From Acidobacteriota bacterium (lineage in GTDB: Bacteria; Acidobacteriota; Terriglobia; Terriglobales; Acidobacteriaceae), in the NCBI GenBank assembly GCA_013289795.1, contig JABCZH010000005.1, positions 124,001 to 188,000 of the forward strand: a stretch of 64,000 nucleotides of DNA, in the 5' to 3' direction. The position numbers were made by a program, and so were the translations under genes. Position 1 is the stretch's first letter. The number at the start of each line of letters is the position of its first letter. This document shows, one piece after another, positions 1-64,000 of this stretch. The notes below the pieces were generated by a model. That model was given only the letters and a program-made list of their open reading frames with translations, had not been told where the DNA came from and searched no databases.

Positions 1-120
1 TTTAGCTTGCAGAAGGCTGGGGTGATACATTTCCGGATTTTCAGCGGCAAGGGGCGGCGGCTGGATCCGGGTCAGGCGGCGTACTACGTCAAAGGCGCGG
101 CGGCGGATTCGAAGGGGTGA
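1..120 (+). CDS. 3' end of an unrecognised protein (partial)
   Basis: The first frame is open from base 1 to a TGA at 118-120 and encodes the last 39 residues of a protein whose start lies outside the window. The tail is basic and ends in Ala/Asp/Ser/Lys/Gly. I do not recognise a family from so short a piece. It lies on the same strand as the ABC permease that follows, but 185 bases and a probable new promoter separate them, so co-transcription is uncertain. Confidence 0.5.
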   Translation, partial: FSLQKAGVIHFRIFSGKGRRLDPGQAAYYVKGAAADSKG

Positions 121-187
121 TCGCTTTTTGGTCTATTTTAGTTTCTTTGCCGGTTTTGGGGTCGTTGCAATCAATTCAAGAACTTTA

Positions 188-249
188 CCGCAAGGGACGC
201 AAAGGAACACGCAAGGACGCAAAGGATCCCCGCTGAGGGCGCAAAGCGG
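188..249. repeat. Short tandem CGCAAAGG-type intergenic repeat
   Basis: The stretch repeats the unit CGCAAGGGACGCAAAGG about four times with small changes and contains no ORF. Similar purine-rich CGCAGAG/ACACAG runs occur at 24127-24155 and 33158-33213, so this looks like a dispersed low-complexity family. Function is unknown. Confidence 0.55.
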
Positions 250-267
250 TTCTTCCGAATGAGAGGT

Positions 268-296
268 TTGCGCTGCTTCTGCGGCCCGGGTAGCAT
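268..296 (+). promoter_or_regulatory. Probable promoter giving a near-leaderless transcript
   Basis: TTGCGC (268-273) and TAGCAT (291-296) are separated by 17 bases. The predicted start of transcription is near 303, three bases before the ATG at 306, and no Shine-Dalgarno sequence is present. Confidence 0.45.
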
Positions 297-305
297 CTAA
301 ACAGC

Positions 306-1544
306 ATGGCGACCACCGCCATTCCGCCGACCCATCATCCTCCCAAGCTGGTCCTGGGGGAGATTCTCAGTTTTGCCTACGACACTTTTTGCAGCAACAA
401 GGTGCGTTTTGCGCTGACTGCGCTGGGCATGGTCATTGGGACGGCTTCGCTGATTCTGGTGGTCACGATCGGGATGACGGGTAAGCAATACGTTTTGAGC
501 CTGATCCAGTCGATTGGCGCCAACCAGATCGATGCCGAATATCAAGGCGGCGAGCAGCGCAATGTGACCCCCGACCTGCTGACCATTGATGACATGTACG
601 CGGTGCTGCAGCAGGTGCCGGGGATCGTGGCTGCGTCGCCGGTGGTTCCGCTGGATGACCGCATTCCCATTGGCGGAGGCAAGGAACGCGATCTACGCAC
701 GCTGGGAGTGTTCCCTGAGTACACGGTAGTGCGCAACCTGGTGGTGCTTTCGGGGAGATTCTTCGATGCCCAGGACGAGCAGGCACGCAACAAAGTCGGC
801 GTGATGCAGCAAAAGCTTGCCGAGGAGATTTACGGATCGGTGGGAGATGCAATCGGCAAGACGGTGAAAGTGAATGGCCTTCCCTTCACCATTATTGGAA
901 CGTTTCGGGAACGAGTGGACACCTTTGGGCAAACGGAGGTGACCGACAACTCCATGCTGATTCCCTACACTGTGGCCCGCTTTTTTACTGAGACTGCGAA
1001 CGTGAGGCAGCTTTACTTTTCGGCCGCCGAACCCTCGATGGTGATTCCAGTCACGCAGCAGGTGAAGAGAGTCATCCAGTCCCGGCATCGTCCGGAATCG
1101 GTATACACCGTCCAGAACCTCACCGAGTTGGTGGCGGTGGCGGACAAAACCGCCAACGCGCTGACCATCGTCTTACTGCTCATTGCGACGGTTACGCTGC
1201 TGGTCAGTGGGATCGGGATCATGAACATCATGCTGGCAACGGTCAGCTCGCGGATTCGCGAGATCGGGATCCGCAAAGCCATCGGCGCGACCAGCCGTTC
1301 GATTCGTTATCAGTTCTTGTCGGAGGCGATTCTGATCTCTCTGATCGGCGGATCGGCGGGGGTGGTGATTGGCCTGGCAGTGCCGTTCTCGGTGCGGTTT
1401 CTGACCGAATACCGCATTCCTATTTCGGGGGTTTCGGCGATTGTCGCGATTCTGGTGTCGTCGCTGGTGGGGATTTTGTTTGGGACGATGCCGGCGGCGC
1501 GCGCGGCCAAGCTGGATCCGGTGGAGAGTTTGAGATACGAATGA
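306..1544 (+). CDS. MacB/FtsX-family ABC transporter permease
   Basis: A 412-residue inner-membrane permease of the MacB type. There is a first membrane helix at about residues 35-60, a large periplasmic domain (about 65-270), and three helices in the carboxyl third (about 280-400) with the FtsX-family arginine-rich turn containing REIGIRKAIGA. It ends in the family tail AAKLDPVESLRYE. It lacks an ATPase domain, so it must use a separate MacB-type ATP-binding protein, not seen here. MacB-like systems export peptides, lipoproteins or small molecules with an HlyD-type adaptor; the substrate is not evident. The start has no Shine-Dalgarno but a promoter-like pair lies just upstream. Confidence 0.88.
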   Translation: MATTAIPPTHHPPKLVLGEILSFAYDTFCSNKVRFALTALGMVIGTASLILVVTIGMTGKQYVLSLIQSIGANQIDAEYQGGEQRNVTPDLLTIDDMYAVLQQVPGIVAASPVVPLDDRIPIGGGKERDLRTLGVFPEYTVVRNLVVLSGRFFDAQDEQARNKVGVMQQKLAEEIYGSVGDAIGKTVKVNGLPFTIIGTFRERVDTFGQTEVTDNSMLIPYTVARFFTETANVRQLYFSAAEPSMVIPVTQQVKRVIQSRHRPESVYTVQNLTELVAVADKTANALTIVLLLIATVTLLVSGIGIMNIMLATVSSRIREIGIRKAIGATSRSIRYQFLSEAILISLIGGSAGVVIGLAVPFSVRFLTEYRIPISGVSAIVAILVSSLVGILFGTMPAARAAKLDPVESLRYE

Positions 1545-1666
1545 GCTGTCAGCCCTCAGCTTTCAGCCAACTCAGATTGTTGTGGCACCGAAACAAGGCC
1601 CTCCACAAGGAACAGCTTGGGGAATATTGCTTGAACTGAGGGCTGATAGCTGACGGCTGACAGCTC
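1543..1666. repeat. Imperfect inverted repeat of AGCTGTCAGCC motifs
   Basis: The left arm at 1543-1559 begins GAGCTGTCAGC and continues into CCCTCAG. The right arm at 1636-1666 contains the reverse complements of both halves. The arm overlaps the stop codon of the permease gene. Related runs of the motif occur at 7703-7712 and 29488-29519. Confidence 0.6.
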
Positions 1667-1696
1667 AAAAAGAAGGGCCGGGCTGGTTCGCCCGGC
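1667..1696 (-). terminator. Rho-independent terminator
   Basis: On the minus strand a perfect seven-pair stem (GCCGGGC/GCCCGGC, loop of six) is followed by CCTTCTTTTT. It lies about 70 bases beyond the stop of the small minus-strand gene at 1765, so it probably ends that transcript. Confidence 0.65.
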
Positions 1697-1764
1697 GCGT
1701 CTACTGCTTCACCTTCAGGGAGCGACTTGGTTTCGAAGTCCCTGCAGATTCTCTGTGGTGCCGC

Positions 1765-1995
1765 TTACATCACCAAAGCCAAACTCTCCAATTCGTGCTG
1801 TAACACCGGAATGGAGCAACCCGACATCTCGACCCGGCCAGCAGCGTCGAATGCCGCTTGCGGAGAAACACCGTAACCTCTGCCCATCAGGAAGACCTGC
1901 AACAGTTCCGCGGCCTCGCGGGAATCGATCAACCCCCCCTGCAACAGGTCGCTGCGTAAGGCGCTCAGTTCCGTCACCGTGAATCGCTCTCTCAT
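1765..1995 (-). CDS. Small conserved-looking protein, function unknown
   Basis: This 76-residue soluble protein has no signal peptide or membrane segment and is probably helical. I do not recognise the family. The start at 1995 was chosen because GGAGG lies eight bases upstream; an ATG at 2001 and a GTG at 2004 are in frame but too close to it. A good ribosome binding site and a terminator hairpin downstream support it as a real monocistronic gene. Bases 1996-2299 upstream hold no gene that I can support. Confidence 0.6.
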   Translation of the reverse strand: MRERFTVTELSALRSDLLQGGLIDSREAAELLQVFLMGRGYGVSPQAAFDAAGRVEMSGCSIPVLQHELESLALVM

Positions 1996-2299
1996 CGCCA
2001 TCACCTCCGACTCGACCTCTTTACCGGATTAGACGCCGCAGATGCCGCGAAAGTTACCTGCAATTTCATTGCCGGATCACCGGTTTTTACACAGCTTCTG
2101 GAACAAGAAGTCCCTGCTGAATTAAACCCGTGGTGTTGCAATAAGTTGCGGTCTGGCACCATCGTCTCTGGGATTCGCCGCCGCTTTCGAGTGAGCGGGA
2201 TACTGTGCAGAGAGCTGACATGTTGTGTCGCAATGGCACCAGACGGCGAGAAACTGGGCGCGGACGTGGATCAAATTGCGCCGGGGTGAGACAGGTTCC

Positions 2300-2470
2300 T
2301 CAGGCGGGGTCGGTTATCGCTTCGTCGATCAACAAAATGGGAATGTTGTCCCGGATTGGATAAACCCGCTGGCAGGCGCCGCACTTCAAGCTGTCTCTGT
2401 TCTCTTTCAAAGCGAGAGGCTGCTTGCAAGCGGGGCAGACCAGGATGGCAAGCAGGTCATCGGGGATCAT
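2300..2470 (-). CDS. Trm112/UPF0434 (YcaR-like) zinc-finger protein
   Basis: A 56-residue protein of the Trm112 family. It starts with the typical MIPDDLLAILVCPACKQPL and has two Cys pairs, CPAC (residues 12-15) and CGAC (30-33), that can hold one zinc ion. The central RVYPIRDNIPILL segment is also diagnostic. Eukaryotic and archaeal Trm112 activates methyltransferases; the bacterial role is less clear. The gene is short enough to be missed by ordinary ORF cut-offs. TATAAA at 2479-2484 on the minus strand predicts a transcript start about two bases before the ATG, so it is probably translated without a leader. Confidence 0.85.
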   Translation of the reverse strand: MIPDDLLAILVCPACKQPLALKENRDSLKCGACQRVYPIRDNIPILLIDEAITDPA

Positions 2471-2478
2471 GAACTCTA

Positions 2479-2484
2479 TTTATA
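2479..2484 (-). promoter_or_regulatory. -10 box (TATAAA) of the Trm112 gene
   Basis: The hexamer ends eight bases before the ATG at 2470 on the minus strand, and no Shine-Dalgarno is present. This fits a leaderless transcript. Confidence 0.4.
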
Positions 2485-2557
2485 CAACGGAACGCGTTGA
2501 TGACGGGCAGGGACGCCGGTCCTCGACCGGGTCTCAACGATTCCACACAGCAGCAAT

Positions 2558-2586
2558 TGACTTTCACACTGCGGGCGAGTAAATTC
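2558..2586 (+). promoter_or_regulatory. Sigma-70-type promoter of the cobalamin riboswitch transcript
   Basis: TTGACT (2558-2563) and TAAATT (2581-2586) are separated by 17 bases. The predicted transcription start is near 2593, about 30 bases before the riboswitch P1 stem. Confidence 0.65.
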
Positions 2587-2624
2587 CCACAACGTTCGTT
2601 TTTGTTCTTTCCCAACCTACTTTG

Positions 2625-2832
2625 GTTCGCGCACCCTCGTCAGCACTGATGAGGAGGGAAGCGGGTGAGAATCCCGCGCTGCCGCGCAACTGTAAGCGAG
2701 GAAATGGCAGCCAGTCACTGGGGAAATCCCTGGGAAGGCTGGTTGCGATTGCCGGATTGAAATGTCGACGGGGCAAGAAGGCCCGACGGACGATTCATCC
2801 TAACTCGCCAAGCCAGGAGATCGGCGCGAACC
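2625..2832 (+). promoter_or_regulatory. Cobalamin (adenosylcobalamin) riboswitch
   Basis: The region contains the conserved cobalamin riboswitch core: GGGAA at about 2656, GGTGAGAATCC at about 2664, GCTG and CGCAACTGTAA at about 2679-2694, GCCAGTCAC at about 2710 and AGCCAGGAGATC at about 2811. A perfect nine-pair P1 stem closes it: 2625-2633 with 2824-2832. It lies 40 bases before the start of the BtuB-like receptor and should lower that gene's expression when cobalamin is plentiful, probably by masking the ribosome binding site, because I see no intrinsic terminator between them. Confidence 0.93.
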
Positions 2833-2871
2833 GCCAACACCAACCCCTTTCGCGTGATAAAGGAGGAGTGC

Positions 2872-5073
2872 ATGCGTTCTCGTCGGGTTCTTGTCAGCGT
2901 TCTTACGTTTGTTGTTCTTGCCCCCGTGGTGGCCGCGTCTGCCGCCGAAATCAAAGTGAAAGTTGTTGACCCGCAATCGGCTGTAGTGGCCGGGGCGCAG
3001 GTCGAGCTGTTTGCCGCCGGCAGTGAGACTCCGGTGGCAGTTCAGGATTCTTCACCTGAAGGCACGGTAGTCTTTCGCAATGTCGGCTCGGGCGCTAATC
3101 GCCTGCGAATACTGGCGCCCGGCTTTGCTCCACAGGCCGTGGCTGCTTCCAGTGGAGAGATCACGGTCAGTCTGGCGCTAGCCACTGCGGCGGAGACGGT
3201 GGTTGTGACGGCGACCCGCGGCCCGGTTCCGAGCGAAGACGGCGGCGCCAGTGTGGCCACATTGAGCAGCCAACAACTACAAGTGATGAACCCAGTGGCG
3301 GCCGACGATGCTTTGCGATTTCTGCCCGGCGCAGTCGTTAATACTGCCGGGCAGCGGGGCGGACGGTCTTCCCTGTTCGTGCAGGGCGGCGATTCCACCT
3401 TTAACAGAGTGATCGTTGACGGGGTCAGCGTTGCGGAGCCGGGAGGAACTTTTGACTTTGGCACACTCCCTCTGAGCGAAGTGGATCGGGTGGAGTTCTT
3501 GAGAGGCGCGCAGAGCACGCTCTATGGTTCTGACGCGATGACCAGCGTCGTGCAGGTGTGGACACGCACGGGCAACACTCCGGTTCCGGAATTGCGTTTC
3601 GGCGCGGATGCCGGCAACTACGGAACGGAGAATGGCTATGCATCGCTTTCAGGCGCGAACGGACGCTTCGATTACGACATTTTCGGAAATCAGTTCAACA
3701 CCGCCGGCTCCGGCCCGAACGACGATTATTCAAACTTTCTGGTGGGTGTGAATGCGGGGGCGAAGCTGAACGAGTGGGCGGCCTTACGTTTACGGGCCCG
3801 ACACGACAACAACGTCAGCGGTGTTCAAGGGGAGTGGAATTTCAACGGCCAGCCGCTTTTGTCCCCCGATCTCGACCAGCGGGCGCGGGCGAACAACCTG
3901 TTCGCCAGCCTTGAGCTAACCATTACGGGGCCCTCGCGATGGACGCATCGCATTACCGGCTTCGAGGCCACGCTGGGAAGGGCTAACACCGATTTTGTTA
4001 CCGACCCGAATCGCATCACGCCGTTCGGCGAGGTCGACACTCCATTTGCAGAGTTTGCCCGCTTCAACCGGGCCGGATTCGATTATCAGGGCGATTATGT
4101 GGAACGCAGTTGGGCCCACACCACGTTTGGATATGAATTCGAAGACGAAAACGGCTCGGTGCGCGATACCATTCCTCCTCCTCCAACGATAGCTCACGGA
4201 TTGCGTCTGAACGACGCACTGTACGGGCAACAGGCGCTCACGCTAGGTAGGTTGAGCGTGGTGGCCGGAGTCCGCTTCGTCCACAACACGACTTTCGGCA
4301 ATGTTGGAGTTCCGCGAATCGCTTTGGGGCTGCAGGTTCTGCGGGGCGGCCAGATATTCTCCGGAACTCGCTTAAAGTTTTCTTATGCGACTGGGATCAA
4401 GGAGCCACGATTTGAAGAAACGTTCGGCAATGGTCCGTTTCAAATCCCCAACCCCAATCTGAAAGCAGAGAGAAACCGGGCTTTCGAGACCGGGTTTCAG
4501 CAGAACTTTTTTGCCGGCAAGGTGGTGTTGAACGCGACTTACTTTAACAACCTGTTCCACGACCAGATCGAATTCATCACTGTGAATCCGATGACATTTG
4601 TCGGACAGTACATCAACCTGGAGAAATCGCTGGCGCACGGTGCAGAGGTCGAGTTGCAGGCAAGGCTCAACTCCAAGCTGTCGTGGAACACGTCTTACAC
4701 GTACACCTCAACCCAGATTCTGGAAGCGCCGCCGGGCACGTCGGCGCCATTTGCTGCCGGCGACCCTTTGCTGCGGCGCCCGCGACACTCGGCCGCCAGC
4801 CTGTTGTCTTACCTGGGGAAACGCTGGGGAGCGAATCTGGGCGGAAGCTTTGTAGGCCGGCGGGAGGACTCGGACTTTTTCGGGTTCAATATCGATCATG
4901 CGCCCGGCTACGTGCTGGTGAATGCCGGCGGATGGTATGCCGTCAATTCCCGCATGACCGCGTACGTGAACCTGGAGAATATTCTCGACAAGCAGTACAA
5001 CGAGGTGGTGGGATATCCGGCGCTGGGAACCAATGTTCGAGCGGGGATGCGGTTCCGCATCGGAGGGGACTAA
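2872..5073 (+). CDS. btuB: TonB-dependent vitamin B12 receptor, BtuB-like
   Basis: A 733-residue outer-membrane receptor. A signal peptide (about residues 1-24) is followed by a carboxypeptidase-regulatory-like beta domain (about 25-105), which is an addition common in Bacteroidota and Acidobacteriota receptors. Then come the plug domain (starting near ETVVVTATRGP) and a 22-strand barrel whose last residues are MRFRIGGD. The cobalamin riboswitch directly upstream sets the likely substrate as cobalamin or a related corrinoid, moved with TonB energy. The start at 2872 was chosen because AAGGAGGA ends five bases upstream; an in-frame GTG at 2854 precedes the Shine-Dalgarno. No BtuCDF genes are in the window. 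Confidence 0.9.
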   Translation: MRSRRVLVSVLTFVVLAPVVAASAAEIKVKVVDPQSAVVAGAQVELFAAGSETPVAVQDSSPEGTVVFRNVGSGANRLRILAPGFAPQAVAASSGEITVSLALATAAETVVVTATRGPVPSEDGGASVATLSSQQLQVMNPVAADDALRFLPGAVVNTAGQRGGRSSLFVQGGDSTFNRVIVDGVSVAEPGGTFDFGTLPLSEVDRVEFLRGAQSTLYGSDAMTSVVQVWTRTGNTPVPELRFGADAGNYGTENGYASLSGANGRFDYDIFGNQFNTAGSGPNDDYSNFLVGVNAGAKLNEWAALRLRARHDNNVSGVQGEWNFNGQPLLSPDLDQRARANNLFASLELTITGPSRWTHRITGFEATLGRANTDFVTDPNRITPFGEVDTPFAEFARFNRAGFDYQGDYVERSWAHTTFGYEFEDENGSVRDTIPPPPTIAHGLRLNDALYGQQALTLGRLSVVAGVRFVHNTTFGNVGVPRIALGLQVLRGGQIFSGTRLKFSYATGIKEPRFEETFGNGPFQIPNPNLKAERNRAFETGFQQNFFAGKVVLNATYFNNLFHDQIEFITVNPMTFVGQYINLEKSLAHGAEVELQARLNSKLSWNTSYTYTSTQILEAPPGTSAPFAAGDPLLRRPRHSAASLLSYLGKRWGANLGGSFVGRREDSDFFGFNIDHAPGYVLVNAGGWYAVNSRMTAYVNLENILDKQYNEVVGYPALGTNVRAGMRFRIGGD

Positions 5074-5079
5074 GGGGTA

Positions 5080-5868
5080 CTAGTTCTTGGCTCGAGCCCG
5101 GCCGCGGAAAGCCGCGGTAGCTGGCCGGCCGTCTTCGTCCAGCCTGGGTGCAGGGGAATGCTCCAGGTGGCTGCGACCGCTGTCGGCAGGGAGTCCGCAA
5201 GCTAGCGGCATGGGGGCGAGGGAGTGCGATCCCTGATACTTGCCTCGGGCAAGCAGGAGCTTTTCGAGGTCCTCGCCTTCGAGCGGCTGCTGGCGCCCCA
5301 GAAGGTGGGTCACGAGCGCGATCTGCGCGAAGTGCTCCACCGTCTCCATCTTCATGTAAGCGTTGTGGACGTTGTCGGCATAGGCGACGACGCCGTGATT
5401 GGACATGAGAATGGCATCGTACTGAGGGATTAGCGGCTCGAGCGTCTCGCTCAGTTCGGGCGTTCCCGGAGTTCCGTAGCGTGCGAGCGGAATCGAGCCC
5501 AGGCCGATCACGACTTCACAGACTAGAGGCTTATTGAGTGCGATTCCGGCGGCGGCGAATCCTGTGGCCGTGGGCGGATGGGCATGCACGATGCCGTGAA
5601 TATCAGGACGCAGTTTGTAGATCAGCAAGTGCATGGCAATTTCGCTCGAAACATTGTGACGGCCGGCGAGCAGGTGGCCCTGGTAGTCGACGATTACCAT
5701 GTCCGCGGGACGCAGGAAGCCCTTGCTCATCGACGTGGGGGTGGCCAGAATGCGGTGCTCATCCAGGCGCACGGAGAGGTTGCCATCCATGGCCGCGACG
5801 TAACCGCGGTCGTACAACATCTTGCCGAAGACAGCTATCTCACGTCGATGGTGCCGTTCGCTGGGCAT
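5080..5868 (-). CDS. Class II aldolase/adducin family protein (fuculose-phosphate aldolase-like)
   Basis: A 262-residue protein of the zinc-dependent class II aldolase family. The pattern is typical: an early NLSVRLDE segment, the SMSKGFL loop, catalytic Glu in SSEIAMH, zinc-binding HAHPPTATGFA (about residue 95) and a third His in SNHGVVAYA (about 155). Members cleave sugar phosphates such as L-fuculose 1-phosphate or act as methylthioribulose-phosphate dehydratases; the substrate cannot be set from the sequence. The last 45 residues are a low-complexity, Arg/Pro-rich tail beyond the usual family length. The gene converges on btuB with six bases between stops. Confidence 0.8.
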   Translation of the reverse strand: MPSERHHRREIAVFGKMLYDRGYVAAMDGNLSVRLDEHRILATPTSMSKGFLRPADMVIVDYQGHLLAGRHNVSSEIAMHLLIYKLRPDIHGIVHAHPPTATGFAAAGIALNKPLVCEVVIGLGSIPLARYGTPGTPELSETLEPLIPQYDAILMSNHGVVAYADNVHNAYMKMETVEHFAQIALVTHLLGRQQPLEGEDLEKLLLARGKYQGSHSLAPMPLACGLPADSGRSHLEHSPAPRLDEDGRPATAAFRGRARAKN

Positions 5869-5936
5869 AGACTGAGAGCAAACTGAGGGGAGTGCTCGCG
5901 TATGTTACCGCAGTCGCTTGGGCGAAGACAATGCGT

Positions 5937-5963
5937 TTGTTTCCGGATTGCTAACTCTATAAT
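5937..5963 (+). promoter_or_regulatory. Promoter of queA
   Basis: A perfect TATAAT (5958-5963) follows a weak TTGTTT (5937-5942). The predicted start of transcription is about 5970, two bases before the GTG chosen as the start of queA. Confidence 0.5.
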
Positions 5964-5971
5964 TGTCCGGC

Positions 5972-7060
5972 GTGCTGGTCGCTGAATTCAACTACCTTCT
6001 TCCCGCCGAACTGATTGCCCAGGAGTGGCTTCCCGACCGGGCGGCGTCCCGGCTGCTGTGCCTCGGGCGCGGTTCGGGAACGCTCCAGGACCGTTGGTTC
6101 CGGGAGTTACCGGAGATGCTTCGGGCAGACGATCTCGTCGTTTTCAATAACACCAAGGTATTTCCGGCACGGCTTTACGGGCGGCGGAGCGGGCAGAAAG
6201 CGCAGCCGGTGAGCGCGCAGAATCCGGCGGCGAAAGACTTCCTGAAAGGCCGGGTGGAAGTGCTTTTGACGCGGCAGGTTTCGGCGGAGCCGAACGAGTG
6301 GGAATGCCTTGTGCGTCCAGGGAGAAAGATCGGAGTGGGAGAAAAGCTGTTCTTTGGGGAAAGCGGTGAATTGCAGGCAGAGGTCATCGAGCGTGGCGGC
6401 TTCGGGGAGCGGCGGATACGCTTCGGTCGTGTGGTTGATTTTTGGAAAGAGCTCGACCGGTTAGGACACGTGCCATTGCCGCCCTACATCGACCGAGCAG
6501 ATCAACCTGGGCATCGGGAACGGTATCAGACCGTCTATGCGCGGGAACGGGGATCGGTCGCGGCGCCTACGGCGGGTCTGCATTTCACGCCAGAAGTGCT
6601 GGCTCGGATGCGGGAGCGGGGCATTGAAACAGCCGAAATCACCCTGCACGTTGGATTGGGAACGTTTCAGCCGGTGCGAGTGGATCGGGTGGAAGACCAC
6701 CGCTTGCACCGCGAGTCTTATGTGATCTCAAGCGAGGTGGCGGAGAAAATCAACCGGGCCCTGGATGCCAGCCGGAGAGTGGTAGCAATCGGGACGACGA
6801 CGGTCCGAACTTTGGAGTACTCGGCGGGGCACACGGGCAGAGTCGAAGCTGGCTGCGGAGAAGCGGGCATTTTTATCTATCCGGGATACAAGTTTCGGGT
6901 GGTGGGGGCGCTGCTGACCAATTTCCATCTGCCACAATCGACTTTGCTCATGCTGGTATGCGCGCTCGGTGGGACAGAACAAGTGCTGGAGGCTTACAAA
7001 CATGCGGTATCGGTAAAATATCGCTTCTACTCCTATGGGGATTGCATGTTTGTGGAATGA
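5972..7060 (+). CDS. queA: S-adenosylmethionine:tRNA ribosyltransferase-isomerase
   Basis: QueA moves the ribosyl part of S-adenosylmethionine to 7-aminomethyl-7-deazaguanine in tRNA to make epoxyqueuosine. At 362 residues it has the family length, with the amino-terminal [12 protein letters not shown], the central [15 protein letters not shown] motif (about residue 195), [21 protein letters not shown], and the carboxyl [16 protein letters not shown]. The GTG at 5972 is preferred over the TTG at 5963 because the TATAAT box at 5958-5963 overlaps the latter and would start RNA almost exactly at 5972, giving a leaderless message. An insertion rich in Gln/Lys/Ala near residues 75-95 is not conserved in shorter members. 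Confidence 0.93.
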
Positions 7061-7121
7061 CACGTCAGGCGCGCCTCTTCCATGCCTCGGAGCGATATAC
7101 TAATTCGTCGGAGGGGAAGAC

Positions 7122-7703
7122 ATGGGTACAGAAACGCTGTTGAAGCAGGTTCCGATCGAGGATTTTGTTGCCGGGTTGCGTAAGTTCTCCGAGGCGGCGT
7201 TTTCCGGGACGGAGCAGATTTTGCGCTTCCTCGAACAGACTCCGGTCGCACCGGATACGTTGGAGCGGTTTCTCACCTGGGACCGCCAGCACTATACCCG
7301 GAACCTGATCGACAAGACGCCACTCTACGAACTGATGGCGATCTGTTGGGACATTGGGCAGATAAGTTCGGTGCACAATCATCGCGACCAGAACTGCTGG
7401 ATGGCCGTGCCCATCGGGAGACTGTTGGTGGAAAACTACCGGGTGCTTGCGCAGGAGTTAGACAAGGGGAGTTGTCAGCTGGCGGCAGCGGACACGGTCG
7501 AGATGAACGCAACTCATCCGTGCGCGGTTGATCCCAAGGAGCCGGTGCATCGGGTGCTCAATCCGCGCGAGTTCAACCAGCGGGCGGTCAGCTTGCATGT
7601 GTATTCGCGGCCTTTTGATAGCTGCGTGGTTTATTCGCCGGAGCAAGGGACCTGCGGGGAAATCACCCTTCGTTACAACACGGAGTATGGGAAGAAGAAT
7701 TAG
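7122..7703 (+). CDS. Cysteine dioxygenase, type I
   Basis: A 193-residue cupin-fold non-heme iron enzyme that oxidises L-cysteine to cysteine sulfinate. The iron ligands are visible as two His of SSVHNH (about residues 87 and 89) and the His of SLHVYSRPFDSC. Five residues after the second His is a Cys (HRDQNC), where eukaryotic enzymes form the Cys-Tyr cross-link, and VVY follows the SRPFDSC segment. GGAGGGG lies six bases before the ATG, and a TATACT box at about 7097 gives a short leader. A related thiol dioxygenase with another thiol substrate cannot be excluded. Confidence 0.85.
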   Translation: MGTETLLKQVPIEDFVAGLRKFSEAAFSGTEQILRFLEQTPVAPDTLERFLTWDRQHYTRNLIDKTPLYELMAICWDIGQISSVHNHRDQNCWMAVPIGRLLVENYRVLAQELDKGSCQLAAADTVEMNATHPCAVDPKEPVHRVLNPREFNQRAVSLHVYSRPFDSCVVYSPEQGTCGEITLRYNTEYGKKN

Positions 7704-7726
7704 CTGTCAGCAATGAGGTCAGTCAC

Positions 7727-8212
7727 GTGCGAAGTCGAGGCTGGACATATGCGCTTGCCATTTCCCTGGTCTCACTTAAACTCCTTCTACTCTTCACCTC
7801 CATTGACGTTCACGGTCAAACCCAACAAGTGATTGCGGTTCGATTCCTCGACTTCAAATCAGGAAAGCCTATAAAAAAACTCAACGTCATCGTGACATTG
7901 TGGGATGGAGAATCGACCAGGGAGGAGGTCTCCGGTATGAAGAATATCTTCGAGACACGGGCAAGGACGGACGATCACGGGAGTCTGTCTGTCAAAGTAC
8001 CTAGTTCCATGCCTGAACATATCAGCGTTTTCACACCTGACTTGGCCCAGGCGGTTACCCAACTCTCCCCGAGCGATGTTCTCAGAGCTGGCGCAGTAAT
8101 CCCTTACAGACGCGGAAGGAACAAGTCGGATGTGACGGCACAGGCCGGAGAGGTGGTTATTCTTAACCACAAACTCACAGCAGCGGATCGAATGCGACAG
8201 GAACTCCCCTGA
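7727..8212 (+). CDS. Secreted hypothetical protein with a carboxypeptidase-regulatory-like fold
   Basis: This 161-residue protein has an amino-terminal signal peptide (hydrophobic stretch at about residues 8-25, possible cleavage after VHG). A single domain follows that begins with IAVRFLDFKSGKPIKKLNV, like the beta-sandwich carboxypeptidase-regulatory or SpaA-type domains found in exported proteins. No catalytic motif is seen. The GTG start at 7727 has TGAGGT seven bases upstream. Its codon use is less GC-rich than its neighbours, which may show recent gain. It is 23 bases after the cysteine dioxygenase gene and may be co-transcribed with it. Confidence 0.6.
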   Translation: MRSRGWTYALAISLVSLKLLLLFTSIDVHGQTQQVIAVRFLDFKSGKPIKKLNVIVTLWDGESTREEVSGMKNIFETRARTDDHGSLSVKVPSSMPEHISVFTPDLAQAVTQLSPSDVLRAGAVIPYRRGRNKSDVTAQAGEVVILNHKLTAADRMRQELP

Positions 8213-8222
8213 TTCACTAGGC

Positions 8223-8231
8223 TGCTAAACT
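8223..8231 (+). promoter_or_regulatory. Extended -10 promoter of polA
   Basis: TGCTAAACT is an extended -10 element (TGn plus TAAACT at 8226-8231). It predicts RNA start at 8238, which is exactly the G of the polA GTG start codon; no Shine-Dalgarno exists. Confidence 0.5.
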
Positions 8232-8237
8232 GGCTTC

Positions 8238-11018
8238 GTGCCCCCGAAGCGAAAACCTGTGGTTGAAGCGGCCACGCCCGCTGGACCAGCCATCGTCAAA
8301 CCTTCTGCCGATCCCAATCGCATTTTCCTGATTGATGCCATGTCATTCATTTTCCGCGCTTATCATGCCATGGCGCGGCAGCGGGGGATGTCTACGAAGT
8401 CGGGCGTGCCTACCGCAGCGGTTTACGTTTTTGTAAACATGTTGCGCAAGTTGCGGGATGACTTCTCGCCGCAATATCTTGCCGCGGTGTTTGATGTTGC
8501 TGCACCCACGTTTCGCGATCAGCAGGCGGAAGGGTTTACGACTGTGCGGAAGTTCGATCTCAAGAGCCAGACCTTCCAGCAGGTGGAGTATCACGGCTAC
8601 AAGGCGAACCGCTCCGAAATGCCCGGAGATCTGGCGCAGCAGATACCGTACATACGCCGGGCCTTGCAGGCCTACCGCATTCCTATTCTTCAGATGCCGG
8701 GTTACGAGGCGGACGACGTGATTGGGACGCTGGCGCGTAAGGCGGCGGAAAAGTTGCATCCGGTGTACGTGGTCTCGAGCGATAAAGACATGCTGCAACT
8801 TGTGAACGACCGCGTACAGGTGCTGAATCCGCCCAAGGACAACTTGATCTGCGATGCACAGAAGGTGGAAGAGATTCTGGGAGTGCCTCCGGAGCGAGTG
8901 GTGGATGTGATGGCCTTGCGCGGCGACTCGGTTGACAACATTCCGGGTGCGCCGGGGATTGGCGACAAAGGCTCGGTGGACCTGATTCAGCGATTCGGGA
9001 CGGTAGAGCAGGCGCTGGAGCGGGCGGCGGAAGTGGAGAAAAAGACATATCGCGAATCGCTGCAAAACAATCGTGACAATATTTTGCTCAGCAAACAGCT
9101 GGTGACCATCGACTGCAACGTTCCGGTTGAGCTCGACGAGAACGCGATGAAGATGGGGGAGCCGGACCGGGAAGCGCTGCGCGAGCTGTTTACTGAGCTA
9201 GAGTTCACGTCGCTCTTGAAAGAGTTGTTGCCAATTGCCGAGGCAGGCGAAGCACATTACAGCGACGCGAAATCGGCGGCCGATGTGGAAGTGGTGCTGC
9301 GAGCGGTTCCTACGGGCGGTGCGCTGGCGGTCGCGGTGGAAGCAGAGTCAGAAATCGCGAATGAAGAGGAAGAAGATCCGGACGAATCAGAAACTGGGAT
9401 GCTGCCGCTGTTAGCGGAAGCAACGCCGGCGGCGCGAGCCCGTAATCTGGCTATTTCGGCGGAGCCGGGAGCGGCGGTGACGGTGTCAGCGGAAGCTGAA
9501 GCCGCGGCGTCGAAGTTGCGCGCAGCATTGGCGGATGCCAGCCTCCCGAAAGCCATTCATGATTGGAAGGCGGCTGCTCATGCGGTTGAGCCGACAGGGA
9601 TGGACGTACGCGGCGTGCAGCATGATCCGATGCTGTATTCGTATTTGCTGGACCCCACGTATCCATCGCACCGGCTGGCCGATGTGGCTCTGCGGCGTTT
9701 CAATATGAAGCTCAGCGGGGGATTGGCTGAGGCGGCCGACGTCACTGGCAGGCTGGCGACGGCGCTCCGCACGGAGGTGGAGCAAGCCGGGCTGCTCAAA
9801 CTTTACCAGGAGATCGACCTGCCGCTGGTGCCAGTGTTGACGCGGATGGAGCACGCCGGGGTCAAGATTGATCGCAAGAACCTGGCGGAGATGTCGTCGC
9901 GGCTGGAGCTCGAGATCGCGGCGAAAGCGAAAGAGATTTACGAGTCGGCGGGGCACGAGTTCAATATCAGTTCACCCAAGCAACTGGGCGATGTGCTGTT
10001 CAATAAACTGAACCTGCCCAAGCCGGTGAAATACGGGAAAGGGAAGACTATTTCGACGGCGGTTGATGTGCTTGAGGGGCTTGCAGAAGATCATGCAGTA
10101 CCACGCATGGTGCTGGATTATCGCCAGCTCACTAAACTGAAATCGACTTATGTGGACGCGCTGCCAGCGTTGCTAAACCCATCGACCGGGCGCTTGCACA
10201 CTACTTTCGGTCAGACCGGAACCGCCACGGGCCGGCTGTCTTCGACTAATCCCAATCTTCAGAACATCCCCATTCGGACTGAACTCGGGCGGGAGATTCG
10301 AGCTGCATTTACGGCGGAGCCGGGACACGTGCTGCTGGCAGCGGACTATTCGCAGATCGAATTGCGGCTGCTGGCGCATTTTTCGCAGGATCCGCTGCTG
10401 GTGGAGGCTTATCGTCGCGGCGATGACATTCACACGCTGACTGCTTCGCAGGTGTTTGACGTGCCGCCGCTGATGGTGAGACCAGACCATCGGCGGCAGG
10501 CTAAAGTGGTGAATTTCGGGATTGTGTATGGGTTATCGGCGTTTGGTTTGTCGCAGAGCCTGGGGATTGAGCCGGCCGAGGCGCGACGATTCATCGATGC
10601 GTATTTCGAGAAGTACGCGGGAGTGCGGAAATTCAGACAACAGATCCTGGAAGATGCTCGTCGCACACAGAGAGTGACTACACTGTTTGGACGGGTGCGA
10701 CCGATTCCCGACATCAACAGCAAGAACGTTAACCTGCGCGGATTTGCCGAGCGAACGGCGGTGAATACGCCCCTGCAGGGCACGGCGGCGGATTTGATCA
10801 AGATTGCGATGATCCGCATTGACGGGGAATTGCTTGAGCGGGGAATGAAATCAAGAATGACCTTGCAGGTGCATGACGAACTGGTGTTTGAAGTGCCGGA
10901 GGCGGAGGTCGATGTCATGCGATCTTTAGTGAAGGAACGGATGGAACAGGTGCATGCCTTGACCGTGCCCCTGCTGGTGGAAATGGGAGTGGGAACGAAT
11001 TGGCGGGATATGGAGTAA
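8238..11018 (+). CDS. polA: DNA polymerase I
   Basis: At 926 residues this is a full-length DNA polymerase I for Okazaki-fragment processing and repair. The 5'-3' exonuclease domain covers about residues 28-320 with FLIDAMSFIFRAYHA, YEADDVIGT and the helix-hairpin-helix MALRGDSVDNIPGAPGIGDK. The middle domain (about 340-500) has no DxE exonuclease motif and contains an acidic, Ala-rich insert, so proofreading is probably lost. The polymerase domain (about 530-926) has motif A LLAADYSQIELRLLAH, the O-helix RRQAKVVNFGIVYGLS and motif C LQVHDELVFEVPE. The GTG start coincides with the predicted RNA start, so translation is probably leaderless. Confidence 0.96.
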   Translation: MPPKRKPVVEAATPAGPAIVKPSADPNRIFLIDAMSFIFRAYHAMARQRGMSTKSGVPTAAVYVFVNMLRKLRDDFSPQYLAAVFDVAAPTFRDQQAEGFTTVRKFDLKSQTFQQVEYHGYKANRSEMPGDLAQQIPYIRRALQAYRIPILQMPGYEADDVIGTLARKAAEKLHPVYVVSSDKDMLQLVNDRVQVLNPPKDNLICDAQKVEEILGVPPERVVDVMALRGDSVDNIPGAPGIGDKGSVDLIQRFGTVEQALERAAEVEKKTYRESLQNNRDNILLSKQLVTIDCNVPVELDENAMKMGEPDREALRELFTELEFTSLLKELLPIAEAGEAHYSDAKSAADVEVVLRAVPTGGALAVAVEAESEIANEEEEDPDESETGMLPLLAEATPAARARNLAISAEPGAAVTVSAEAEAAASKLRAALADASLPKAIHDWKAAAHAVEPTGMDVRGVQHDPMLYSYLLDPTYPSHRLADVALRRFNMKLSGGLAEAADVTGRLATALRTEVEQAGLLKLYQEIDLPLVPVLTRMEHAGVKIDRKNLAEMSSRLELEIAAKAKEIYESAGHEFNISSPKQLGDVLFNKLNLPKPVKYGKGKTISTAVDVLEGLAEDHAVPRMVLDYRQLTKLKSTYVDALPALLNPSTGRLHTTFGQTGTATGRLSSTNPNLQNIPIRTELGREIRAAFTAEPGHVLLAADYSQIELRLLAHFSQDPLLVEAYRRGDDIHTLTASQVFDVPPLMVRPDHRRQAKVVNFGIVYGLSAFGLSQSLGIEPAEARRFIDAYFEKYAGVRKFRQQILEDARRTQRVTTLFGRVRPIPDINSKNVNLRGFAERTAVNTPLQGTAADLIKIAMIRIDGELLERGMKSRMTLQVHDELVFEVPEAEVDVMRSLVKERMEQVHALTVPLLVEMGVGTNWRDME

Positions 11019-11055
11019 CTTTTTTCGCCGTTGTTTCACGCAGATCAACGCTGGT

Positions 11056-11247
11056 TTAGCCAGCCCTCTCTGATTCGCGTTCGGCGGCTTCGCGCAGCAT
11101 TCGGCGATCGCGGGCGCCGGCAATTCTTCTCTTCCGAACCATGCGGCGGAAAACAAATCCGTAGAGAAACCCGGCGAGTATGGCGATCACGGCCAATAGC
11201 AGGATCAGATTCCAGAGTGCGGCGGCATTGGACAGAATTGAGGTCAC
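11056..11247 (-). CDS. Small single-span membrane protein coupled to glmM
   Basis: A 63-residue protein with one membrane helix (about residues 14-37) and a strongly basic, then mixed-charge, cytoplasmic tail. Its GTG start lies one base beyond the TGA of glmM (TGATGTG), an arrangement typical of translational coupling, so it is probably the last gene of the cdaA-cdaR-glmM operon. A longer in-frame reading to 11283 would overlap glmM more and has no better start. I do not recognise a family. The reading frame and hydrophobic pattern are good, but with so short a gene the call stays moderate. Confidence 0.5.
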   Translation of the reverse strand: MTSILSNAAALWNLILLLAVIAILAGFLYGFVFRRMVRKRRIAGARDRRMLREAAERESERAG

Positions 11248-11248
11248 A

Positions 11249-12625
11249 TCAAACCCCGAGGGCGTTCTTGATGGCGCTGGCAATGTTGTGGGTCAGCGCC
11301 TGCATTCTTTCTTCGGACTCGGCCTCGACCATGACGCGGGCCAGTGCCTCGGTGCCAGAGTAGCGGACCACGACGCGTCCGTTGCCATCCAGTTCGCTTT
11401 GTGCGGCATCGATTGCGAGCTGGATTTCCGGTACCTGGACGAATGGTGTTTTCTCCCGTACACGAACGTTCTGAATCGTCTGTGGGAAGACTTTGAGATC
11501 GCCGACCAACTCCGCAAGGGGCTTACCGGTGCGGGCCAGGATCTCCATGACTCGCAAAGCGGTAAGCAAGCCGTCCCCGGTGGTGGCTTCGCCGTCGCGG
11601 AAGAGGATGTGGCCGGACTGCTCGCCGCCTAGAATCGCGCCGGTCTTCTGCATCTCCTCAAGCACGTACTTGTCACCCACGTTCGCACGCAACATCCGGA
11701 TGCCGGAGTTGCGAAGGGCGATTTCGAGGCCCATGTTTGACATGGTGGTGGCTACAACGACGGAGCCGACAAGGGCGCCGCGAGACTGCAAATCACGGGC
11801 GGCGAGCAGGAGGACGGCATCGCCATTGACCACGTGGCCATCGGCATCGCTGAATAGCACGCGATCGGCATCTCCGTCGAAGGTGACGCCGAGGCCGAAT
11901 TGACAGCGTTTCTGGGCGATGGTTTTGGCCAAGACTTCGGGATGCAGCGCGCCACAGTTCTGGTTGATGTTGCGGCCGTCGGGCGAGGCGCCGATGAACG
12001 TTGCTTGAATTCCGAGGGCGCGGAAAAGTTCTGGCGCTTCAGCGGTGGCGGCGCCATTGGCACAATCTGCCAACACTTTCAGTCGGCTCAGATCAGTTTT
12101 CACGCTACCTTGGAGCCACTCGATATAGGCACGTCTGAGGCTGCGCTCTCCCGGCAGACTCGCAGGGGGCTTGGCCGCGGAGGACGCCACCCGTTCGGGG
12201 TTTTGCAGTAGGGCGAATATTTCCTGTTCGATGGCCAATTCGCGAGCGTCCGGAAGCTTGTAGCCATCGCCGGAGAACACTTTAATTCCATTGTCGGTCC
12301 AGGGATTGTGCGAGGCAGAGATCACCACCCCGGCAGCACACTTGCGCGAGCGCGCCAAATACGCCACACCGGGCGTAGTAATGACGCCGGCACTGTGTAC
12401 CTGGCAGCCGCAAGAAGCAAGCCCGAGCGAAACCTGGTCGGCGATCCAGACGCTGGATTCGCGTGTGTCCTGGCCGATGACGACACTTGCCTGGGGATGG
12501 GTGCGGACCAAGTTGTGGCCCAGGGCGCGGCCTATCAGAAAGGTGCTTTCCTGAGTTAAGGGGAATTCTCCAGCGACGCCACGAATGCCATCGGTGCCGA
12601 AGAGTTGTCGTGTCTGCGATGTCAT
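11249..12625 (-). CDS. glmM: Phosphoglucosamine mutase
   Basis: GlmM changes glucosamine-6-phosphate to glucosamine-1-phosphate on the way to UDP-GlcNAc for peptidoglycan. The 458-residue protein has the full four-domain alpha-D-phosphohexomutase pattern: LFGTDGIRGVAGEFPLT at the start, the catalytic phosphoserine loop ISASHNPWTDNGIKVFS (about residue 102), the metal-binding FDGDADRVLF (about 245), the sugar loop GEQSGHI (about 330) and the phosphate-binding RYSGTEALARVM near the end. It is ten bases after cdaR and follows cdaA, the arrangement in which c-di-AMP signalling and cell-wall precursor supply are encoded together in many bacteria. Confidence 0.96.
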   Translation of the reverse strand: MTSQTRQLFGTDGIRGVAGEFPLTQESTFLIGRALGHNLVRTHPQASVVIGQDTRESSVWIADQVSLGLASCGCQVHSAGVITTPGVAYLARSRKCAAGVVISASHNPWTDNGIKVFSGDGYKLPDARELAIEQEIFALLQNPERVASSAAKPPASLPGERSLRRAYIEWLQGSVKTDLSRLKVLADCANGAATAEAPELFRALGIQATFIGASPDGRNINQNCGALHPEVLAKTIAQKRCQFGLGVTFDGDADRVLFSDADGHVVNGDAVLLLAARDLQSRGALVGSVVVATTMSNMGLEIALRNSGIRMLRANVGDKYVLEEMQKTGAILGGEQSGHILFRDGEATTGDGLLTALRVMEILARTGKPLAELVGDLKVFPQTIQNVRVREKTPFVQVPEIQLAIDAAQSELDGNGRVVVRYSGTEALARVMVEAESEERMQALTHNIASAIKNALGV

Positions 12626-12635
12626 CCTAAATGGG

Positions 12636-13310
12636 CTACCGGGCGCCGCCGCCGGGCGCTTGCTCCATGATAACCGTAATCCGCACGGGATCAGAATGCG
12701 TCACCTGAACCAGAGGATCTGAGACGTATGCATGACGGACGAAGGTCACACGATTCATGGCTCCGCTTATGTCGATAGGATCGGTGGTAGCGGCTTCCAC
12801 AGCCTCAACCCGCCCTTTCGGGCCTGTGATAGTTACGGTTGATGGATCGCTGACTATCTGGCCGATGTGGTATCCCTGGGCGAAGCTGCCAATGACGCGC
12901 GGCTGGACGGAAACCGCGCGGGTCAGCCGCACATCAAAAGTGAGATGGAACTGGCTGGGCACGATCTGGACAACTTCCAGGCCCGCGGGCTGATGAATCT
13001 GTTGTGCGGTGAGGTCGAAGGTGCGCTCGCCGGGTTTAACGCCGTTGAACTCGATGGTGGCATAGACGTCGGAAGACTGCAGTTCGTGGATCACCCGCTC
13101 CGGACCGCGCAGCCGGATTTGTGCTTTAGGGACAATCTCGGAGCTGATTTCCAGATCCTGGGGAAGGTTGCGAATTTCGACAGGGATGTCGACTGCAACT
13201 TCCGCGATGGGGTCGCGGGCAACGGCAAGCCACAATCCCAGGGCCAGCGCAAGGGCAACCAATTTGAGGCCGAGATTGTGAAGCACCACGCGCTGGAAGA
13301 ATTCGCTCAT
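12636..13310 (-). CDS. cdaR: YbbR-domain regulator of diadenylate cyclase
   Basis: A 224-residue protein with one amino-terminal membrane helix (about residues 13-30, NLGLKLVALALALGLWLAV) followed by YbbR repeats outside the membrane, seen as recurring VDIPVEIRNLP, PAQIRLRGPE-like and TITGPKGRVE segments. In Firmicutes, CdaR binds CdaA and adjusts c-di-AMP production. The gene starts two bases after the cdaA stop and precedes glmM by ten bases, so the three are surely one operon. It is shorter than the four-repeat CdaR of Bacillus and has about two repeats. Confidence 0.85.
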   Translation of the reverse strand: MSEFFQRVVLHNLGLKLVALALALGLWLAVARDPIAEVAVDIPVEIRNLPQDLEISSEIVPKAQIRLRGPERVIHELQSSDVYATIEFNGVKPGERTFDLTAQQIHQPAGLEVVQIVPSQFHLTFDVRLTRAVSVQPRVIGSFAQGYHIGQIVSDPSTVTITGPKGRVEAVEAATTDPIDISGAMNRVTFVRHAYVSDPLVQVTHSDPVRITVIMEQAPGGGAR

Positions 13311-13312
13311 CG

Positions 13313-14188
13313 CTAGCGGTCCGTACCCTGGTTGACCGGCGAGTCTGCGGAGTGAGGGCGCGAGGTTTGCGCTTCCTCTTCGCGTGACAAGCCATGGCTT
13401 ATGGGAGTTGGGAGTGTGGCTGGGCGCACGTGATGCTGCAGCAGTTCGCCCAGGCGATTGCGCAACTGTTCCACGGTGAGGTCCCGTTCGATTTTTCCAC
13501 CGATGGTCAGGCTGATGCTGCCGGTCTCTTCCGACACCACCACGGCGATGGCGTCGGTTTCCTCGGTGACGCCAATGCCGGCGCGATGGCGGGTACCGAG
13601 CTGCGTTGACAGCACCGGGTTCATGGACAGCGGCAGGAAACAGGCGGCAGCGGCGATGCGGTCCTTCTGAATAATGACGGCGCCATCGTGCAGCGGCGCG
13701 CTGGGGCGGAAAATCGTAGCCAGCAAATCGTAGGAAAGCTTTGCATCCAGGGGCACTCCGCTCTCGATGTAGGTACGCAGGCCGATCTCACGCTCGATGA
13801 CCATGAGCGCGCCAGTCTGGTTCTGACAAAAGAGGTTGGCAGCCAGCACGATGTCATCGTAAGCGTCTTCTTCCGCGGCTCCGGAAGAGTTGAAAGTGAG
13901 TTTGCGTCCGAGGCGGGTTAAAGCTTGGCGAATTTCGGCGGCAAAGACCACGATCAGGGCAAAGACAGTGTAGGGAAGCAGGGTGCTGATCAGCCAATTC
14001 AGCGTAGTGAGCTGGCCAAAGCGCGACAGGTAGAACGCGAGGCCCAATGCGGCCACACCCACCAGCATGAGGGAAGCCCGCGTCCCTTTAACGAGTACCA
14101 ACAACTCATAAATGATGACGGCGACCAGCAGAATGTCGATGACCGAGGTCACCGTGAGTCGCGGCCAGGCTGCTATGAACTGCGTCAC
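13313..14188 (-). CDS. cdaA: Membrane-bound diadenylate cyclase CdaA
   Basis: CdaA makes cyclic di-AMP from two ATP. The 291-residue protein has three amino-terminal membrane helices (about residues 10-105) and the DisA_N cyclase domain (about 115-255) with both catalytic motifs: DGA in LHDGAVIIQ and RHR in GTRHRAGIGVTEETDA. A variable 35-residue Pro/Ser-rich tail ends the protein. The GTG start has GAGG about five bases upstream. A TACAAT box at about 14232-14237 on the minus strand is the likely operon promoter. The following cdaR and glmM genes confirm the CdaA type over DisA or CdaS. Confidence 0.93.
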   Translation of the reverse strand: MTQFIAAWPRLTVTSVIDILLVAVIIYELLVLVKGTRASLMLVGVAALGLAFYLSRFGQLTTLNWLISTLLPYTVFALIVVFAAEIRQALTRLGRKLTFNSSGAAEEDAYDDIVLAANLFCQNQTGALMVIEREIGLRTYIESGVPLDAKLSYDLLATIFRPSAPLHDGAVIIQKDRIAAAACFLPLSMNPVLSTQLGTRHRAGIGVTEETDAIAVVVSEETGSISLTIGGKIERDLTVEQLRNRLGELLQHHVRPATLPTPISHGLSREEEAQTSRPHSADSPVNQGTDR

Positions 14189-14289
14189 TCGAGCCTCTTT
14201 TCGATGGGAACCGCCGCTCGAAAAACTAGTCTCATTGTAATCCAGGGTTGCAAAATCGCAGGGCGAATAGAAACCAGCGGAGGTGGAGA

Positions 14290-15132
14290 TTACTTTACGG
14301 CCGAGCGGGCGTTCAGTACTTCCACTTGCATGCCTTCAGCGGCCGCCCGCACCCGGGGATAGTAGTTGCGTGCTTCTTTGACCACTTTGTCGATGCAGGC
14401 ATCGTCGTGGTCGGGGTCATGGTGAAAAAGGATGAGCTCCTTGGCCCCACTCTCCATTACTACGTTGATGGCTTCGCGCCAGTGGCTGTGCCCCCAACCG
14501 CGCCGGTTGGCCGCGTATTCTTCCGGAAGGTATTGGGAATCGTAGATCAGAATGTCGGCCCCGGCAGCCAGCTTGCGAACGTTCTTGTCGAAGAGTGCGT
14601 GACCGGGTTCGTTGTCCGTGGCATAGACCACGACGCCGTCCCGGGTTTCCAGGCGGAACCCCATACAGCCCTGGGGATGGTTGAGCCAACTGGCTTGCAG
14701 GGTGGCTGCGTCCAGCTGAATCCGGCCTTCTTCGAGATCGTAGAAATTCTGGTGGGCCTGCATCTGCTTGAGCCCCACAGGAAAGTAGGGCGCCGCCATC
14801 TGCTCTTCAAACACCTGCTTGAGGCTACGAGTGCGGCTGGAGCAGTGAAATTCAAAGTGGTTCTCGGCATTGTCATACAGCGGCCCAAAGAACGGGAGCC
14901 CCTGAATGTGGTCCCAATGGAAATGGGAAACGAAGATGTGCGCAGAGACTGGGCGGCTGCCGAATTCGCGGCGAAGTGCCTGCCCCAGGACGCGGAAGCC
15001 GGTGCCACAATCGAAGATGTAGAGATGGTCTCCGACGCGCACCTCGACACAAGAGGTGTTGCCTCCATAGCGCATGTTTTCGGGCTGGGGAGCCGGCGTC
15101 GAACCGCGGACCCCCCAGAACCTGATCTGCAT
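14290..15132 (-). CDS. MBL-fold metallo-hydrolase
   Basis: A 280-residue metallo-beta-lactamase-fold protein. It has the typical beginning MQIRFWGVRGSTP, a CGTGFR segment, the metal-binding HFHWDHIQGLP (about residue 80), an Asp in YATDNEPGH (about 180), and a final His region FHHDPDHDD (about 250). It resembles the group near phosphoribosyl 1,2-cyclic phosphate phosphodiesterase (PhnP) and RNase Z-like hydrolases, but the extra HYWRE-like region (SHWREAINVV) and lack of neighbours prevent naming a substrate. It is divergent from trpE with 214 bases between. Confidence 0.8.
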   Translation of the reverse strand: MQIRFWGVRGSTPAPQPENMRYGGNTSCVEVRVGDHLYIFDCGTGFRVLGQALRREFGSRPVSAHIFVSHFHWDHIQGLPFFGPLYDNAENHFEFHCSSRTRSLKQVFEEQMAAPYFPVGLKQMQAHQNFYDLEEGRIQLDAATLQASWLNHPQGCMGFRLETRDGVVVYATDNEPGHALFDKNVRKLAAGADILIYDSQYLPEEYAANRRGWGHSHWREAINVVMESGAKELILFHHDPDHDDACIDKVVKEARNYYPRVRAAAEGMQVEVLNARSAVK

Positions 15133-15299
15133 GACGTTTCACCCGCCTGGATATTGGCTAAACAGTTATCTTGCGGCCTGTTAAGCAATCCGTCAATTCA
15201 TTCGGTGGTTACTGGTGAACATGTACCAGCCGTTACCGGGGAACTCGAGGAGCACAGGTGAAGGGCCGAAGCCTGCGAAATCAGCGTTGAAACCTCACT

Positions 15300-15305
15300 T
15301 ATAAT
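15300..15305 (+). promoter_or_regulatory. -10 box of trpE
   Basis: A perfect TATAAT lies 41 bases before the trpE ATG. No clear -35 is present. The short leader contains no visible Trp-rich peptide, so transcription attenuation by a leader peptide is unlikely. Confidence 0.5.
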
Positions 15306-15346
15306 GGGGCCTCTTCGGGGATCGCGCACTCGAAGGCAGGGAATGC

Positions 15347-16828
15347 ATGGTTACTCCGGATTATCGAGGGTTCTCGCGGCTCGCCCGCAAGGCGACATTG
15401 ATCCCGGTGTTTAAGCCCGTGGCTGCTGACCTACTGACGCCGGTCTCGGCCTTTCTGGCCATTGCGACGGGGGAGCCTGAGGCCTTTCTCCTTGAATCCG
15501 TCGAACGGGGTGAGCGGGTCGGACGTTATACGTTCCTGGGGGCGAAGCCCTACATGCGGGTGAGGGCTCAAGGCGAGGATATCGAAATACGGCAGGGCAA
15601 GAGGGTGGAACGGCGGCGCGGGAACGTCCTCGAAGTTTTGAAAGACCTGCTGCGGCAGCATCGCCTTGCTATCGCTGATAGTTTGCCGCCGTTCACTGCC
15701 GGTGCGGTCGGCTACTTCGCCTATGACAGCGTGCGGCAACTGGAGAACATTGGCGAGCGCGCGAAGGACGACCTCATGCTGCCCGATTGTGTGCTGATGT
15801 TCTTCGACCGGGTGCTGGCGTTTGACCATTTGCGGCATCAGATTCAGATCATGGCTACGGTCGATGTTTCGCGGGAGAGTCCGCGCAAGGCGTACGACAG
15901 GGCGGTGGCCGACATCGCGGCTCTGGAAAAGAAACTAGCGGCGGGATTGCGTTCGGCGCCGGGGCGGGGATCGGCGGCTCCGAGCAGGGGCAAATTGAAG
16001 ATTCAGCCCCGCACCCCTCGCAGCCGCTTCCTGCAATCGGTGGAACGTGCGAAGGAGTACACGCGGGCGGGAGACATTTTTCAAGCAGTGCTTTCGCAGC
16101 GGCTGGATTTTACTCCGGGAGTTGCGCCTTTCGATATCTACCGTGCCCTGCGCACGGTGAATCCTTCACCGTATATGTATTTCCTGCGGATGGAGGATGT
16201 CCACGTGCTGGGTTCTTCTCCGGAGATGCTGGTGCGGGCCACGGGACGCAAGCTGGAATACCGGCCTATTGCTGGGACCCGTCCTCGTGGGAATGATAAA
16301 GCAAAGGATCTGCAATTCGAGAAAGAAATGCTAGCGGACGAGAAAGAACGTGCCGAGCACGTTATGTTGGTCGATCTGGGGCGCAACGATCTCGGACGAG
16401 TGAGCGAATACGGATCGGTGAAAGTGCGCGACCTGATGTATGTGGAACGATATTCGCACGTCATGCATATCGTGTCCGCGCTCGAAGGGAAGCTGCGTTC
16501 GGACCTCGACGCGCTCGATGCCTTCGCTGCATGCTTCCCAGCTGGAACACTGACGGGAGCGCCAAAAGTGCGGGCGATGCAGATCATTGAAGAACTGGAG
16601 CCGGTGCGGCGCGGGGTGTATGGCGGATCAGTGTTGTATGCGGACTTTGCCGGCAACTTGGATTCGTGCATCGCCATTCGGACCCTCCTGATGAAGGGCA
16701 AGAAAGCTTACTTGCAGGCTGGGGCGGGGATCGTCGCCGATTCCGATGCGCAGCGGGAGTTTGAGGAGTGCATGAATAAAGCCAAGGCAGTGCTGCGGGC
16801 GGTGGAGGCGGCGAGGGGCAGGGGATAG
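15347..16828 (+). CDS. trpE: Anthranilate synthase component I
   Basis: TrpE makes anthranilate from chorismate with ammonia from the TrpG glutaminase. The 493-residue protein has the amino-terminal domain with the tryptophan feedback site LLES (FLLESVERGERVGRYTF, about residue 50) and the chorismate-binding domain with PIAGTRPRG (about 300), DLGRNDLGRV (about 340) and GTLTGAPKVRAMQIIEELEP (about 400). The LLES element favours TrpE over PabB. AGGGA lies before the ATG. Its partner trpG is 1.3 kb downstream on the other strand, so the two cannot be co-transcribed. Confidence 0.94.
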   Translation: MVTPDYRGFSRLARKATLIPVFKPVAADLLTPVSAFLAIATGEPEAFLLESVERGERVGRYTFLGAKPYMRVRAQGEDIEIRQGKRVERRRGNVLEVLKDLLRQHRLAIADSLPPFTAGAVGYFAYDSVRQLENIGERAKDDLMLPDCVLMFFDRVLAFDHLRHQIQIMATVDVSRESPRKAYDRAVADIAALEKKLAAGLRSAPGRGSAAPSRGKLKIQPRTPRSRFLQSVERAKEYTRAGDIFQAVLSQRLDFTPGVAPFDIYRALRTVNPSPYMYFLRMEDVHVLGSSPEMLVRATGRKLEYRPIAGTRPRGNDKAKDLQFEKEMLADEKERAEHVMLVDLGRNDLGRVSEYGSVKVRDLMYVERYSHVMHIVSALEGKLRSDLDALDAFAACFPAGTLTGAPKVRAMQIIEELEPVRRGVYGGSVLYADFAGNLDSCIAIRTLLMKGKKAYLQAGAGIVADSDAQREFEECMNKAKAVLRAVEAARGRG

Positions 16829-16942
16829 AGGCTGAAACACGTGTGAGCCTTTCTTCTCACAGCTCGGCTTTCCGCCGGACTATTTGCTCTAGAGATCGGG
16901 AAAGATCATGTGATAGCTTTTCGGCAAGTCTCAGGAGTATTC

Positions 16943-18082
16943 ATGTTGGCAGCCAAGAGATTTATTCTCGCCAGTCTGATGTCTTTCTTCACCTTGGGAG
17001 TGGCTTTTGCCGGCCAGAATCCTGGCCCCCCGGCAATTCCTACCGTGGTGTCGGTGACTCAACTTGGCACCATTCAGCAGAATAAAGTCATTTATGGCCG
17101 GGACGGCACGTTCAGCGCGCTCATTGATGGCAAGTCGGTTTGGACGTTCGGCGACACACCGATGTCAGTGCCGGGGGTGCTGGACGATTTCTGGGACGAC
17201 AATTCTCTGTCCTGGACTACGAATCTGGATGCTTCCAGGGGCATCAACCTCGATCACGACCTGTTGGATAGTACGGGCGCGCCTGCGGAGTTCCTGCCGT
17301 ATCTTCCCTGGGAGCGAAAGTACAACTACGAACACGACAAGAACCACTGCACCGTGAGGCCTTGTGGCGCGGAGTTCGCGATGTGGGATGGCCCGGTGGT
17401 CAACGATGCGGCCAGAAATCGCGTGCTCTTTTACTACTACGAACTGTGTCGCGGCGTGCCGGGCATGAAGGGATGGGACACGGTGGGAGGGGGGATCGCC
17501 GTCTATACACCCGGGAAAGGCATCACCCGGCCCATCGAAAATCCAGGAAGCAAGACTCCGACGCTGATGTGGGGGCCGAAAGATGTGCAGTACAACTCAG
17601 GTGCGCTGGTGGTGGATGACACCGTGTATTCCTATGGTTGTGTGCTCGGCTTTTTGGTACACAACTGCCAAGTGGCCAGAGTTCCGCTGGCGGGCATTTT
17701 AGACACCACGCAGTGGACCTATTACGCCGGAAATAATAATTGGAGTACGAACCCGGCGGATGCAGTCACAATTTTTCAGGGTGGCTCGGCGGCCAACCAA
17801 GTCTTTTACGACGCTTACCTCGGCCTGTATATGAACATTTACAATCCGACGCTGAACAATGACATGTATTTCATGGTTTCGTCGACGCCGTGGGGACCGT
17901 GGTCTGCGCCCACATTGTTGTTTAAGGGCGAGACGCCGTATAAGGGCAGCGTCAACTATACCGGGCAAGCGCACCCGGAGTTCGCGCAAGGTAATGGACA
18001 GACCGAGTATGTGACCTACGCCCACCCCACCGGATTTCTGCGCGAGGATCTGCCGTTGGTCCAGGTGGTGTTTGGAAAGTAG
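16943..18082 (+). CDS. Secreted DUF4185-type protein
   Basis: A 379-residue exported protein. The signal peptide (about residues 1-23, ending AFAG) is followed by a repeat-rich domain resembling the DUF4185 five-bladed propeller related to glycoside hydrolases: it contains YGRDGTFSALIDGKSVWTFGDT near the start and the WGPWSAP and YTGQAHPEF segments near the end. An enzymatic role on external polysaccharide is possible but no catalytic residues can be named. The ATG at 16943 is preceded by AGGAG with five bases between; a GTG at 16910 is less likely. It sits between trpE and trpG, and its function gives no obvious link to tryptophan synthesis. Confidence 0.72.
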   Translation: MLAAKRFILASLMSFFTLGVAFAGQNPGPPAIPTVVSVTQLGTIQQNKVIYGRDGTFSALIDGKSVWTFGDTPMSVPGVLDDFWDDNSLSWTTNLDASRGINLDHDLLDSTGAPAEFLPYLPWERKYNYEHDKNHCTVRPCGAEFAMWDGPVVNDAARNRVLFYYYELCRGVPGMKGWDTVGGGIAVYTPGKGITRPIENPGSKTPTLMWGPKDVQYNSGALVVDDTVYSYGCVLGFLVHNCQVARVPLAGILDTTQWTYYAGNNNWSTNPADAVTIFQGGSAANQVFYDAYLGLYMNIYNPTLNNDMYFMVSSTPWGPWSAPTLLFKGETPYKGSVNYTGQAHPEFAQGNGQTEYVTYAHPTGFLREDLPLVQVVFGK

Positions 18083-18134
18083 CGGTGGACACTGCGAAGG
18101 TAGAGACACCGTCGGCAGGACGTTCGGCGCTACA

Positions 18135-18716
18135 TCACCCGGTGACTGCCAAGAAATTTCGGATCAACTGCTTTCCCTCGGTAGTCAGCACGCTTTCCGG
18201 ATGGAACTGCACCCCCTCAACAGGAAACTGGCGGTGGCGCAAGCCCATGATGGTGCGGGACCCGACTCCGTCAGCGGTCCAGGCACTGACTTCGAGGTCC
18301 TCCGGCAGATTCTCTTCTCGCACGATGAGCGAGTGATAACGGGTCGCGGTCAGAGGCGAGGGTAGACCGCGAAAGATGGTGTTGCCATCGTGCTGCACTG
18401 CGCTGGTCTTGCCGTGCATTAGTTTTGGGGCGCGGACGACTTCGCCGCCGAAGGCCGCGCCGATGGCTTGATGTCCGAGGCAGACCCCCAGAATCGGGAG
18501 CTTGCCGGCAAAATGGCGAATGAGTTCGATGCTGATGCCGGCTTCATTCGGAGTGCAGGGGCCGGGAGAGACGAGGATGCGTTCGGGATGCATCGCTTCT
18601 ACATCGGTAACGGTTACTTGATCGTTACGGCGGACCTCGACCTCCGCACCCAGTTCGCCGAGGTATTGGACCAGGTTGTAGGTAAAGGAATCGTAGTTGT
18701 CGAGGACGAAGACCAT
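18135..18716 (-). CDS. trpG: Anthranilate synthase component II (glutamine amidotransferase)
   Basis: This 193-residue class I glutaminase supplies ammonia to TrpE and may be shared with PabB. It has the start [19 protein letters not shown], the oxyanion [11 protein letters not shown] (about residue 52), the nucleophile Cys in [10 protein letters not shown] (about 80) and the His/Glu pair in [11 protein letters not shown] (about 170), all diagnostic. The gene is on the minus strand, convergent with the DUF4185 gene and divergent from the PilZ gene. It is thus separated from and opposite to trpE, which is unusual since the two are normally adjacent or fused. Confidence 0.92.
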
Positions 18717-18779
18717 GGGCCTAGAGAACAGCTTACATCAGGGCTAATTCGAGCCGGGAGGAGTGCCCTCAAGTACAGC

Positions 18780-18808
18780 TTGACACAAGGGTGCCGACAC
18801 GCCATGCT
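18780..18808 (+). promoter_or_regulatory. Promoter of the PilZ gene
   Basis: A perfect TTGACA (18780-18785), a 17-base spacer and CATGCT (18803-18808) give a predicted start near 18815. This excludes the upstream ATG at 18804 as the translation start. Confidence 0.6.
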
Positions 18809-18827
18809 ACAGACTTCCGGAGGGGTC

Positions 18828-19160
18828 ATGGCCGAGACCACGCAGGACAATAAGCGGGCCACGCGCAGGTTTGCGTTGCGGCTGCCGGTGTCCGTGTCGT
18901 ACGCCAACGATGGAGCGCAGGAGAAGGCTGCCCAGACCCGCGATGTGAGCGCGCGCGGCATCTGCTTCTATGTGGATTCGGCAATCACCGCCGGCTCAGC
19001 CATCGAGTTTACCCTGACCCTGCCGCCGGAGATCACGCTGACCGAGAGTATTCGGGTCCGCTGCAAGGGCAAAGTGGTGCGAGTGGACGATGGCGGCCCC
19101 GATGGCAAGGTCGCCGTGGCGGCGGTGATCGACGAATACGAATTTCTCTCCGAACCTTAG
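18828..19160 (+). CDS. PilZ-domain protein
   Basis: A 110-residue single-domain PilZ protein, a probable cyclic di-GMP receptor. After a short polar start, RRFALRLPVSVSY (about residues 13-25) carries the arginine-containing first motif in an altered form. DVSARGICFYVD (about 43) matches the D-S-x-G-G type motif with Gly-to-Arg/Ala changes. The end of the barrel is KGKVVRVDDGG. The partial loss of the RxxxR and DxSxxG residues means c-di-GMP binding is not assured. GGAGGGG precedes the ATG and a good promoter lies upstream. It is divergent from trpG. Confidence 0.75.
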   Translation: MAETTQDNKRATRRFALRLPVSVSYANDGAQEKAAQTRDVSARGICFYVDSAITAGSAIEFTLTLPPEITLTESIRVRCKGKVVRVDDGGPDGKVAVAAVIDEYEFLSEP

Positions 19161-19164
19161 GCTG

Positions 19165-19205
19165 AAAAAGCCAGTTCTCGGTTTCTGGTTCTCAGTTCCC
19201 GGTTG
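19165..19205. repeat. Low-complexity GGTTTCTGGTTCTCAGTT repeat
   Basis: A short run of near-tandem TTCTCGG/TTCTGG/TTCTCAG units between the PilZ and AMIN genes. The same type of sequence is found at 25573-25608 between sppA and the lipid kinase gene. It has no ORF and its role is unknown. Confidence 0.45.
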
Positions 19206-19285
19206 GATTCTCTACCTTCGTGCGTCACACAGTACTTCTGTCGGACCTAACCCAGTGGTATCGTTGGTTCAGGACTGGTCCCCAC

Positions 19286-20533
19286 ATGAGGCTTCTGCAG
19301 TTCATTGGCGCGCTGCTGTTGATACCAGCGGCGGCGGCGCAGTCGGGTCCGAAATTGTTAGCCAGCTCAGAAAATCCTGCTGTCGTTCGCTCGGTTCAAC
19401 CATTGTCGGGACCGAACGGGCCGGTGGTCGAAGTCATCTCCAACCGGCCGCTAGTTCCGGCTATCAGCAAGCTGGACAATCCACCACGCCTGGTCATTGA
19501 TCTGCCCAATGCGCGCTTGGCGGGGCACGAAAAGCGGCTCGACCTGCGGGGCAGCGAAATTAATGGCGTGCGGCTGAGCCAGTTTCAACAGAATCCGCCA
19601 GTGGCGCGGATTGTGGTGGACTTGAGCAAGCCCGTCACCTACACCTGGGATGCGGCGGGAAACCGGCTGATGGTTCGTTTGCACTCGATCGAGGAGGCAG
19701 TTAAGGCTGTTCCTACTCCAGCTATTACGCGCGAGGTCTTGCCGGCATCGGGCGTTTCGGGTGGAGTCATGCTGGCGGGAAGCCGGGTGGCTACGGGATC
19801 GGCGGTGACGGCTGGGGCGGATACAGCGGTTTTACGTCTGGGACGCGGCGGCGAAATATTGGTTTGTCCCAGGACCACGGTTTCGGTGACCAGTTCGCAG
19901 AACGGGCGCGCGTTGATGCTGGGCATGAGCACCGGAGCCTTGGAAGCGCACTATTCTCTGGACACGGCTGCGGATTCGATTCTCACGCCCGACTTCCGCA
20001 TCCTGCTGGCGGGGCCGGGGGAATTTCACTATGGGGTGAGCGCGGACTCGCATGGCGATACCTGCATCCAGGCGTTACCGGGAAATACGGCGGTGGTGAT
20101 TGTGTCGGAGCTATTGGGGGATGGTACATACCAGGTGAAGGCCACGCAGCAGGTGATGTTTCTTTCGGGAAAGCTGAGTTTGGTGGAGACTGCGGCGCCG
20201 ATGAATTGCGGTTGCCCGCCAACCACGCCACCACTGACGCTGGCTTCTGCCGACGCACCGTCAAACTCAGGAAAGCCTGTCTCAGGATCAGAGACCGCGG
20301 CGCTTCCAGCGTCCAAGCCCAACGACATTCATGTGCAGGTGGATGTGCCCATGGTGTTTCGCGCCAGCGATCCGCCGCCAGCCCGGCCGGCGCCCACAGA
20401 CGAAGCCAGGTTGCTTCCGCTACGAGACATGCCGGCGCCAGTTCCTTTCGAAGCCATGGTCGTGCCCCCCAAGCCCGTGCATCACGGTTTCTTTGGCAAA
20501 CTCAAAGGCTTCTTTTCTGCCGTCTTTGGTTAG
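19286..20533 (+). CDS. AMIN-domain, FecR-like exported protein
   Basis: A 415-residue exported protein. A signal peptide (about residues 1-18, ending AAAA) is followed by an AMIN domain (about 40-115, with PRLVIDLPNARL and PVARIVVDLSKPVTY), a type linked to peptidoglycan or secretin targeting. Next is a FecR-like beta region (about 150-285, GRGGEILVCPRTTVSVT, LLAGPGEFHYGV) and a Pro/Ala-rich tail. The AMIN domain suggests a place at the cell envelope, for example near type IV pilus or secretin machinery, but no such genes are adjacent. A GTG at 19220 is in frame; the ATG at 19286 is preferred because it places the signal peptide at the amino terminus. Confidence 0.7.
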   Translation: MRLLQFIGALLLIPAAAAQSGPKLLASSENPAVVRSVQPLSGPNGPVVEVISNRPLVPAISKLDNPPRLVIDLPNARLAGHEKRLDLRGSEINGVRLSQFQQNPPVARIVVDLSKPVTYTWDAAGNRLMVRLHSIEEAVKAVPTPAITREVLPASGVSGGVMLAGSRVATGSAVTAGADTAVLRLGRGGEILVCPRTTVSVTSSQNGRALMLGMSTGALEAHYSLDTAADSILTPDFRILLAGPGEFHYGVSADSHGDTCIQALPGNTAVVIVSELLGDGTYQVKATQQVMFLSGKLSLVETAAPMNCGCPPTTPPLTLASADAPSNSGKPVSGSETAALPASKPNDIHVQVDVPMVFRASDPPPARPAPTDEARLLPLRDMPAPVPFEAMVVPPKPVHHGFFGKLKGFFSAVFG

Positions 20534-20561
20534 ACGAAGGCGTGGGCTAGCACGGTCAGGC

Positions 20562-20855
20562 TTATCTTCGCCGCAAGTTCTTGGCCAGGGGACTTACGCG
20601 GTCGCGCACGTCCTCGGCAAATTCGGCGCCCCGTTCAAGCACTTCTTCGGCGGCATCGCGTGCGTCTTCGGTCCAGTCCTCGACGGTTTCGCGAGCGTCA
20701 TCGTATTTGCGCCGCAAATCCTTTCGTATCTGCTTGCCGGCTTTGGGGGCGAACAGCAGTCCGAGCAACGCACCCGCGCCCAGCCCGATCATCAGGAACG
20801 TAATGGCTGTGTTGCTGCGGTTTCCTTCGGAAACTTCATATTTTCCTACGCGCAT
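20562..20855 (-). CDS. YtxH-domain membrane protein
   Basis: A 97-residue protein with one membrane helix (about residues 18-36) that ends in the YtxH signature GALLGLLFAPKAGKQIRKDL. A long amphipathic helix of alternating acid and base residues (about 45-97) follows, a likely coiled coil. YtxH proteins are general-stress or envelope-associated in Firmicutes and are common in Acidobacteriota; the molecular function is unknown. GAGG lies eight bases before the ATG. The gene converges on the AMIN-domain gene. Confidence 0.8.
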   Translation of the reverse strand: MRVGKYEVSEGNRSNTAITFLMIGLGAGALLGLLFAPKAGKQIRKDLRRKYDDARETVEDWTEDARDAAEEVLERGAEFAEDVRDRVSPLAKNLRRR

Positions 20856-21073
20856 AAAAACACCTCTTCAGATGAAATTCAACCTATGCCTGGAACCATT
20901 CTATTCCCCTTGGGGACGGAAGATCAGGTAACCAGAGTTTCCCGCTGCTCAGGATTTTCCCTCTTGCCCCAAGTGCGTGTAAAATAAAGCTTTCGAGCCT
21001 TGTGTCTGGCGGAAAATGTGGCCTGTCCGCGTCTGCCAGCCAGCCGCCATCAAATTAAGGAGTTTTTTCAGCA

Positions 21074-21637
21074 ATGGCTATTCCTGCGACCCAGCTTCGC
21101 CCCGGCATGATCATCAAGCACAATAATGATCTGCATTCGGTTTTCAGTGTCGAACACCGTACTCCCGGCAACTTGCGCGCCTTTATTCAGGCCAAATTGC
21201 GCAATCTGCGCACCGGCGCCATGTTCGAGCACCGCTTCCGCTCGCCTGATCCCATTGAAAAGATCAACGTGGACGAGCAGGAAATGGAATTCCTCTACGC
21301 CGACGGCGACAGCTACTACTTCATGGACACCACCAATTTCGAGCAGACCCATTTGACCAAGGAGATCCTGGGTGATGCGGTGGATTACCTAACCCCGAAT
21401 CTCCAGATTCAGGTTGAGTTTTTCGATGGCAAGGCGGTAGGCATCGAGCTGCCGCAGACGGTGATCCTCACGGTGGTAGAAACCGAGCCTGGGCTCAAGA
21501 GCGCGACCGCTTCGAGCGTCACCAAGGCCGCCAAGACGGAGACTGGGCTGGTGGTGCAAGTGCCTCCGTTCATCAACGAGGGCGAGAAGATCAAGGTAGA
21601 TACGGCAGAGGGCGTGTATCTGTCGAGAGCGCAGTAA
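21074..21637 (+). CDS. efp: Translation elongation factor P
   Basis: EF-P binds between the P and E sites and relieves ribosome stalling at proline runs. The 187-residue protein has the three expected domains: KOW-like (1-64), OB (65-127) and carboxyl OB (130-187, with GLVVQVPPFINEGEKIKVDTAEGVYLSRA). The tip loop reads TPGNLRAF. The residue at the place of the modified Lys34 of E. coli is Asn33, so it cannot be beta-lysylated or rhamnosylated at this position. AAGGAG lies before the ATG and a TAAAAT box is at about 20981. It is followed closely by acyP and apt. Confidence 0.95.
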   Translation: MAIPATQLRPGMIIKHNNDLHSVFSVEHRTPGNLRAFIQAKLRNLRTGAMFEHRFRSPDPIEKINVDEQEMEFLYADGDSYYFMDTTNFEQTHLTKEILGDAVDYLTPNLQIQVEFFDGKAVGIELPQTVILTVVETEPGLKSATASSVTKAAKTETGLVVQVPPFINEGEKIKVDTAEGVYLSRAQ

Positions 21638-21656
21638 AGTCTGTACTTCAACAATC

Positions 21657-21959
21657 GTGGTCGCTGCGGAACAATCCGTTACTCAAGCCCGCCGCTTTCT
21701 GGTGCGGGGACGCGTCCAAGGTGTAGGATTCCGCTGGTTTGTGGAGCGGGAGGCGCACGTCCTCGGAATCGCCGGGTGGGTGCGCAACAACGCTGACAGT
21801 AGCGTGGAAGTGCTGGCCATGGGAACCCGCGATCAACTCTCTGGGTTGCGATCGCGCTTGCAGCAGGGGCCGCGGGCCGCGCGCGTGGATGACGTTGAAG
21901 AGCATGAGGCCAAGCCAGTCGCCGGTCTGACCACATTTCGCATTGAAGGAGCCTGGTAA
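21657..21959 (+). CDS. acyP: Acylphosphatase
   Basis: A 100-residue enzyme that hydrolyses acylphosphates such as carbamoyl- or 1,3-bisphosphoglycerate. The family motifs are plain: [16 protein letters not shown] with the phosphate-binding Arg (about residues 13-28) and [15 protein letters not shown] with the catalytic Asn (about residue 44). The start is GTG with no Shine-Dalgarno, 19 bases after efp. The TAA stop overlaps the ATG of apt (TAATG), so acyP and apt are translationally coupled. Confidence 0.92.
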
Positions 21960-22519
21960 TGTCAACCAAGGTCGCATCGATCAAGCCGGAAATGAATTGC
22001 GAGCCGCTGAAGAAGCTGATTCGCGAAGTCCCCGATTTCCCGAAGCAGGGGATTCTGTTTTATGACATCACCACACTGCTAAAAGACAAGCGCGGCTTTG
22101 CCATGCTGATCGATGCGTTGTCCGAACATTACATCAACAAAGACGTCGATCTGGTGCTGGGGATGGAGGCGCGCGGGTTCATCTTCGCGCCCGCGCTGGC
22201 CTACCGCCTGAATGCCGGGTTTGTCCCCGTGCGCAAGCCGGGCAAGCTGCCTGCTGCCACGGCCAAGTACGGCTATGCGCTGGAATACGGGACGAATACG
22301 CTTGAGGTCCACAAAGACGCGATCCAGCCCGGACAGCGGGTGCTGATCGTGGATGACTTGTTGGCGACCGGCGGGACCGCAGAAGCGACCACCAAGCTCG
22401 CGGCGTCGCTGGGTGCGAAGATTGCCGGTTTGAGCTTTGTGGTGGAGTTGGATTTTCTTAAGGGTCGCGACAAGCTAAAGCAGTACGACGTGTTCTCGCT
22501 TTTACACTACGACAAGTAG
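21959..22519 (+). CDS. apt: Adenine phosphoribosyltransferase
   Basis: Apt salvages adenine with phosphoribosyl pyrophosphate to make AMP. The 186-residue protein has the expected length plus a 10-residue amino extension. It has [17 protein letters not shown] near the start, [15 protein letters not shown] (about residue 65), the substrate loop KPGKLP (about 92) and the PRPP-binding [16 protein letters not shown] (about 125). The ATG overlaps the stop of acyP. The gene is the last of the efp-acyP-apt group. Confidence 0.95.
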
Positions 22520-22731
22520 CGCGATCTCAGAAGACGCGCCAGCGCGATGATCGCCATCCAACCGGCCGCGCTGATCGCCGCGATCGTAACCAACCCCAAG
22601 ACCCGGTCCCATGGACTCGATTGCTCAACCCTGTCTTCTTCAGCAAGAACCGAGATGATTTCTAGGAAACTGGGGCTTCCCGCCATTGCCTCGAAAGCTC
22701 CCGGCTGCGAAACCTGCCATTGTGTGCCCAT
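22507..22731 (-). CDS. Small membrane protein, function unknown
   Basis: A 74-residue reading frame with a polar first half and one membrane helix near the end (about residues 46-66), followed by a basic RLLRSRYLS tail. It converges on apt and overlaps its last 13 bases. There is no clear Shine-Dalgarno before the ATG. I do not recognise the family. The positive-inside tail makes it a reasonable gene, but an accidental frame is possible. Bases 22732-22815 upstream show nothing I can name. Confidence 0.4.
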
Positions 22732-22815
22732 ACAGACTTGGATGTGGGGCCGCGGGGATGGTTACGCTGCGGGTTGTAACCTTTTCGTCAAAACTACGTG
22801 ACAAATCTGCCGATT

Positions 22816-23322
22816 TTATCGGTTCGAAGCACTCCCGGAAATGGCCGCGGGATCACCTGTTTGATGCTCCGCAATCTGAAAGCGCAGGAACTGGTGAATT
22901 GCGGTTAGCGCTTCGGCATTTGCAGTCTGAATTGTCACCTTCCCACCAGCATCCTTTGCCTGGAATTGGTAATGAATCTGATCGCGCAGGGCGATCATTG
23001 TGGGTACGCCGGGCGGGTTGGTGTCGTGGATAAGCATCGGGGCCTTGAAGTCACCGGCGGCAAACATCTTCGCGATGTGTGAGAGATGCATACGGATCAT
23101 GTCGCGGCTGTCGGTATCTTTCGGATCGTCCGCCAATACCTCAATTGCTCCTCCGTCGTTGTAGAGGAGGAAATGATGGGTTGTCTTTTCATGGGAGAAG
23201 CCCATGACTTGGTCGCCGCGTTGATTTAGTGTGGCATGATGGTCGGCGGGAGTTTCATTTTGCTGACCCGGGACTACCATAGCGAGAATTAGCACTGCAA
23301 GTACGGTTGCGGTTGTTTTCAT
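22816..23322 (-). CDS. Secreted hypothetical protein in a MerR operon
   Basis: A 168-residue protein with a cleavable signal peptide (about residues 1-19, ending VPGQ). The mature part is rich in His (for example DHHATLNQRG and EKTTHHFLLY) and lacks Cys. The segment RGDQVMGFSHEKTTHHFLLY and a later AMLIALRDQIHYQF-like region suggest a small alpha/beta domain of unknown role. The ATG overlaps the TGA of the MerR gene (ATGA), with AGGAG upstream, so it is the second gene of that operon. Control by a MerR regulator suggests a response to a metal, thiol or drug. Confidence 0.7.
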   Translation of the reverse strand: MKTTATVLAVLILAMVVPGQQNETPADHHATLNQRGDQVMGFSHEKTTHHFLLYNDGGAIEVLADDPKDTDSRDMIRMHLSHIAKMFAAGDFKAPMLIHDTNPPGVPTMIALRDQIHYQFQAKDAGGKVTIQTANAEALTAIHQFLRFQIAEHQTGDPAAISGSASNR

Positions 23323-23780
23323 GATTTTCTCCTGCTGAGTTTTTCCTTGAATCGTGATTTCGTTTCGACTCGTATTAGCCCGTCGGGAAGGCTCTCCAAC
23401 AGTCGTGCTGGTTTTCCTTTGCCGCCGCGAGACAGGCGCAATTCCCAGTTCTGAAGGATCTGTTCCAGTTGCGCCCGCATGGCGGTCAGGTCCTTGATTT
23501 GACGTTTTACTTCTTCGAGCTTCGATGTGGCCAACTTCTGGGTATCACGACAGGGGAACTCGCCGGCCTCACGCATCTTCAGGAGGGTCCTCAATTCAGG
23601 CAGAGAGAATCCGATGGTTAACGCCCGGCGAATCAGGCGAACCCGGTCCAATGACTGGGAAGGATAGTCTCGATAGCCTCCGTTGGTGCGCGGTGGTTTG
23701 GACAACAGCCCCAGGCGCTCATAGTGGCGGAGAGCGTCTGTACTTATGCCGGTTCGTTGCGCAAGTTCTCCCGAGCGCAT
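23319..23780 (-). CDS. MerR-family transcriptional regulator
   Basis: A 153-residue regulator with the winged-helix domain at the start (MRSGELAQRTGISTDALRHYERLGLL) and a long dimerisation helix (about 80-125). A single Cys (EFPCRDTQKL, about residue 77) is placed near the metal-binding position of metal-sensing MerR proteins. The carboxyl part has no vicinal Cys pair, so the inducer is unclear. The ATG at 23780 gives the standard MerR start; a GTG at 23792 is possible. It overlaps the downstream secreted-protein gene by four bases and has a classic MerR operator in its own promoter, so autoregulation is expected. Confidence 0.88.
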   Translation of the reverse strand: MRSGELAQRTGISTDALRHYERLGLLSKPPRTNGGYRDYPSQSLDRVRLIRRALTIGFSLPELRTLLKMREAGEFPCRDTQKLATSKLEEVKRQIKDLTAMRAQLEQILQNWELRLSRGGKGKPARLLESLPDGLIRVETKSRFKEKLSRRKS

Positions 23781-23803
23781 GATTAGTTTCACCTTCGGGA
23801 AGG

Positions 23804-23835
23804 AGCTTACACCCTGGAACAGGTTCCAGGGTCAA
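23804..23835 (-). promoter_or_regulatory. MerR-type promoter/operator with a 20-base spacer
   Basis: On the minus strand TTGACC (23835-23830) and TAAGCT (23809-23804) are 20 bases apart, the overlong spacer that MerR proteins correct by twisting DNA. The spacer holds a perfect inverted repeat, ACCCTGGAAC-two bases-GTTCCAGGGT (23811-23832). It stands about 25 bases before the merR start. Confidence 0.88.
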
Positions 23836-23857
23836 GCGCAAAATAGAAGCTGCCGGG

Positions 23858-24115
23858 TCAGGCTTCGGTCACTGTGAGCCTGGCGTCTTTGGGTAGGTAA
23901 CTCTTTCGCCGGAACCAGTCTTCCATAGCGGCCTTCAAGCCGTCGAGAGGAACGTTTCGGCCGATTTCCATCACACCATCGGCGACGGGTAGGGTGTCGT
24001 CAAAGACGCTGGCGTTGGTGAAATTGCGCATGGAGAAGCTGTCCAGCCACTTCATGGGGCAGGGGAGGCGCTTACCGTTGTTGTCGTATTCCACGCGGAT
24101 CTTGCGGGCAAACAT
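23858..24115 (-). CDS. Hypothetical protein
   Basis: An 85-residue soluble reading frame with one Cys and a Trp-rich middle (KWLDSFSMRNFTN). No signal, membrane segment or known motif is visible. It has no Shine-Dalgarno; TTAAAT eight bases or so before the ATG could serve as a -10 box of a leaderless message. The gene lies on the same strand as its neighbours HU and merR. The codon use fits the window, which supports it, but I do not recognise a family. Confidence 0.5.
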   Translation of the reverse strand: MFARKIRVEYDNNGKRLPCPMKWLDSFSMRNFTNASVFDDTLPVADGVMEIGRNVPLDGLKAAMEDWFRRKSYLPKDARLTVTEA

Positions 24116-24126
24116 CGAAAAGATTT

Positions 24127-24155
24127 AACCACAGACGGCGCAGAGAAACACAGCG
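24127..24155. repeat. ACCACAGACGGCGCAGAG-type intergenic repeat
   Basis: A purine-rich ACCACAG/GCAGAGAAACACAG run between HU and the 85-residue gene. It resembles the runs at 188-249 and 33158-33213. Such sequences recur in intergenic DNA of this window; their function is unknown. Confidence 0.45.
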
Positions 24156-24159
24156 CGTC

Positions 24160-24480
24160 CTACGGAGCCGATGGAGCCGACGCCGGGGCGGCCGGTTCTC
24201 CCGCACCGGTATTCACCAGATCCTTCAATTCTTTGCTGGGCTTGAAGAAGGGAATCTTCTTAGCCGGTACTTCCACTCGATCGCCGGTTTTGGGATTGCG
24301 TCCCACGCGTGGCTTGCGTTGGCGGGTGCGGAAGCTGCCAAAACCGCGAATCTCGATCTTGTCGCCCACGCGGAGTGAGCGCACGATGCTGTCAAAAATG
24401 GTTTCGACGATGACTTCACTGTCTTTGCGAGTCAACTCCGCCAGCCGGGAGACCTCGTCGATCAAATCCGCTTTTGTCAT
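24160..24480 (-). CDS. HU/IHF-family DNA-binding protein
   Basis: A 106-residue histone-like protein that bends DNA and compacts the nucleoid. It has the complete HU fold (residues 1-90): MTKADLIDEVSRLAEL, the GDKIEIRGFGSF turn, the DNA-binding arm RQRKPRVGRNPKTGDRVEVPAKKIPFFKPSKELK with the intercalating Pro in RNPKTG. A 14-residue Ala/Pro-rich tail follows, an addition to the usual length. The Pro and flanking residues place it near the IHF/HU boundary. The 152 bases upstream to sppA hold no gene. Confidence 0.92.
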   Translation of the reverse strand: MTKADLIDEVSRLAELTRKDSEVIVETIFDSIVRSLRVGDKIEIRGFGSFRTRQRKPRVGRNPKTGDRVEVPAKKIPFFKPSKELKDLVNTGAGEPAAPASAPSAP

Positions 24481-24632
24481 ACGCTTATTCGCTCCGTGTC
24501 AGTGATTTCCCGTCCGCGTGGCTTTCCTGGGGAACCCAGGCTCCCGTGCCACACCGGGACACCCATAACCTTCTCAAATTTCAGGGGTTGTGCGCAAGTG
24601 GCTTGTAGTCGTCGGGGGTGGAGTCGAGCTTC

Positions 24633-25547
24633 CTACTTCCACAAGTAGTAGAACCCCAATTGATTCTCCATCAGCTTTTCGCGGGTAGGCAGCCATTGGG
24701 AAACATCGCCGAACAACAGGTCGAAGGCGGTTTCCCGGCGACGTTCGGGATGCACCAACACAGGCTCACCCTTGATGTTGACCGCTTTGGCGGTATCGTC
24801 CACGGCTGCCTGGAAGTCGGCAATCTGATCGATCAGGTGCATGGACAACGCTTCCTGCCCGGTCCAGACCCGGCCATCGGCAATGGCCTTGATGTCGGCT
24901 TCCTTGGCGTGGCGCCCGTCGGCCACCGCCTTCACAAACTGGCCATACATGTTGTCGATCAGCGACTGCATGTAGGCACGCTCGGCGGGAGTCATCTCGC
25001 GGGTGGGGTCGCCGGTGTCTTTGAATTCGCCAACCTTCAGCGTTTCCGACTTAAGTTTCATCCAGCGCAGCAGGTCGCCATAGTTCACCCACTGCGCGAT
25101 TACACCGATGGAGCCCACGATACTGCCGTTGTCGGCATAAATCTTGTTAGTGCCGGCCGAGACGTAATAGGCGCCGCTGGCCCCAACGGTTTCAATGGAC
25201 GCCACGATTCGCTTCTTCTTGTCGTCGCGGATGCGTTTGACTTCGCGATAAATCTCTTCCGACGCGGCCACGCCACCGCCGGGCGAATTCACATGGATGA
25301 TGATGGCTTTGATGGAGTCGTCATCGCCGAATTTCTTGAGTTGTCCGACGATGGTTTTGGGGTCGAGGATGACGCCTTCCAGTTCGATAACCCCAATCTT
25401 GTCGCCAAAGCCGGTGAGCGATGCCTTCTCGCCGCCGGCGTGCAAAGTGAGATAGACGAGGGTAAACACGGCCAGGGTGAACAGGAAGAAAGCTCCGCCA
25501 CCAATGACGATCCAGAGCCAGGTACGGGAACGGCCATTTTCAGGCAT
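24633..25547 (-). CDS. sppA: Signal peptide peptidase SppA, 36K type
   Basis: A 304-residue membrane-anchored serine protease that degrades signal peptides after release. It has one amino-terminal helix (about residues 8-30), the HVNSPGGGVAASEEI segment (about 90), the nucleophile Ser in GASGAYYVSAG (about 125) and the general-base Lys in GEFKDTGDPTRE (about 178), which form the Ser-Lys dyad. The length matches the short bacterial form that works as a tetramer or octamer. The carboxyl end (about 260-304) is variable. Confidence 0.92.
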   Translation of the reverse strand: MPENGRSRTWLWIVIGGGAFFLFTLAVFTLVYLTLHAGGEKASLTGFGDKIGVIELEGVILDPKTIVGQLKKFGDDDSIKAIIIHVNSPGGGVAASEEIYREVKRIRDDKKKRIVASIETVGASGAYYVSAGTNKIYADNGSIVGSIGVIAQWVNYGDLLRWMKLKSETLKVGEFKDTGDPTREMTPAERAYMQSLIDNMYGQFVKAVADGRHAKEADIKAIADGRVWTGQEALSMHLIDQIADFQAAVDDTAKAVNIKGEPVLVHPERRRETAFDLLFGDVSQWLPTREKLMENQLGFYYLWK

Positions 25548-25572
25548 ACAGTGAAGAGTAGTGTAGCACTGA

Positions 25573-25608
25573 GACTCCAGTTTCTAGTTTCTGGTTTCTA
25601 CTTTCCAG
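25573..25608. repeat. Low-complexity AGTTTCTGGTTTCT repeat
   Basis: Near-tandem AGTTTCT/GGTTTCT units between the lipid kinase and sppA genes. It resembles the run at 19165-19205. Confidence 0.45.
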
Positions 25609-26481
25609 TTAGGGCGCGATAACCCGGATCGCCCCTGAAGTCACGCTCACTTCAATCGGTGTCTTACAGACGTATTCGCCGTCGGCGTAGACATCGACCG
25701 GATAGTCGGTTTCGATCCGCAGACGTGCGGCTTGAAGATATTCCACTTCCGGCATGCGCAGATGTTTACCGAAATAGATGGTCGGGAAGAGGCAGAAGAG
25801 TTTGAATGGGTCGATGTCGCTGATGATGCAGAGATCGAGTTGACCATCGTCGAGCCGAGCTTGGGGCGCGATTTTCATACCGCTGCCGTAGGTGGGTGCG
25901 TTGGCAAAGGCTGCGACCAGGGTGGGTTGGTTGCTGTGCGGGACGAAAGTCTTGGGGTCGCCGGGGGAAGGCAGGCTGATCTTCATCGGAAGGGCTGCAC
26001 AATGAAAAAGTGCGGGAGCGAGGCTGAGCACGTATCCACCGTGGGCCCGCAGCCAGCGCGGCAGCCGATTTGCGCGGCTGGCGACTTCGGCATCAAGGCC
26101 GACTCCTCCGACGCAGCAGAAATAGTGTTCGCCAGGCGTGGGCTCTGACAGGGGAGTGATTATTCCAAGATCGATGGCGCGCACGTTGCTGCCGTCAGAT
26201 GTGAACCTCTTCCATGTTGCGAGCGCGGTCCTCGTGCTGCGCAGGCCGAGAGCGCGAGCAAAATCATTCCCGCTGCCACACGGAACGACAAGCACGGGCA
26301 GTTGCAGCCTGACTAGATCCGGCAAATGACGATGGACGGTGCCATCGCCGCCGAAGATGAGAATCGCGTCTGCCTGGCCCGGGGCTGGCACGCCGATCTG
26401 CCTCGTTGCACCCAAGATTCGTTGGAATGGCCGCAGGTTTTTCTCGGAGGCATTAGGCCCGAAGATAGCGGCGGCACGCAC
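25609..26481 (-). CDS. YegS/diacylglycerol-kinase-family lipid kinase
   Basis: A 290-residue protein of the DAGK_cat family that phosphorylates a lipid such as diacylglycerol, sphingoid base or phosphatidylglycerol. The ATP-binding GGDGTVHR (about residue 45) and the GSGNDFARALG segment (about 72) are intact. The carboxyl domain has DDGQLDLCIISD (about 210) and a beta end with VDVYADGEYVCKTPIEV (about 260). The GTG start has AGGT upstream. The exact lipid cannot be named. Confidence 0.83.
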   Translation of the reverse strand: MRAAAIFGPNASEKNLRPFQRILGATRQIGVPAPGQADAILIFGGDGTVHRHLPDLVRLQLPVLVVPCGSGNDFARALGLRSTRTALATWKRFTSDGSNVRAIDLGIITPLSEPTPGEHYFCCVGGVGLDAEVASRANRLPRWLRAHGGYVLSLAPALFHCAALPMKISLPSPGDPKTFVPHSNQPTLVAAFANAPTYGSGMKIAPQARLDDGQLDLCIISDIDPFKLFCLFPTIYFGKHLRMPEVEYLQAARLRIETDYPVDVYADGEYVCKTPIEVSVTSGAIRVIAP

Positions 26482-26509
26482 CTGGGGAATTTAAACACAC
26501 TCGCGTGGG

Positions 26510-26528
26510 GACAGCCGAGGCGGCTGTC
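26510..26528. repeat. GACAGCC/GGCTGTC intergenic hairpin
   Basis: A perfect seven-pair stem with a five-base GC-rich loop, placed just before the REP-like element. It has no T-run and is not an obvious terminator in either direction. It is probably a part of the compound repeat that fills this intergenic space. Confidence 0.5.
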
Positions 26529-26547
26529 GCCTTGTCATCTGAAGATC

Positions 26548-26690
26548 CGTATCAGGGCACGCCTTCAGGCGTGCCGCACATGGCCTTAATGATTCCTCGC
26601 GCCACCGGATCGCGGCGATCGCCAAGGGCGTGATCGCGTCTGCTCTGATCACGGACGTAGTGGCATGGCTGAAGCCATGCCCTGATACGG
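26548..26690. repeat. REP/BIME-like element, copy 1
   Basis: The ends are inverted copies of CGTATCAGGGC. Just inside each end is a hairpin: GGCACGCC-TTCA-GGCGTGCC on the left and GGCATGGC-TGAA-GCCATGCC on the right, with complementary tetraloops TTCA/TGAA. About 80 bases without an ORF lie between. The layout and an almost identical second copy at 58336-58494 show a mobile or amplified palindromic unit of REP/BIME type. It occupies the space between the tyrS stop and the lipid kinase start. Confidence 0.85.
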
Positions 26691-26707
26691 AGCGTGACGA
26701 GCTGCGC

Positions 26708-27961
26708 TCACCAGCTGACGATTGCGATTTTCAACTGCTTGCCAACCCTCAGCGGCAGCCTCATCGGGGGCGGCGCAGGCCACGTGAAGTAGGGTTCCTT
26801 CAGCACATGATCGCCGACCCTCACTGAGCCCTGCTTCAATTTTCTACCTGCATCGGTTGTGGAGGCCGCGAGCCCGCACCGAACCAAAAGGCGATCTGCC
26901 CTTACTGTTGCAGAGGGACCGTGGTCGGTATCAGCGACATACCCTCCGATCTCAGCGAGCGCAATGAGTATTTCTTCCGTATCTTCCGGAGCCTCGCCTT
27001 TCTGAAACTGTTTGGTCCAATCGTTTCCCGCCTTGGCCACAGCCTCCGGCGAGTGAAAGTCCGCTACAATTCGCCGAGCCAGGTCTTTCTTCGCCTGCAT
27101 GGGATGCACTTCGTGCTTCATCTCGTCGATTTCCGGGAGCTGTAGGTCAGTCAGCAGCTCATAGTATCGCCACATCATTTCGTCGGAGATCGACATGATC
27201 TTGCCGTACATTTCGAGCGGCGGCTCGTGGATGCCGACGGCGTTGCCCAGCGACTTCGACATCTTCTGCACGCCGTCGAGGCCTTCGAGGATCGGCGTGG
27301 TCAGCACGACTTGCGGCTCTTGCCCGTAGGCACGCTGCAGTTCGCGGCCTACCAGCAAATTGAATCTCTGATCGGTGCCGCCGAGTTCGACGTCGGCTTC
27401 GAGGGCGACGGAGTCGTATCCCTGGGCCAGCGGATAGAGCAGTTCGTGGACTGCGATCGGCTTCTCTTCCAGAAAACGCTTGTGGAAGTCCTCGCGCTCG
27501 AGCATCTGTGAGACCGTGTATTTGGCGGCTAGACGGATGAAGTCGTCGGCAGTAAATTTCGAGAACCAGCGGCGGTTGAAATCGATGACCGTCTTCTCCG
27601 GATCGAGAATCTTGAACACCTGGGCTTTGTAGGTCTCGGCGTTCTGCGCGATTTGCTCGGGAGAAAGCGGCGGTCGAGTGACGGAGCGGCCGGTGGGGTC
27701 ACCGATCATGCCAGTGAAATCGCCGATAAGAAAGATAACGGTGTGGCCGAGATCCTGAAAGTGCTTGAGTTTGCGCAGAACAACGGTATGGCCGAGATGA
27801 AGATCGGGAGCAGTCGGATCCATGCCGAGCTTGACACGCAGCGGCTTGCCGGAAGCGCGGGACTTTTCCAGTTTGGTCCGCAGGTCGGCTTCGCGGATTA
27901 TCTCCGAGGCGCCTTTCTTGATGTAGGCAAGCTGCTCGTCAACCGGTGCGAAGTTGGACAT
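26708..27961 (-). CDS. tyrS: Tyrosyl-tRNA synthetase
   Basis: This class I synthetase charges tRNA-Tyr. The 417-residue protein has the HIGH-type motif HLGH (about residue 55, [14 protein letters not shown]), the [14 protein letters not shown] segment (about 83), and KMSKS (KMSKSLGNA, about 234). The carboxyl part is an S4-type RNA-binding domain (about 350-417, [30 protein letters not shown]). The form is closer to the TyrZ branch than to E. coli TyrS. No Shine-Dalgarno is present; TAATGT on the minus strand ends seven bases before the ATG and would start RNA at the initiation codon. Confidence 0.95.
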
Positions 27962-27967
27962 GCCCGG

Positions 27968-27973
27968 ACATTA
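27968..27973 (-). promoter_or_regulatory. -10 box of tyrS for a leaderless transcript
   Basis: TAATGT (27973-27968 on the minus strand) lies six bases before the tyrS ATG. The overlapping AATAAT two bases upstream is an alternative. Both predict a leader of 0-2 bases. I see no T-box leader. Confidence 0.4.
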
Positions 27974-28117
27974 TTGCAGATTCGAGATTGCAGGATTGGA
28001 TGCCGTAGCTGTACGTGGTGAAGTGGGGACTGGGGAGGAGAGTTCGTTAGCCAACTTCTCGGAAGGGTATACACTCATCGACTGTGAGCCCAAACTGTTC
28101 AGCCCAAGGAGAGACAC

Positions 28118-28819
28118 ATGTTCTCAAAGAAAACGCTGTTTCCCGCCGCGCTAGTATTCGTCGGCGCGACGGCTATCGTAGCCGCCCAGAATGACGTAGT
28201 CCTGAAAAGCACCGGAACGACCGTTTGGGGCAGGCACGCGAAAATGACGCTCGTGACCGAGCCAGCACCATCCTTCACGACCACTAATATCAATGATCCC
28301 GGGCTGATCACGATCTTCAACAATCTGGCCGCTAAATATCCGAAAGGTGAGTACTGGTGCTGTGAAGGCTACAACGTCATGGGCCCGAACTCTGGCGCGG
28401 GTGAGCAATGGATGGCGGCTGCCTTCACACCAGGAGCCGATCACACCGTGACCAGAATTGCGGTCGCTGTCGGCTACTCGCAACAAGGGACCAATGGCGT
28501 TGTTCTAAGTCTCAACGACGACAACAACGGTGCGCCCGGCGCGGTACTCAAGAGTTGGAATGTCTCGGGACTTCCTCGTTTCGGCACCTGCTGTACTCTG
28601 GCGGTGAAGTCTGACAGTTCCGGCATACCGGTCAACGGCGGAAAGCAGTATTGGGTGGTTCTGAGCACCGATGGCAGCGAATTGGACACGGTAGATGGGT
28701 GGAATGTCGATGACGCCGATCAGGTAGATCCCGCGACGGTTGCATCCTACACTAGCAACAAATGGACGGTTTTTCAGGCGATACCGGGGGTAGCATTCGC
28801 CGTACAGGGCAGCAATTGA
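28118..28819 (+). CDS. Secreted hypothetical protein (choice-of-anchor-type)
   Basis: A 233-residue exported protein with a signal peptide (about residues 1-22, ending IVAA). It has a beta-rich domain with two adjacent Cys pairs, YWCCEGY (about 80) and FGTCCTLAV (about 165). The segments AAAFTPGADHTVTRIAVAVGY and GVVLSLNDDNNGAPGAVLKSW are typical of a family of secreted acidobacterial proteins resembling choice-of-anchor R domains. No sorting signal is visible at the end. AAGGAG precedes the ATG. The function is unknown. Confidence 0.65.
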   Translation: MFSKKTLFPAALVFVGATAIVAAQNDVVLKSTGTTVWGRHAKMTLVTEPAPSFTTTNINDPGLITIFNNLAAKYPKGEYWCCEGYNVMGPNSGAGEQWMAAAFTPGADHTVTRIAVAVGYSQQGTNGVVLSLNDDNNGAPGAVLKSWNVSGLPRFGTCCTLAVKSDSSGIPVNGGKQYWVVLSTDGSELDTVDGWNVDDADQVDPATVASYTSNKWTVFQAIPGVAFAVQGSN

Positions 28820-28880
28820 AGCCCAGAGGAGGACGCATTAAGCGGCAGCGCCACTCGTCAACAACGTTGATGCTCTCATT

Positions 28881-29486
28881 TTATGAAATGAGCTTTAAGC
28901 GGCGGCCCTCAATCTTGAACTTCCTGTGCAACACCAGATTGATCGCCTCGCTATAGGCGATATGCTCCTGCTCCAGGATGCGGGCGGCGAGGGAGTGCTC
29001 GTCGTCGGTGTCCAGGACAGGGACGGTTTTCTGCACGATGATGGGACCGTGGTCGAGTTCTTCGTCCACAAAGTGGACTGTGCAGCCGGTGACTTTCACG
29101 CCGTAGGCGAAGGCTTGCTCCTGAGCTTCGAGACCGGGAAATGCTGGCAGCAGTGAAGGATGGATGTTGAGTATTTTATAAGGGAACTGGCGGACGAACC
29201 AGGGCGAAAGCAGGCGCATGTATCCGGCGAGGCAGACGAAGTCGACTTTGTGCTGCTGCAACGCCGCCGCGACTTCGCGGTCGTGCGATTCACGACCCTT
29301 GCCTTTGGAAGGAATGACTAGAGCAGTGATCCCTAAGCGCTGCGCGGTGGCGATGCCTCCGGCATCGGCGCGGTTGGAAATCACCACCGAGATTTTGGCA
29401 TTCGGTATCCGGCCCGCCGCGACGTTCTTAGCGATGGCTTCGAAGTTCGAGCCGCGTCCGGAGAGCAGGATGCCGAGGTTTTTCAT
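28881..29486 (-). CDS. purN: Phosphoribosylglycinamide formyltransferase
   Basis: PurN moves a formyl group from 10-formyl-tetrahydrofolate to glycinamide ribonucleotide in purine synthesis. The 201-residue protein has the start LGILLSGRGSNFEAI, the central LAGYMRLLSPWFV (about residue 85), the catalytic Asn-His-Asp set seen as ILNIHPSLLPAFPG (about 105) and the LDHGPIIVQKTVPV region (about 143) with the catalytic Asp. It is a normal stand-alone PurN. It is divergent from the 116-residue unknown gene. Confidence 0.94.
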   Translation of the reverse strand: MKNLGILLSGRGSNFEAIAKNVAAGRIPNAKISVVISNRADAGGIATAQRLGITALVIPSKGKGRESHDREVAAALQQHKVDFVCLAGYMRLLSPWFVRQFPYKILNIHPSLLPAFPGLEAQEQAFAYGVKVTGCTVHFVDEELDHGPIIVQKTVPVLDTDDEHSLAARILEQEHIAYSEAINLVLHRKFKIEGRRLKLIS

Positions 29487-29487
29487 G

Positions 29488-29519
29488 AGAGCTTTCAGCC
29501 GTCAGCCATCAGCCTTCAG
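29488..29519. repeat. TCAGCC-tandem repeat
   Basis: GCTTTCAGCC, GTCAGCC, ATCAGCC and TTCAGC follow one another just upstream of purN. The same units make up the inverted repeat at 1543-1666, so it is a dispersed element. On the minus strand it forms the leader of purN. Confidence 0.5.
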
Positions 29520-29567
29520 CACGACCATGATAATTCACCTCCGGTTCTCCACGTGAATCGTCTCGGG

Positions 29568-29597
29568 TTGCCCTTCAAATGCCCGCTCCGCTATAGT
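29568..29597 (+). promoter_or_regulatory. Promoter placing RNA start on an ATG
   Basis: TTGCCC (29568-29573), an 18-base spacer and TATAGT (29592-29597). Counting from the -10 box, transcription starts at 29604, the A of the ATG. Confidence 0.6.
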
Positions 29598-29603
29598 TTT
29601 CTC

Positions 29604-29954
29604 ATGTATCAGGACTTCCATGCTGTGGACCGGTGGTCGAAGAAAGACGTCCACTGCATTTATCAGGCGCTGATCGTGGCCATCGCGACCCGGCACGCGG
29701 ATGCCGTGGACATCAAATTCTTAGTGGATGGACGGACGGTGTGGATCGCTCTGCCGCATCCGGCATGGGTGGAGTACGCCAATCGCACGGGCAAGCAGAT
29801 CACCGATTCCCTGGCTATCGAGATTGCCGGGCAATACTTGAAGACTGCGCTCGAATCCGGCGAGGGGGTTGGGCGCGAGATGTATTCATTGACGGTGGCG
29901 CAGACTCTTGACCATCTTGAAGCGGTGGTGAGCCAAGAGGCCCAAGTCTCCTAA
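29604..29954 (+). CDS. Hypothetical protein, leaderless
   Basis: A 116-residue soluble alpha/beta protein starting MYQDFHAVDRWSKKDVHCIYQ. No signal, membrane helix or known catalytic motif is seen. I do not recognise the family. The start at 29604 was chosen over an in-frame ATG-like start at 29553 because a good promoter (TTGCCC-18-TATAGT) lies between them and predicts RNA start exactly at 29604. Bases 29955-30095 downstream hold no supported feature. Confidence 0.65.
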   Translation: MYQDFHAVDRWSKKDVHCIYQALIVAIATRHADAVDIKFLVDGRTVWIALPHPAWVEYANRTGKQITDSLAIEIAGQYLKTALESGEGVGREMYSLTVAQTLDHLEAVVSQEAQVS

Positions 29955-30095
29955 ATCTTTCTGGCGCAATTGTTTGTGGGTGTCCGCAATCATTTCCAAC
30001 GCAAACAACATCGCAATGTCACTTGGAAGTCTGGGCAGAAAGAGCGACAATAGTTGAGTCTTCTCTAGGGCCAGATCTTGAGCCCGTCAATCCTT

Positions 30096-31916
30096 ATGGC
30101 AAGCGTAACCATGGAAGTTGAATCCGCCGCCAGCGGCAATAAGCCTCTTACTGAATGGGTGGCGCAACTGGCAGAGTTGTGCAAACCCGACCGCGTCCAC
30201 TGGTGTGACGGTTCTGCGGACGAGTACCAGACGATGCTGCGGCTGATGGTCCAGACCGGTGTGGCAATCCCGCTGGATGCTGCGAAGCGGCCTAACAGCA
30301 TTTTGGTGCGGTCGAATCCAGGGGATGTGGCACGGGTTGAAAACCGGACGTTTATTTGCTCGCGGAGCAAGGACGATGCCGGCCCGACCAACAATTGGGA
30401 AGATCCCGCGAAGATGAAAGGGAAGTTGCGCCAGCTTTTTGGCGGCTCCATGGCGGGGCGCACCATGTACGTGATTGCCTACAGCATGGGCCCGATCGGA
30501 TCGCCAATCGCCAAGATCGGAGTCGAGATTTCGGATTCGCCCTACGTGGTGGCGAATATGCACATCATGGCAAGGGTGGGAACCAAGGTGCTGGAGGCGC
30601 TGGGCAACGCAGACTTTGTCCGTGGGCTGCACTCGATCGGCGCGCCGCTCAAGCCGAACGATCAGGATACGACCTGGCCGTGCGATTCCGAGCAAAAATA
30701 CATTTGCCACTTCCCGGAGACGCGTGAGATTTGGTCATACGGCTCGGGATACGGTGGGAATGCGCTGTTGGGCAAGAAGTGCCACGCCCTGCGCATCGCG
30801 TCGGTGCAGGCGCGGGATGAGGGCTGGATGGCGGAGCACATGCTCATCCTGAAGCTGATCAGCCCCTCCGGCACGACTAAGTACATCACCGGAGCATTTC
30901 CCTCGGCGTGCGGGAAAACCAATCTGTCGATGCTGATTCCAACCATTCCAGGCTGGAGGGTGGAGACGATCGGCGATGACATTGCATGGATGAAGTTCGG
31001 TGCGGACGGGCGGCTGTATGCGATCAATCCTGAATATGGATTCTTTGGGGTCGCGCCCGGCACCAACATGAAGTCGAATCGCAATGCCATGTTGACCGCC
31101 ACCAAGAATTCCATCTTCACCAACTGCGCCATGACGGCAGACGGCGATGTGTGGTGGGAAGGGATGACGGAGCAAAAGCCGGCGGAACTGGTCGATTGGC
31201 TGCGGCGGCCATGGACCCCGTCGGCAGGCCGGAAGTCATCGCATCCTAATGCACGATTTACGGTTCCCGCCAAACAATGCCCGGCGATTGCACCGGAGTG
31301 GGAAGACCCCAAGGGCGTACCGATCGATGCGATTCTGTTCGGTGGGCGCCGTGCGGGCATCGTGCCTTTGGTGACCGAATCCTTCAGTTGGCAACACGGT
31401 ACTTTTCTGGGAGCGACTGCTAGCAGCGAGACCACGGCAGCGATCGCTGGCAAGGTTGGCGAACTGCGGCGGGATCCTATGGCGATGCTTGCGTTCTGCG
31501 GTTACCACATGGGAGATTACTTCGCGCACTACCTAAAGATGGGGGCGGAATCGTCCAAAGTGCCGAAGATATTTTATGTGAACTGGTTTCGTCAGGACGA
31601 GAATGGCAAGTTCTTGTGGCCGGGCTACGGGGAAAACAGCCGCGTGTTGAAGTGGGTTTTTGAACGCTGCGACGGCAAGGTCCATGCCACAGACACTCCC
31701 ATCGGACGGCTGCCTGATCCCTCTGACCTCGACGTAAAAGGGCTCGACTTGCCGTCCGCGACTCTGGCCAAACTGCTGAGCGTGGATGTTCAAGGCTGGA
31801 TCGAGGAGGTGCCGCGCATCAAAGAGCATTTCGCCAAGTTCGGTGACCGTCTCCCCAAAGGCCTACAAGACGAATTGACTGGGCTGGAGCAGCGGCTTAA
31901 AGCGGCGAAGAAATAG
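30096..31916 (+). CDS. pckG: Phosphoenolpyruvate carboxykinase (GTP)
   Basis: This enzyme changes oxaloacetate and GTP to phosphoenolpyruvate, GDP and CO2 at the start of gluconeogenesis, with a manganese ion. The roughly 606-residue protein has the start segment [16 protein letters not shown], the oxaloacetate-binding SMGPIGSP, the kinase-1 loop [13 protein letters not shown] with the reactive Cys (about residue 270), kinase-2 [11 protein letters not shown] (about 293) and the guanine-binding region around [26 protein letters not shown] (about 510). All fit the GTP form, not the ATP form. Start uncertain: ATG at 30096 or 30111, or TTG at 30078 preceded by AGGG. Confidence 0.94.
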
Positions 31917-32168
31917 TCAGACCTTTTTTATGGCGCGCACGATAGCCACGAGGATCACCGCGCCGATAATGGCCACCAGAATATTGGGCACCAGCCCGCC
32001 ACTCGAGTAGATTCCCACCAGTCCAAGAATCCGGCTGCCGATAATCGCGCCCACTATGCCGAGCAAAATGTCTGTGAGCGGGCCGTAGCCCGAACCTTTC
32101 ATGATCTTGCCGGTGGCCCAACCGGCGACCAGGCCTACGATGATGATGTAAAGCAAACCCATTCCCAT
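31917..32168 (-). CDS. GlsB/YeaQ/YmgE-family membrane protein
   Basis: An 83-residue inner-membrane protein with three Gly-rich helices (about residues 3-20, 32-50, 58-78). It carries the family features GLVAGWATGKIMKGSGYG, DILLGIVGAIIGSRILG and PNILVAIIGAVILVAIVR. These transglycosylase-associated (misnamed) proteins are induced by stress; no activity is known. TAGGAGGAAT precedes the ATG. It abuts the pckG stop on the opposite strand and follows pgeF by 43 bases on its own strand. Confidence 0.9.
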   Translation of the reverse strand: MGMGLLYIIIVGLVAGWATGKIMKGSGYGPLTDILLGIVGAIIGSRILGLVGIYSSGGLVPNILVAIIGAVILVAIVRAIKKV

Positions 32169-32211
32169 GGGATTCCTCCTAAAGACTAGCGCAAGACTTT
32201 ATCATGGGCAT

Positions 32212-33084
32212 CTACCGGATCCCTGCCACAGCCATCATCCTCCCCGTCACGCCTTTTTCGGCGCGGTGCGAAAAGAGCAGATCGGTGTGGCATGAAGTAC
32301 AAAGTGGCGATGCCGAGATGTTCTTACGCGATACTCCCGCGTCCATTAACTGGCGGCGATTGGCCTCGACCAAATCCAGAAAGATGTTTGTCGGCAGTTC
32401 GCTGTGACCCGGAGCCCGGGCGGTGAGAAACAGCAGTGGATATTTTTCGCGGACCGGATCGGACTCTTTGACTTCGCGGAAAAGATCAGAAGCGTAAGCG
32501 AACTGGGATTCAAAATTTACGCGTACTTCCTCTCCGACCTGATAGCAGCAACTCTGGATTCCTGGGCCGATGGCGGCCTTGATGTCCCGAGGATTGGTAC
32601 CAAAGCAACCGCGCATTTCACCCACCCCTTTCTCGACGATTCGCCGGACCGTACCGCGCCACCCGGCGTGAAAAACACCCACGGCACGGTGTTTGGTATC
32701 GACGAGCACGACCGGAAGGCAGTCGGCAGTCTGAATGCCGAGCAAGACTCCGGGAGTGTTGGTGATCAGGCCGTCGCCGGCGAGTTGTTCTTGGAGTGGT
32801 TCGAGAACACAATGAATGAGATCAGAATGAATCTGGCGCAGAGTGATCCGTGGCCAGAGTTTCTTGCCCGTGATAGCGCCGACTTGACGTTCAAACGCCG
32901 CGCGGTTTCGCTCTACTGCGGTACGTGAATCATGTTTAGTGAAGCCCATGTTCAGCGAACGTCCACCGTAAGGTTTGGAGAACCCGTCCTTGCGGGTGGA
33001 AAAGCCGTGTACGAGCCATGGGATTTGGCAAAGAGCAGGTACGGTGAGGACAGCGGAGGGCGATTGCTTGCGAGCCGAGGGCAC
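32212..33084 (-). CDS. pgeF: Peptidoglycan editing factor PgeF (laccase-domain, YfiH family)
   Basis: A 290-residue protein of the DUF152/Cu-oxidase_4 family. PgeF removes L-Ser wrongly placed in UDP-MurNAc peptides; relatives have purine nucleoside phosphorylase activity. The metal site is visible as Cys in QTADCLPVVLVD (about residue 120) and His in VGVFHAGWRGT (about 137), with an earlier His in LRQIHSD (about 83). ASPLCTSCHTDLLFSHRAEKG at the end is diagnostic. The start is GTG; TGCTAAGAT upstream predicts RNA start exactly at this codon, so it is leaderless. Confidence 0.88.
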   Translation of the reverse strand: MPSARKQSPSAVLTVPALCQIPWLVHGFSTRKDGFSKPYGGRSLNMGFTKHDSRTAVERNRAAFERQVGAITGKKLWPRITLRQIHSDLIHCVLEPLQEQLAGDGLITNTPGVLLGIQTADCLPVVLVDTKHRAVGVFHAGWRGTVRRIVEKGVGEMRGCFGTNPRDIKAAIGPGIQSCCYQVGEEVRVNFESQFAYASDLFREVKESDPVREKYPLLFLTARAPGHSELPTNIFLDLVEANRRQLMDAGVSRKNISASPLCTSCHTDLLFSHRAEKGVTGRMMAVAGIR

Positions 33085-33090
33085 AGAAAC

Positions 33091-33099
33091 ATCTTAGCA
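33091..33099 (-). promoter_or_regulatory. Extended -10 promoter of pgeF
   Basis: TGCTAAGAT on the minus strand has the extended -10 form (TGn-TAAGAT, last T at 33091). It predicts transcription start at 33084, the G of the GTG start codon. The same TGCTAA core drives polA. Confidence 0.5.
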
Positions 33100-33157
33100 A
33101 CACTTGTTGCCCTTGCAGCCGCTAGCAAGCAGGGCGAGAGTAGCAGACGAAAGCTCT

Positions 33158-33213
33158 AAGCGCAGAGTACGCGGCGAAAGGACGAGCAGAGAAACGCAGA
33201 GAGAACCTAGAGT
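33158..33213. repeat. GCGCAGAG/GCAGAGAAACG intergenic repeat
   Basis: A purine-rich run with GCGCAGAGTACGCGG and GAGCAGAGAAACGCAGAGAG, similar in character to 188-249 and 24127-24155. It fills the gap between the divergent pgeF promoter region and the end of the amidase gene. Confidence 0.45.
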
Positions 33214-34595
33214 CGTGATGCGCAACTGGGTTCGCGCTTATGCCAGGTCGTCGCTTGCTCATAGGCGTAAGCCAGGCGAAGGACAGCAGCCTCCGACCAC
33301 GGTGGTCCGGCGATTTGTAGGCCAATCGGCAATCCGGCGCCGGTGAATCCGCAGGGTACGGAAATCGCGGGCAGCCCCCAGAAGTTAAATGGCCGTGTGT
33401 TGCGCAGCAGAACCAGTTCGCGGGGGCGCAAGAGATCGGGGTCCTGCTTTAGTTCGGCCAGCCGCGGAGCGGGAATCGGAACCGCTGGCGTCACCAGGAG
33501 TTCCAGGTTCGAGAAGATACTCTGGATTCCTGTGCGTACTTTCGCCAGGTCGTTTTGGGCAGCTTCGACTTGTGCCTTTGAGATGTTCTCGCCGCTGCGG
33601 ATGCGACGCAGTGTTTCTGGCTGGTACATTTCGGAATTTCTCTGGATGAACTCCCGATGATGAGCGTATGACTCGGCGGCTTGCAGGGTGCGATCTGTCG
33701 GAACATCGAGCGTGATTTCGCGAACCTCGCAACCTAGGTTTCTCAGCATAGCGAGAGCACGTTCGACCGCAGAAGCTACTTCTGCGCCCAGGTCCTCGTA
33801 GAAGAACTTGCGGGGGACGCCGATGCGCGCTGCTTTTGCTTCAACCTGAAGAGCTGCCAGGTAGTCAGGGACCGGCGTGTCAACACTGTTCGTGTCTTCG
33901 GCGTCGAATCCGGCGATGGCCTGCAACAGCAGTGCGACGTCCGAAACCGTTCGTGCAATCGGGCCGATGTGATCGAGCGACGTGGAGAGCGGAATCACAC
34001 CGCGCGCACTGACCCGTCCGAAAGTGGGCTTGATCCCCACCACTCCGCATTGCGCCGCCGGTTCGCGGATGGAGCCCGCCGTGTCGGTGCCAATGGCTCC
34101 GAAGCCGAGGCCCGCGGCCACAGCGGCGGCCGATCCTCCGGAAGACCCGCCGGCAATGTGGGCAGGATCCCAGGGATTGTGGACTTCGCCGTAGAAGCTG
34201 ATCATCGAGCTGCCACCGTAGGCGAACTCGTGAAGGTTTTGTTTTCCCAGAAACACAGCGCCGGCATTTCTTAGACGTCGCACAACTTCGGCATCCTGGG
34301 TTGGAATCCTGTCTTTGAACAAAGCGCTGGCAGCGGTGGTGCGGATGCCGGCGGTATCGATGATGTCTTTCAATCCGAGCGGAATGCCGTGGAGCGGGCC
34401 GCGATGTTCTCCGCGCAGGATCTCGGATTCGGCCTGTCTCGCCTGCTGCAGCGCCAGGTCAGCGGTTACGGTGATGAAGGCGTTAAGCGCCGGATTCAGT
34501 TTCTCGATCCTTACCAGGCAGTCTTTCGCCAACTCCACAGGGGAGAGTTCGCGGTTGCGCAGCCGCTGGCCGATTTCAAGAATAGAGGTCAACAT
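33207..34595 (-). CDS. Amidase-signature family protein (GatA-like)
   Basis: A 462-residue amidase-signature enzyme that hydrolyses C-N bonds of amides through a Ser-cisSer-Lys triad. The Lys is in GIPLGLKDIIDTAG (about residue 75), the Ser-rich loop in AGGSSGGSAAAVAAG (about 150), and the nucleophile Ser in GTDTAGSIREPAAQCG (about 174). It could be GatA of the tRNA amidotransferase, but GatB and GatC are not adjacent and the loop reads REPAAQCG instead of the usual RQPAAFCG of GatA, so a stand-alone amidase is as likely. Confidence 0.78.
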   Translation of the reverse strand: MLTSILEIGQRLRNRELSPVELAKDCLVRIEKLNPALNAFITVTADLALQQARQAESEILRGEHRGPLHGIPLGLKDIIDTAGIRTTAASALFKDRIPTQDAEVVRRLRNAGAVFLGKQNLHEFAYGGSSMISFYGEVHNPWDPAHIAGGSSGGSAAAVAAGLGFGAIGTDTAGSIREPAAQCGVVGIKPTFGRVSARGVIPLSTSLDHIGPIARTVSDVALLLQAIAGFDAEDTNSVDTPVPDYLAALQVEAKAARIGVPRKFFYEDLGAEVASAVERALAMLRNLGCEVREITLDVPTDRTLQAAESYAHHREFIQRNSEMYQPETLRRIRSGENISKAQVEAAQNDLAKVRTGIQSIFSNLELLVTPAVPIPAPRLAELKQDPDLLRPRELVLLRNTRPFNFWGLPAISVPCGFTGAGLPIGLQIAGPPWSEAAVLRLAYAYEQATTWHKREPSCASRL

Positions 34596-34691
34596 TGATT
34601 TTTCCCAACGCTGTTGCAGGCTGTGTCCTTGCCCCTGCGGGAAGGCCTATAATCTTACAGTCTGCCTTTCGCGCAGGTGTGAGGAAAAACG

Positions 34692-36137
34692 ATGGCCCAG
34701 ATGACAGCGACTCCGGTGACCACGCAAGGGTTTCTGGTAGATGGCAAGTGGGTTGAGGAAGGCGATCCGGTCGAGATTCGAGGGCCCTACGATCGCAGCG
34801 TGATCGGGCGGGTGTTTCAGGGCAGGCGGGAACATGCGGAAGCGGCCATTGCGGCCGCCGTAAAGGCTTTCGGCACCACCCGGCGTTTGCCGGCCTTTGA
34901 GAGGCAACGCATGCTGCGTCGCGTGGCCGAGGGTATCAGCCAGCGCAAAGAAGAGTTTGCTCACACCATGGCGCAGGAAGCGGGCAAGCCCATCAAAGCC
35001 GCGCGCACGGAAGTGGAACGCAGCATTTTCACGTTCACCGTGGCAGCCGAGGAGAGCACGCGCATTTATGGCGAGTATCTTCCGCTGGATTGGCAGGAAT
35101 TTACCGTCGGCCGCTGGGGAATCGTAAAACGTTTTCCCCTGGGCCCGATTGCAGGAATTACTCCGTTTAATTTCCCGCTCAACCTGGTGGCGCACAAGGT
35201 GGCGCCCGCCATTGCTGCCGGTTGCACAATGGTGATCAAACCCGCGCCACAGACTCCCCTTACCGCGCTGTTGCTGGCGGAGGTTGTGCAGCAGGCGGGC
35301 TGGCCCGATGGTGCGCTGAACGTGCTTCCGCTTTCGAACGAAGATGCCGGGTTGCTGGTGACCGACGAACGCCTGAAGATGATCAGTTTTACCGGCAGCG
35401 CAGCAGTGGGCTGGGATATCAAGCGGCGAGCAGGCAAGAAGAAAGTTTTGCTGGAACTGGGCGGGAACGCGGGCGTCATCGTGCATAGCGATGCCGACGT
35501 GGCTTTCGCGGCGGAGCGTTGTGTCTCCGGCGGCTTTGTGTATGCCGGCCAGACCTGCATCTCAGTGCAGCGGATCCTGGTGGAGCGGTCGGTGTGCGCC
35601 AAGTTTACCGATGCGCTGCTGGCTGGAGTCAAGAGGCTCAAGACCGGCGATCCCCTGCAAGATTCAACCGACGTGGGGCCGCTGATTCGTGAGAGTGATG
35701 CGATTCGCGCCAGCGAATGGATCCAGGAGGCGGTCGGCGGGGGCGCTCGCGTGCTCATCGGCGGACAGCGCCGGGGCTCGATGCTCGAACCCACGGTGCT
35801 GACCGGGACACGCCCTGACATGAAAGTAAATTGCCAGGAGATCTTCGCTCCGGTGGTCACGGTGGAACCTTACGACGACTTTCATGATGCGGTTCGACAG
35901 ATCAACCGGTCGTCGTATGGCCTGCAAGTCGGCATTTTTGTGCGGGATGCCAAACTGCTGTTCACTGCATACGAAGAGTTGGAAGTGGGTGGCGTGATCG
36001 CCGGCGATGTTCCTACTTTTCGTATCGACCACATGCCCTACGGCGGTATCAAGGATTCCGGATTAGGGCGAGAAGGCCTGCGTTATGCCATTGAGGAGAT
36101 GACCGAGCCGCGGCTGTTGGTAATGAATTTGCGATAG
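34692..36137 (+). CDS. NAD(P)-dependent aldehyde dehydrogenase
   Basis: A 481-residue ALDH-superfamily enzyme that oxidises an aldehyde to the acid. The motifs are complete: GITPFNFPLNLVAHKVAPAI with the oxyanion Asn (about residue 155), FTGSAAVGWDI (about 235), the general-base Glu in LLELGGNAGVIV (about 257), and the catalytic Cys in YAGQTCISVQR (about 291). EIFAPVVTVEPYDD and YGGIKDSGLGREG are near the end. It is closest in pattern to the lactaldehyde/phosphonoacetaldehyde/succinate-semialdehyde group; the substrate is not evident. GAGG lies before the ATG and a TATAAT box is at about 34648. Confidence 0.87.
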   Translation: MAQMTATPVTTQGFLVDGKWVEEGDPVEIRGPYDRSVIGRVFQGRREHAEAAIAAAVKAFGTTRRLPAFERQRMLRRVAEGISQRKEEFAHTMAQEAGKPIKAARTEVERSIFTFTVAAEESTRIYGEYLPLDWQEFTVGRWGIVKRFPLGPIAGITPFNFPLNLVAHKVAPAIAAGCTMVIKPAPQTPLTALLLAEVVQQAGWPDGALNVLPLSNEDAGLLVTDERLKMISFTGSAAVGWDIKRRAGKKKVLLELGGNAGVIVHSDADVAFAAERCVSGGFVYAGQTCISVQRILVERSVCAKFTDALLAGVKRLKTGDPLQDSTDVGPLIRESDAIRASEWIQEAVGGGARVLIGGQRRGSMLEPTVLTGTRPDMKVNCQEIFAPVVTVEPYDDFHDAVRQINRSSYGLQVGIFVRDAKLLFTAYEELEVGGVIAGDVPTFRIDHMPYGGIKDSGLGREGLRYAIEEMTEPRLLVMNLR

Positions 36138-36241
36138 GTTTTTCCTGTTCGGCCGGATGGCTTTCTGATTTGAGAGAATGTCGACAGAGATTTCCGCAGA
36201 AAAACTTCCCCTGAGTTGCGCAAGCCCCGATTTGAAACTGC

Positions 36242-36247
36242 TATAAT
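36242..36247 (+). promoter_or_regulatory. -10 box of the act-cox operon
   Basis: A perfect TATAAT gives a likely RNA start near 36254 and a leader of about 105 bases before actA. A TTGCGC at 36216 is 20 bases upstream, longer than usual. Confidence 0.5.
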
Positions 36248-36274
36248 CCTTAGTTTCCAAACCTAAGCTCACGA

Positions 36275-36336
36275 CAGTCTGAGACTGCAACGGGTCATGC
36301 GGTTCACAAAAGCACCGGGGCGATGGACTCGTCCCC
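36275..36336 (+). promoter_or_regulatory. Palindromes in the 5' leader of the act-cox operon
   Basis: CAGTCT-G-AGACTG (36275-36287) is a perfect dyad, and GGGGCGA/TCGTCCCC (36317-36336) can make a stem with one bulge. They lie in the predicted untranslated leader and are candidates for an operator or an RNA structure. No known riboswitch consensus is visible. Confidence 0.3.
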
Positions 36337-36358
36337 GCTGCACTGAAAGCTCTGACTG

Positions 36359-37054
36359 ATGCAGATTTTTCATCGCAGCACGAACACAATATCCCGCGCA
36401 ACGATTTATGGAGCGGTCTTCCTGATCGCCGCGCTGTTGTGGGCCGTACTGGAATTGCAGCGTTCGCCGTACATTACCTACGCCAAAGTGGCGCGTCCGC
36501 AGCCGGTCCCGTTTAGCCACCAGCATCACGTGGCCGGGCTGGGGATCGATTGCCGATACTGCCATACCTCGGTTGAGACTTCGAGCTTTGCGGGCATCCC
36601 TCCTACCAAGACCTGCATGAACTGTCATTCCCAGATTTGGACAGGAGCTCCCCTGCTTGAGCCGGTGCGTGAGAGCTTTCGCAGCGGCAAGTCGCTGGTG
36701 TGGACACGGGTGAACGATCTCCCCGACTTTGTGTATTTCAATCACAGCATTCACATCAATAAGGGCGTGGGTTGCAACACCTGTCACGGGCCAGTGGATC
36801 GCATGCCGCTGATGTATAACGAGAATTCATTGCAGATGGAGTGGTGTCTGGATTGCCATCGCGATCCGGCAAAGAACCTGCGCCTGCGTGACCAGGTCTT
36901 CAATATGCGGTATGAGCCGCCCTCGACGTTGAAGCCGGTGACGCTGGACGGAAAAGAATATACGGATCAAATGTCGCTGGGGGCGGATTTAGTCAGGAAG
37001 TACAAGTTGAGGACGGTGACGGACATTACGAGTTGTTCGACGTGTCACCGGTAG
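36359..37054 (+). CDS. actA: Alternative complex III subunit A, pentaheme cytochrome c
   Basis: A 231-residue multiheme cytochrome of the quinol:cytochrome c oxidoreductase. One amino-terminal helix (about residues 16-34) anchors it and the rest is periplasmic. Five CXXCH heme sites are visible: CRYCH (about 64), CMNCH (about 84), CNTCH (about 140), CLDCH (about 163) and CSTCH at the end. Further His residues in FSHQHHVAG and YFNHSIHINKG provide the second ligands. It transfers electrons from the ActB iron-sulfur chain to ActE or the next cytochrome c. It is first in the act-cox operon. Confidence 0.94.
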   Translation: MQIFHRSTNTISRATIYGAVFLIAALLWAVLELQRSPYITYAKVARPQPVPFSHQHHVAGLGIDCRYCHTSVETSSFAGIPPTKTCMNCHSQIWTGAPLLEPVRESFRSGKSLVWTRVNDLPDFVYFNHSIHINKGVGCNTCHGPVDRMPLMYNENSLQMEWCLDCHRDPAKNLRLRDQVFNMRYEPPSTLKPVTLDGKEYTDQMSLGADLVRKYKLRTVTDITSCSTCHR

Positions 37055-37065
37055 GAACGCCTTCG

Positions 37066-40000
37066 ATGATGAAAACGGAAGACGAAAACGGAAAGCGGCA
37101 TCGCGAAGAAGTTTGTCCGGGCAAGAAAAGCGTACTTGACCTGGACGCGGCTCGCGCTCGTATCGCCCAAACCAAGGGGCCGGAGTTCTGGCGGAGCCTG
37201 GAAGAGCTGGCGGACAGCCCGGAGTGGCAGGAAATGATGCACCGCGAGTTTCCCAAAGGTGCATCGGAATGGCTGGACTCGGTTTCGCGGCGCGGATTCC
37301 TCAAGCTGATGGGCGCGTCGCTGGCAATGGCTGGCATGACGGCCTGCACCAAGCAACCGCTGGAGCCGATCGTTCCCTATGTGCGGCAGCCGGAAGAGTT
37401 GGTTCCGGGACGACCAATGTTTTATGCGACGGCTTTTACCCTGGGCGGATATGCTTCGCCGCTGCTGGTTGAGAGCCACATGTATCGGCCCACCAAGATT
37501 GAAGGGAATGACAAGCATCCGGCAAGCCTGGGCGGAACCGATATATTCGCGCAGGCGTCAATTCTTGAGATGTACGATCCCGACCGCTCCCAGACCATCA
37601 ATAACCTGGGTGAAGTTCGCACCTGGGGAAACTTTCTGGAGGCGATTCGGGGGCCCCTGAATGCGCAGAAAGCGGTGCAGGGGGCGGGAGTTCGCATTCT
37701 GACGCGCACGGTTTCGTCGCCTACCTTGGCGGATCAGATGCGCGAGTTGCTGAAGCTCTATCCGCAGGCCAAGTGGCATGTGTACGAACCGGTGAATCGC
37801 GACAATGTTCTCGAAGGCGCAAAGGCGGCCTTCGACCAGGCAGTCGAGACCCGTTATGAATTCGAAAATGCCGATGTGATCCTATCGCTCGATGCTGATT
37901 TCCTTTCGGCAGGCTTCCCTGGGAATGTGCGCCACATCCGCGACTTCGCCAAGCGGCGCGACCCTGATTCCGGAAAGATGAGCCGGTTGTATGTGGCCGA
38001 GAGCACGACCAGCGCGACGGGTGCGAAGGCGGATCATCGGCTGCCGATGAGGGCGGGCGATATCGCGTTGTTCGCAGGCGCCGTGGCCACATTTTCTGGC
38101 GTGGAAACCGAGGTGGCAGGGGCGAGAGACGCAGCAGGTAAGTTTCTAAGGGCTGTTGCCCAGGACCTTCAGGGCCATCACGGTTCGAGCTTGGTCATCG
38201 CCGGCGACCATCAGCCACCCGCGGTGCATGCGATGGCGCACGCAACCAACCAAGCCCTGGGCAACGTTGGCAAGACGGTCTTCTACACCGATCCCGTGGA
38301 TGCGAATCCGATCAGTCAGACCGAGTCGATCAAGGATCTAGTCGCCGACATGCGGGCGGGCAAGGTGGACATGCTGGTCATCATCGACGGCAATCCTGCT
38401 TATGATGCGCCTGCCGATCTGCACTTCGCTGACGCGCTCAAGAGTACAAACGTCCCCGTGCGCATTCATCTGGGGCTTTATCAGGACGAGACTGCGGAAC
38501 TTTGCCAGTGGCACATAAACGAGGCTCACTATCTCGAGGCGTGGGGGGATGCGCGTGCTTACGACGGCACGGTCAGCATCGTGCAGCCGCTGATTGCTCC
38601 GCTCTACAACGGTAAGAGTGCACACGAACTGGTCGCCACGCTGGCCGGACAACCCGATCCCAGCAGTCATGAAGTGGTTCAAAGCTACTGGAAGAAGCAG
38701 CATTCCGGCGCTGATTTTGAGATGTTCTGGCGGAAGTCACTGAATGATGGATGGATTGACGGAACAACCTATGCGCCAAAGCCGGTGAGTGTGCGGCCTC
38801 TTCCCACCGTTACCGCCCCGAACCCGACTCTTCAGGGTGCGCTCGAAATCAATTTCCGGCGCGACCCATCGATCCACGACGGCCGTTTCTCCAACAACGG
38901 CTGGCTGCAAGAACTTCCCAAGCCAATGTCGAAGATGACCTGGGACAACCCAGTGCTCGTCGGCCCGGCAATGGCAGAAAGGATGGGGCTGAAATCGGAA
39001 GACGTGATTGCGATTGAACTCAACGGGAAGAAAGTCACAGCTCCGGTTTGGGTTCAGGCAGGCCATCCCGATAATTCGATTACAGTATTTCTGGGTTACG
39101 GACGGCGGCGGGCGGGGCGCGTGGGTACGGGTGCCGGCTTCGACTTTTATCCTCTCCGCGACAGTGCTGATCCTTGGTTTACGGCAGGCGTCACTCTCAG
39201 CAAGACTGGCGAAACCTACAAGCTGGCCACAACTCAGGGCTACCAGACGATGGATACGCCGGTGGGCGCGCGGCCGCTGGTGCGGACTGCGAGCCTGGAT
39301 GAGTATCACAAAGAGCCTGAGTTTGCGAAGGAAGAAGAACCGCCGAAGGACCTGACGCTGTACAAGCCTTACCCCTATGAGAAGGAACCGTACGCCTGGG
39401 GAATGGCGATTGACCTCAATGCATGCGTGGGTTGCAACAACTGCATCGTGGCATGCCAGTCGGAAAACAACATTGCGGTGGTGGGTAAGGAACAAGTCGG
39501 CCTCGGGCGTCACATGCACTGGTTGCGGGTGGACGCCTATTACCAGGGCGACCGCGACAATCCCAAGGCTTATTTCCAGCCCGTGCCTTGCATGCAGTGC
39601 GAGAACGCGCCCTGCGAGGTGGTCTGTCCAGTGGGCGCTACGGTGCATAGCAGCGAAGGCTTGAATGACATGGTCTACAACCGCTGCGTGGGGACCCGCT
39701 ATTGTTCGAACAATTGTCCTTACAAAGTGCGGCGATTTAATTTCCTGCTGTTTCAGGACTGGGAGACGCCTCAGCTCAAGATGATGCGAAACCCGGACGT
39801 CACCGTCCGCAGCCGCGGTGTGATGGAGAAATGCACTTACTGTGTGCAGCGCATCAGCGAACACCGGATTGATTCCGAGCGCGAGGACCGCAAGATCGCG
39901 GATGGCGAATTGCAGACGGCGTGCCAGCAATCGTGTCCTGCAAATGCCATCATTTTTGGAAACATCAACGACCCCAATAGCCGGGTGTCGAAGCTCAAGA

Positions 40001-40101
40001 GCAATCCGCGAAACTACAGTTTGTTGGCGGACCTGAATACCCGGCCGCGGACGACGTACCTGGCGGAGATTCGGAACCCGAGCGAGGAACTAGAGTCGTA
40101 G
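37066..40101 (+). CDS. actB: Alternative complex III subunit B, molybdopterin-like and 4Fe-4S fusion
   Basis: A 1011-residue periplasmic protein joining a catalytically silent molybdopterin-oxidoreductase-like domain (about residues 65-740) with a four-cluster ferredoxin domain (about 770-985). Near residue 76 there is a twin-arginine-type sequence SRRGFLKLMGAS before a hydrophobic run, indicating Tat export. The cluster cysteines are seen in CVGCNNCIVAC, CMQCENAPCEVVC, CVGTRYCSNNC and CTYCVQR with CQQSC. These match PsrB-type ferredoxins. The start at 37066 (or 37069) has TAGGA upstream; a TTG at 37033 would overlap actA more. Confidence 0.93.
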   Translation: MMKTEDENGKRHREEVCPGKKSVLDLDAARARIAQTKGPEFWRSLEELADSPEWQEMMHREFPKGASEWLDSVSRRGFLKLMGASLAMAGMTACTKQPLEPIVPYVRQPEELVPGRPMFYATAFTLGGYASPLLVESHMYRPTKIEGNDKHPASLGGTDIFAQASILEMYDPDRSQTINNLGEVRTWGNFLEAIRGPLNAQKAVQGAGVRILTRTVSSPTLADQMRELLKLYPQAKWHVYEPVNRDNVLEGAKAAFDQAVETRYEFENADVILSLDADFLSAGFPGNVRHIRDFAKRRDPDSGKMSRLYVAESTTSATGAKADHRLPMRAGDIALFAGAVATFSGVETEVAGARDAAGKFLRAVAQDLQGHHGSSLVIAGDHQPPAVHAMAHATNQALGNVGKTVFYTDPVDANPISQTESIKDLVADMRAGKVDMLVIIDGNPAYDAPADLHFADALKSTNVPVRIHLGLYQDETAELCQWHINEAHYLEAWGDARAYDGTVSIVQPLIAPLYNGKSAHELVATLAGQPDPSSHEVVQSYWKKQHSGADFEMFWRKSLNDGWIDGTTYAPKPVSVRPLPTVTAPNPTLQGALEINFRRDPSIHDGRFSNNGWLQELPKPMSKMTWDNPVLVGPAMAERMGLKSEDVIAIELNGKKVTAPVWVQAGHPDNSITVFLGYGRRRAGRVGTGAGFDFYPLRDSADPWFTAGVTLSKTGETYKLATTQGYQTMDTPVGARPLVRTASLDEYHKEPEFAKEEEPPKDLTLYKPYPYEKEPYAWGMAIDLNACVGCNNCIVACQSENNIAVVGKEQVGLGRHMHWLRVDAYYQGDRDNPKAYFQPVPCMQCENAPCEVVCPVGATVHSSEGLNDMVYNRCVGTRYCSNNCPYKVRRFNFLLFQDWETPQLKMMRNPDVTVRSRGVMEKCTYCVQRISEHRIDSEREDRKIADGELQTACQQSCPANAIIFGNINDPNSRVSKLKSNPRNYSLLADLNTRPRTTYLAEIRNPSEELES

Positions 40102-40118
40102 ACGGCGACACTTAAGAC

Positions 40119-41489
40119 ATGGACGAACGAATAGAACACGCGGAAGGCGCCCGGGCTCCGGTCATTGAACCGGGATATACGTTCGGCACGGTCACTGACA
40201 AGATCAGTTCCATCGTTCTGACCCGGCCGATGTCCAATGGTTGGTTCCTAGGCTTCGGCGTCGCTTTTCTGCTGACCATGATGATGCTGTACGCGATGGC
40301 ATATCTGTTTGTGAAGGGCGTGGGTATCTGGGGCGTGACCATTCCCATCGGCTGGGGCTTTGCGATCATCAATTTTGTGTGGTGGATTGGCATTGGGCAT
40401 GCCGGTACGCTGATCTCTGCCATCCTGCTGCTGTTGCGGCAATCGTGGCGCAACTCCATCAACCGCTTTGCTGAGGCGATGACGCTGTTCGCTGTTTCCG
40501 CCGCCGGCATCTTTCCGTTGATCCACGTGGGCCGGCCCTGGTTGGCTTACTGGCTGTTTCCGTATCCCAATTCCATGGGAGTGTGGCCGCAGTTCCGCAG
40601 CCCGCTGATCTGGGACGTGTTTGCAGTGTCCACCTACGCCACGATTTCGCTGCTGTTCTGGTTTGTGGGATTGATTCCCGACCTGGCCACGTTGCGCGAT
40701 CGCTCGACGAATCGCGGCGCGAAAATCATCTACGGGATTCTTGCCATGGGCTGGCGCGGTTCGGCGAGGCACTGGGATCGTTACGAGACCGCCTACCTGC
40801 TGCTGGCCGGCCTGGCCACGCCGCTGGTGCTTTCGGTCCACACAGTGGTGAGTTTTGATTTTGCGGTCGGCATCGTTCCGGGCTGGCACACCACGATTTT
40901 CCCGCCGTACTTTGTAGCCGGCGCGATTTACTCCGGTTTCGCCATGGTGCTGATGCTCGCGATACCCATCCGCAAACTGTATGGCCTGGAAGACTTCATC
41001 ACCGAACTCCACCTACAAAATGCCGCGAAGGTCATGCTCGCGACCGGGCTGATCGTGGGCTATGGCTATGTGATCGAAGCTTTCATGGGATGGTACAGCG
41101 GCAATCGCTACGATGCCTTTACCCTGTGGAACCGTCTGCACGGGCCGTATCGATGGGAATACTACGCACTTCTCATGTGCAATATTGTGATTCCGCAAGT
41201 GCTGTGGATCAGAAAGCTACGATCTCGCCCGATTGCATTGTTTTTCGTATCACTGGTCGTTCTGGTCGGCATGTGGCTGGAACGCTTCATCATCGTGGTA
41301 GTCAGCCTGCACCGCGACTTCCTGACTTCGTCCTGGGGAATGTATTACCCCACGCGCTGGGATTGGATGACTTACATCGGCACCATCGGGATGTTTCTGG
41401 CCGCGATGTTCCTGTTCGTGCGTCTCCTCCCCATGATTTCGATTTTCGAAATGCGCACTCTGCTGCCTGAGGCGGAGGTGAAGGAATGA
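40119..41489 (+). CDS. actC: Alternative complex III subunit C, NrfD/PsrC-like quinol-binding membrane protein
   Basis: A 456-residue integral membrane protein with about ten helices, of the PsrC/NrfD family. In alternative complex III, ActC holds the quinol oxidation site facing ActB and is proposed to take part in proton handling. The early GHAGTLISAILLLLRQSWRNSINRFAEAMTLFA segment (split here between helices 3 and 4) contains the conserved His and acid residues. It follows actB by 17 bases and overlaps actD by four bases (ATGA). Confidence 0.93.
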   Translation: MDERIEHAEGARAPVIEPGYTFGTVTDKISSIVLTRPMSNGWFLGFGVAFLLTMMMLYAMAYLFVKGVGIWGVTIPIGWGFAIINFVWWIGIGHAGTLISAILLLLRQSWRNSINRFAEAMTLFAVSAAGIFPLIHVGRPWLAYWLFPYPNSMGVWPQFRSPLIWDVFAVSTYATISLLFWFVGLIPDLATLRDRSTNRGAKIIYGILAMGWRGSARHWDRYETAYLLLAGLATPLVLSVHTVVSFDFAVGIVPGWHTTIFPPYFVAGAIYSGFAMVLMLAIPIRKLYGLEDFITELHLQNAAKVMLATGLIVGYGYVIEAFMGWYSGNRYDAFTLWNRLHGPYRWEYYALLMCNIVIPQVLWIRKLRSRPIALFFVSLVVLVGMWLERFIIVVVSLHRDFLTSSWGMYYPTRWDWMTYIGTIGMFLAAMFLFVRLLPMISIFEMRTLLPEAEVKE

Positions 41490-42022
41490 AGCGAGCTCCG
41501 ATTTACGGGACAATGGCGGAGTTTGATTCTCCCACCGCCCTGGTCGCTGCCGCCCATCGCACCCATGAAGCGGGATATCAAAAAGTGGATGCATACAGCC
41601 CGTTTCCCATCGAGGGTCTGGCGGAGGCGGTTGGATTTCACAAGAACCGCGTACCGCTGGTGACTCTGATTGGAGGCCTGATCGGCGGGCTTTCGGGATA
41701 CTTGTTGCAGTACTGGGTTTCGACCAGCAGCTATCCCGTCAACGTGGGTGGGAAGCCGTATCATTCGTGGCCGGCATTCATCATCGTGACCTTTGAGATG
41801 ACGATTCTTTTCGCTGGAATCTCGGCGGTATTCGGCATGCTGGCGCTAAACGGGTTGCCCATGCCTTATCACCCGGTGTTCAATGTGCCGCGGTTTGCCT
41901 TTGCCACCAAAGACAGATTCTTCTTGATCGTGTTCGCTTCCGATCCCAAGTACAGCCCGGCGGAAACGCGACGCTTTTTGGAGAGTCTGGGAGGGCGCGC
42001 GATCTCGGAGGTTCCCGATTAA
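41486..42022 (+). CDS. actD: Alternative complex III subunit D (DUF3341)
   Basis: A 178-residue membrane protein of the DUF3341 family. It has a cytoplasmic amino part with the usual [21 protein letters not shown], two membrane helices (about residues 55-75 and 95-118), and a cytoplasmic alpha/beta tail ending [14 protein letters not shown]. ActD is a structural subunit that clamps ActC and ActF. Its ATG overlaps the stop of actC and it ends two bases before actE. Confidence 0.93.
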
Positions 42023-42024
42023 CG

Positions 42025-42684
42025 ATGCGAGCCTGGAGAAAAATGTCGCCGCTGGTACTGCTCGCCGTGCTGGCGCTGGCGGGATGCCGCCAGGACATGC
42101 ATGACCAGCCGCGCTTCAAGCCACTGGCGAAAAGCGATTTCTATGGCGATCTGCGCTCGGCGCGCGCACCCGTGGAAGGCGCGGTTGCGCGCGGCCAACT
42201 GCATGAAGATTCGTATTTCTACTCCGGGAAAATGGGAGACGCCCCGGGTGACTACCTGCCGTTTGCTGTGAATGAAGAGATGCTCGCGCGTGGACGGGAG
42301 CGGTTCAACATTTACTGCGCTCCGTGTCACTCGCAGCTGGGTGATGGCAACGGAGTGATTGTGCAGCGCGGGTTCCGCCGGCCGCCGTCTTATCACACGG
42401 AACGTTTGCGCAAAGCGCCGTTGGGATATTTCTTCGACGTGATGACGAATGGATTTGGCGCCATGCCGGATTATGCGGCGCAGATTTCGGTGCGGGATCG
42501 CTGGAACATTGTGGCCTACATTCGGGCATTGCAGCTGAGCCAGGGTGCCTCGGCGGGGGATGTACCTGCGGGACAGAAGGTGCCTTCGTCCGCACCGGTG
42601 TTCCGAGGGGACCCGGGATCTGGAGCGACTCTGCCGGAGGTTCGGCCGCCGTCTGACGCGGGAAAGGGAGAAGAACCGAAATGA
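42025..42684 (+). CDS. actE: Alternative complex III subunit E, monoheme cytochrome c lipoprotein
   Basis: A 219-residue cytochrome c of the complex. The lipobox LALAGC (Cys about residue 21) predicts lipid anchoring to the outer face of the inner membrane. A single heme site CAPCH (about 98, in [15 protein letters not shown]) and a later Met (GFGAMPDYA, about 150) give a normal class I cytochrome c. The Pro-rich 30-residue tail is variable. It is the probable electron exit from the complex toward the caa3 oxidase. Its stop overlaps the ATG of actF. Confidence 0.92.
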
Positions 42685-43886
42685 GCGCGGCACGAGCGAA
42701 CCAACTCGATACCATGGCGCCGCCGGTGGCCAGGATCATACAGTCGCGTTCGCTGGTGATTGGTCTCATTTTCGCCGCGATTTCGATTATTGGCGGTTTT
42801 TTGCGCCCGGACGAATTCTTCCGCGGCTACCTGCTCGCGTACATGGACTGGCTGGGCGTGACCCTGGGGTCGATGGTGATTCTCATGATTCGCCATCTGA
42901 CCGGCGGCGGCTGGGGCACCGTAATCCGGCGTATTTTGGGGGCGGCGATGCGTTGCGTGCCGCTGATGACCATTTTGTTTGTGCCCATTCTGTTTGGGCT
43001 TCCGCGGCTCTATGTTTGGGCACGGCCGCTGGATTCGATGGCCGATAAGCATCTCCGGGAGCATTTGCAGGAGATCACGAAATCTTATCTCTCGGTGAAT
43101 GGATTTATTGTCCGCGCTGCGATCTACTTCGCCATCTGGAACCTGCTGTCATTCTTCCTGACCAAGTGGTCGCGAGAGCAGGACCAGCCGCCGGTGCGCG
43201 ATAACAACCGCTTTAAAGTGCTTAGCGGGCCGGGATTGATCCTGTATGCCTTCACCGTGACGTTCGCTGCCATCGATTGGGTCATGTCGATTGATCCCAG
43301 TTGGATTTCGACCATCTATGGTTTGGTGATTCTGATTGGACAGTTGTTGTCCGCCATGTGCTTTGCCATTGTGGTGGAGCGAATTCTGGTGAAGTACAAG
43401 CCCATGTCGGACTGGCTGAAGCCGGAGTTTGTTCACGACCACGGCAAGTGGATGCTGACCTTCATCATGGTGTGGGCATATTTTTCGTTCTCGCAATGGC
43501 TGATCATCTGGGCGGGCAACCTGCCGGATGAGATCACGTGGTACATGCGGCGGCTGAACGACGGTTGGGGCTTCGTCGGGCTATGGTTGGTGGTGTTTCA
43601 TTTCGCGGTGCCTTTCGTGATTCTGCTGTCGCGCCCTTTCAAGCGCGACATTAACCGAATGGCCTGGCTGGCTGTTTGGATGCTGTTTATGCGTTACCTG
43701 GATTTGCTCTGGAACATTGAGCCGAATTTCTCGCCGACCTTCGCCATAACTTGGGCAGATGTCGTCGTTTCCATCGCCGTGGGCGGTTTGTGGATGTGGT
43801 TCTTCTTCCGCAATTTGAATTCAATGCCGCTACTGCCGGTTCATGACGTCGATGCCAACGAAGTTCTGGAGCCAGCGCATGGCTGA
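42681..43886 (+). CDS. actF: Alternative complex III subunit F, second PsrC-like membrane subunit
   Basis: A 401-residue membrane protein with about ten helices, a divergent relative of ActC. Segments such as [34 protein letters not shown] (spread over helices 5 and 6) and the WFRR-like cytoplasmic turns match the ActF family. Current models give it a structural role and a possible proton path, without a quinol site. It starts within actE (ATGA) and its end overlaps the start of the next gene by eight bases, so the whole set is one translationally coupled message. Confidence 0.91.
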
Positions 43887-44400
43887 GCAAGTAAAACACG
43901 AGGGCGAGACGGCCGGGTTCGAGCCGCAAGACTTGGGCTCGCACGCAGTCTACGTCTTTCTGGGGGCACTGGCGGCGGGAACGATCCTGGTGGCTGTCGT
44001 TCTGTGGGGACTTTACCATGCGATGGATGCGTACGAAAGCAAGCATCAACCCTCGCAGAGTCCCCTGGTGCAGCAAACTCAGGCTGACACGCGAGATGTG
44101 TCGCCCAACGAGATCAACACATTTCCGCAGCCACGTCTGGAAAAAAACGAACGGTTGGAAATCAACCAGTTCCGTCTGCGGGAAGAACAAACTCTCAACA
44201 GTTATGGCTGGGTGGATCAAGAAGCGGGTGTGGTGCGAATCCCGATTGACCGCGCCATGCAGTTGATCGCACAGCGCGGTCTACCGACTACGCCGAAATC
44301 CGGAAGCGTTCCACCTTCGGAGGTGAATGTCGTGAATCAGACGGCGCAGGGCGCTGATGCCGCCAATCGGCCACCGGCAAAAGACAAGAAGCAGCGATGA
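43879..44400 (+). CDS. Single-span membrane protein of the act-cox operon, unknown function
   Basis: A 173-residue protein with a short cytoplasmic start, one membrane helix (about residues 22-45) and a periplasmic polar tail ending in a Lys/Arg-rich sequence. A central NSYGWVDQEAGVVRIPIDRAMQLIAQRGLP (two parts) resembles the conserved segment seen in small proteins of act-cox operons, where it may help assemble or link the two complexes. The ATG at 43879 is preceded by GGAG; a GTG-type start at 43843 is less likely. It overlaps actF by eight bases and the SCO gene by four. It is in the place of ActG, but I cannot claim homology. Confidence 0.72.
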   Translation: MAEQVKHEGETAGFEPQDLGSHAVYVFLGALAAGTILVAVVLWGLYHAMDAYESKHQPSQSPLVQQTQADTRDVSPNEINTFPQPRLEKNERLEINQFRLREEQTLNSYGWVDQEAGVVRIPIDRAMQLIAQRGLPTTPKSGSVPPSEVNVVNQTAQGADAANRPPAKDKKQR

Positions 44401-45263
44401 GTATGCGAAAGCACAGTATGTTGAGATCGGTCGTTTTGTCGATCTTCGGCGCGAGCTTGCTGGCAGGGACTGCTTTCGGCCAGGGAATGACGCAGGGGAT
44501 TATGTCGCCGCCTGCAAACATGCGACCGCCGGGATTGAAAAATGTCGGCATCGAGCAACACCTGAACGATCAGATTCCGCCCGATCTCGTCTTCCGGGAC
44601 GAGACCGGTCAAGCGGTTCGCCTCGGCGATTATTTTGGCAGGAAGCCGCTGATCTTGAATCTGGTTTACTACCAATGTCCGATGCTGTGCGGAGAAGTTC
44701 TGAGCGGCCTCGAAAGCGCCTTGCGGGTGTTGAAGTTTGACGTCGGCAAGGAATTCGATGTTCTTACGGTCAGCTTCGATCCTAAAGAAACACCGGAAAT
44801 GGCAACCGCGAAGAAGGCGGAGTTTCTCAGGCGCTACGGCCGGGCCGGCGCCGCTGAAGGCTGGCATTTTCTGACCGGCACGCAGAGTTCGATCACCGCG
44901 CTAACCAAAGCCGCAGGGTTCGACTACGAATACGACCCCAAGACAGGCCAGTTCGGGCACGCGACTGCGATCATGGTGCTCACTCCCCAGGGCAAGATCG
45001 CCCAGTACTACTACGGGGTCGAGTTTGCACCGAAGGATTTGCGTCTGGGATTGATTCAGGCATCGCAGAACAAGATCGGCAACGTAGTGGACGAGGTGCT
45101 GCTGTACTGCTACCACTACAACCCGGACACGGGAAAATACAGCGCGATTGTCGGCCGAATTCTGAAGATTGCTGCGGGGACCACTATCTTTATGCTAGGG
45201 ACGTTTTTGATCGTGATGTTTCGGCTCGGGTCGGTGTCAGAACGAAAACAGCGAGCTCTCTAG
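44397..45263 (+). CDS. SCO1/SenC-family copper chaperone
   Basis: A 288-residue thioredoxin-fold protein that delivers copper to the CuA centre of CoxB. The signal (about residues 1-24) is followed by the Sco domain with the copper ligands in YYQCPMLCGEVL (about residue 95) and the third ligand His in GQFGHATAIMVL (about 185). A carboxyl membrane helix (about 258-280) is an addition to the usual form. It begins inside the end of the preceding gene (ATGA) and ends three bases before coxB, consistent with assembly of that subunit. Confidence 0.9.
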   Translation: MSMRKHSMLRSVVLSIFGASLLAGTAFGQGMTQGIMSPPANMRPPGLKNVGIEQHLNDQIPPDLVFRDETGQAVRLGDYFGRKPLILNLVYYQCPMLCGEVLSGLESALRVLKFDVGKEFDVLTVSFDPKETPEMATAKKAEFLRRYGRAGAAEGWHFLTGTQSSITALTKAAGFDYEYDPKTGQFGHATAIMVLTPQGKIAQYYYGVEFAPKDLRLGLIQASQNKIGNVVDEVLLYCYHYNPDTGKYSAIVGRILKIAAGTTIFMLGTFLIVMFRLGSVSERKQRAL

Positions 45264-45266
45264 ACT

Positions 45267-46235
45267 ATGTTCGATAACCTTCCACTTTGGCCAGCGCGGG
45301 CCTCTACCGGGGCTGGAAATGTTGATGCTCTCTACATTTTTCTGCTGCTGCTGTCAGGATTTATGTGTCTGGCCATCTTCTCGATGATTGTGGTGTTCGC
45401 CTTGCGCTATCGGCGCCAACATGGTCACGAGGCCGAGCAGATCGAAGGCTCAACCGCGTTGGAGATTACCTGGTCAGTGGTTCCGCTGGGGATCTTTCTG
45501 GTCATCTTCGCCTGGGGTGCGTTTATTTTCTTCCAGGAGCGGACTCCTCCTCGGGATGCGTCTGAAATCTACGTCGTCGCGAAACAATGGATGTGGAAGC
45601 TCGAACACGTCGAGGGCCAGCGCGAGATCAACGAACTGCACGTGCCTGTGGGGCGTGACGTGAAGATGATCATGACTTCACAGGACGTGATCCACAGCTT
45701 CTATATACCGGCGTTCCGCATCAAGCAGGACGTGCTTCCGGGACGCTACACCACAGCCTGGTTCCGCGCGACCAAACCTGGCGTGTATCACTTGTTCTGC
45801 GCTGAGTACTGCGGCTCACAACATTCCGGCATGATTGGCCAAATCGTGGTGATGGAACCGGCGCAATATGAGGCGTGGCTCTCGGGCGGAAGTTCTTCTG
45901 GCTCTTTGGCTTCGAACGGCGAGAGTATTTTCCAGCAACTAGGCTGCGTGACCTGTCACCGCTCTGACACTCAGGGCCGTGGCCCTAACCTAGCGGGGAT
46001 CTTCGGCAAACCGGTACAACTGGAGGACGGACTGACGGTGGTTGCAGACGAGAATTATGTCCGCGAATCGATATTGAGTCCCAGCGCGAAGGTAGTGAAA
46101 GGGTTTAAGCCCATCATGCCGGTTTTTCAGGGGCTGGTCAGTGAAGAACAATTGACTGAACTGGTGGCGTACGTCAAGTCTCTCAGCGCGGCACCCACCG
46201 CGGGCACGAAGGTGCGGGAATCGAAGGTGCAATAG
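45267..46235 (+). CDS. coxB: Cytochrome c oxidase subunit II with fused cytochrome c (caa3 type)
   Basis: A 322-residue subunit with two membrane helices (about residues 14-45 and 67-92), a periplasmic cupredoxin domain and a carboxyl cytochrome c. The CuA ligands are in [12 protein letters not shown] (about residue 180) with a His earlier (DVIHSFY). The heme c site is CVTCH (about 230) with a Met in [10 protein letters not shown]. The fusion marks a caa3-type oxidase that takes electrons directly from ActE or another cytochrome c. Confidence 0.95.
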
Positions 46236-46237
46236 TT

Positions 46238-47869
46238 ATGGCGACGGCTGTTATCACTCCCGAACGCGAGAACTATCTCAACCAGGAATACGGGATCAAG
46301 TCCTGGCTGCTCACCGTGGACCACAAGCGGATCGCACTGCTTTACCTGGTGTCGATCACGTTCTTCTTTTTCATTGGGGGATTCTTCGCGCTGCTGATTC
46401 GGCTGGAACTTCTGACGCCTGCGGGCGATCTGGTGCAGGCGGACACCTACAACAAGCTGTTCACCATGCACGGCCAGGTGATGATTTTCTTTTTTCTGAT
46501 TCCCTCCATCCCCGCCGTCCTGGGCAATTTTCTGGTGCCGCTCATGATCGGCGCCAAAGACCTCGCGTTTCCGCGCCTCAACCTGCTGAGTTGGTATCTG
46601 TATATTATTGCCGGGGCGTTGATGTTGCATTGCATCTGCACCGGCGGGGTAGACACGGGCTGGACCTTCTACACGCCTTTTAGCACAGCGTTTAGCAACA
46701 CCAAGGTGGTCGAGGCGGGGGTCGCGATCTTTATCGCTGGGTTCTCGTCGATCCTTACTGGCCTGAATTTCGTGGTCACGATTCACCGCATGCGCGCGCC
46801 GGGAATGACGTGGGATCGCCTGCCCCTATTTATCTGGGCGCACTATGCCACCAGCGTCATTCAGTTGCTTGGCACGCCAGTCCTGGCCATTACCTTGCTG
46901 CTGGTGGTTTTCGAACGCGTGTTTCACTTGGGAATATTCGATCCTACGCGGGGCGGCGATCCTCTGCTCTTCCAGCATTTGTTCTGGTTCTACTCCCATC
47001 CTGCCGTGTACATCATGATTTTGCCGGCCATGGCGGTGGAAAGCGAAGTGATCGCCTGCTTCACTCGCAAACGCATTTTCGGCTACAAGTTTGTGGCCAT
47101 GTCGAGCATCGCGATTGCTGTGTTCGGATTTCTGGTTTGGGCGCACCACATGTTTGTGGCGGGTATTTCTCTTTACTCCGCACTGATTTTCTCCGCGCTG
47201 AGCTATCTGGTGGCGGTGCCCTCGGCCATCAAGGTTTTTAACTGGACGGCCACGATGTACAAGGGCTCGATTACCTTCACCACGCCCATGCTTTACGCCT
47301 TCGGTTTTATCGGACTGTTTACCATGGGTGGGCTGACGGGACTGTTCCTGGCTGCGCTGGGTATCGATGTTCACGTGACCGACACTTATTTCGTCATCGC
47401 CCATTTTCATTACATTATGGTCGGGGGCGCGGTGATGGGATATCTCGGCGGATTGCACTTCTGGTGGCCAAAGATCTCGGGCCGAATGTATCCGGAGTGG
47501 CTGGGCAAGTTTGCTGCGCTCATCGTTTTCCTTGGTTTCAACCTGACATTTTTCCCGCAATTCATTCTGGGCTATATGGGCATGCCACGACGGTATTGGC
47601 AGTATCCGCCGGAGTTTCAGGTGTTGAATGTGCTCTCGACGGCCGGCTCGACCATCTTGGCCGTGGGATACGTCTTGCCCATGGTGTATTTCCTTTGGTC
47701 GATGCGTTATGGCAAACCAGCGACGGAAAATCCCTGGAACGCCGCTGGCCTGGAGTGGAAGACGAGTTCGCCGCCGCCCACGTTTAATTTCGACCAGCCT
47801 CCCGTGGTGGACTTCGAAGCTTACGACTACGAGCACATTCCGGAAGTGGAGGAGGTCCCGGTTGGCTGA
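46238..47869 (+). CDS. coxA: Cytochrome c oxidase subunit I (heme-copper oxygen reductase, A family)
   Basis: The 543-residue catalytic subunit has 12 core helices. CuB and heme a3 ligands are visible: His in [13 protein letters not shown] (about residue 255), two His in WAHHMFVAG (about 304) and the two heme His in [11 protein letters not shown] (about 390). The first heme a His is in [12 protein letters not shown] (about 76). Helix VI has YSHP followed by AVY where A1 enzymes have HPEVY; the YS motif without the Glu is the A2-type K/D-channel form. It is two bases after coxB. Confidence 0.96.
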
Positions 47870-48560
47870 CAGTACCGCAACCCCGGTGCACGGCCCTGAA
47901 CTGCTGCACCACTTCAGCACCGCGCAACAGCAGCGCGATGCGGCCTCGCTCGGCATGTGGCTGTTTCTCGGCACGGAAATCATGTTCTTTGGCGGGATGT
48001 TTCTCGCCTATTTGATTTATCGCCTGTTGTATTTCAACGAGTTCGCCGCCGGCAGCCGCAGTCTGGACATTTGGCTGGGAACGATTAATACCATCGTGCT
48101 CATTTGCAGCAGTTTGACTGTCGCGCTAGGTGTACGTGCGGCACAGATGGGGAAACGTAAACTTCTAGTGATCTTGCTGTTGCTTACGCTGATTTTCGGT
48201 CTGGCTTTCCTGGGGATTAAAGGGGTGGAGTGGTATGCGAAATACAAAGAGCACCATATTCCAGGAATGTCTTTCGACGCCGGGGATTTGATTCGCGATT
48301 ACCCTCAAATCCACATCGATCCGGCGCACGAGCAGATTTATTTCTCTCTCTATTTCGCCATGACCGGGTTACACGCTCTACACATGATCATCGGTGTAGG
48401 AATGTTTACTTATTTGCTTTATCACTCCATGAAAGGCCGCTACGGGCCGGAGTACTACACGCCGATTGAGATGGGTGGGCTGTACTGGCACTTTGTGGAT
48501 GTGGTCTGGATTTATCTTTTTCCGTTGTTGTATTTGATCGACCGGAAGCCGCTGGGGTGA
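47862..48560 (+). CDS. coxC: Cytochrome c oxidase subunit III
   Basis: A 232-residue membrane protein of the CoxC family with about six to seven helices. [19 protein letters not shown] (two segments, about residues 28-46), a middle helix with [18 protein letters not shown], the [11 protein letters not shown] helix and the final [18 protein letters not shown] are all typical. The start is TTG at 47862: GGAGG lies six bases before it and it overlaps the coxA stop by eight bases. A longer frame back to 47628 is only the coxA region read out of frame. Confidence 0.93.
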
Positions 48561-48566
48561 GGCGCC

Positions 48567-48860
48567 ATGTCTGAACACGTTCTTTCGAGCAAGATGTATT
48601 ACGGGATTTGGATCGCGCTGATGATTTTGACAGTCGTGACGGCGAGAGTTGCCTTCATCGACCTCGGCCCATTCAACACCGTGGTGGCGCTGGTGATCGC
48701 GACTGGTAAGGCCCTGCTGGTTGTGTTGTTCTTCATGCACGTAAAGTACGCCAGCGAGAAGTTGGTCAAGATGGTCATTGTGGCATCGATTTTCTGGCTG
48801 TTGCTGCTGCTGCTTTTGAGCCTGGCGGATTACGGCACGAGGTATGCGAGGCATGGGTGA
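48567..48860 (+). CDS. coxD: Cytochrome c oxidase subunit IV (caa3 small subunit)
   Basis: A 97-residue membrane protein with three helices (about residues 9-30, 36-55 and 66-88). It has the family features YYGIWIALMILTVVTARVAFIDLG and LLVVLFFMHVKYASEKLVKMVI. It supports assembly or stability of the oxidase. It starts six bases after coxC and is the last clear member of the act-cox operon. Confidence 0.92.
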   Translation: MSEHVLSSKMYYGIWIALMILTVVTARVAFIDLGPFNTVVALVIATGKALLVVLFFMHVKYASEKLVKMVIVASIFWLLLLLLLSLADYGTRYARHG

Positions 48861-48909
48861 TAGGTCCTGCTTACCAAAGCTCTCGAAACCGTAAGCCAAG
48901 GACCGCAGC

Positions 48910-49200
48910 GTGAAGGGTTTCTTATATTTCATTCCGTTCCTGGTAATCGCCTCCGTCGTCTACAAGCTGATTACTCGCATGGTAGAAGAGGCAAACAGAT
49001 GCCTTCCAGCGGCTGAACAATTCCAGATTCTCAAACGTGGCCGCAGCTACGACATTCAAGGCTGCCTGCAGCGGTTGCGACGAAAGCACCAGGAGTTATA
49101 CCCAACTAGTAGACTTGCACGTTGGGAAGGCATCTGCGAGTTGCTTGCCGCGGGATATTTCCTTCTTTTCGGGATTTGGGTGCTCTTCCTTTCGAAGTGA
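48910..49200 (+). CDS. Small two-span membrane protein, unknown
   Basis: A 96-residue protein with a helix at each end (about residues 3-20 and 76-93) and a charged cytoplasmic middle with two Cys (NRCLPAAEQF, QGCLQRLRRK). The GTG start has no strong Shine-Dalgarno. It follows coxD by 49 bases on the same strand and could be a distal member of the operon. I do not recognise a family. It is convergent with the formate dehydrogenase operon; the 61 bases between the stops contain no clear terminator. Confidence 0.5.
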   Translation: MKGFLYFIPFLVIASVVYKLITRMVEEANRCLPAAEQFQILKRGRSYDIQGCLQRLRRKHQELYPTSRLARWEGICELLAAGYFLLFGIWVLFLSK

Positions 49201-49261
49201 AGCGGTCGCCTTAACTAGCCCAAATCCCTCTCCGCAGCTATACAACGGCGCCGGCAGCGGA

Positions 49262-50206
49262 CTATTCTTCTTGCTTGCCGGCAGGCTGAATCTGCACAAA
49301 CTGCCAGCCGAAACGTCCTTTGATGCAAAGATTGCCGTGAGTCACGCTGTGATCAAGCGGTGAGGTCACGCGCACAATCTGGCCGTCCTGCTGGTGCACC
49401 GTGAGGTCGCAGCCGACTCCGCAATAGGGACAGATGGTGTCCGTCTGGGTCTGGCGGCGCTCGTCCCAGGTACCGGCCCGCCGCATGTCATATTCGCTCT
49501 TGAACATGAGCGCGCCGGTGGGGCAGACACCGATGCAGTTGCCGCAATAGACGCAAGCGGAATCGGGCAGGGGAGCGTCAAATTCGGTGGCGATGTGGGC
49601 TGAGAAACCACGTCCGGCTACCGCGATGGCAAAAGTATTTTGCGCGTCCACTCCGCAGGCTTCCACACACTTGTAGCAGAGGACGCACTTGGAGTAGTCG
49701 CGGACGTAGAGATCGTTGTCTATTTTCACCGGTTGGGCGACGGTGGCGGCAGCGGGACCGAAGCGCTCGGGATTTGCAGCGTAACGCTCGATGTACTCCT
49801 GCATTTCGGGAGCTGTGGAAAGGTCGACGGACGAAGCCAGAAATTCCAGCACCAGCCGCCGGCTCAGGCGGACGCGCTCAGAATCGGTTTTGATCGACAT
49901 GTTGGGTTCCACTTTGCGTGAGCAGGCAGGAACCAGCGTTCGCGAACCTTCCAACTCCACCACGCACACGCGGCAGACGTTGACAGGCGTGAGGCTTTCC
50001 AGGAAGCAGAGCGTCGGAGTGTCAATGCCGAGTTTCTTGGCAGCGTCGAGGATAGTGGAGCCCTCGGCCACTGAAACGGACTTGCCGTCGATCTTGAGCT
50101 CGATGGAGCGACGCCCGGGCTGAGGCGGGGCGTGCGGCACAGGGCCGCGCGGCAGAGGAATCGTAGGCTGGGGCGCGTCGAGCATTTCTGTTGAGTCTGT
50201 GCTCAC
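49262..50206 (-). CDS. Formate dehydrogenase FeS subunit: the detached amino-terminal half of FdhA
   Basis: A 314-residue FeS protein that equals the front part of a NAD-linked formate dehydrogenase alpha subunit. In order: a 2Fe-2S plant-ferredoxin-like domain (about residues 35-105, Cys in TLCFLE, VCRVCVV, PACSR), a NuoG-type linker (about 105-160) without the usual HxxxCxxCxxxxxC set, two 4Fe-4S clusters (CVLCYKCVEACG and CVYCGNCIGVCP, about 175-230), and the Fe4S4 domain of molybdopterin enzymes (CPYCGVGC and GNLCIKGRFG, about 255-305). The protein stops just where the Mo domain should continue. The GTG start overlaps the stop of the NuoEF gene; GGAG is nine bases upstream. An ATG at 50221 is an alternative. 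Confidence 0.86.
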   Translation of the reverse strand: MSTDSTEMLDAPQPTIPLPRGPVPHAPPQPGRRSIELKIDGKSVSVAEGSTILDAAKKLGIDTPTLCFLESLTPVNVCRVCVVELEGSRTLVPACSRKVEPNMSIKTDSERVRLSRRLVLEFLASSVDLSTAPEMQEYIERYAANPERFGPAAATVAQPVKIDNDLYVRDYSKCVLCYKCVEACGVDAQNTFAIAVAGRGFSAHIATEFDAPLPDSACVYCGNCIGVCPTGALMFKSEYDMRRAGTWDERRQTQTDTICPYCGVGCDLTVHQQDGQIVRVTSPLDHSVTHGNLCIKGRFGWQFVQIQPAGKQEE

Positions 50207-52101
50207 GAAAAAAGACTCCATCGTTGCAGGGCGGATTCCAGTGCGCTGGCGGCGGTCTGGCCCAGGCCACAGATGGAGGCGTCGCGCATCGCCTGGGCCA
50301 TCTCGCGCAACAGAGCGATTTCCTGCGTAGACGAGCCAAGTGGTTCGGCATCCACCAGACGCTGTAGCGCTTCCTGCTGACGCACCACGCCGACGCGGCA
50401 GGGAACGCACTGACCGCAAGTCTCGTGGCGGAAGAAACTGGCGATGCGAAGCAATATCTGGCGAAGGTCAACCGTGTCATCGAACAGCATGACCACGCCG
50501 GAACCAAGAGTGGCTCCGATGGCGCGTGTGGCTTCAAAAGTCAGCGCCGTATCCAGCTCTTGAGGCCCAACAAAGGTTCCGGCGGCCCCACCCAGCAAAA
50601 CCGCCTGCAGTCTGACGCTGCCAGCCACGCCTCCGGCAAGATCAATGAGTCTGCTCAGCGTGGTTCCCATGGCGACCTCGTAGACACCGGGCCGCGCCAC
50701 GTGTCCAGAAAGGCAAAAGAGTCTGGTTCCGGCGGAGTTGTTCGTGCCCAGCTTAGCGTAAGCAGCGCCGCCTTCGCGGATGATGCCGGGGACGTTGACC
50801 AGCGTCTCCACGTTGTTGATGGCGGTTGGCTGGCGGAATAGCCCAGACTGTGTGGGAAACGGCGGCTTGTTTCGCGGTTCGCCGCGATAGCCTTCAATCG
50901 AGTTGAAGAGTGCGGTCTCCTCACCGCAGATATACGCGCCGGCACCCCGGCGAATTTCGATGTCGAACTGCAGGCCGCTGCCCAGGATGTTGTCGCCAAG
51001 AAGCCCGCTCTCCTTGGCCGACTGAATTGCCTCTTGCATGCGCTTGGCGGCCAGCGGATATTCGCCACGCAAGTAAACATAGCCTTGGGGCGCCCCGGTA
51101 ACAAACCCGCCAATCGTCATACCCTCAACTACGGCGAAGGGATCGCCTTCCATGAGGATGCGGTCTTTGAAAGTTCCAGGCTCGGATTCGTCAGCATTGC
51201 AGATGACGTAGTGCTTGCGGTCAGGGTTCTTCTGCAATGCATTTCTCTGCAGGAAAAGTGCCTCCCATTTCTTGGCGATGGGAAATGCGGCACCGCCGCG
51301 GCCCAGCAGTTTTGAAGCGGACAGCTCGCGCAGCGTGCCTTCAGGGCCAAGCGCCAGGGCTTTGCGCAGACCTTCGTAGCCGCCGAGTCTTTGATAACCC
51401 TCCGGGGTCGAAGCGCCACCTTGGGCAATGCGACGAAGAAGTCGTAAAGGCGACGGTTCACTTTTCTGCACTGCCTGGGGAACGCTCGCCTGAAGGTTGA
51501 GCACATCGGGCTCGGCGGGAAGGCGACCCCGAACGGCGTTGTTTATCAAGGATTGCACGGCGTCCGCCGACGCGTGCGCCAGCACTCGTTCCTGAGATTT
51601 TTTCCCTGCCGAGGTGACCAGGGCGGCAGGAGCGCGCTCGCACAAACCCAAACACTGGCTGCGAAGCCAAATCGCGCGTCCGCCGGAGCAAGGGGAACCC
51701 GCGGGCCCGAGCTTGCCTTCCAGTTCGGCACAAACTTTCTCTGAGCCACGTGTGACGCAGGCGATGTCGTCGCAGACGTGGCCTACGACCGGCGGGCGGG
51801 GCTGGAGCGAAAACATTCCATAAAAAGAGGCCACGCCATAAACCTCAGCGGGAGCAACGTCAAGCCGCAATGAGACATAGTTAAGGGCGCCGGGGCTGAT
51901 CCATCCGATGCCGTTGTGGATGGCATGCAGTACGGGTAGTAAGCGATGTCGCCTTCCGGGGGCGTCACCGTTCGAAGCCGCGCGCGTCTCGCCGGATTGC
52001 CGCTGGCCGCCTTGCCAGCCTGATTCGGGCGCGCCCAGTTCAGAGTCAACAGCCGCGCGTTCTTCTGCGGTCGCTTGAGCGTCGGTTAGATGAAGATCCA
52101 A
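50203..52101 (-). CDS. NuoE-NuoF fusion, NADH-binding subunit of formate dehydrogenase
   Basis: A 632-residue protein joining a NuoE-like thioredoxin-fold 2Fe-2S domain (about residues 55-165; Cys in CDDIAC and CLGLC) to a NuoF-like flavoprotein (about 215-630). NuoF motifs are the FMN/NADH site LLGRGGAAFPIAKKWE (about 263), ICNADESEPGTFKDR (about 296), GAYICGEETAL (about 380) and the 4Fe-4S set CGQCVPCRVG with a final Cys in SICGLG. It passes electrons from formate to NAD+. The TTG start has no Shine-Dalgarno and is nine bases after the catalytic gene; the protein contains no quinone-side Nuo parts, so complex I is not meant. Confidence 0.9.
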   Translation of the reverse strand: MDLHLTDAQATAEERAAVDSELGAPESGWQGGQRQSGETRAASNGDAPGRRHRLLPVLHAIHNGIGWISPGALNYVSLRLDVAPAEVYGVASFYGMFSLQPRPPVVGHVCDDIACVTRGSEKVCAELEGKLGPAGSPCSGGRAIWLRSQCLGLCERAPAALVTSAGKKSQERVLAHASADAVQSLINNAVRGRLPAEPDVLNLQASVPQAVQKSEPSPLRLLRRIAQGGASTPEGYQRLGGYEGLRKALALGPEGTLRELSASKLLGRGGAAFPIAKKWEALFLQRNALQKNPDRKHYVICNADESEPGTFKDRILMEGDPFAVVEGMTIGGFVTGAPQGYVYLRGEYPLAAKRMQEAIQSAKESGLLGDNILGSGLQFDIEIRRGAGAYICGEETALFNSIEGYRGEPRNKPPFPTQSGLFRQPTAINNVETLVNVPGIIREGGAAYAKLGTNNSAGTRLFCLSGHVARPGVYEVAMGTTLSRLIDLAGGVAGSVRLQAVLLGGAAGTFVGPQELDTALTFEATRAIGATLGSGVVMLFDDTVDLRQILLRIASFFRHETCGQCVPCRVGVVRQQEALQRLVDAEPLGSSTQEIALLREMAQAMRDASICGLGQTAASALESALQRWSLFS

Positions 52102-52110
52102 GCAAGAATC

Positions 52111-54003
52111 TTATACTTTTTCAATGCGGATGGCCGTTGCCTTGAACTCTGAGGTCCCGGATTTTGGATCCACGGCGTCAATTGTCAGTTCGTTGGTCGC
52201 TACCTGATCGTGAGCGTGGACTGATAAAAACGCGAGCCCCGGACGCAACCCCGGATCAAAGCGTACCGGCGCCATGAGGGAGCCCCGCCGCGAGGTCACG
52301 CGGACCGTTTCACCTTCTCGCAGCTTGTATTGCTGACCGTCTTCGGGAGAAACATCCAGCGCCTCTTTGCGCCGCAGCGGCGATGAATATTCTCTGGTTT
52401 GCACGCCGGTATTGTAATCATCCAGACGACGGCCGGTGGTCAGGCGGATGGGATACTGCTCGTCAAGCTGGTCCACGGGCGGCTCAAACTCCACCATGCT
52501 AAAGGGCGCGCGCGGGCCAATCAGTGGCTCACTCCACAGTCGTCCGTGGAGAAACATCTCGCCTGGGTGCGATTCGTCATAGCATGGCCACTGAATGCCA
52601 TCCATTTCTTCCAGACGACGGTAACTCATGCCGCCATGCATGGGGCTCAAAGCCCGCAACTCATTCCAAATAGCTTCAGGATCGGGCGTGCCCCAGTCGT
52701 GGCCGAGACGGCGTGCCAGATCAAAAATGATTTCGAGGTCATCGCGAACTCCAGCAGGTGGTGGCACGGTGCGGCGGACGCGCTGCACGCGGCGCTCGCT
52801 CGAAGTCACGGTGCCTTCGCTTTCAAAAGCGCCAGCCGCTGCAGGGAGCACAACGTCGGCCAGTTCAGCGGTCTTGGTATAGAAAAGATCCTGGACCAGA
52901 AGAAATTCAAGGCCGCCCAACCGCTTCAGGGCTTGATGCCGGTCGGCCTCAGAGTCGGCGGGATTTTCGCCTAGCACATACAGTGTCGTGAGGTGGCCGT
53001 GGTCCATGGCCTCAAACATATCGCTCAGGTGCCAACCGCGTTTGGGCTGGATCTTCACACCCCAGGCCTTTTCGAACTTGGCGCGCAAGCTGTCGTTCTC
53101 AACATGCTGAAAGCCGGTCAGGCGGTCAGGAATGGCGCCCATATCGCCGCCGCCCTGGACGTTGTTCTGTCCGCGCAGGGGATTCACCCCACTGCCGTAG
53201 CGGCCAACGTGTCCAGTGAGCAGCGCGAGGTTGATGAGGGCAACCACGTTGTCCACGGCGTTGTGATGTTCCGTGATACCGAGAGTCCAGCATATCTGGG
53301 CGCGTGGAGCGCGGGCGTATGCCTGGGCCATCCGGCGGATGGCTTCAGCGGGCACGCCGGTCTCGCGCTCAGCTCGTTCAAGGGTGTACTTCTCAACGTG
53401 CTTCTTGTAGGCTTCAAACCCGCTGGTGGCGTGGCGGATAAACTCCTGGTTGGCCAGACCAGCGGCGATAATCTCGCGGCCCACGGCATTGGCGAGCGAA
53501 ATGTCAGAGCCCACGTCCAGACCCAGCCAGAGATTGGCCCAGCTTGCGGAGCTGGTGTGCCGCGGGTCCACTACATAAAATTCGGCGCCATTGCGCACGC
53601 CCTTCAACAAATGGTGGAAGAAAATCGGGTGCGTTTCCCGAGCATTCGATCCCCACAGCAGAATCACGTTCGTGTCTTCGATCTCGCGATATGAGCTGGT
53701 TCCGCCGCCCGCTCCGAATACCGCCGCCAGACCGGCGACGCTGGGAGCGTGTCAAGTTCGGTTGCAGCTGTCAATGTTGTTGGTGCCCATGACACTGCGA
53801 ACGAATTTTTGCGCAGCGTAGTTCAGTTCGTTGGTTGTCTTGGAGCAACTGAACATGCCAAAGTTCCGGGGATCATCTTTCTTGATGGATTTGCGGAACG
53901 CCGCAGCGACGCGGTCCATGGCCTCATCCCATGTAGCGGGACGATGCGAACCGTTCTCGCGCACCAGCGGTCGGGTCAAGCGGGCTGTCATTGGCTTTGC
54001 CAT
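52111..54003 (-). CDS. fdhA: Selenocysteine-containing formate dehydrogenase, molybdopterin catalytic subunit (TGA at 53754-53752 read as Sec)
   Basis: This 630-residue protein is read through an in-frame TGA as residue 84. It starts with MAKPMTARLTRPLVREN, the sequence that normally follows the Fe4S4 domain of FdhA. It then has NFGMFSCSKTTNE, NNIDSCNRT-Sec-HAPSVAGLAAVFGAGGG, where the Sec/Cys and the next His bind and activate formate. Later parts are NPLRGQNNVQGGGDMGA (about residue 190) and a carboxyl Molydop_binding domain (about 510-630, IRLTTGRR). No stop codon other than the TGA occurs. GGGGAG precedes the ATG at 54003 and TGCTACGAT upstream may be its promoter. It oxidises formate to CO2, probably with W or Mo bis-MGD; reversibility is not known. 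Confidence 0.88.
53710..53754 (-). promoter_or_regulatory. Bacterial SECIS element directing Sec at the TGA codon
   Basis: From the TGA on the minus strand, a lower stem CGCUCC/GGAGCG (53749-53744 with 53715-53710) and an upper stem GUCGCC/GGCGGC (53739-53734 with 53728-53723) enclose the loop GGUCU. The GGU CUG codons are the seventh and eighth after UGA, the same distance as in E. coli fdhF, the known SelB-binding hairpin. This is seen directly in the sequence; SelB binding is inferred. Confidence 0.82.
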
Positions 54004-54149
54004 GGCGCTCCCCAAAATAGATATGGGAATCGTAGCACTTTTGATCGGGAGTCCGTTCTGTCGGTCGGTGATTACACCATGTGTTCTTAGAACGTACCCT
54101 ACCGGCCATTTACGCGATGGCTTGAATCCTCTAGTCTGAAGTTCTCTCC

Positions 54150-57059
54150 ATGCCGGACTTTGTCGAACTCGCCCGTATTTCCAAGGCTAGTGTTGTGGAC
54201 GCCGCTGGGCTCGCGGCTGCGCTAAGGCGCGAACTGCGCGGCGAAGTGCGCTTCGATGACGGCAGCCGCGCGCTTTACGCGACCGACGGTTCGAACTACC
54301 GGCAAGTGCCGATTGGCGTGGTTCTGCCTCGCGACGTGGATGATGTCGTTGCCGCAATCGCATTGACGCGGAAATTCGGTGCGCCCATCCTGTGCCGCGG
54401 CGGTGGGACTTCGCTTGCCGGACAGTGCTGCAATGTCGCTGTGGTGCTCGACTTCTCGAAGTATATGGCGAAGATCCTGGAAGTCGATCCCACGCGCCGG
54501 CTCGCCCGAGTTCAGCCGGGTGTGATCCTCGATAATCTCCGCAACGCGGCTGAGAAGCATCATCTGACCTTCGGGCCTGATCCTGCGACCCATGATCGCT
54601 GCACTCTCGGCGGCATGATTGGGAACAATTCCTGCGGTGTGCATTCGGTGATGGCTGGCAAGACCGATGACAACATTGAGGAACTTGAAGTCCTGACCTA
54701 TGACGGTCTGCGGATGAGGGTTGGCCAAACATCGGAAGAAGAGCTGGAAGCAATCATTCGCGAAGGCGGCCGTCGCGGCGAAATCTACGACGGCTTGAAA
54801 AGGCTACGAGATCGCTATTCCGATCTCGTTCGCCAGCGCTATCCCAACATTCCACGACGGGTTTCTGGCTACAACCTGAACTATCTTCTCCCGGAGAACG
54901 GTTTTCATGTGGCGCGCGCACTGGTGGGGTCGGAAGGGACATGCGTCACGGTGCTCGAAGCGACTTGCCGTCTGGTGGAGAGTCCGCCCGAACGAGTGCT
55001 GCTGGTTCTCGCTTACGCCGACATTTTTCAATGCGCTGATCGGGTGCCGGAAATCATGGCTCACGGGCCCATTGGACTCGAAGGTATAGATCATCTGCTG
55101 GTCGAATACACACGACGCAAAGGAATCAACTCTGAAGGTCTCGCGTTACTTCCGCAGGGCGGAGGATGGTTGCTGGCGGAGTTCGGCGGCGCAACCCACG
55201 CAGAGGCGGAATCGCAAGCGCAGAAGTTGATGCAGGGGCTGGCGCGAAGTTCTAGTCCACCGCAGATGCGTTTGTTCACCGACAAGCAGCAGGTAAAACG
55301 AGTTTGGGAGGTGCGGGAATCCGCTCTGGGAGCGACTTCTCACGTTCCGGGTGAACCGCTGGAGTGGGAAGGCTGGGAAGATTCGGCGGTGACGCCGGAG
55401 AAGCTCGGGAGTTATCTGCGTGACCTGAATAAGCTGATGACCGGCTACGGCTACCACAGCGCCATGTACGGACACTTTGGGCATGCCTGCGTCCACATGC
55501 GCATCAATTTCGATTTGCAGTCGGTGAAGGGCATCGCTAGCTATCGCAAGTTTGTCGAAGAAGCGGCGGATTTGGTTGTCGGGTATAGCGGTTCGTTGTC
55601 CGGCGAGCACGGCGACGGACACTCGCGGGCAGAGTTGTGGCCCCGCATGTTTGGCCCCGAACTGATGCAGGCGTTTCGCGAGTTCAAGACGCTGTGGGAC
55701 CCGGAGTGGAAGATGAATCCGGGGAAGTTGGTGGAGCCGTACAAACTGGACGAACAGCTACGTTTGGGCGCGGAGTACCGTCCCTGGGAGCCGCAGACTC
55801 ATTTCCAGTTCCCGGAGGACCATGGAAGTCTGGCCAGTTCAACCTTGCGTTGCGTGGGAGTAGGAAAGTGCCGGCGCTATGACGGCGGTGTGATGTGCCC
55901 GAGCTTCCGAGTGACCCGAGAGGAGCAACACTCCACGCGCGGGCGCGCCCATTTGCTGTGGGAGATGACCAAGGGCGAGGTGATCCGCGACGGTTGGCGC
56001 GATGAACATGTGAAAGAGTCGCTGGACTTGTGCCTCGCGTGCAAAGGGTGCAAAAGCGATTGTCCGGTCGGCGTGGACGTGGCAACGTATAAGGCGGAGT
56101 TTCTTTCGCACTATTACGAAGGACGGCGGCGTCCGCGCAGCGCGTATGCCTTCGGGAACATTGCCACGTGGGCGCGGCTGGCTTCGGTCGCGCCTACTTT
56201 TGCGAATCTGGCGACGCAATCGCCGTTGCTGCGAGAGGTTGCGAAGTGGGTGGCGGGAATTCCACGACAACGAAGTATCCCACCTCTTGCTCGGGAAACG
56301 TTTCGCACGTGGTTTCGCCGCCGGCAAGCACGGAATCTCAATGGAGCGCCAGTGCTGCTCTGGCCGGATACGTTCAATAACTACTTTTCGACTGAGACTG
56401 GCAAAGCCGCGGTCGAAGTCCTCGAAGCGGCGGGCTTTCATGTGGCGCTGCCCAGAGTTGGCCTGTGCTGCGGGCGTCCGCTCTACGACTGGGGCATGCT
56501 TGAGCAAGCAAAGCGTCTGCTGTTGGGCATTCTGGACGCGCTCGCGCCGGAAATCGAGAAGGGGACTCCGCTAGTGGTTCTGGAACCGAGTTGTGCGGCG
56601 GTGTTCCGCGATGAGCTGACCAACTTGTTTCCTCGCGATCCGAGGGCCCAGGCTCTGTCGCGGCAGACGTTATTGCTAAGCGAATTTCTCGCACAAAGGG
56701 CGAAGGGTTTCCGGCTTCCGAAGCTGCAACGGCGGGCGCTAGTCCACGGACACTGCCACCATAAGGCAATCATGAAGATGACCGACGAAGAAACGGTGTT
56801 GCGGGAGATGGGGGTCGATTTCTATGCCCCGGCGCCGGGTTGCTGCGGCATGGCGGGGTCGTTTGGATTTGAAAAAGACAAGTATGCAATCTCGATGGCA
56901 GTCGGCGAACTGGAATTGCTCCCCGCGGCGCGACAGGCAGCGCCCGACACGCTGGTCATCGCGGATGGGTTCAGCTGCCGGGAGCAGATTGCCCAGGGCA
57001 CCGGCCGACGCCCGCTGCATCTGGCCGAGGTGATACAGATGGCCCTGCAATACCCCTAA
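54150..57059 (+). CDS. FAD-linked oxidase fused to FeS/CCG domain (D-lactate or glycolate dehydrogenase type)
   Basis: A 969-residue fusion of a GlcD-like flavoprotein and a GlcF-like electron-transfer part. In order: FAD-binding type 4 domain (about residues 35-265, with RGGGTSLAGQCC and NNSCGVHSVMAGKTDDN), FAD-oxidase C-terminal domain (about 270-540, YGHFGHACVHMRINFDL, SGEHGDGHSR), a ferredoxin domain (CVGVGKC, CLACKGCKSDCPVG, about 570-650) and two CCG domains (CCGRPLYD, about 775; CCGMAGSFGFEK, about 910). Such enzymes oxidise D-lactate or other 2-hydroxy acids and pass electrons to quinone. It is divergent from the formate dehydrogenase operon, with 146 bases between the starts. Confidence 0.9.
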   Translation: MPDFVELARISKASVVDAAGLAAALRRELRGEVRFDDGSRALYATDGSNYRQVPIGVVLPRDVDDVVAAIALTRKFGAPILCRGGGTSLAGQCCNVAVVLDFSKYMAKILEVDPTRRLARVQPGVILDNLRNAAEKHHLTFGPDPATHDRCTLGGMIGNNSCGVHSVMAGKTDDNIEELEVLTYDGLRMRVGQTSEEELEAIIREGGRRGEIYDGLKRLRDRYSDLVRQRYPNIPRRVSGYNLNYLLPENGFHVARALVGSEGTCVTVLEATCRLVESPPERVLLVLAYADIFQCADRVPEIMAHGPIGLEGIDHLLVEYTRRKGINSEGLALLPQGGGWLLAEFGGATHAEAESQAQKLMQGLARSSSPPQMRLFTDKQQVKRVWEVRESALGATSHVPGEPLEWEGWEDSAVTPEKLGSYLRDLNKLMTGYGYHSAMYGHFGHACVHMRINFDLQSVKGIASYRKFVEEAADLVVGYSGSLSGEHGDGHSRAELWPRMFGPELMQAFREFKTLWDPEWKMNPGKLVEPYKLDEQLRLGAEYRPWEPQTHFQFPEDHGSLASSTLRCVGVGKCRRYDGGVMCPSFRVTREEQHSTRGRAHLLWEMTKGEVIRDGWRDEHVKESLDLCLACKGCKSDCPVGVDVATYKAEFLSHYYEGRRRPRSAYAFGNIATWARLASVAPTFANLATQSPLLREVAKWVAGIPRQRSIPPLARETFRTWFRRRQARNLNGAPVLLWPDTFNNYFSTETGKAAVEVLEAAGFHVALPRVGLCCGRPLYDWGMLEQAKRLLLGILDALAPEIEKGTPLVVLEPSCAAVFRDELTNLFPRDPRAQALSRQTLLLSEFLAQRAKGFRLPKLQRRALVHGHCHHKAIMKMTDEETVLREMGVDFYAPAPGCCGMAGSFGFEKDKYAISMAVGELELLPAARQAAPDTLVIADGFSCREQIAQGTGRRPLHLAEVIQMALQYP

Positions 57060-57161
57060 CCTAATGACAATAAACGGCTACTTGAAGTGTCGCCAAGAAG
57101 GCCCGGATTCTGGGACAATAGAGACACCGGGGGCCAATCCCGCCCGGCAACCCAAGGCCAC

Positions 57162-58334
57162 ATGATCCAGGACAACGAATCCGCCGTCGCCGTTACCGAC
57201 CGTCAAGGTAGGGACGTACCCAGTTCCCTCCCCATGAAAGCGGGCTCCGTTGATTCCCTCCTGCACGGCTCGGTGCTGGTGTTAATCCAGTTCGATGTAT
57301 GCGAAGAAATTCGCCTGGATCAATTGCAGCAGATTTTTGGCGCTCGCACGCTGGAGCATCCCACGCTCAAACATCAGGCTCCGGGCTACGTTCGTTACGA
57401 ACGTCCTCCCGTCGTAGAGCCGATTGAGCCCCTGGTGCTGGAGAGTGGCGAAAGGCTGGTAGGCCAGATCAAGTACTACGACTACGGCGTAGTGAGCGTG
57501 GTGCTGGAACTGCCATTTTCCGGCGATTGGGACACGCTGGTCCGTTTGGGCGGCCGATGGGTCTGGGATGTGGATTTTTCGGCACACGCGTCCCACATCG
57601 CGCGCCAGAAGTTGGAGCGCGCGGCACCGGCGCTGGTGAAGCCCTACAAGGGATGGCTGAGCGAGGACTACTTTATTTTTCACGTGCGTGAGATGGCGGG
57701 ATCGCCATCGGCTGAGGAGCTCTGCAAGACGCAAGGCGCACACATTGCCCAGATCGTGCGTGGCGAGACGGCACAGCTTTCCGACGGCGAGCGCAACGAA
57801 ATTCTGCAATCGCGGATTTCATACTACCCCAATGATCTAGCGGTGATCGGCTGGAACGCGGCGTTTCTCTACGATACGGAGGCCGGTGCAGAGACAGCGA
57901 TCCAGTTGCTGGAGTACGCCAACTCGCAATTGCTGGAGTTCCGCCATTACGACGAATTGCTTACCCGCGAGCTGGCGATTGTTTACGCCTCGCTCGACGA
58001 GGGAACCGGAATTTTGGCGCGCTGGCGGTTGGCACGGGCCGCCACCAAACTGCATACCGTGCTGCTCGACGTCAACGAGCTCACCGAACATGCCGACAAT
58101 GCCATCAAGTTTCTGAGTGACATGTTCTCGGCCCGCCTGTACAAGCTGGCGGCAGCCAAGGTTGGCGTACCCGATTACAAAGACCTGGTCACGCAGAAAG
58201 TACAAACTGCCGAACAGCTTTATCGCTTCATGGTGGACCAGTTCAACCAGAGCCGGGCGTTCTTTCTGGAATTGACCGTGGTCGTTATTCTGGTCATTGA
58301 ACTGATTTATTTCTTCCGCGGCAAGCCGATCTAG
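57162..58334 (+). CDS. Tail-anchored RMD1/DUF155-like protein
   Basis: A 390-residue mostly soluble protein with one carboxyl-terminal membrane helix (about residues 365-385, ending YFFRGKPI). The amino part is alpha/beta with GQIKYYDYGVVSVVLELP (about 105). The carboxyl third is helical and contains LLEYANSQLLEFRHYDELLTREL (in parts), a layout like that of the eukaryotic RMD1/YagE proteins linked to mitochondrial or membrane roles. Homology is suggested, not proven. ATG at 57162 is preferred; 57087 (GTG-type) and 57238 are in frame. A GACAAT box at about 57115 could be its promoter. Confidence 0.6.
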   Translation: MIQDNESAVAVTDRQGRDVPSSLPMKAGSVDSLLHGSVLVLIQFDVCEEIRLDQLQQIFGARTLEHPTLKHQAPGYVRYERPPVVEPIEPLVLESGERLVGQIKYYDYGVVSVVLELPFSGDWDTLVRLGGRWVWDVDFSAHASHIARQKLERAAPALVKPYKGWLSEDYFIFHVREMAGSPSAEELCKTQGAHIAQIVRGETAQLSDGERNEILQSRISYYPNDLAVIGWNAAFLYDTEAGAETAIQLLEYANSQLLEFRHYDELLTRELAIVYASLDEGTGILARWRLARAATKLHTVLLDVNELTEHADNAIKFLSDMFSARLYKLAAAKVGVPDYKDLVTQKVQTAEQLYRFMVDQFNQSRAFFLELTVVVILVIELIYFFRGKPI

Positions 58335-58335
58335 T

Positions 58336-58494
58336 CGTATCAGGGCATGCCTTCAGGCATGCCATTTAATCCCGTCATTAATGCCAGGCGCCCATGAGGC
58401 TCAACTATGGTGTTTGCTGAAGGCAGCAGCCAGTTCGGCGCTGGTTCAACAAAACGAAAATTTTCGGCACGGCTGAAGCCGATGCCCTGATACG
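58336..58494. repeat. REP/BIME-like element, copy 2
   Basis: It has the same termini as copy 1, CGTATCAGGGC at the left and its complement at the right. The left hairpin is GGCATGCC-TTCA-GGCATGCC and the right GGCACGGC-TGAA-GCCGATGCC with a one-base bulge. About 100 unique bases lie between. It begins two bases after the stop of the tail-anchored protein and ends 22 bases before the SDR gene, overlapping its promoter region. Confidence 0.85.
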
Positions 58495-58503
58495 AACCTG
58501 TTG

Positions 58504-58509
58504 TATCCT
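58504..58509 (+). promoter_or_regulatory. -10 box of the SDR operon
   Basis: TATCCT ends seven bases before the ATG at 58517 and predicts a leader of one base. The -35 region falls in the right end of the REP-like element and is not well conserved. Confidence 0.35.
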
Positions 58510-58516
58510 GAATCGA

Positions 58517-59269
58517 ATGCGAGGACTCAAGGGAAAGCGTGTGTTGATTACGGGCGGCGCCAGCGGCATTGGTGCGGCCACGGCCAGGCGTTTTCTGGAG
58601 GAAGGTTCGGCGGTCTGTGTGCTCGACAGCGATGCCAACGCGCGGGCGCAGATTCAAAGGCAGCTTCCAGGGCTGGCAGCAACTTTGGCCGCGGACGTGT
58701 CAGACCTCAAGCAGGTGGAGTCCGCCTTCGCCGAGGCCGTGCGGGCCATGGGCGCAGTGGATGTGCTGGTCAACAATGCCGGCATCAGCATTCGCCACAA
58801 CTTCCTCGATATCACGCCTGCGGAATGGGACAAAGTAATCGCCGTGAATCTGACGGGTGTGTTTTATGTGGCGCAGACGGCCGCGCGGCATATGTGGGAG
58901 CGGGGCAGCGGCGTGATATTGCAAACCGCGTCCACGAACGGAGTGATGGGATATCCCTATTACGCCGACTACAATGCGACCAAGGCCGGGGTGATCGAGT
59001 TGACGCGATCGATGGCGCTGGAACTGGCGCCCAAGGTGCGAGTTTGTGCGGTGGCGCCGGGATACGTGCTGACACCTATGCAGCGCGCGGAGTATAGCGA
59101 TGCCATGCTGGACGAAGTGAATCGCAAGATTCCTCTGCGGCGGCATGCGAAGCCGGAAGAGATTGCGGCGCTGTTTGCGTTCCTGGCGTCCGATGACGCT
59201 GCCTACATGACCGGCCATGCGTACACCGTCGACGGAGGCGAAACCGCGGGCGGGTTGGCCAGCCGATGA
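58517..59269 (+). CDS. Short-chain dehydrogenase/reductase (SDR), first of operon
   Basis: A 250-residue classical SDR enzyme using NAD(P). The cofactor motif ITGGASGIGAA (about residue 11), NNAG (LVNNAGISIRH, about 85), catalytic Ser (QTASTNGVMG, about 137), and Tyr-x3-Lys (YYADYNATKAGVIE, Tyr about 152) are all present. An Asp at the end of the second strand (CVLDSDA) points to NAD preference. The substrate is not known. It leads a four-gene operon with a second SDR, an aminotransferase and a ProC-like reductase. Confidence 0.87.
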   Translation: MRGLKGKRVLITGGASGIGAATARRFLEEGSAVCVLDSDANARAQIQRQLPGLAATLAADVSDLKQVESAFAEAVRAMGAVDVLVNNAGISIRHNFLDITPAEWDKVIAVNLTGVFYVAQTAARHMWERGSGVILQTASTNGVMGYPYYADYNATKAGVIELTRSMALELAPKVRVCAVAPGYVLTPMQRAEYSDAMLDEVNRKIPLRRHAKPEEIAALFAFLASDDAAYMTGHAYTVDGGETAGGLASR

Positions 59270-59282
59270 TTCCAAGCACCGA

Positions 59283-60074
59283 ATGACCACAGACGCGAAT
59301 TCCAAGAAGGTGCTGGCCGGCAAAGTTGCACTGATTACCGGCGGCGCGTCCGGCATTGGCCGCGCAAGCGCCCTGTTGTTTGCGGAAGCGGGGGCGGCAG
59401 TGGTGGTTGTGGATTTGAAGCAGCAAGCTGGCCAATGGATTGTTGAGGAGATTGTCCGCAACGGCGGGAAGGCGATGTTCGAGCGCGCTGACGTGACCCG
59501 TGCCGATGAGTGTGAACGGGCGGTTCAGCGTACGGTGAGTGAGTTCGGTGGAATTCATGTGCTGTTTAATAATGCTGGCATTATCCGGCGAGCGTCGGTG
59601 GTCGAATTGAGCGAGGAAGATTGGGACCGGGTCATGGCAGTGAATGTGAAGTCGATATTTCTGATGTCGCGGCTGGTGGTTCCAGTCATGGCGAAGAGCG
59701 GTGGCGGCACGATCATCAACATGGCATCGGGCTGGGGACTGGCGGGCGGGCCGCGAGCGGCAGTGTATTGCGCTTCGAAAGGCGCGGTGGTACTGCTAAC
59801 CAAGGCGATGGCGCTGGATCATGGGGCGCAGAATATTCGTGTCAATTGCATTTGCCCGGGTGACACGGATACCGGCATGCTGCGCCAGGAGGCCGTGCAA
59901 TTAGGGGAGCGCGAGGATCGTTTTCTGTCGGAGTCGGCGCGCCGGCCGCTGGGACGCATCGGCAGACCCGAAGAAATTGCGCAGGCAGCGCTGTATCTGG
60001 CGAGCCAGGCGGCGTCATTCGTGACGGGAACGGCGTTGGTGGTGGATGGCGGGGGATTGGCGGGATCCCCGTAA
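59283..60074 (+). CDS. Short-chain dehydrogenase/reductase, second of operon
   Basis: A 263-residue SDR with LITGGASGIGRA (about residue 17), the NAD-type Asp in VVVVDLKQQ (about 41), NNAG (about 94), the Ser in NMASGWGLAG (about 144) and the Tyr-Lys pair YCASKGAV (about 158). It ends TGTALVVDGGGL. It is about 35 percent like its neighbour by eye, so the pair arose by old duplication or separate recruitment. The ATG at 59283 lies 13 bases after the first SDR; the longer frame to 59217 would overlap that gene. Confidence 0.87.
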   Translation: MTTDANSKKVLAGKVALITGGASGIGRASALLFAEAGAAVVVVDLKQQAGQWIVEEIVRNGGKAMFERADVTRADECERAVQRTVSEFGGIHVLFNNAGIIRRASVVELSEEDWDRVMAVNVKSIFLMSRLVVPVMAKSGGGTIINMASGWGLAGGPRAAVYCASKGAVVLLTKAMALDHGAQNIRVNCICPGDTDTGMLRQEAVQLGEREDRFLSESARRPLGRIGRPEEIAQAALYLASQAASFVTGTALVVDGGGLAGSP

Positions 60075-60078
60075 TCAT

Positions 60079-61410
60079 ATGCAGACCACGACAAGCCGCA
60101 AGCGTTCGCGAGAGTGGTTTGAGCGCGCGCAAGGATCGTTGGTGGAAGGCGTGAACTCGCCTTCCCGCGGGGAAGCAGTGTACAGTGGAGGGCCAACTTT
60201 TCTGGAGCGCGGCCGGGGCTCGCGGGTGTGGGATGCGGACGGCAACGAATACGTCGATTTCATGATGTCGTTTGGGGCGCTGATGCAAGGGCATGCGCAT
60301 CCCAAGCTGGTGTCCGTAGTCTCCGAGACGATGGCGCAAGGCTCACACTTTGCGGCGGCGACTTCAGCCGAGGTGGAAGCGGCAGAGCGGTTCCGGCGCA
60401 TGGTTCCGTCGGCGGGGGTCGTGCGCTTCACCAACACCGGCAGCGAGGCCACCATGCTGGCGCTACGTTTGGCACGGGCACATACGGGTCGCGCGAAGTT
60501 CCTGAAGTTTGAAGGGCACTATCACGGCTGGTACGATCCTTATCTGCTGAATGCCCACAGCCATCCGCCTGGGGAGTCGGGCACTCCTGAAGAGCCAGCC
60601 CGCATCCCGGATTCGGAAGGAATCCCGCCGGCAACATTTGACGATGTCGTGCTGGCGCCGTGGAACGATGTTGCGGTGCTTGAGAGCATCATGCAGCGAC
60701 ATGGCCATGAACTGGCTGCCGTCATCACCGAGCCGATCATGGCCAACATGGGCTGCATCCTGCCGCGGGATGGTTATCTGCAGCGGCTGCGCGAACTCAC
60801 GCAAGAGAACGGCGTGTTGCTCATCCTGGACGAAGTGGTCACCGGCTTTCGCTATGCACCGGGGGGATGCCAGGAATATTACGGCATCCGGCCCGACCTC
60901 AGTACGTTTGGCAAGGCGCTGGGTGCAGGATTCCCGGTAGGCGCCGTTGCCGGACCGAGGGCGATTCTTGATCGCATGCGTTGGGGAGCGAACATGGTCC
61001 TGCATTATGGGACCTTTAATGGGCACCGCTTGACCATGAAGGTGGTGGCGGCGAATCTGGACTTGTTGTCTGGCGATGGAACTTATCGCCAATTGCACGC
61101 CATCGGTGATGCCGCGGTCGCGGGCCTACGTGACGTATTTCGAAGCCGCAAGGTCGAGGCCATCGTGCAGGGATTCGGGCCGATGTTTCAGATCTATTTC
61201 ACGCAACGCGATGCTATCCACAGCTATCGCGACTATTGCGCCCACGTGGACGCCCTGCGCTATTCGCAGTTCGTTCATCGGCTGCTCGATCATGGCATAT
61301 ACATGACGCCAGCCAACGGGCTGCACTGGATCATTTCGACCGCGCACACGGAAGGCGATATCCAGAAACTTTTGGAAGCGGCCGACCAGGCTTGCGGGGA
61401 GATGGCATGA
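60079..61410 (+). CDS. Glutamate-1-semialdehyde 2,1-aminomutase-like class III aminotransferase
   Basis: A 443-residue PLP enzyme of class III. It has the HemL-like start with GVNSPSRGE (about residue 28), WDADGNEYVDFMMSFGALMQGHAHP (in parts), NTGSEATMLALRLARAHTGR (about 125), the Asp of LILDEVVTGFR (about 245) that binds the PLP nitrogen, and the Schiff-base Lys in STFGKALGAGFPVG (about 276). The motif SP-S-R in place of the SPVRAF of true HemL makes a role in tetrapyrrole synthesis doubtful. The SDR and ProC-like partners suggest catabolism of an amino compound. ATG at 60079 is four bases after the SDR. Confidence 0.82.
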   Translation: MQTTTSRKRSREWFERAQGSLVEGVNSPSRGEAVYSGGPTFLERGRGSRVWDADGNEYVDFMMSFGALMQGHAHPKLVSVVSETMAQGSHFAAATSAEVEAAERFRRMVPSAGVVRFTNTGSEATMLALRLARAHTGRAKFLKFEGHYHGWYDPYLLNAHSHPPGESGTPEEPARIPDSEGIPPATFDDVVLAPWNDVAVLESIMQRHGHELAAVITEPIMANMGCILPRDGYLQRLRELTQENGVLLILDEVVTGFRYAPGGCQEYYGIRPDLSTFGKALGAGFPVGAVAGPRAILDRMRWGANMVLHYGTFNGHRLTMKVVAANLDLLSGDGTYRQLHAIGDAAVAGLRDVFRSRKVEAIVQGFGPMFQIYFTQRDAIHSYRDYCAHVDALRYSQFVHRLLDHGIYMTPANGLHWIISTAHTEGDIQKLLEAADQACGEMA

Positions 61411-62201
61411 AGGCGACGGTCTTTCTCGGAGGGGGGCGCATCACCAGCGCGCTCGCATCGGGCTTGCGGCTGGCCAAGTATGACGCACCGGTTGTTGTCT
61501 ATGACCGCCATCCGCAGAAGCTTCGGCAGTTGAAGAAGCTTTATGGAGTGGACACCGAGCGAGATCTGCATCGCGCGGTGGAGCGGGCGAAGCTTCTGGT
61601 GATCGCGGTCCGGCCCGCTTCAGTGGACGCCTTGCTGCGTGAGATTGGAAAAATTGACTGCCCACTCGCTGCGGTGAGCCTGGCGGCGGGTATTCCGTTG
61701 GCGAATCTACGATCCGCTCTAGGCCCGCAAGTGCGATGGGCTCGAGCCATGCCAAGCCCCGCCTGCCGCAGCAGACGCGGACTCACCGCGCTGGTGTTTG
61801 ACCGCAGCTTTCCAGTTGCAGCAAAACGAGAAGTGAAGGCCCTGTTCGCCAAGGTTGGAACAGTCCTCGAAATCCCCGATGGCAAATTCGACGCTTTCAC
61901 CGCCACGCACTCGTGCAGTCATGGGTACCATGCGCTGGCGACGCTCGCGAGTGAAGCTAGAAAGCTAGGGCTGGACCGTAGAACGGCCCTGACTGCGGCT
62001 GCCCATGCCCTGGCCGATGGGATTGTGGCGTGGCGGGAAGGCTCGATCGGCCTGGAGACATTGCTGGACGAGGCGGCCACGCCGGGTGGCATCGCGGCGG
62101 CGACGCAGAAAGCGGTGGACCGCGCGGGCTACTCTCGTGCGGTGGCTGCAGGGCTGGCCGCGGGAATGAATCGGGCCCGTAGGAACGCCAAGCTAGCCTA
62201 G
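61407..62201 (+). CDS. Pyrroline-5-carboxylate reductase-like NAD(P)-binding protein
   Basis: A 264-residue protein of the ProC/F420-oxidoreductase fold. A Rossmann start TVFLGGGRITSALASGL (about residue 5), AVRPASVDALLREIG (about 66), and a helical carboxyl domain with SHGYHALATLASEARKLGL (about 172) and TPGGIAAATQKAVDRAG (about 228) match ProC. True ProC has a GMTS-type conserved carboxyl motif; here LLDEAATPGGIAAA is close. It may reduce a cyclic imine from the product of the preceding aminotransferase. Its ATG overlaps that gene's stop (ATGA). The first in-frame start at 61236 is inside the aminotransferase gene and is rejected. Confidence 0.75.
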   Translation: MKATVFLGGGRITSALASGLRLAKYDAPVVVYDRHPQKLRQLKKLYGVDTERDLHRAVERAKLLVIAVRPASVDALLREIGKIDCPLAAVSLAAGIPLANLRSALGPQVRWARAMPSPACRSRRGLTALVFDRSFPVAAKREVKALFAKVGTVLEIPDGKFDAFTATHSCSHGYHALATLASEARKLGLDRRTALTAAAHALADGIVAWREGSIGLETLLDEAATPGGIAAATQKAVDRAGYSRAVAAGLAAGMNRARRNAKLA

Positions 62202-62302
62202 CCCGGCAAAATCCGCCGGAATCGCAGTTACTTCCGTCATCCTTCCCACACCCCGAGCCGGCTGCGACGAACCACACAAGCCTTAGAATTCTAGAAGGGC
62301 AC

Positions 62303-62740
62303 ATGGAATCAGGGGCGACCACCTACGAAGCAATGCGGCGAAGCACGCGGCTGCGCGCACAAATTTCTGTCCGCATTGTGAGCCTGGATCCGGGAGTCAG
62401 CCTCAACGAGCGCTGCCAGACGGTGGTAGTGAACTGCGAGGGTTGTGGTGTGCGTCTCCCACGAGTTGTGGTTGTAGGACTGCAAGTGTCGATTGAAGAC
62501 TTGCCGGGTGGACTTAGCGCGCCGGGGCGGATTACAAGCTGTGTTGCGCTGGGCAAGGATTGGCTGGTGGGAATCGAGTTGGAGCAGCGCGGCAACATCT
62601 GGTCGATCCAGCCTACTCCGGCAGACTGGACGGGCGGACCCGTGCCGGCAGCAGTGACCATCGCGGCGCCTCAGAAAAAGGGCGAGTGGCCTTACGCGAT
62701 CTTCTCAGGCAAGGGCGAAGCCCACCCCGGCCGCAAATAG
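62303..62740 (+). CDS. PilZ-domain-like protein
   Basis: A 145-residue protein with a PilZ-like barrel (about residues 10-105). The start RRSTRLRAQISVRIVSLDP resembles the RxxxR region, and VVVNCEGCGVRLPR with two Cys (about 45) stands where DxSxxG occurs, so the c-di-GMP residues are altered. GRITSCVALGKDWLVGIELEQRGNIWSI (in parts) is typical for acidobacterial members. The tail is Pro/Lys rich. TAGAAT at about 62284 may be a promoter. The function is not known. Confidence 0.62.
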   Translation: MESGATTYEAMRRSTRLRAQISVRIVSLDPGVSLNERCQTVVVNCEGCGVRLPRVVVVGLQVSIEDLPGGLSAPGRITSCVALGKDWLVGIELEQRGNIWSIQPTPADWTGGPVPAAVTIAAPQKKGEWPYAIFSGKGEAHPGRK

Positions 62741-62777
62741 ATCCTTCCTGGAGAGTACATCTGACCTGCTGCATAAC

Positions 62778-64000
62778 TTACTGAGAGGTCCGCTCGGCGT
62801 TTAGCATCTTGAGGTAGCGGTTGTCGTACAGCACGGTGCTGTTCTGGACAAACTCCAGAATGCGATGCATCTTGTCTTTGTCTTCACGGTTCAATTCCTT
62901 GAACTGCACCGCGAGCCCCATTCCCGGATCGATTCGGGCAACTGTTCCGGCGGCATGGAGCTGACCATCATCGACGGAGAAGATTAATTTAAGCTCGGTG
63001 CCCGGCGAGACGATGTTGCTGGTCTCGATGTAGCAGCCACCCAGGCTGATGTCGGTCAAATTGGCAAAGAGCGGGCCGCCGGCGGCGTCAGGATGGACTT
63101 CGATCGTGACGCGGCATTTCAGCCGGGCATGCAGGCGGCGGTTTTTGTGGGCAGGGTGCCGCTGCTTCTCCATGTACATGCGGCGGTCAGCCTCGGCCAG
63201 AAGTTCTTCTGCATCTTTGCCGTCGTCAGGGTACACCGCTTGTCCGACGCTTAATGACAGGATATCTTCCGCACAAACTTCCACTCCCGCCTGTTTTGCC
63301 AGACCGCGAAGCTGATCGGCCTTCTTGGCCGCGGAGTCTGTGGGCAGGCCTGGCGCAACCACCACGAATTCGTCTCCGCCCATGCGCGCCACATAATCGT
63401 ATTCACGGCAGCTCTCTTTGAGTGCCTGGGCGAACAGCCGCAAAACCCGGTTCCCTTCCAGGTGTCCGAAACGGTCGTTGATCTGCTTGAAGCCATCCAT
63501 GTCTCCGACCATCACCACCAGGGAGGTGGAGTCGCGCTTGCAGCGGGCCAGTTCACGGTCGAGTTGCAAGAACAGAGACCGGGCATTGGGGAGTCCGGTG
63601 AGATAGTCGGTGGTGGCTGAGCTTTCCGCCTGCTGATATTTCACCGCGTTTTCGATGGCCAGCGCCATCTTGGAACTGATCGCGAGGAGAATGCGCAGGT
63701 GGTCTGAAGTGAATGCATCGCGCTCTCCCCGGTAAAGAGCGAGCACACCAATGACGCCGGACACACCCTCCAGGGGAATCGCCAAGGCGGAGCGCAGCGT
63801 GCTGAACTTGCTAGGGTCGTTCAAGTAGCCGGGCTCAACCGAGGGATTGCCGTTGACGATTGGTTTCTTGTTCTGCGCCACCCATCCGGAGAGGCCCTGG
63901 CCGACGGGAATTCGCAGCGACGAGAAGAGGCGGAAGTTATCGCCGTTTACATATTCGGGAATCAATTCGCCGCCACGCTGCAGATAGATCGCGATGGCAT
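62778..64000 (-). CDS. GAF-GGDEF-PilZ diguanylate cyclase (partial, start beyond window)
   Basis: The frame is open to the window end. The visible 406 residues show the end of a GAF domain (about 1-115, with VGQGLSGWVAQNKKPI), a GGDEF domain (about 135-290) with the intact active site MGGDEF, and a PilZ domain (about 300-395, RRLHARLKCRVTI and LTDISLGGCYIE). An RxxD (REYD) five residues before GGDEF is the inhibitory I-site. The protein should make c-di-GMP and may also sense it through PilZ. The ending ILEFVQNSTVLYDNRYLK is typical of PilZ tails of this group. Confidence 0.9.
   Translation of the reverse strand, partial: AIAIYLQRGGELIPEYVNGDNFRLFSSLRIPVGQGLSGWVAQNKKPIVNGNPSVEPGYLNDPSKFSTLRSALAIPLEGVSGVIGVLALYRGERDAFTSDHLRILLAISSKMALAIENAVKYQQAESSATTDYLTGLPNARSLFLQLDRELARCKRDSTSLVVMVGDMDGFKQINDRFGHLEGNRVLRLFAQALKESCREYDYVARMGGDEFVVVAPGLPTDSAAKKADQLRGLAKQAGVEVCAEDILSLSVGQAVYPDDGKDAEELLAEADRRMYMEKQRHPAHKNRRLHARLKCRVTIEVHPDAAGGPLFANLTDISLGGCYIETSNIVSPGTELKLIFSVDDGQLHAAGTVARIDPGMGLAVQFKELNREDKDKMHRILEFVQNSTVLYDNRYLKMLNAERTSQ

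Follow-up and report, generated by a model that had tools for sequence, protein, structure and literature searches.

An intergenic inverted repeat between tyrS and a lipid kinase gene as a probable REP doublet of an acidobacterial RAYT family

The stretch of DNA analysed here (64,000 nucleotides, hereafter the window; C5:124001-188000 in an assembly of 4.67 Mb and 33 contigs) carries between tyrS and a lipid kinase gene an element that is very probably a REP doublet of the REPIN/BIME type, that is, a non-autonomous element of an acidobacterial family of RAYT, a TnpA-REP-like HuH tyrosine transposase. The repeat from which it is built is a family of hairpins whose 5' tag is conserved and whose copies are scattered over this genome and the genomes of its relatives; the mobility of the units in the window we infer.

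The unit at 26548-26690 is made of two arms in inverted order, with the tags outward, flanking an unrelated core (Table 1). In every arm the tag CGTATCAG leads directly into a stem of 8 bp that closes a TTCA loop. The original prediction had described inverted ends with TTCA-loop hairpins just inside them, an extent of 143 bases, a unique core, and a copy at 58336 alike in layout and ends and differing in its core. This description holds throughout. Exact CGTATCAGGGC sites lie at 26548 (+) and 26679 (-), and at 58336 (+) and 58484 (-) for the other copy. The same pattern at up to two mismatches has 22 matches in the window for 17.1 expected, so only the exact sites are informative. The inverted arms, of 30 nt each, span 26546-26575 and 26662-26691, with 87% complementarity and 86 nt between them, which puts the predicted extent right to within 2 bases. 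The stems of the two arms differ in sequence (GGCACGCC vs GGCATGGC) and pairing is intact in both, a point absent from the original prediction. When folded as single-stranded DNA, the units at 26548 and 58336 have z-scores of -5.02 and -4.98, and none of 200 shuffles was as good in either case. Rfam models at the gathering score gave no match at the 26548-26690 element; elsewhere in the window they identify a cobalamin riboswitch (RF00174, 2612-2843, 79.6 bits).

Table 1. Features of the two repeat units and of the tyrS-kinase junction, in window positions.
Feature	Position	Strand	Remarks
Lipid kinase (YegS/diacylglycerol-kinase type), downstream gene of the junction	25609..26481	-	
Separate hairpin GGGGACAGCCG/CGGCTGTCGCC, between the 26548 unit and the lipid kinase	26507..26531		
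Left REP arm, 26548 unit	26548..26577	+	tag CGTATCAG, stem GGCACGCC/GGCGTGCC, loop TTCA; covariance model 51.9 bits
Core, 26548 unit	26578..26659		genome matches elsewhere only up to 10 bases next to an arm
Right REP arm, 26548 unit	26660..26689	-	tag CGTATCAG, stem GGCATGGC/GCCATGCC, loop TTCA; tyrS stop codon 18 bases away
tyrS (tRNA-synt_1b), upstream gene of the junction	26708..27961	-	
Left REP arm, second unit	58336..58365	+	begins one base past the stop of the gene upstream (57087-58334)
Right REP arm, second unit	58464..58494	-	stem with a one-base bulge

The region 58336-58494 is a second inverted pair with the layout of the first. We built a covariance model from 69 distinct repeats, the four window arms among them, and it scores these arms at 51.9, 49.2, 46.6, and 40.6 bits; among the other full-length matches in the window the best reaches 14.9 bits and is, on inspection, without such a hairpin. 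The cores of the two units are as different as shuffled sequences: global identity is 51%, for a shuffle mean of 50%, and the best local alignment in one orientation (score 12) is equalled by 813 of 1,000 shuffles. Homology through a 12-base stretch in the other orientation (score 19) was considered and rejected, since 19 of 1,000 shuffles reach that score.

The family extends well beyond the window. We found 16 exact CGTATCAGGGC sites in the genome, and three for the reversed control pattern. Fifteen of the 16 are of the hairpin type: 13 have at least seven of the eight stem pairs, one is bulged, and one is half-broken; the last site (C2:357137) has no hairpin. Degenerate repeats add five, for a total of 20 copies, which is a low number for a REP family in 4.67 Mb. 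The Y1_Tnp match at C5:60475 has one of these degenerate repeats (locus L043) about 1 kb away. Three of the 22 candidate rows (C2:357116, C5:182484, and C12:111801) were set aside as non-repeats. A blastn search of the genome with a 161-bp query gave 24 matches, and the 23 others cover one arm and no more than 10 further bases. The two window units lie between genes. According to a crude ORF caller, so do 10 of the 14 copies outside the RAYT cluster, the other four being in ORFs of uncertain reality or start. The repeats at C6:138356 and C6:139376 (L012, L013) are 1 kb apart and the 30 bases that precede them are near-identical (AGAAACTAGAAACCGGACGC..), a larger duplication. Six of the 20 copies form three tags-outward pairs, namely the two window units and C3:309171/309287, whose right arm is degenerate; five surround the RAYT gene, and about nine are single in a search for neighbours within about 400 bp.

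This RAYT gene is on the same contig as the window (C5:49108-49629, minus strand) and encodes a protein of 173 aa; the genome has six Y1_Tnp matches. CGTATCAG-type repeats stand on one side of the gene at 48990 (-), 49052 (+), and 49091 (+), the last overlapping its stop codon, and on the other side at 49742 (-) and 49793 (+). The predicted association of the palindromes with a RAYT is supported by a RAYT gene lying between the same repeats. The protein matches the NCBIfam model of REP-associated tyrosine transposases (NF047646) with 88.8 bits for a cut-off of 80, and Pfam Y1_Tnp with 42.6 bits for a cut-off of 23; its best match by sequence among solved structures is TnpA-REP (PDB 4er8, E=1.3e-5). 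It has the HuH motif as DHFH, the WQ motif, and the catalytic tyrosine in YIRDSP. A serine aligns with position 119 of 4er8 (counted along the alignment), which is Asn119 in the TnpA-REP of E. coli and an asparagine in the other 46 of the 47 rows that, among 52 examined, yielded a Y motif. Relatives of this RAYT at 64% identity, such as those of L098 and L128, have the asparagine. A figure legend in PMC6006769 gives N119 as essential for transposition in vivo, and the RAYT of this genome, with its serine, may be inactive or impaired. PADLOC defence models gave no match to the RAYT.

Similar repeats occur in relatives. The degenerate pattern, at up to one mismatch, has matches in 21 of 61 genomes including that of the window, and the reversed control occurs once in each of three of the 61. 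The original prediction was to fall if the genome had no more than its two copies and relatives had none; neither is the case. The number of places is 19 in the window's genome and goes up to 93 in a genome of another family of the class (G051). An exact and longer pattern, searched in 396 genomes sampled evenly across the phylum, matched in six, all from the window's family. The covariance model matches in 57 of the 61 genomes at E<=0.01, with 33 matches in the window's genome; we did not use these counts for copy number because in the window the reverse strand of the palindromes also scored and hairpins with other tags are expected to match. A comparison of RAYT presence with copy number was dropped, because RAYT-like matches occur in 48 of the 61 genomes whatever the tag, and because one genome (G035) has 86 pattern matches and no RAYT match.

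We examined 19 units of G051, chosen as pairs in the degenerate-pattern search. Fifteen are long, at 161-171 bp, and their cores share 82-94% identity (mean 89%); four are short, at 132-135 bp, with cores 63-95% identical. The identity of the long cores suggests that doublets of the TATCAG family can multiply together with their core. The original prediction had taken the differing cores of the window units as the sign of a mobilised or amplified palindromic family. The family is there, but a differing core, taken alone, does not speak for amplification; the long units of G051, which look amplified, have similar cores. Inner inverted repeats of the GGCTTTAGCC type are visible within the G051 units, and those of loci L078-L096 are of the GGGCTTTAGCCCC / GGGGCTAAAGCCC type, nested inside the TATCAG ends; this inner motif is also found beside repeats near the RAYT of the window's genome and near L190. 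G051, the genome with the most pattern matches, also has a short RAYT piece adjoining a TATCAG repeat (L201, G051:C64:24646-24780).

The window units could have another origin, which we consider rather unlikely: their two arms might be independent insertions of single REPs, or products of local rearrangement, and not one moved doublet. The arms within a unit do have different, self-consistent stems, the window cores are related neither to one another nor to those of G051 (best identities 56% and 52%, when the shuffled mean of the window-core pair is 50%), and nine of the approximately 20 copies in the genome are single. However, all three pairs away from the RAYT cluster have their tags outward and span about 143-159 bp. 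Random placement of 19 sites gives a mean of 0.004 tags-outward pairs, and in none of 20,000 trials as many as two. In addition, all 19 units of G051 are tags-outward, and their similar cores support the movement of doublets as units in this family. Since the two window cores are unrelated, the window copies themselves give no support to movement as one unit; the unrelated cores fit doublets that are old, decayed, or independently assembled.

We compared the gene junctions that house the two units with those of relatives. A search for the kinase gave 30 loci. Besides the window's own, 13 have tyrS upstream on the same strand, 15 have no tyrS in reach, and one has a different arrangement. In 10 of the 13 relatives a spacer alone separates tyrS and the kinase, and in seven this gap is a bare 4-73 bp; it is 226 bp in the window. 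Allowing one mismatch in the CGTATCAG tag and requiring at least six stem pairs, we found the repeat at none of the 13 junctions. Two of them contain a RAYT gene with other hairpins: L163 (G022, gene 2663-3385), where the protein scores 89.7 bits with NF047646, and L176 (G007, gene 838-1290), where it scores 77.1 bits, just below the cut-off. Both are above the cut-off of Y1_Tnp. L176 has two hairpins with two to three tag mismatches and a full stem of different sequence. The same junction has other hairpins in L170, other reading frames in L172, and longer spacers in L178 and L181. Two other genera thus have RAYT genes with differing hairpin families between tyrS and the kinase, which looks like repeated targeting of the 3' end of tyrS; on inspection, the separate hairpin of the window (26507-26531) resembles those beside the RAYT of L163. 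At the second junction, the neighbouring short-chain dehydrogenase is kept in four of the relatives' 18 loci, with gaps of 137, 10, 102, and 41 bp (182 bp in the window), and the repeat is found in none of the four relatives that keep the gene order. Insertion of the window units is the simplest reading of these empty junctions, in a comparison with relatives of other genera whose target sites cannot be aligned; alternatively, the units may have been lost in all the compared relatives.

The junctions also bear on a role in RNA, in which the hairpins would be kept by selection on the transcript rather than by mobility, for example for protection of the 3' end of the tyrS mRNA or for attenuation ahead of the lipid kinase. 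The position of the units invites this idea: in each unit one arm follows a stop codon at a distance of 1 or 18 bases, in the gap between two genes of the same strand, and the RNA of 26480-26710 folds with a z-score of -4.9. We nevertheless find it improbable. A scan for intrinsic terminators and sigma-70 promoters at 26400-26800 gave no match, the relatives' junctions are often bare and always free of the repeat as defined above, and the same repeat also flanks RAYT genes.

What is conserved in the repeat family is the hairpin. Among the 69 distinct repeats, selected for at least six of eight stem pairs, 96.9% of the stem cells are paired. Changes on both sides of a pair are found in 84 cells, for 17.0 after shuffling (none of 500 shuffles as high), and seven of the eight stem pairs show compensatory change. 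The covariation score of the stem is 0.484, compared with 0.142 in shuffles and at most 0.083 when the stem is slid. GTATCAGG is invariant across the 69 repeats; GTATCAG itself was a condition of the search.

A scan of genome contigs with the RAYT of the window's genome gave 31 loci, of which 28 carry an acidobacterial title. The hairpin finder gave one or more hairpins within 700 bp of the RAYT for 27 of these 28; for relatives' loci the count was 21 of 24, within about 600 bp. Both figures are raw counts. L147 has no hairpin near its RAYT, and the sole hairpin of L145 is without the CTTYAG centre. At L129 (2007-3772) ten TATCAG hairpins of two main stem types surround one RAYT gene in alternating orientation. 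We gathered 79 rows to compare tags with transposases and kept 52. Among the 27 dropped, nine were removed by list as duplicates or weak partial matches (L189, L206, and L208 of these carry TATCAG tags), 14 had less than 37% identity, and four were shorter than 118 aa (L127, L130, and L201 of these carry TATCAG tags). In 44 of the 52 rows the RAYT has a hairpin tag of one of seven classes, which were defined after the tags had been seen; 11 of the 44 were classed by a single flank, the other being disregarded, and no row has two classes.

The type of tag follows the phylogeny of the RAYT. It changes nine times on the maximum-likelihood tree, where six is the least possible and the shuffled mean is 27.5 (none of 200 shuffles as low). 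The TATCAG class gathers 12 rows with a single change (none of 500 shuffles as low). Support for its branch is modest (76/62), and 82% of the bootstrap trees likewise give one change. The GAAGA, GAARG, and GGTGG classes are clustered too (none of 500 shuffles as low), AGGGG less strongly (6 of 500), and two small classes are not clustered on this tree (WAAG, 33 of 500; GGGAG, 500 of 500). Two rows are placed among the TATCAG ones: L190, to which the hairpin finder gave no class and which is, on inspection, flanked by TATCAG repeats, and L133, with the tag CGTAACAG by the same means. L154 has a long branch. Inverted ends and a non-coding core could also evoke a MITE whose terminal inverted repeats belong to an ordinary DDE transposon and have no relation to any RAYT, but this is hardly credible when each end is a complete hairpin with a one-sided tag, when such ends flank HuH transposases, and when the tag follows the RAYT clade.

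A REP doublet is a known kind of element, of which the one described here is a variant by its CGTATCAG tag. REPINs of Pseudomonas fluorescens SBW25 are described as REP doublets that form hairpins, with group-specific RAYTs and with singlets seen as remnants of doublets (PMC3116915). The window units resemble them in their two inverted REPs, less conserved spacer, extragenic position, and a RAYT proper to each group of repeats. They differ by a copy number of about 20, where PMC3116915 gives 560 doublets and clusters, by spacers whose sequence is not conserved from one window unit to the other, and by the tag. The closest published relatives are probably the TIRtrons or TIRYT known from T. saanensis, K. 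versatilis, A. capsulatum, and G. mallensis (PMC3733652). These are RAYT-like genes of Acidobacteria bordered by terminal inverted repeats, some of them self-complementary, and one set in Koribacter, that of ORF1552, belongs to a repeated family. The likeness lies in Y1 transposases with flanking inverted repeats, and we regard the window repeat as an example, defined by its sequence, of this acidobacterial world of TIR-flanked RAYTs, built as REP doublets.

Within the TnpA-REP classification, one near group is subclass 2.5, or group 3 of Bertels, with which the system shares the DH[LF]H and WQ motifs, a perfect stem, and a small loop (PMC6006769, PMC8266576). It departs from it in the Y motif, YIRDSP here and YI[VI]ANP in subclass 2.5, and in the foot, which is TATCAG here whereas subclass 2.5 REPs have GT[AG]G at the foot or 1-2 nt from it (PMC6006769). 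We accordingly rejected a canonical GTAG-type REP, as the foot is GTATCAG and no GT[AG]G (GTAG/GTGG) lies at the foot or 1-2 nt from it. Class 3 TnpA-Y1 (Planctomycetes/Acidobacteria) is likewise partly acidobacterial, with atypical hairpins that sometimes reach hundreds of copies, as in Solibacter (PMC6006769). It was rejected on its motifs, W[TA], Y....Q, and a CnGA foot in that source, in place of WQ and YIRDSP here. REPs in Acidobacteriota are not new as such, because three genomes of the phylum figure in a table of REP predictions (PMC12306157). Literature searches by family name, rather than by sequence, found no description of the CGTATCAG repeat in the portions of text they reached, and it may still be published.

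The way in which such doublets could spread is suggested by what has been described for related enzymes. TnpA-REP binds folded single-stranded REPs through the stem, the loop, and the 5' tag, in a strand-specific manner, and the tag may guide cleavage (PMC8266576). By analogy with the biochemistry of RAYTs and of IS200/IS605, the RAYT would recognise the folded hairpin and the 5' tag GTATCAG on single-stranded DNA, probably the lagging-strand template, cut next to the hairpin, and join the piece elsewhere. An inverted pair could thereby be transferred whole, in a single stretch of single-stranded DNA. The copies in the window were probably inserted at 3' ends of genes in the lineage of this genome. 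Within the tyrS-kinase transcript, the unit would form strong hairpins that are not intrinsic terminators. The window units are by now probably static relics, and they look old, because their cores are unrelated, their arms differ, many copies are single, and the RAYT has a serine at position 119.

A wider reading, to which we give about equal chances of being right or wrong, is that Acidobacteriota house the radiation of one RAYT lineage. Its 5' tag and its transposase would have diverged together, giving six or more specificities (GTATCAG, TTGAAAG, GTGGAAGA, GGGTGG(A), GTTAAG-like, and CAGGGG) around a mostly constant centre, CTTYAG, and GTGG and non-GTAG feet would make up one series. If this is true, the recognition of guide sequences by TnpA-REP could be tested by swapping natural pairs of tag and transposase. 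For its own genome the element is nothing unusual and is probably inactive. What was a small unexplained element between genes now has its place in the world of RAYTs and REPs, and with it comes a matched pair of transposase and repeat whose tag is unlike the GTAG needed by the TnpA-REP of E. coli. More broadly, tags and transposases that vary together provide a natural series for testing how RAYTs choose their hairpins.
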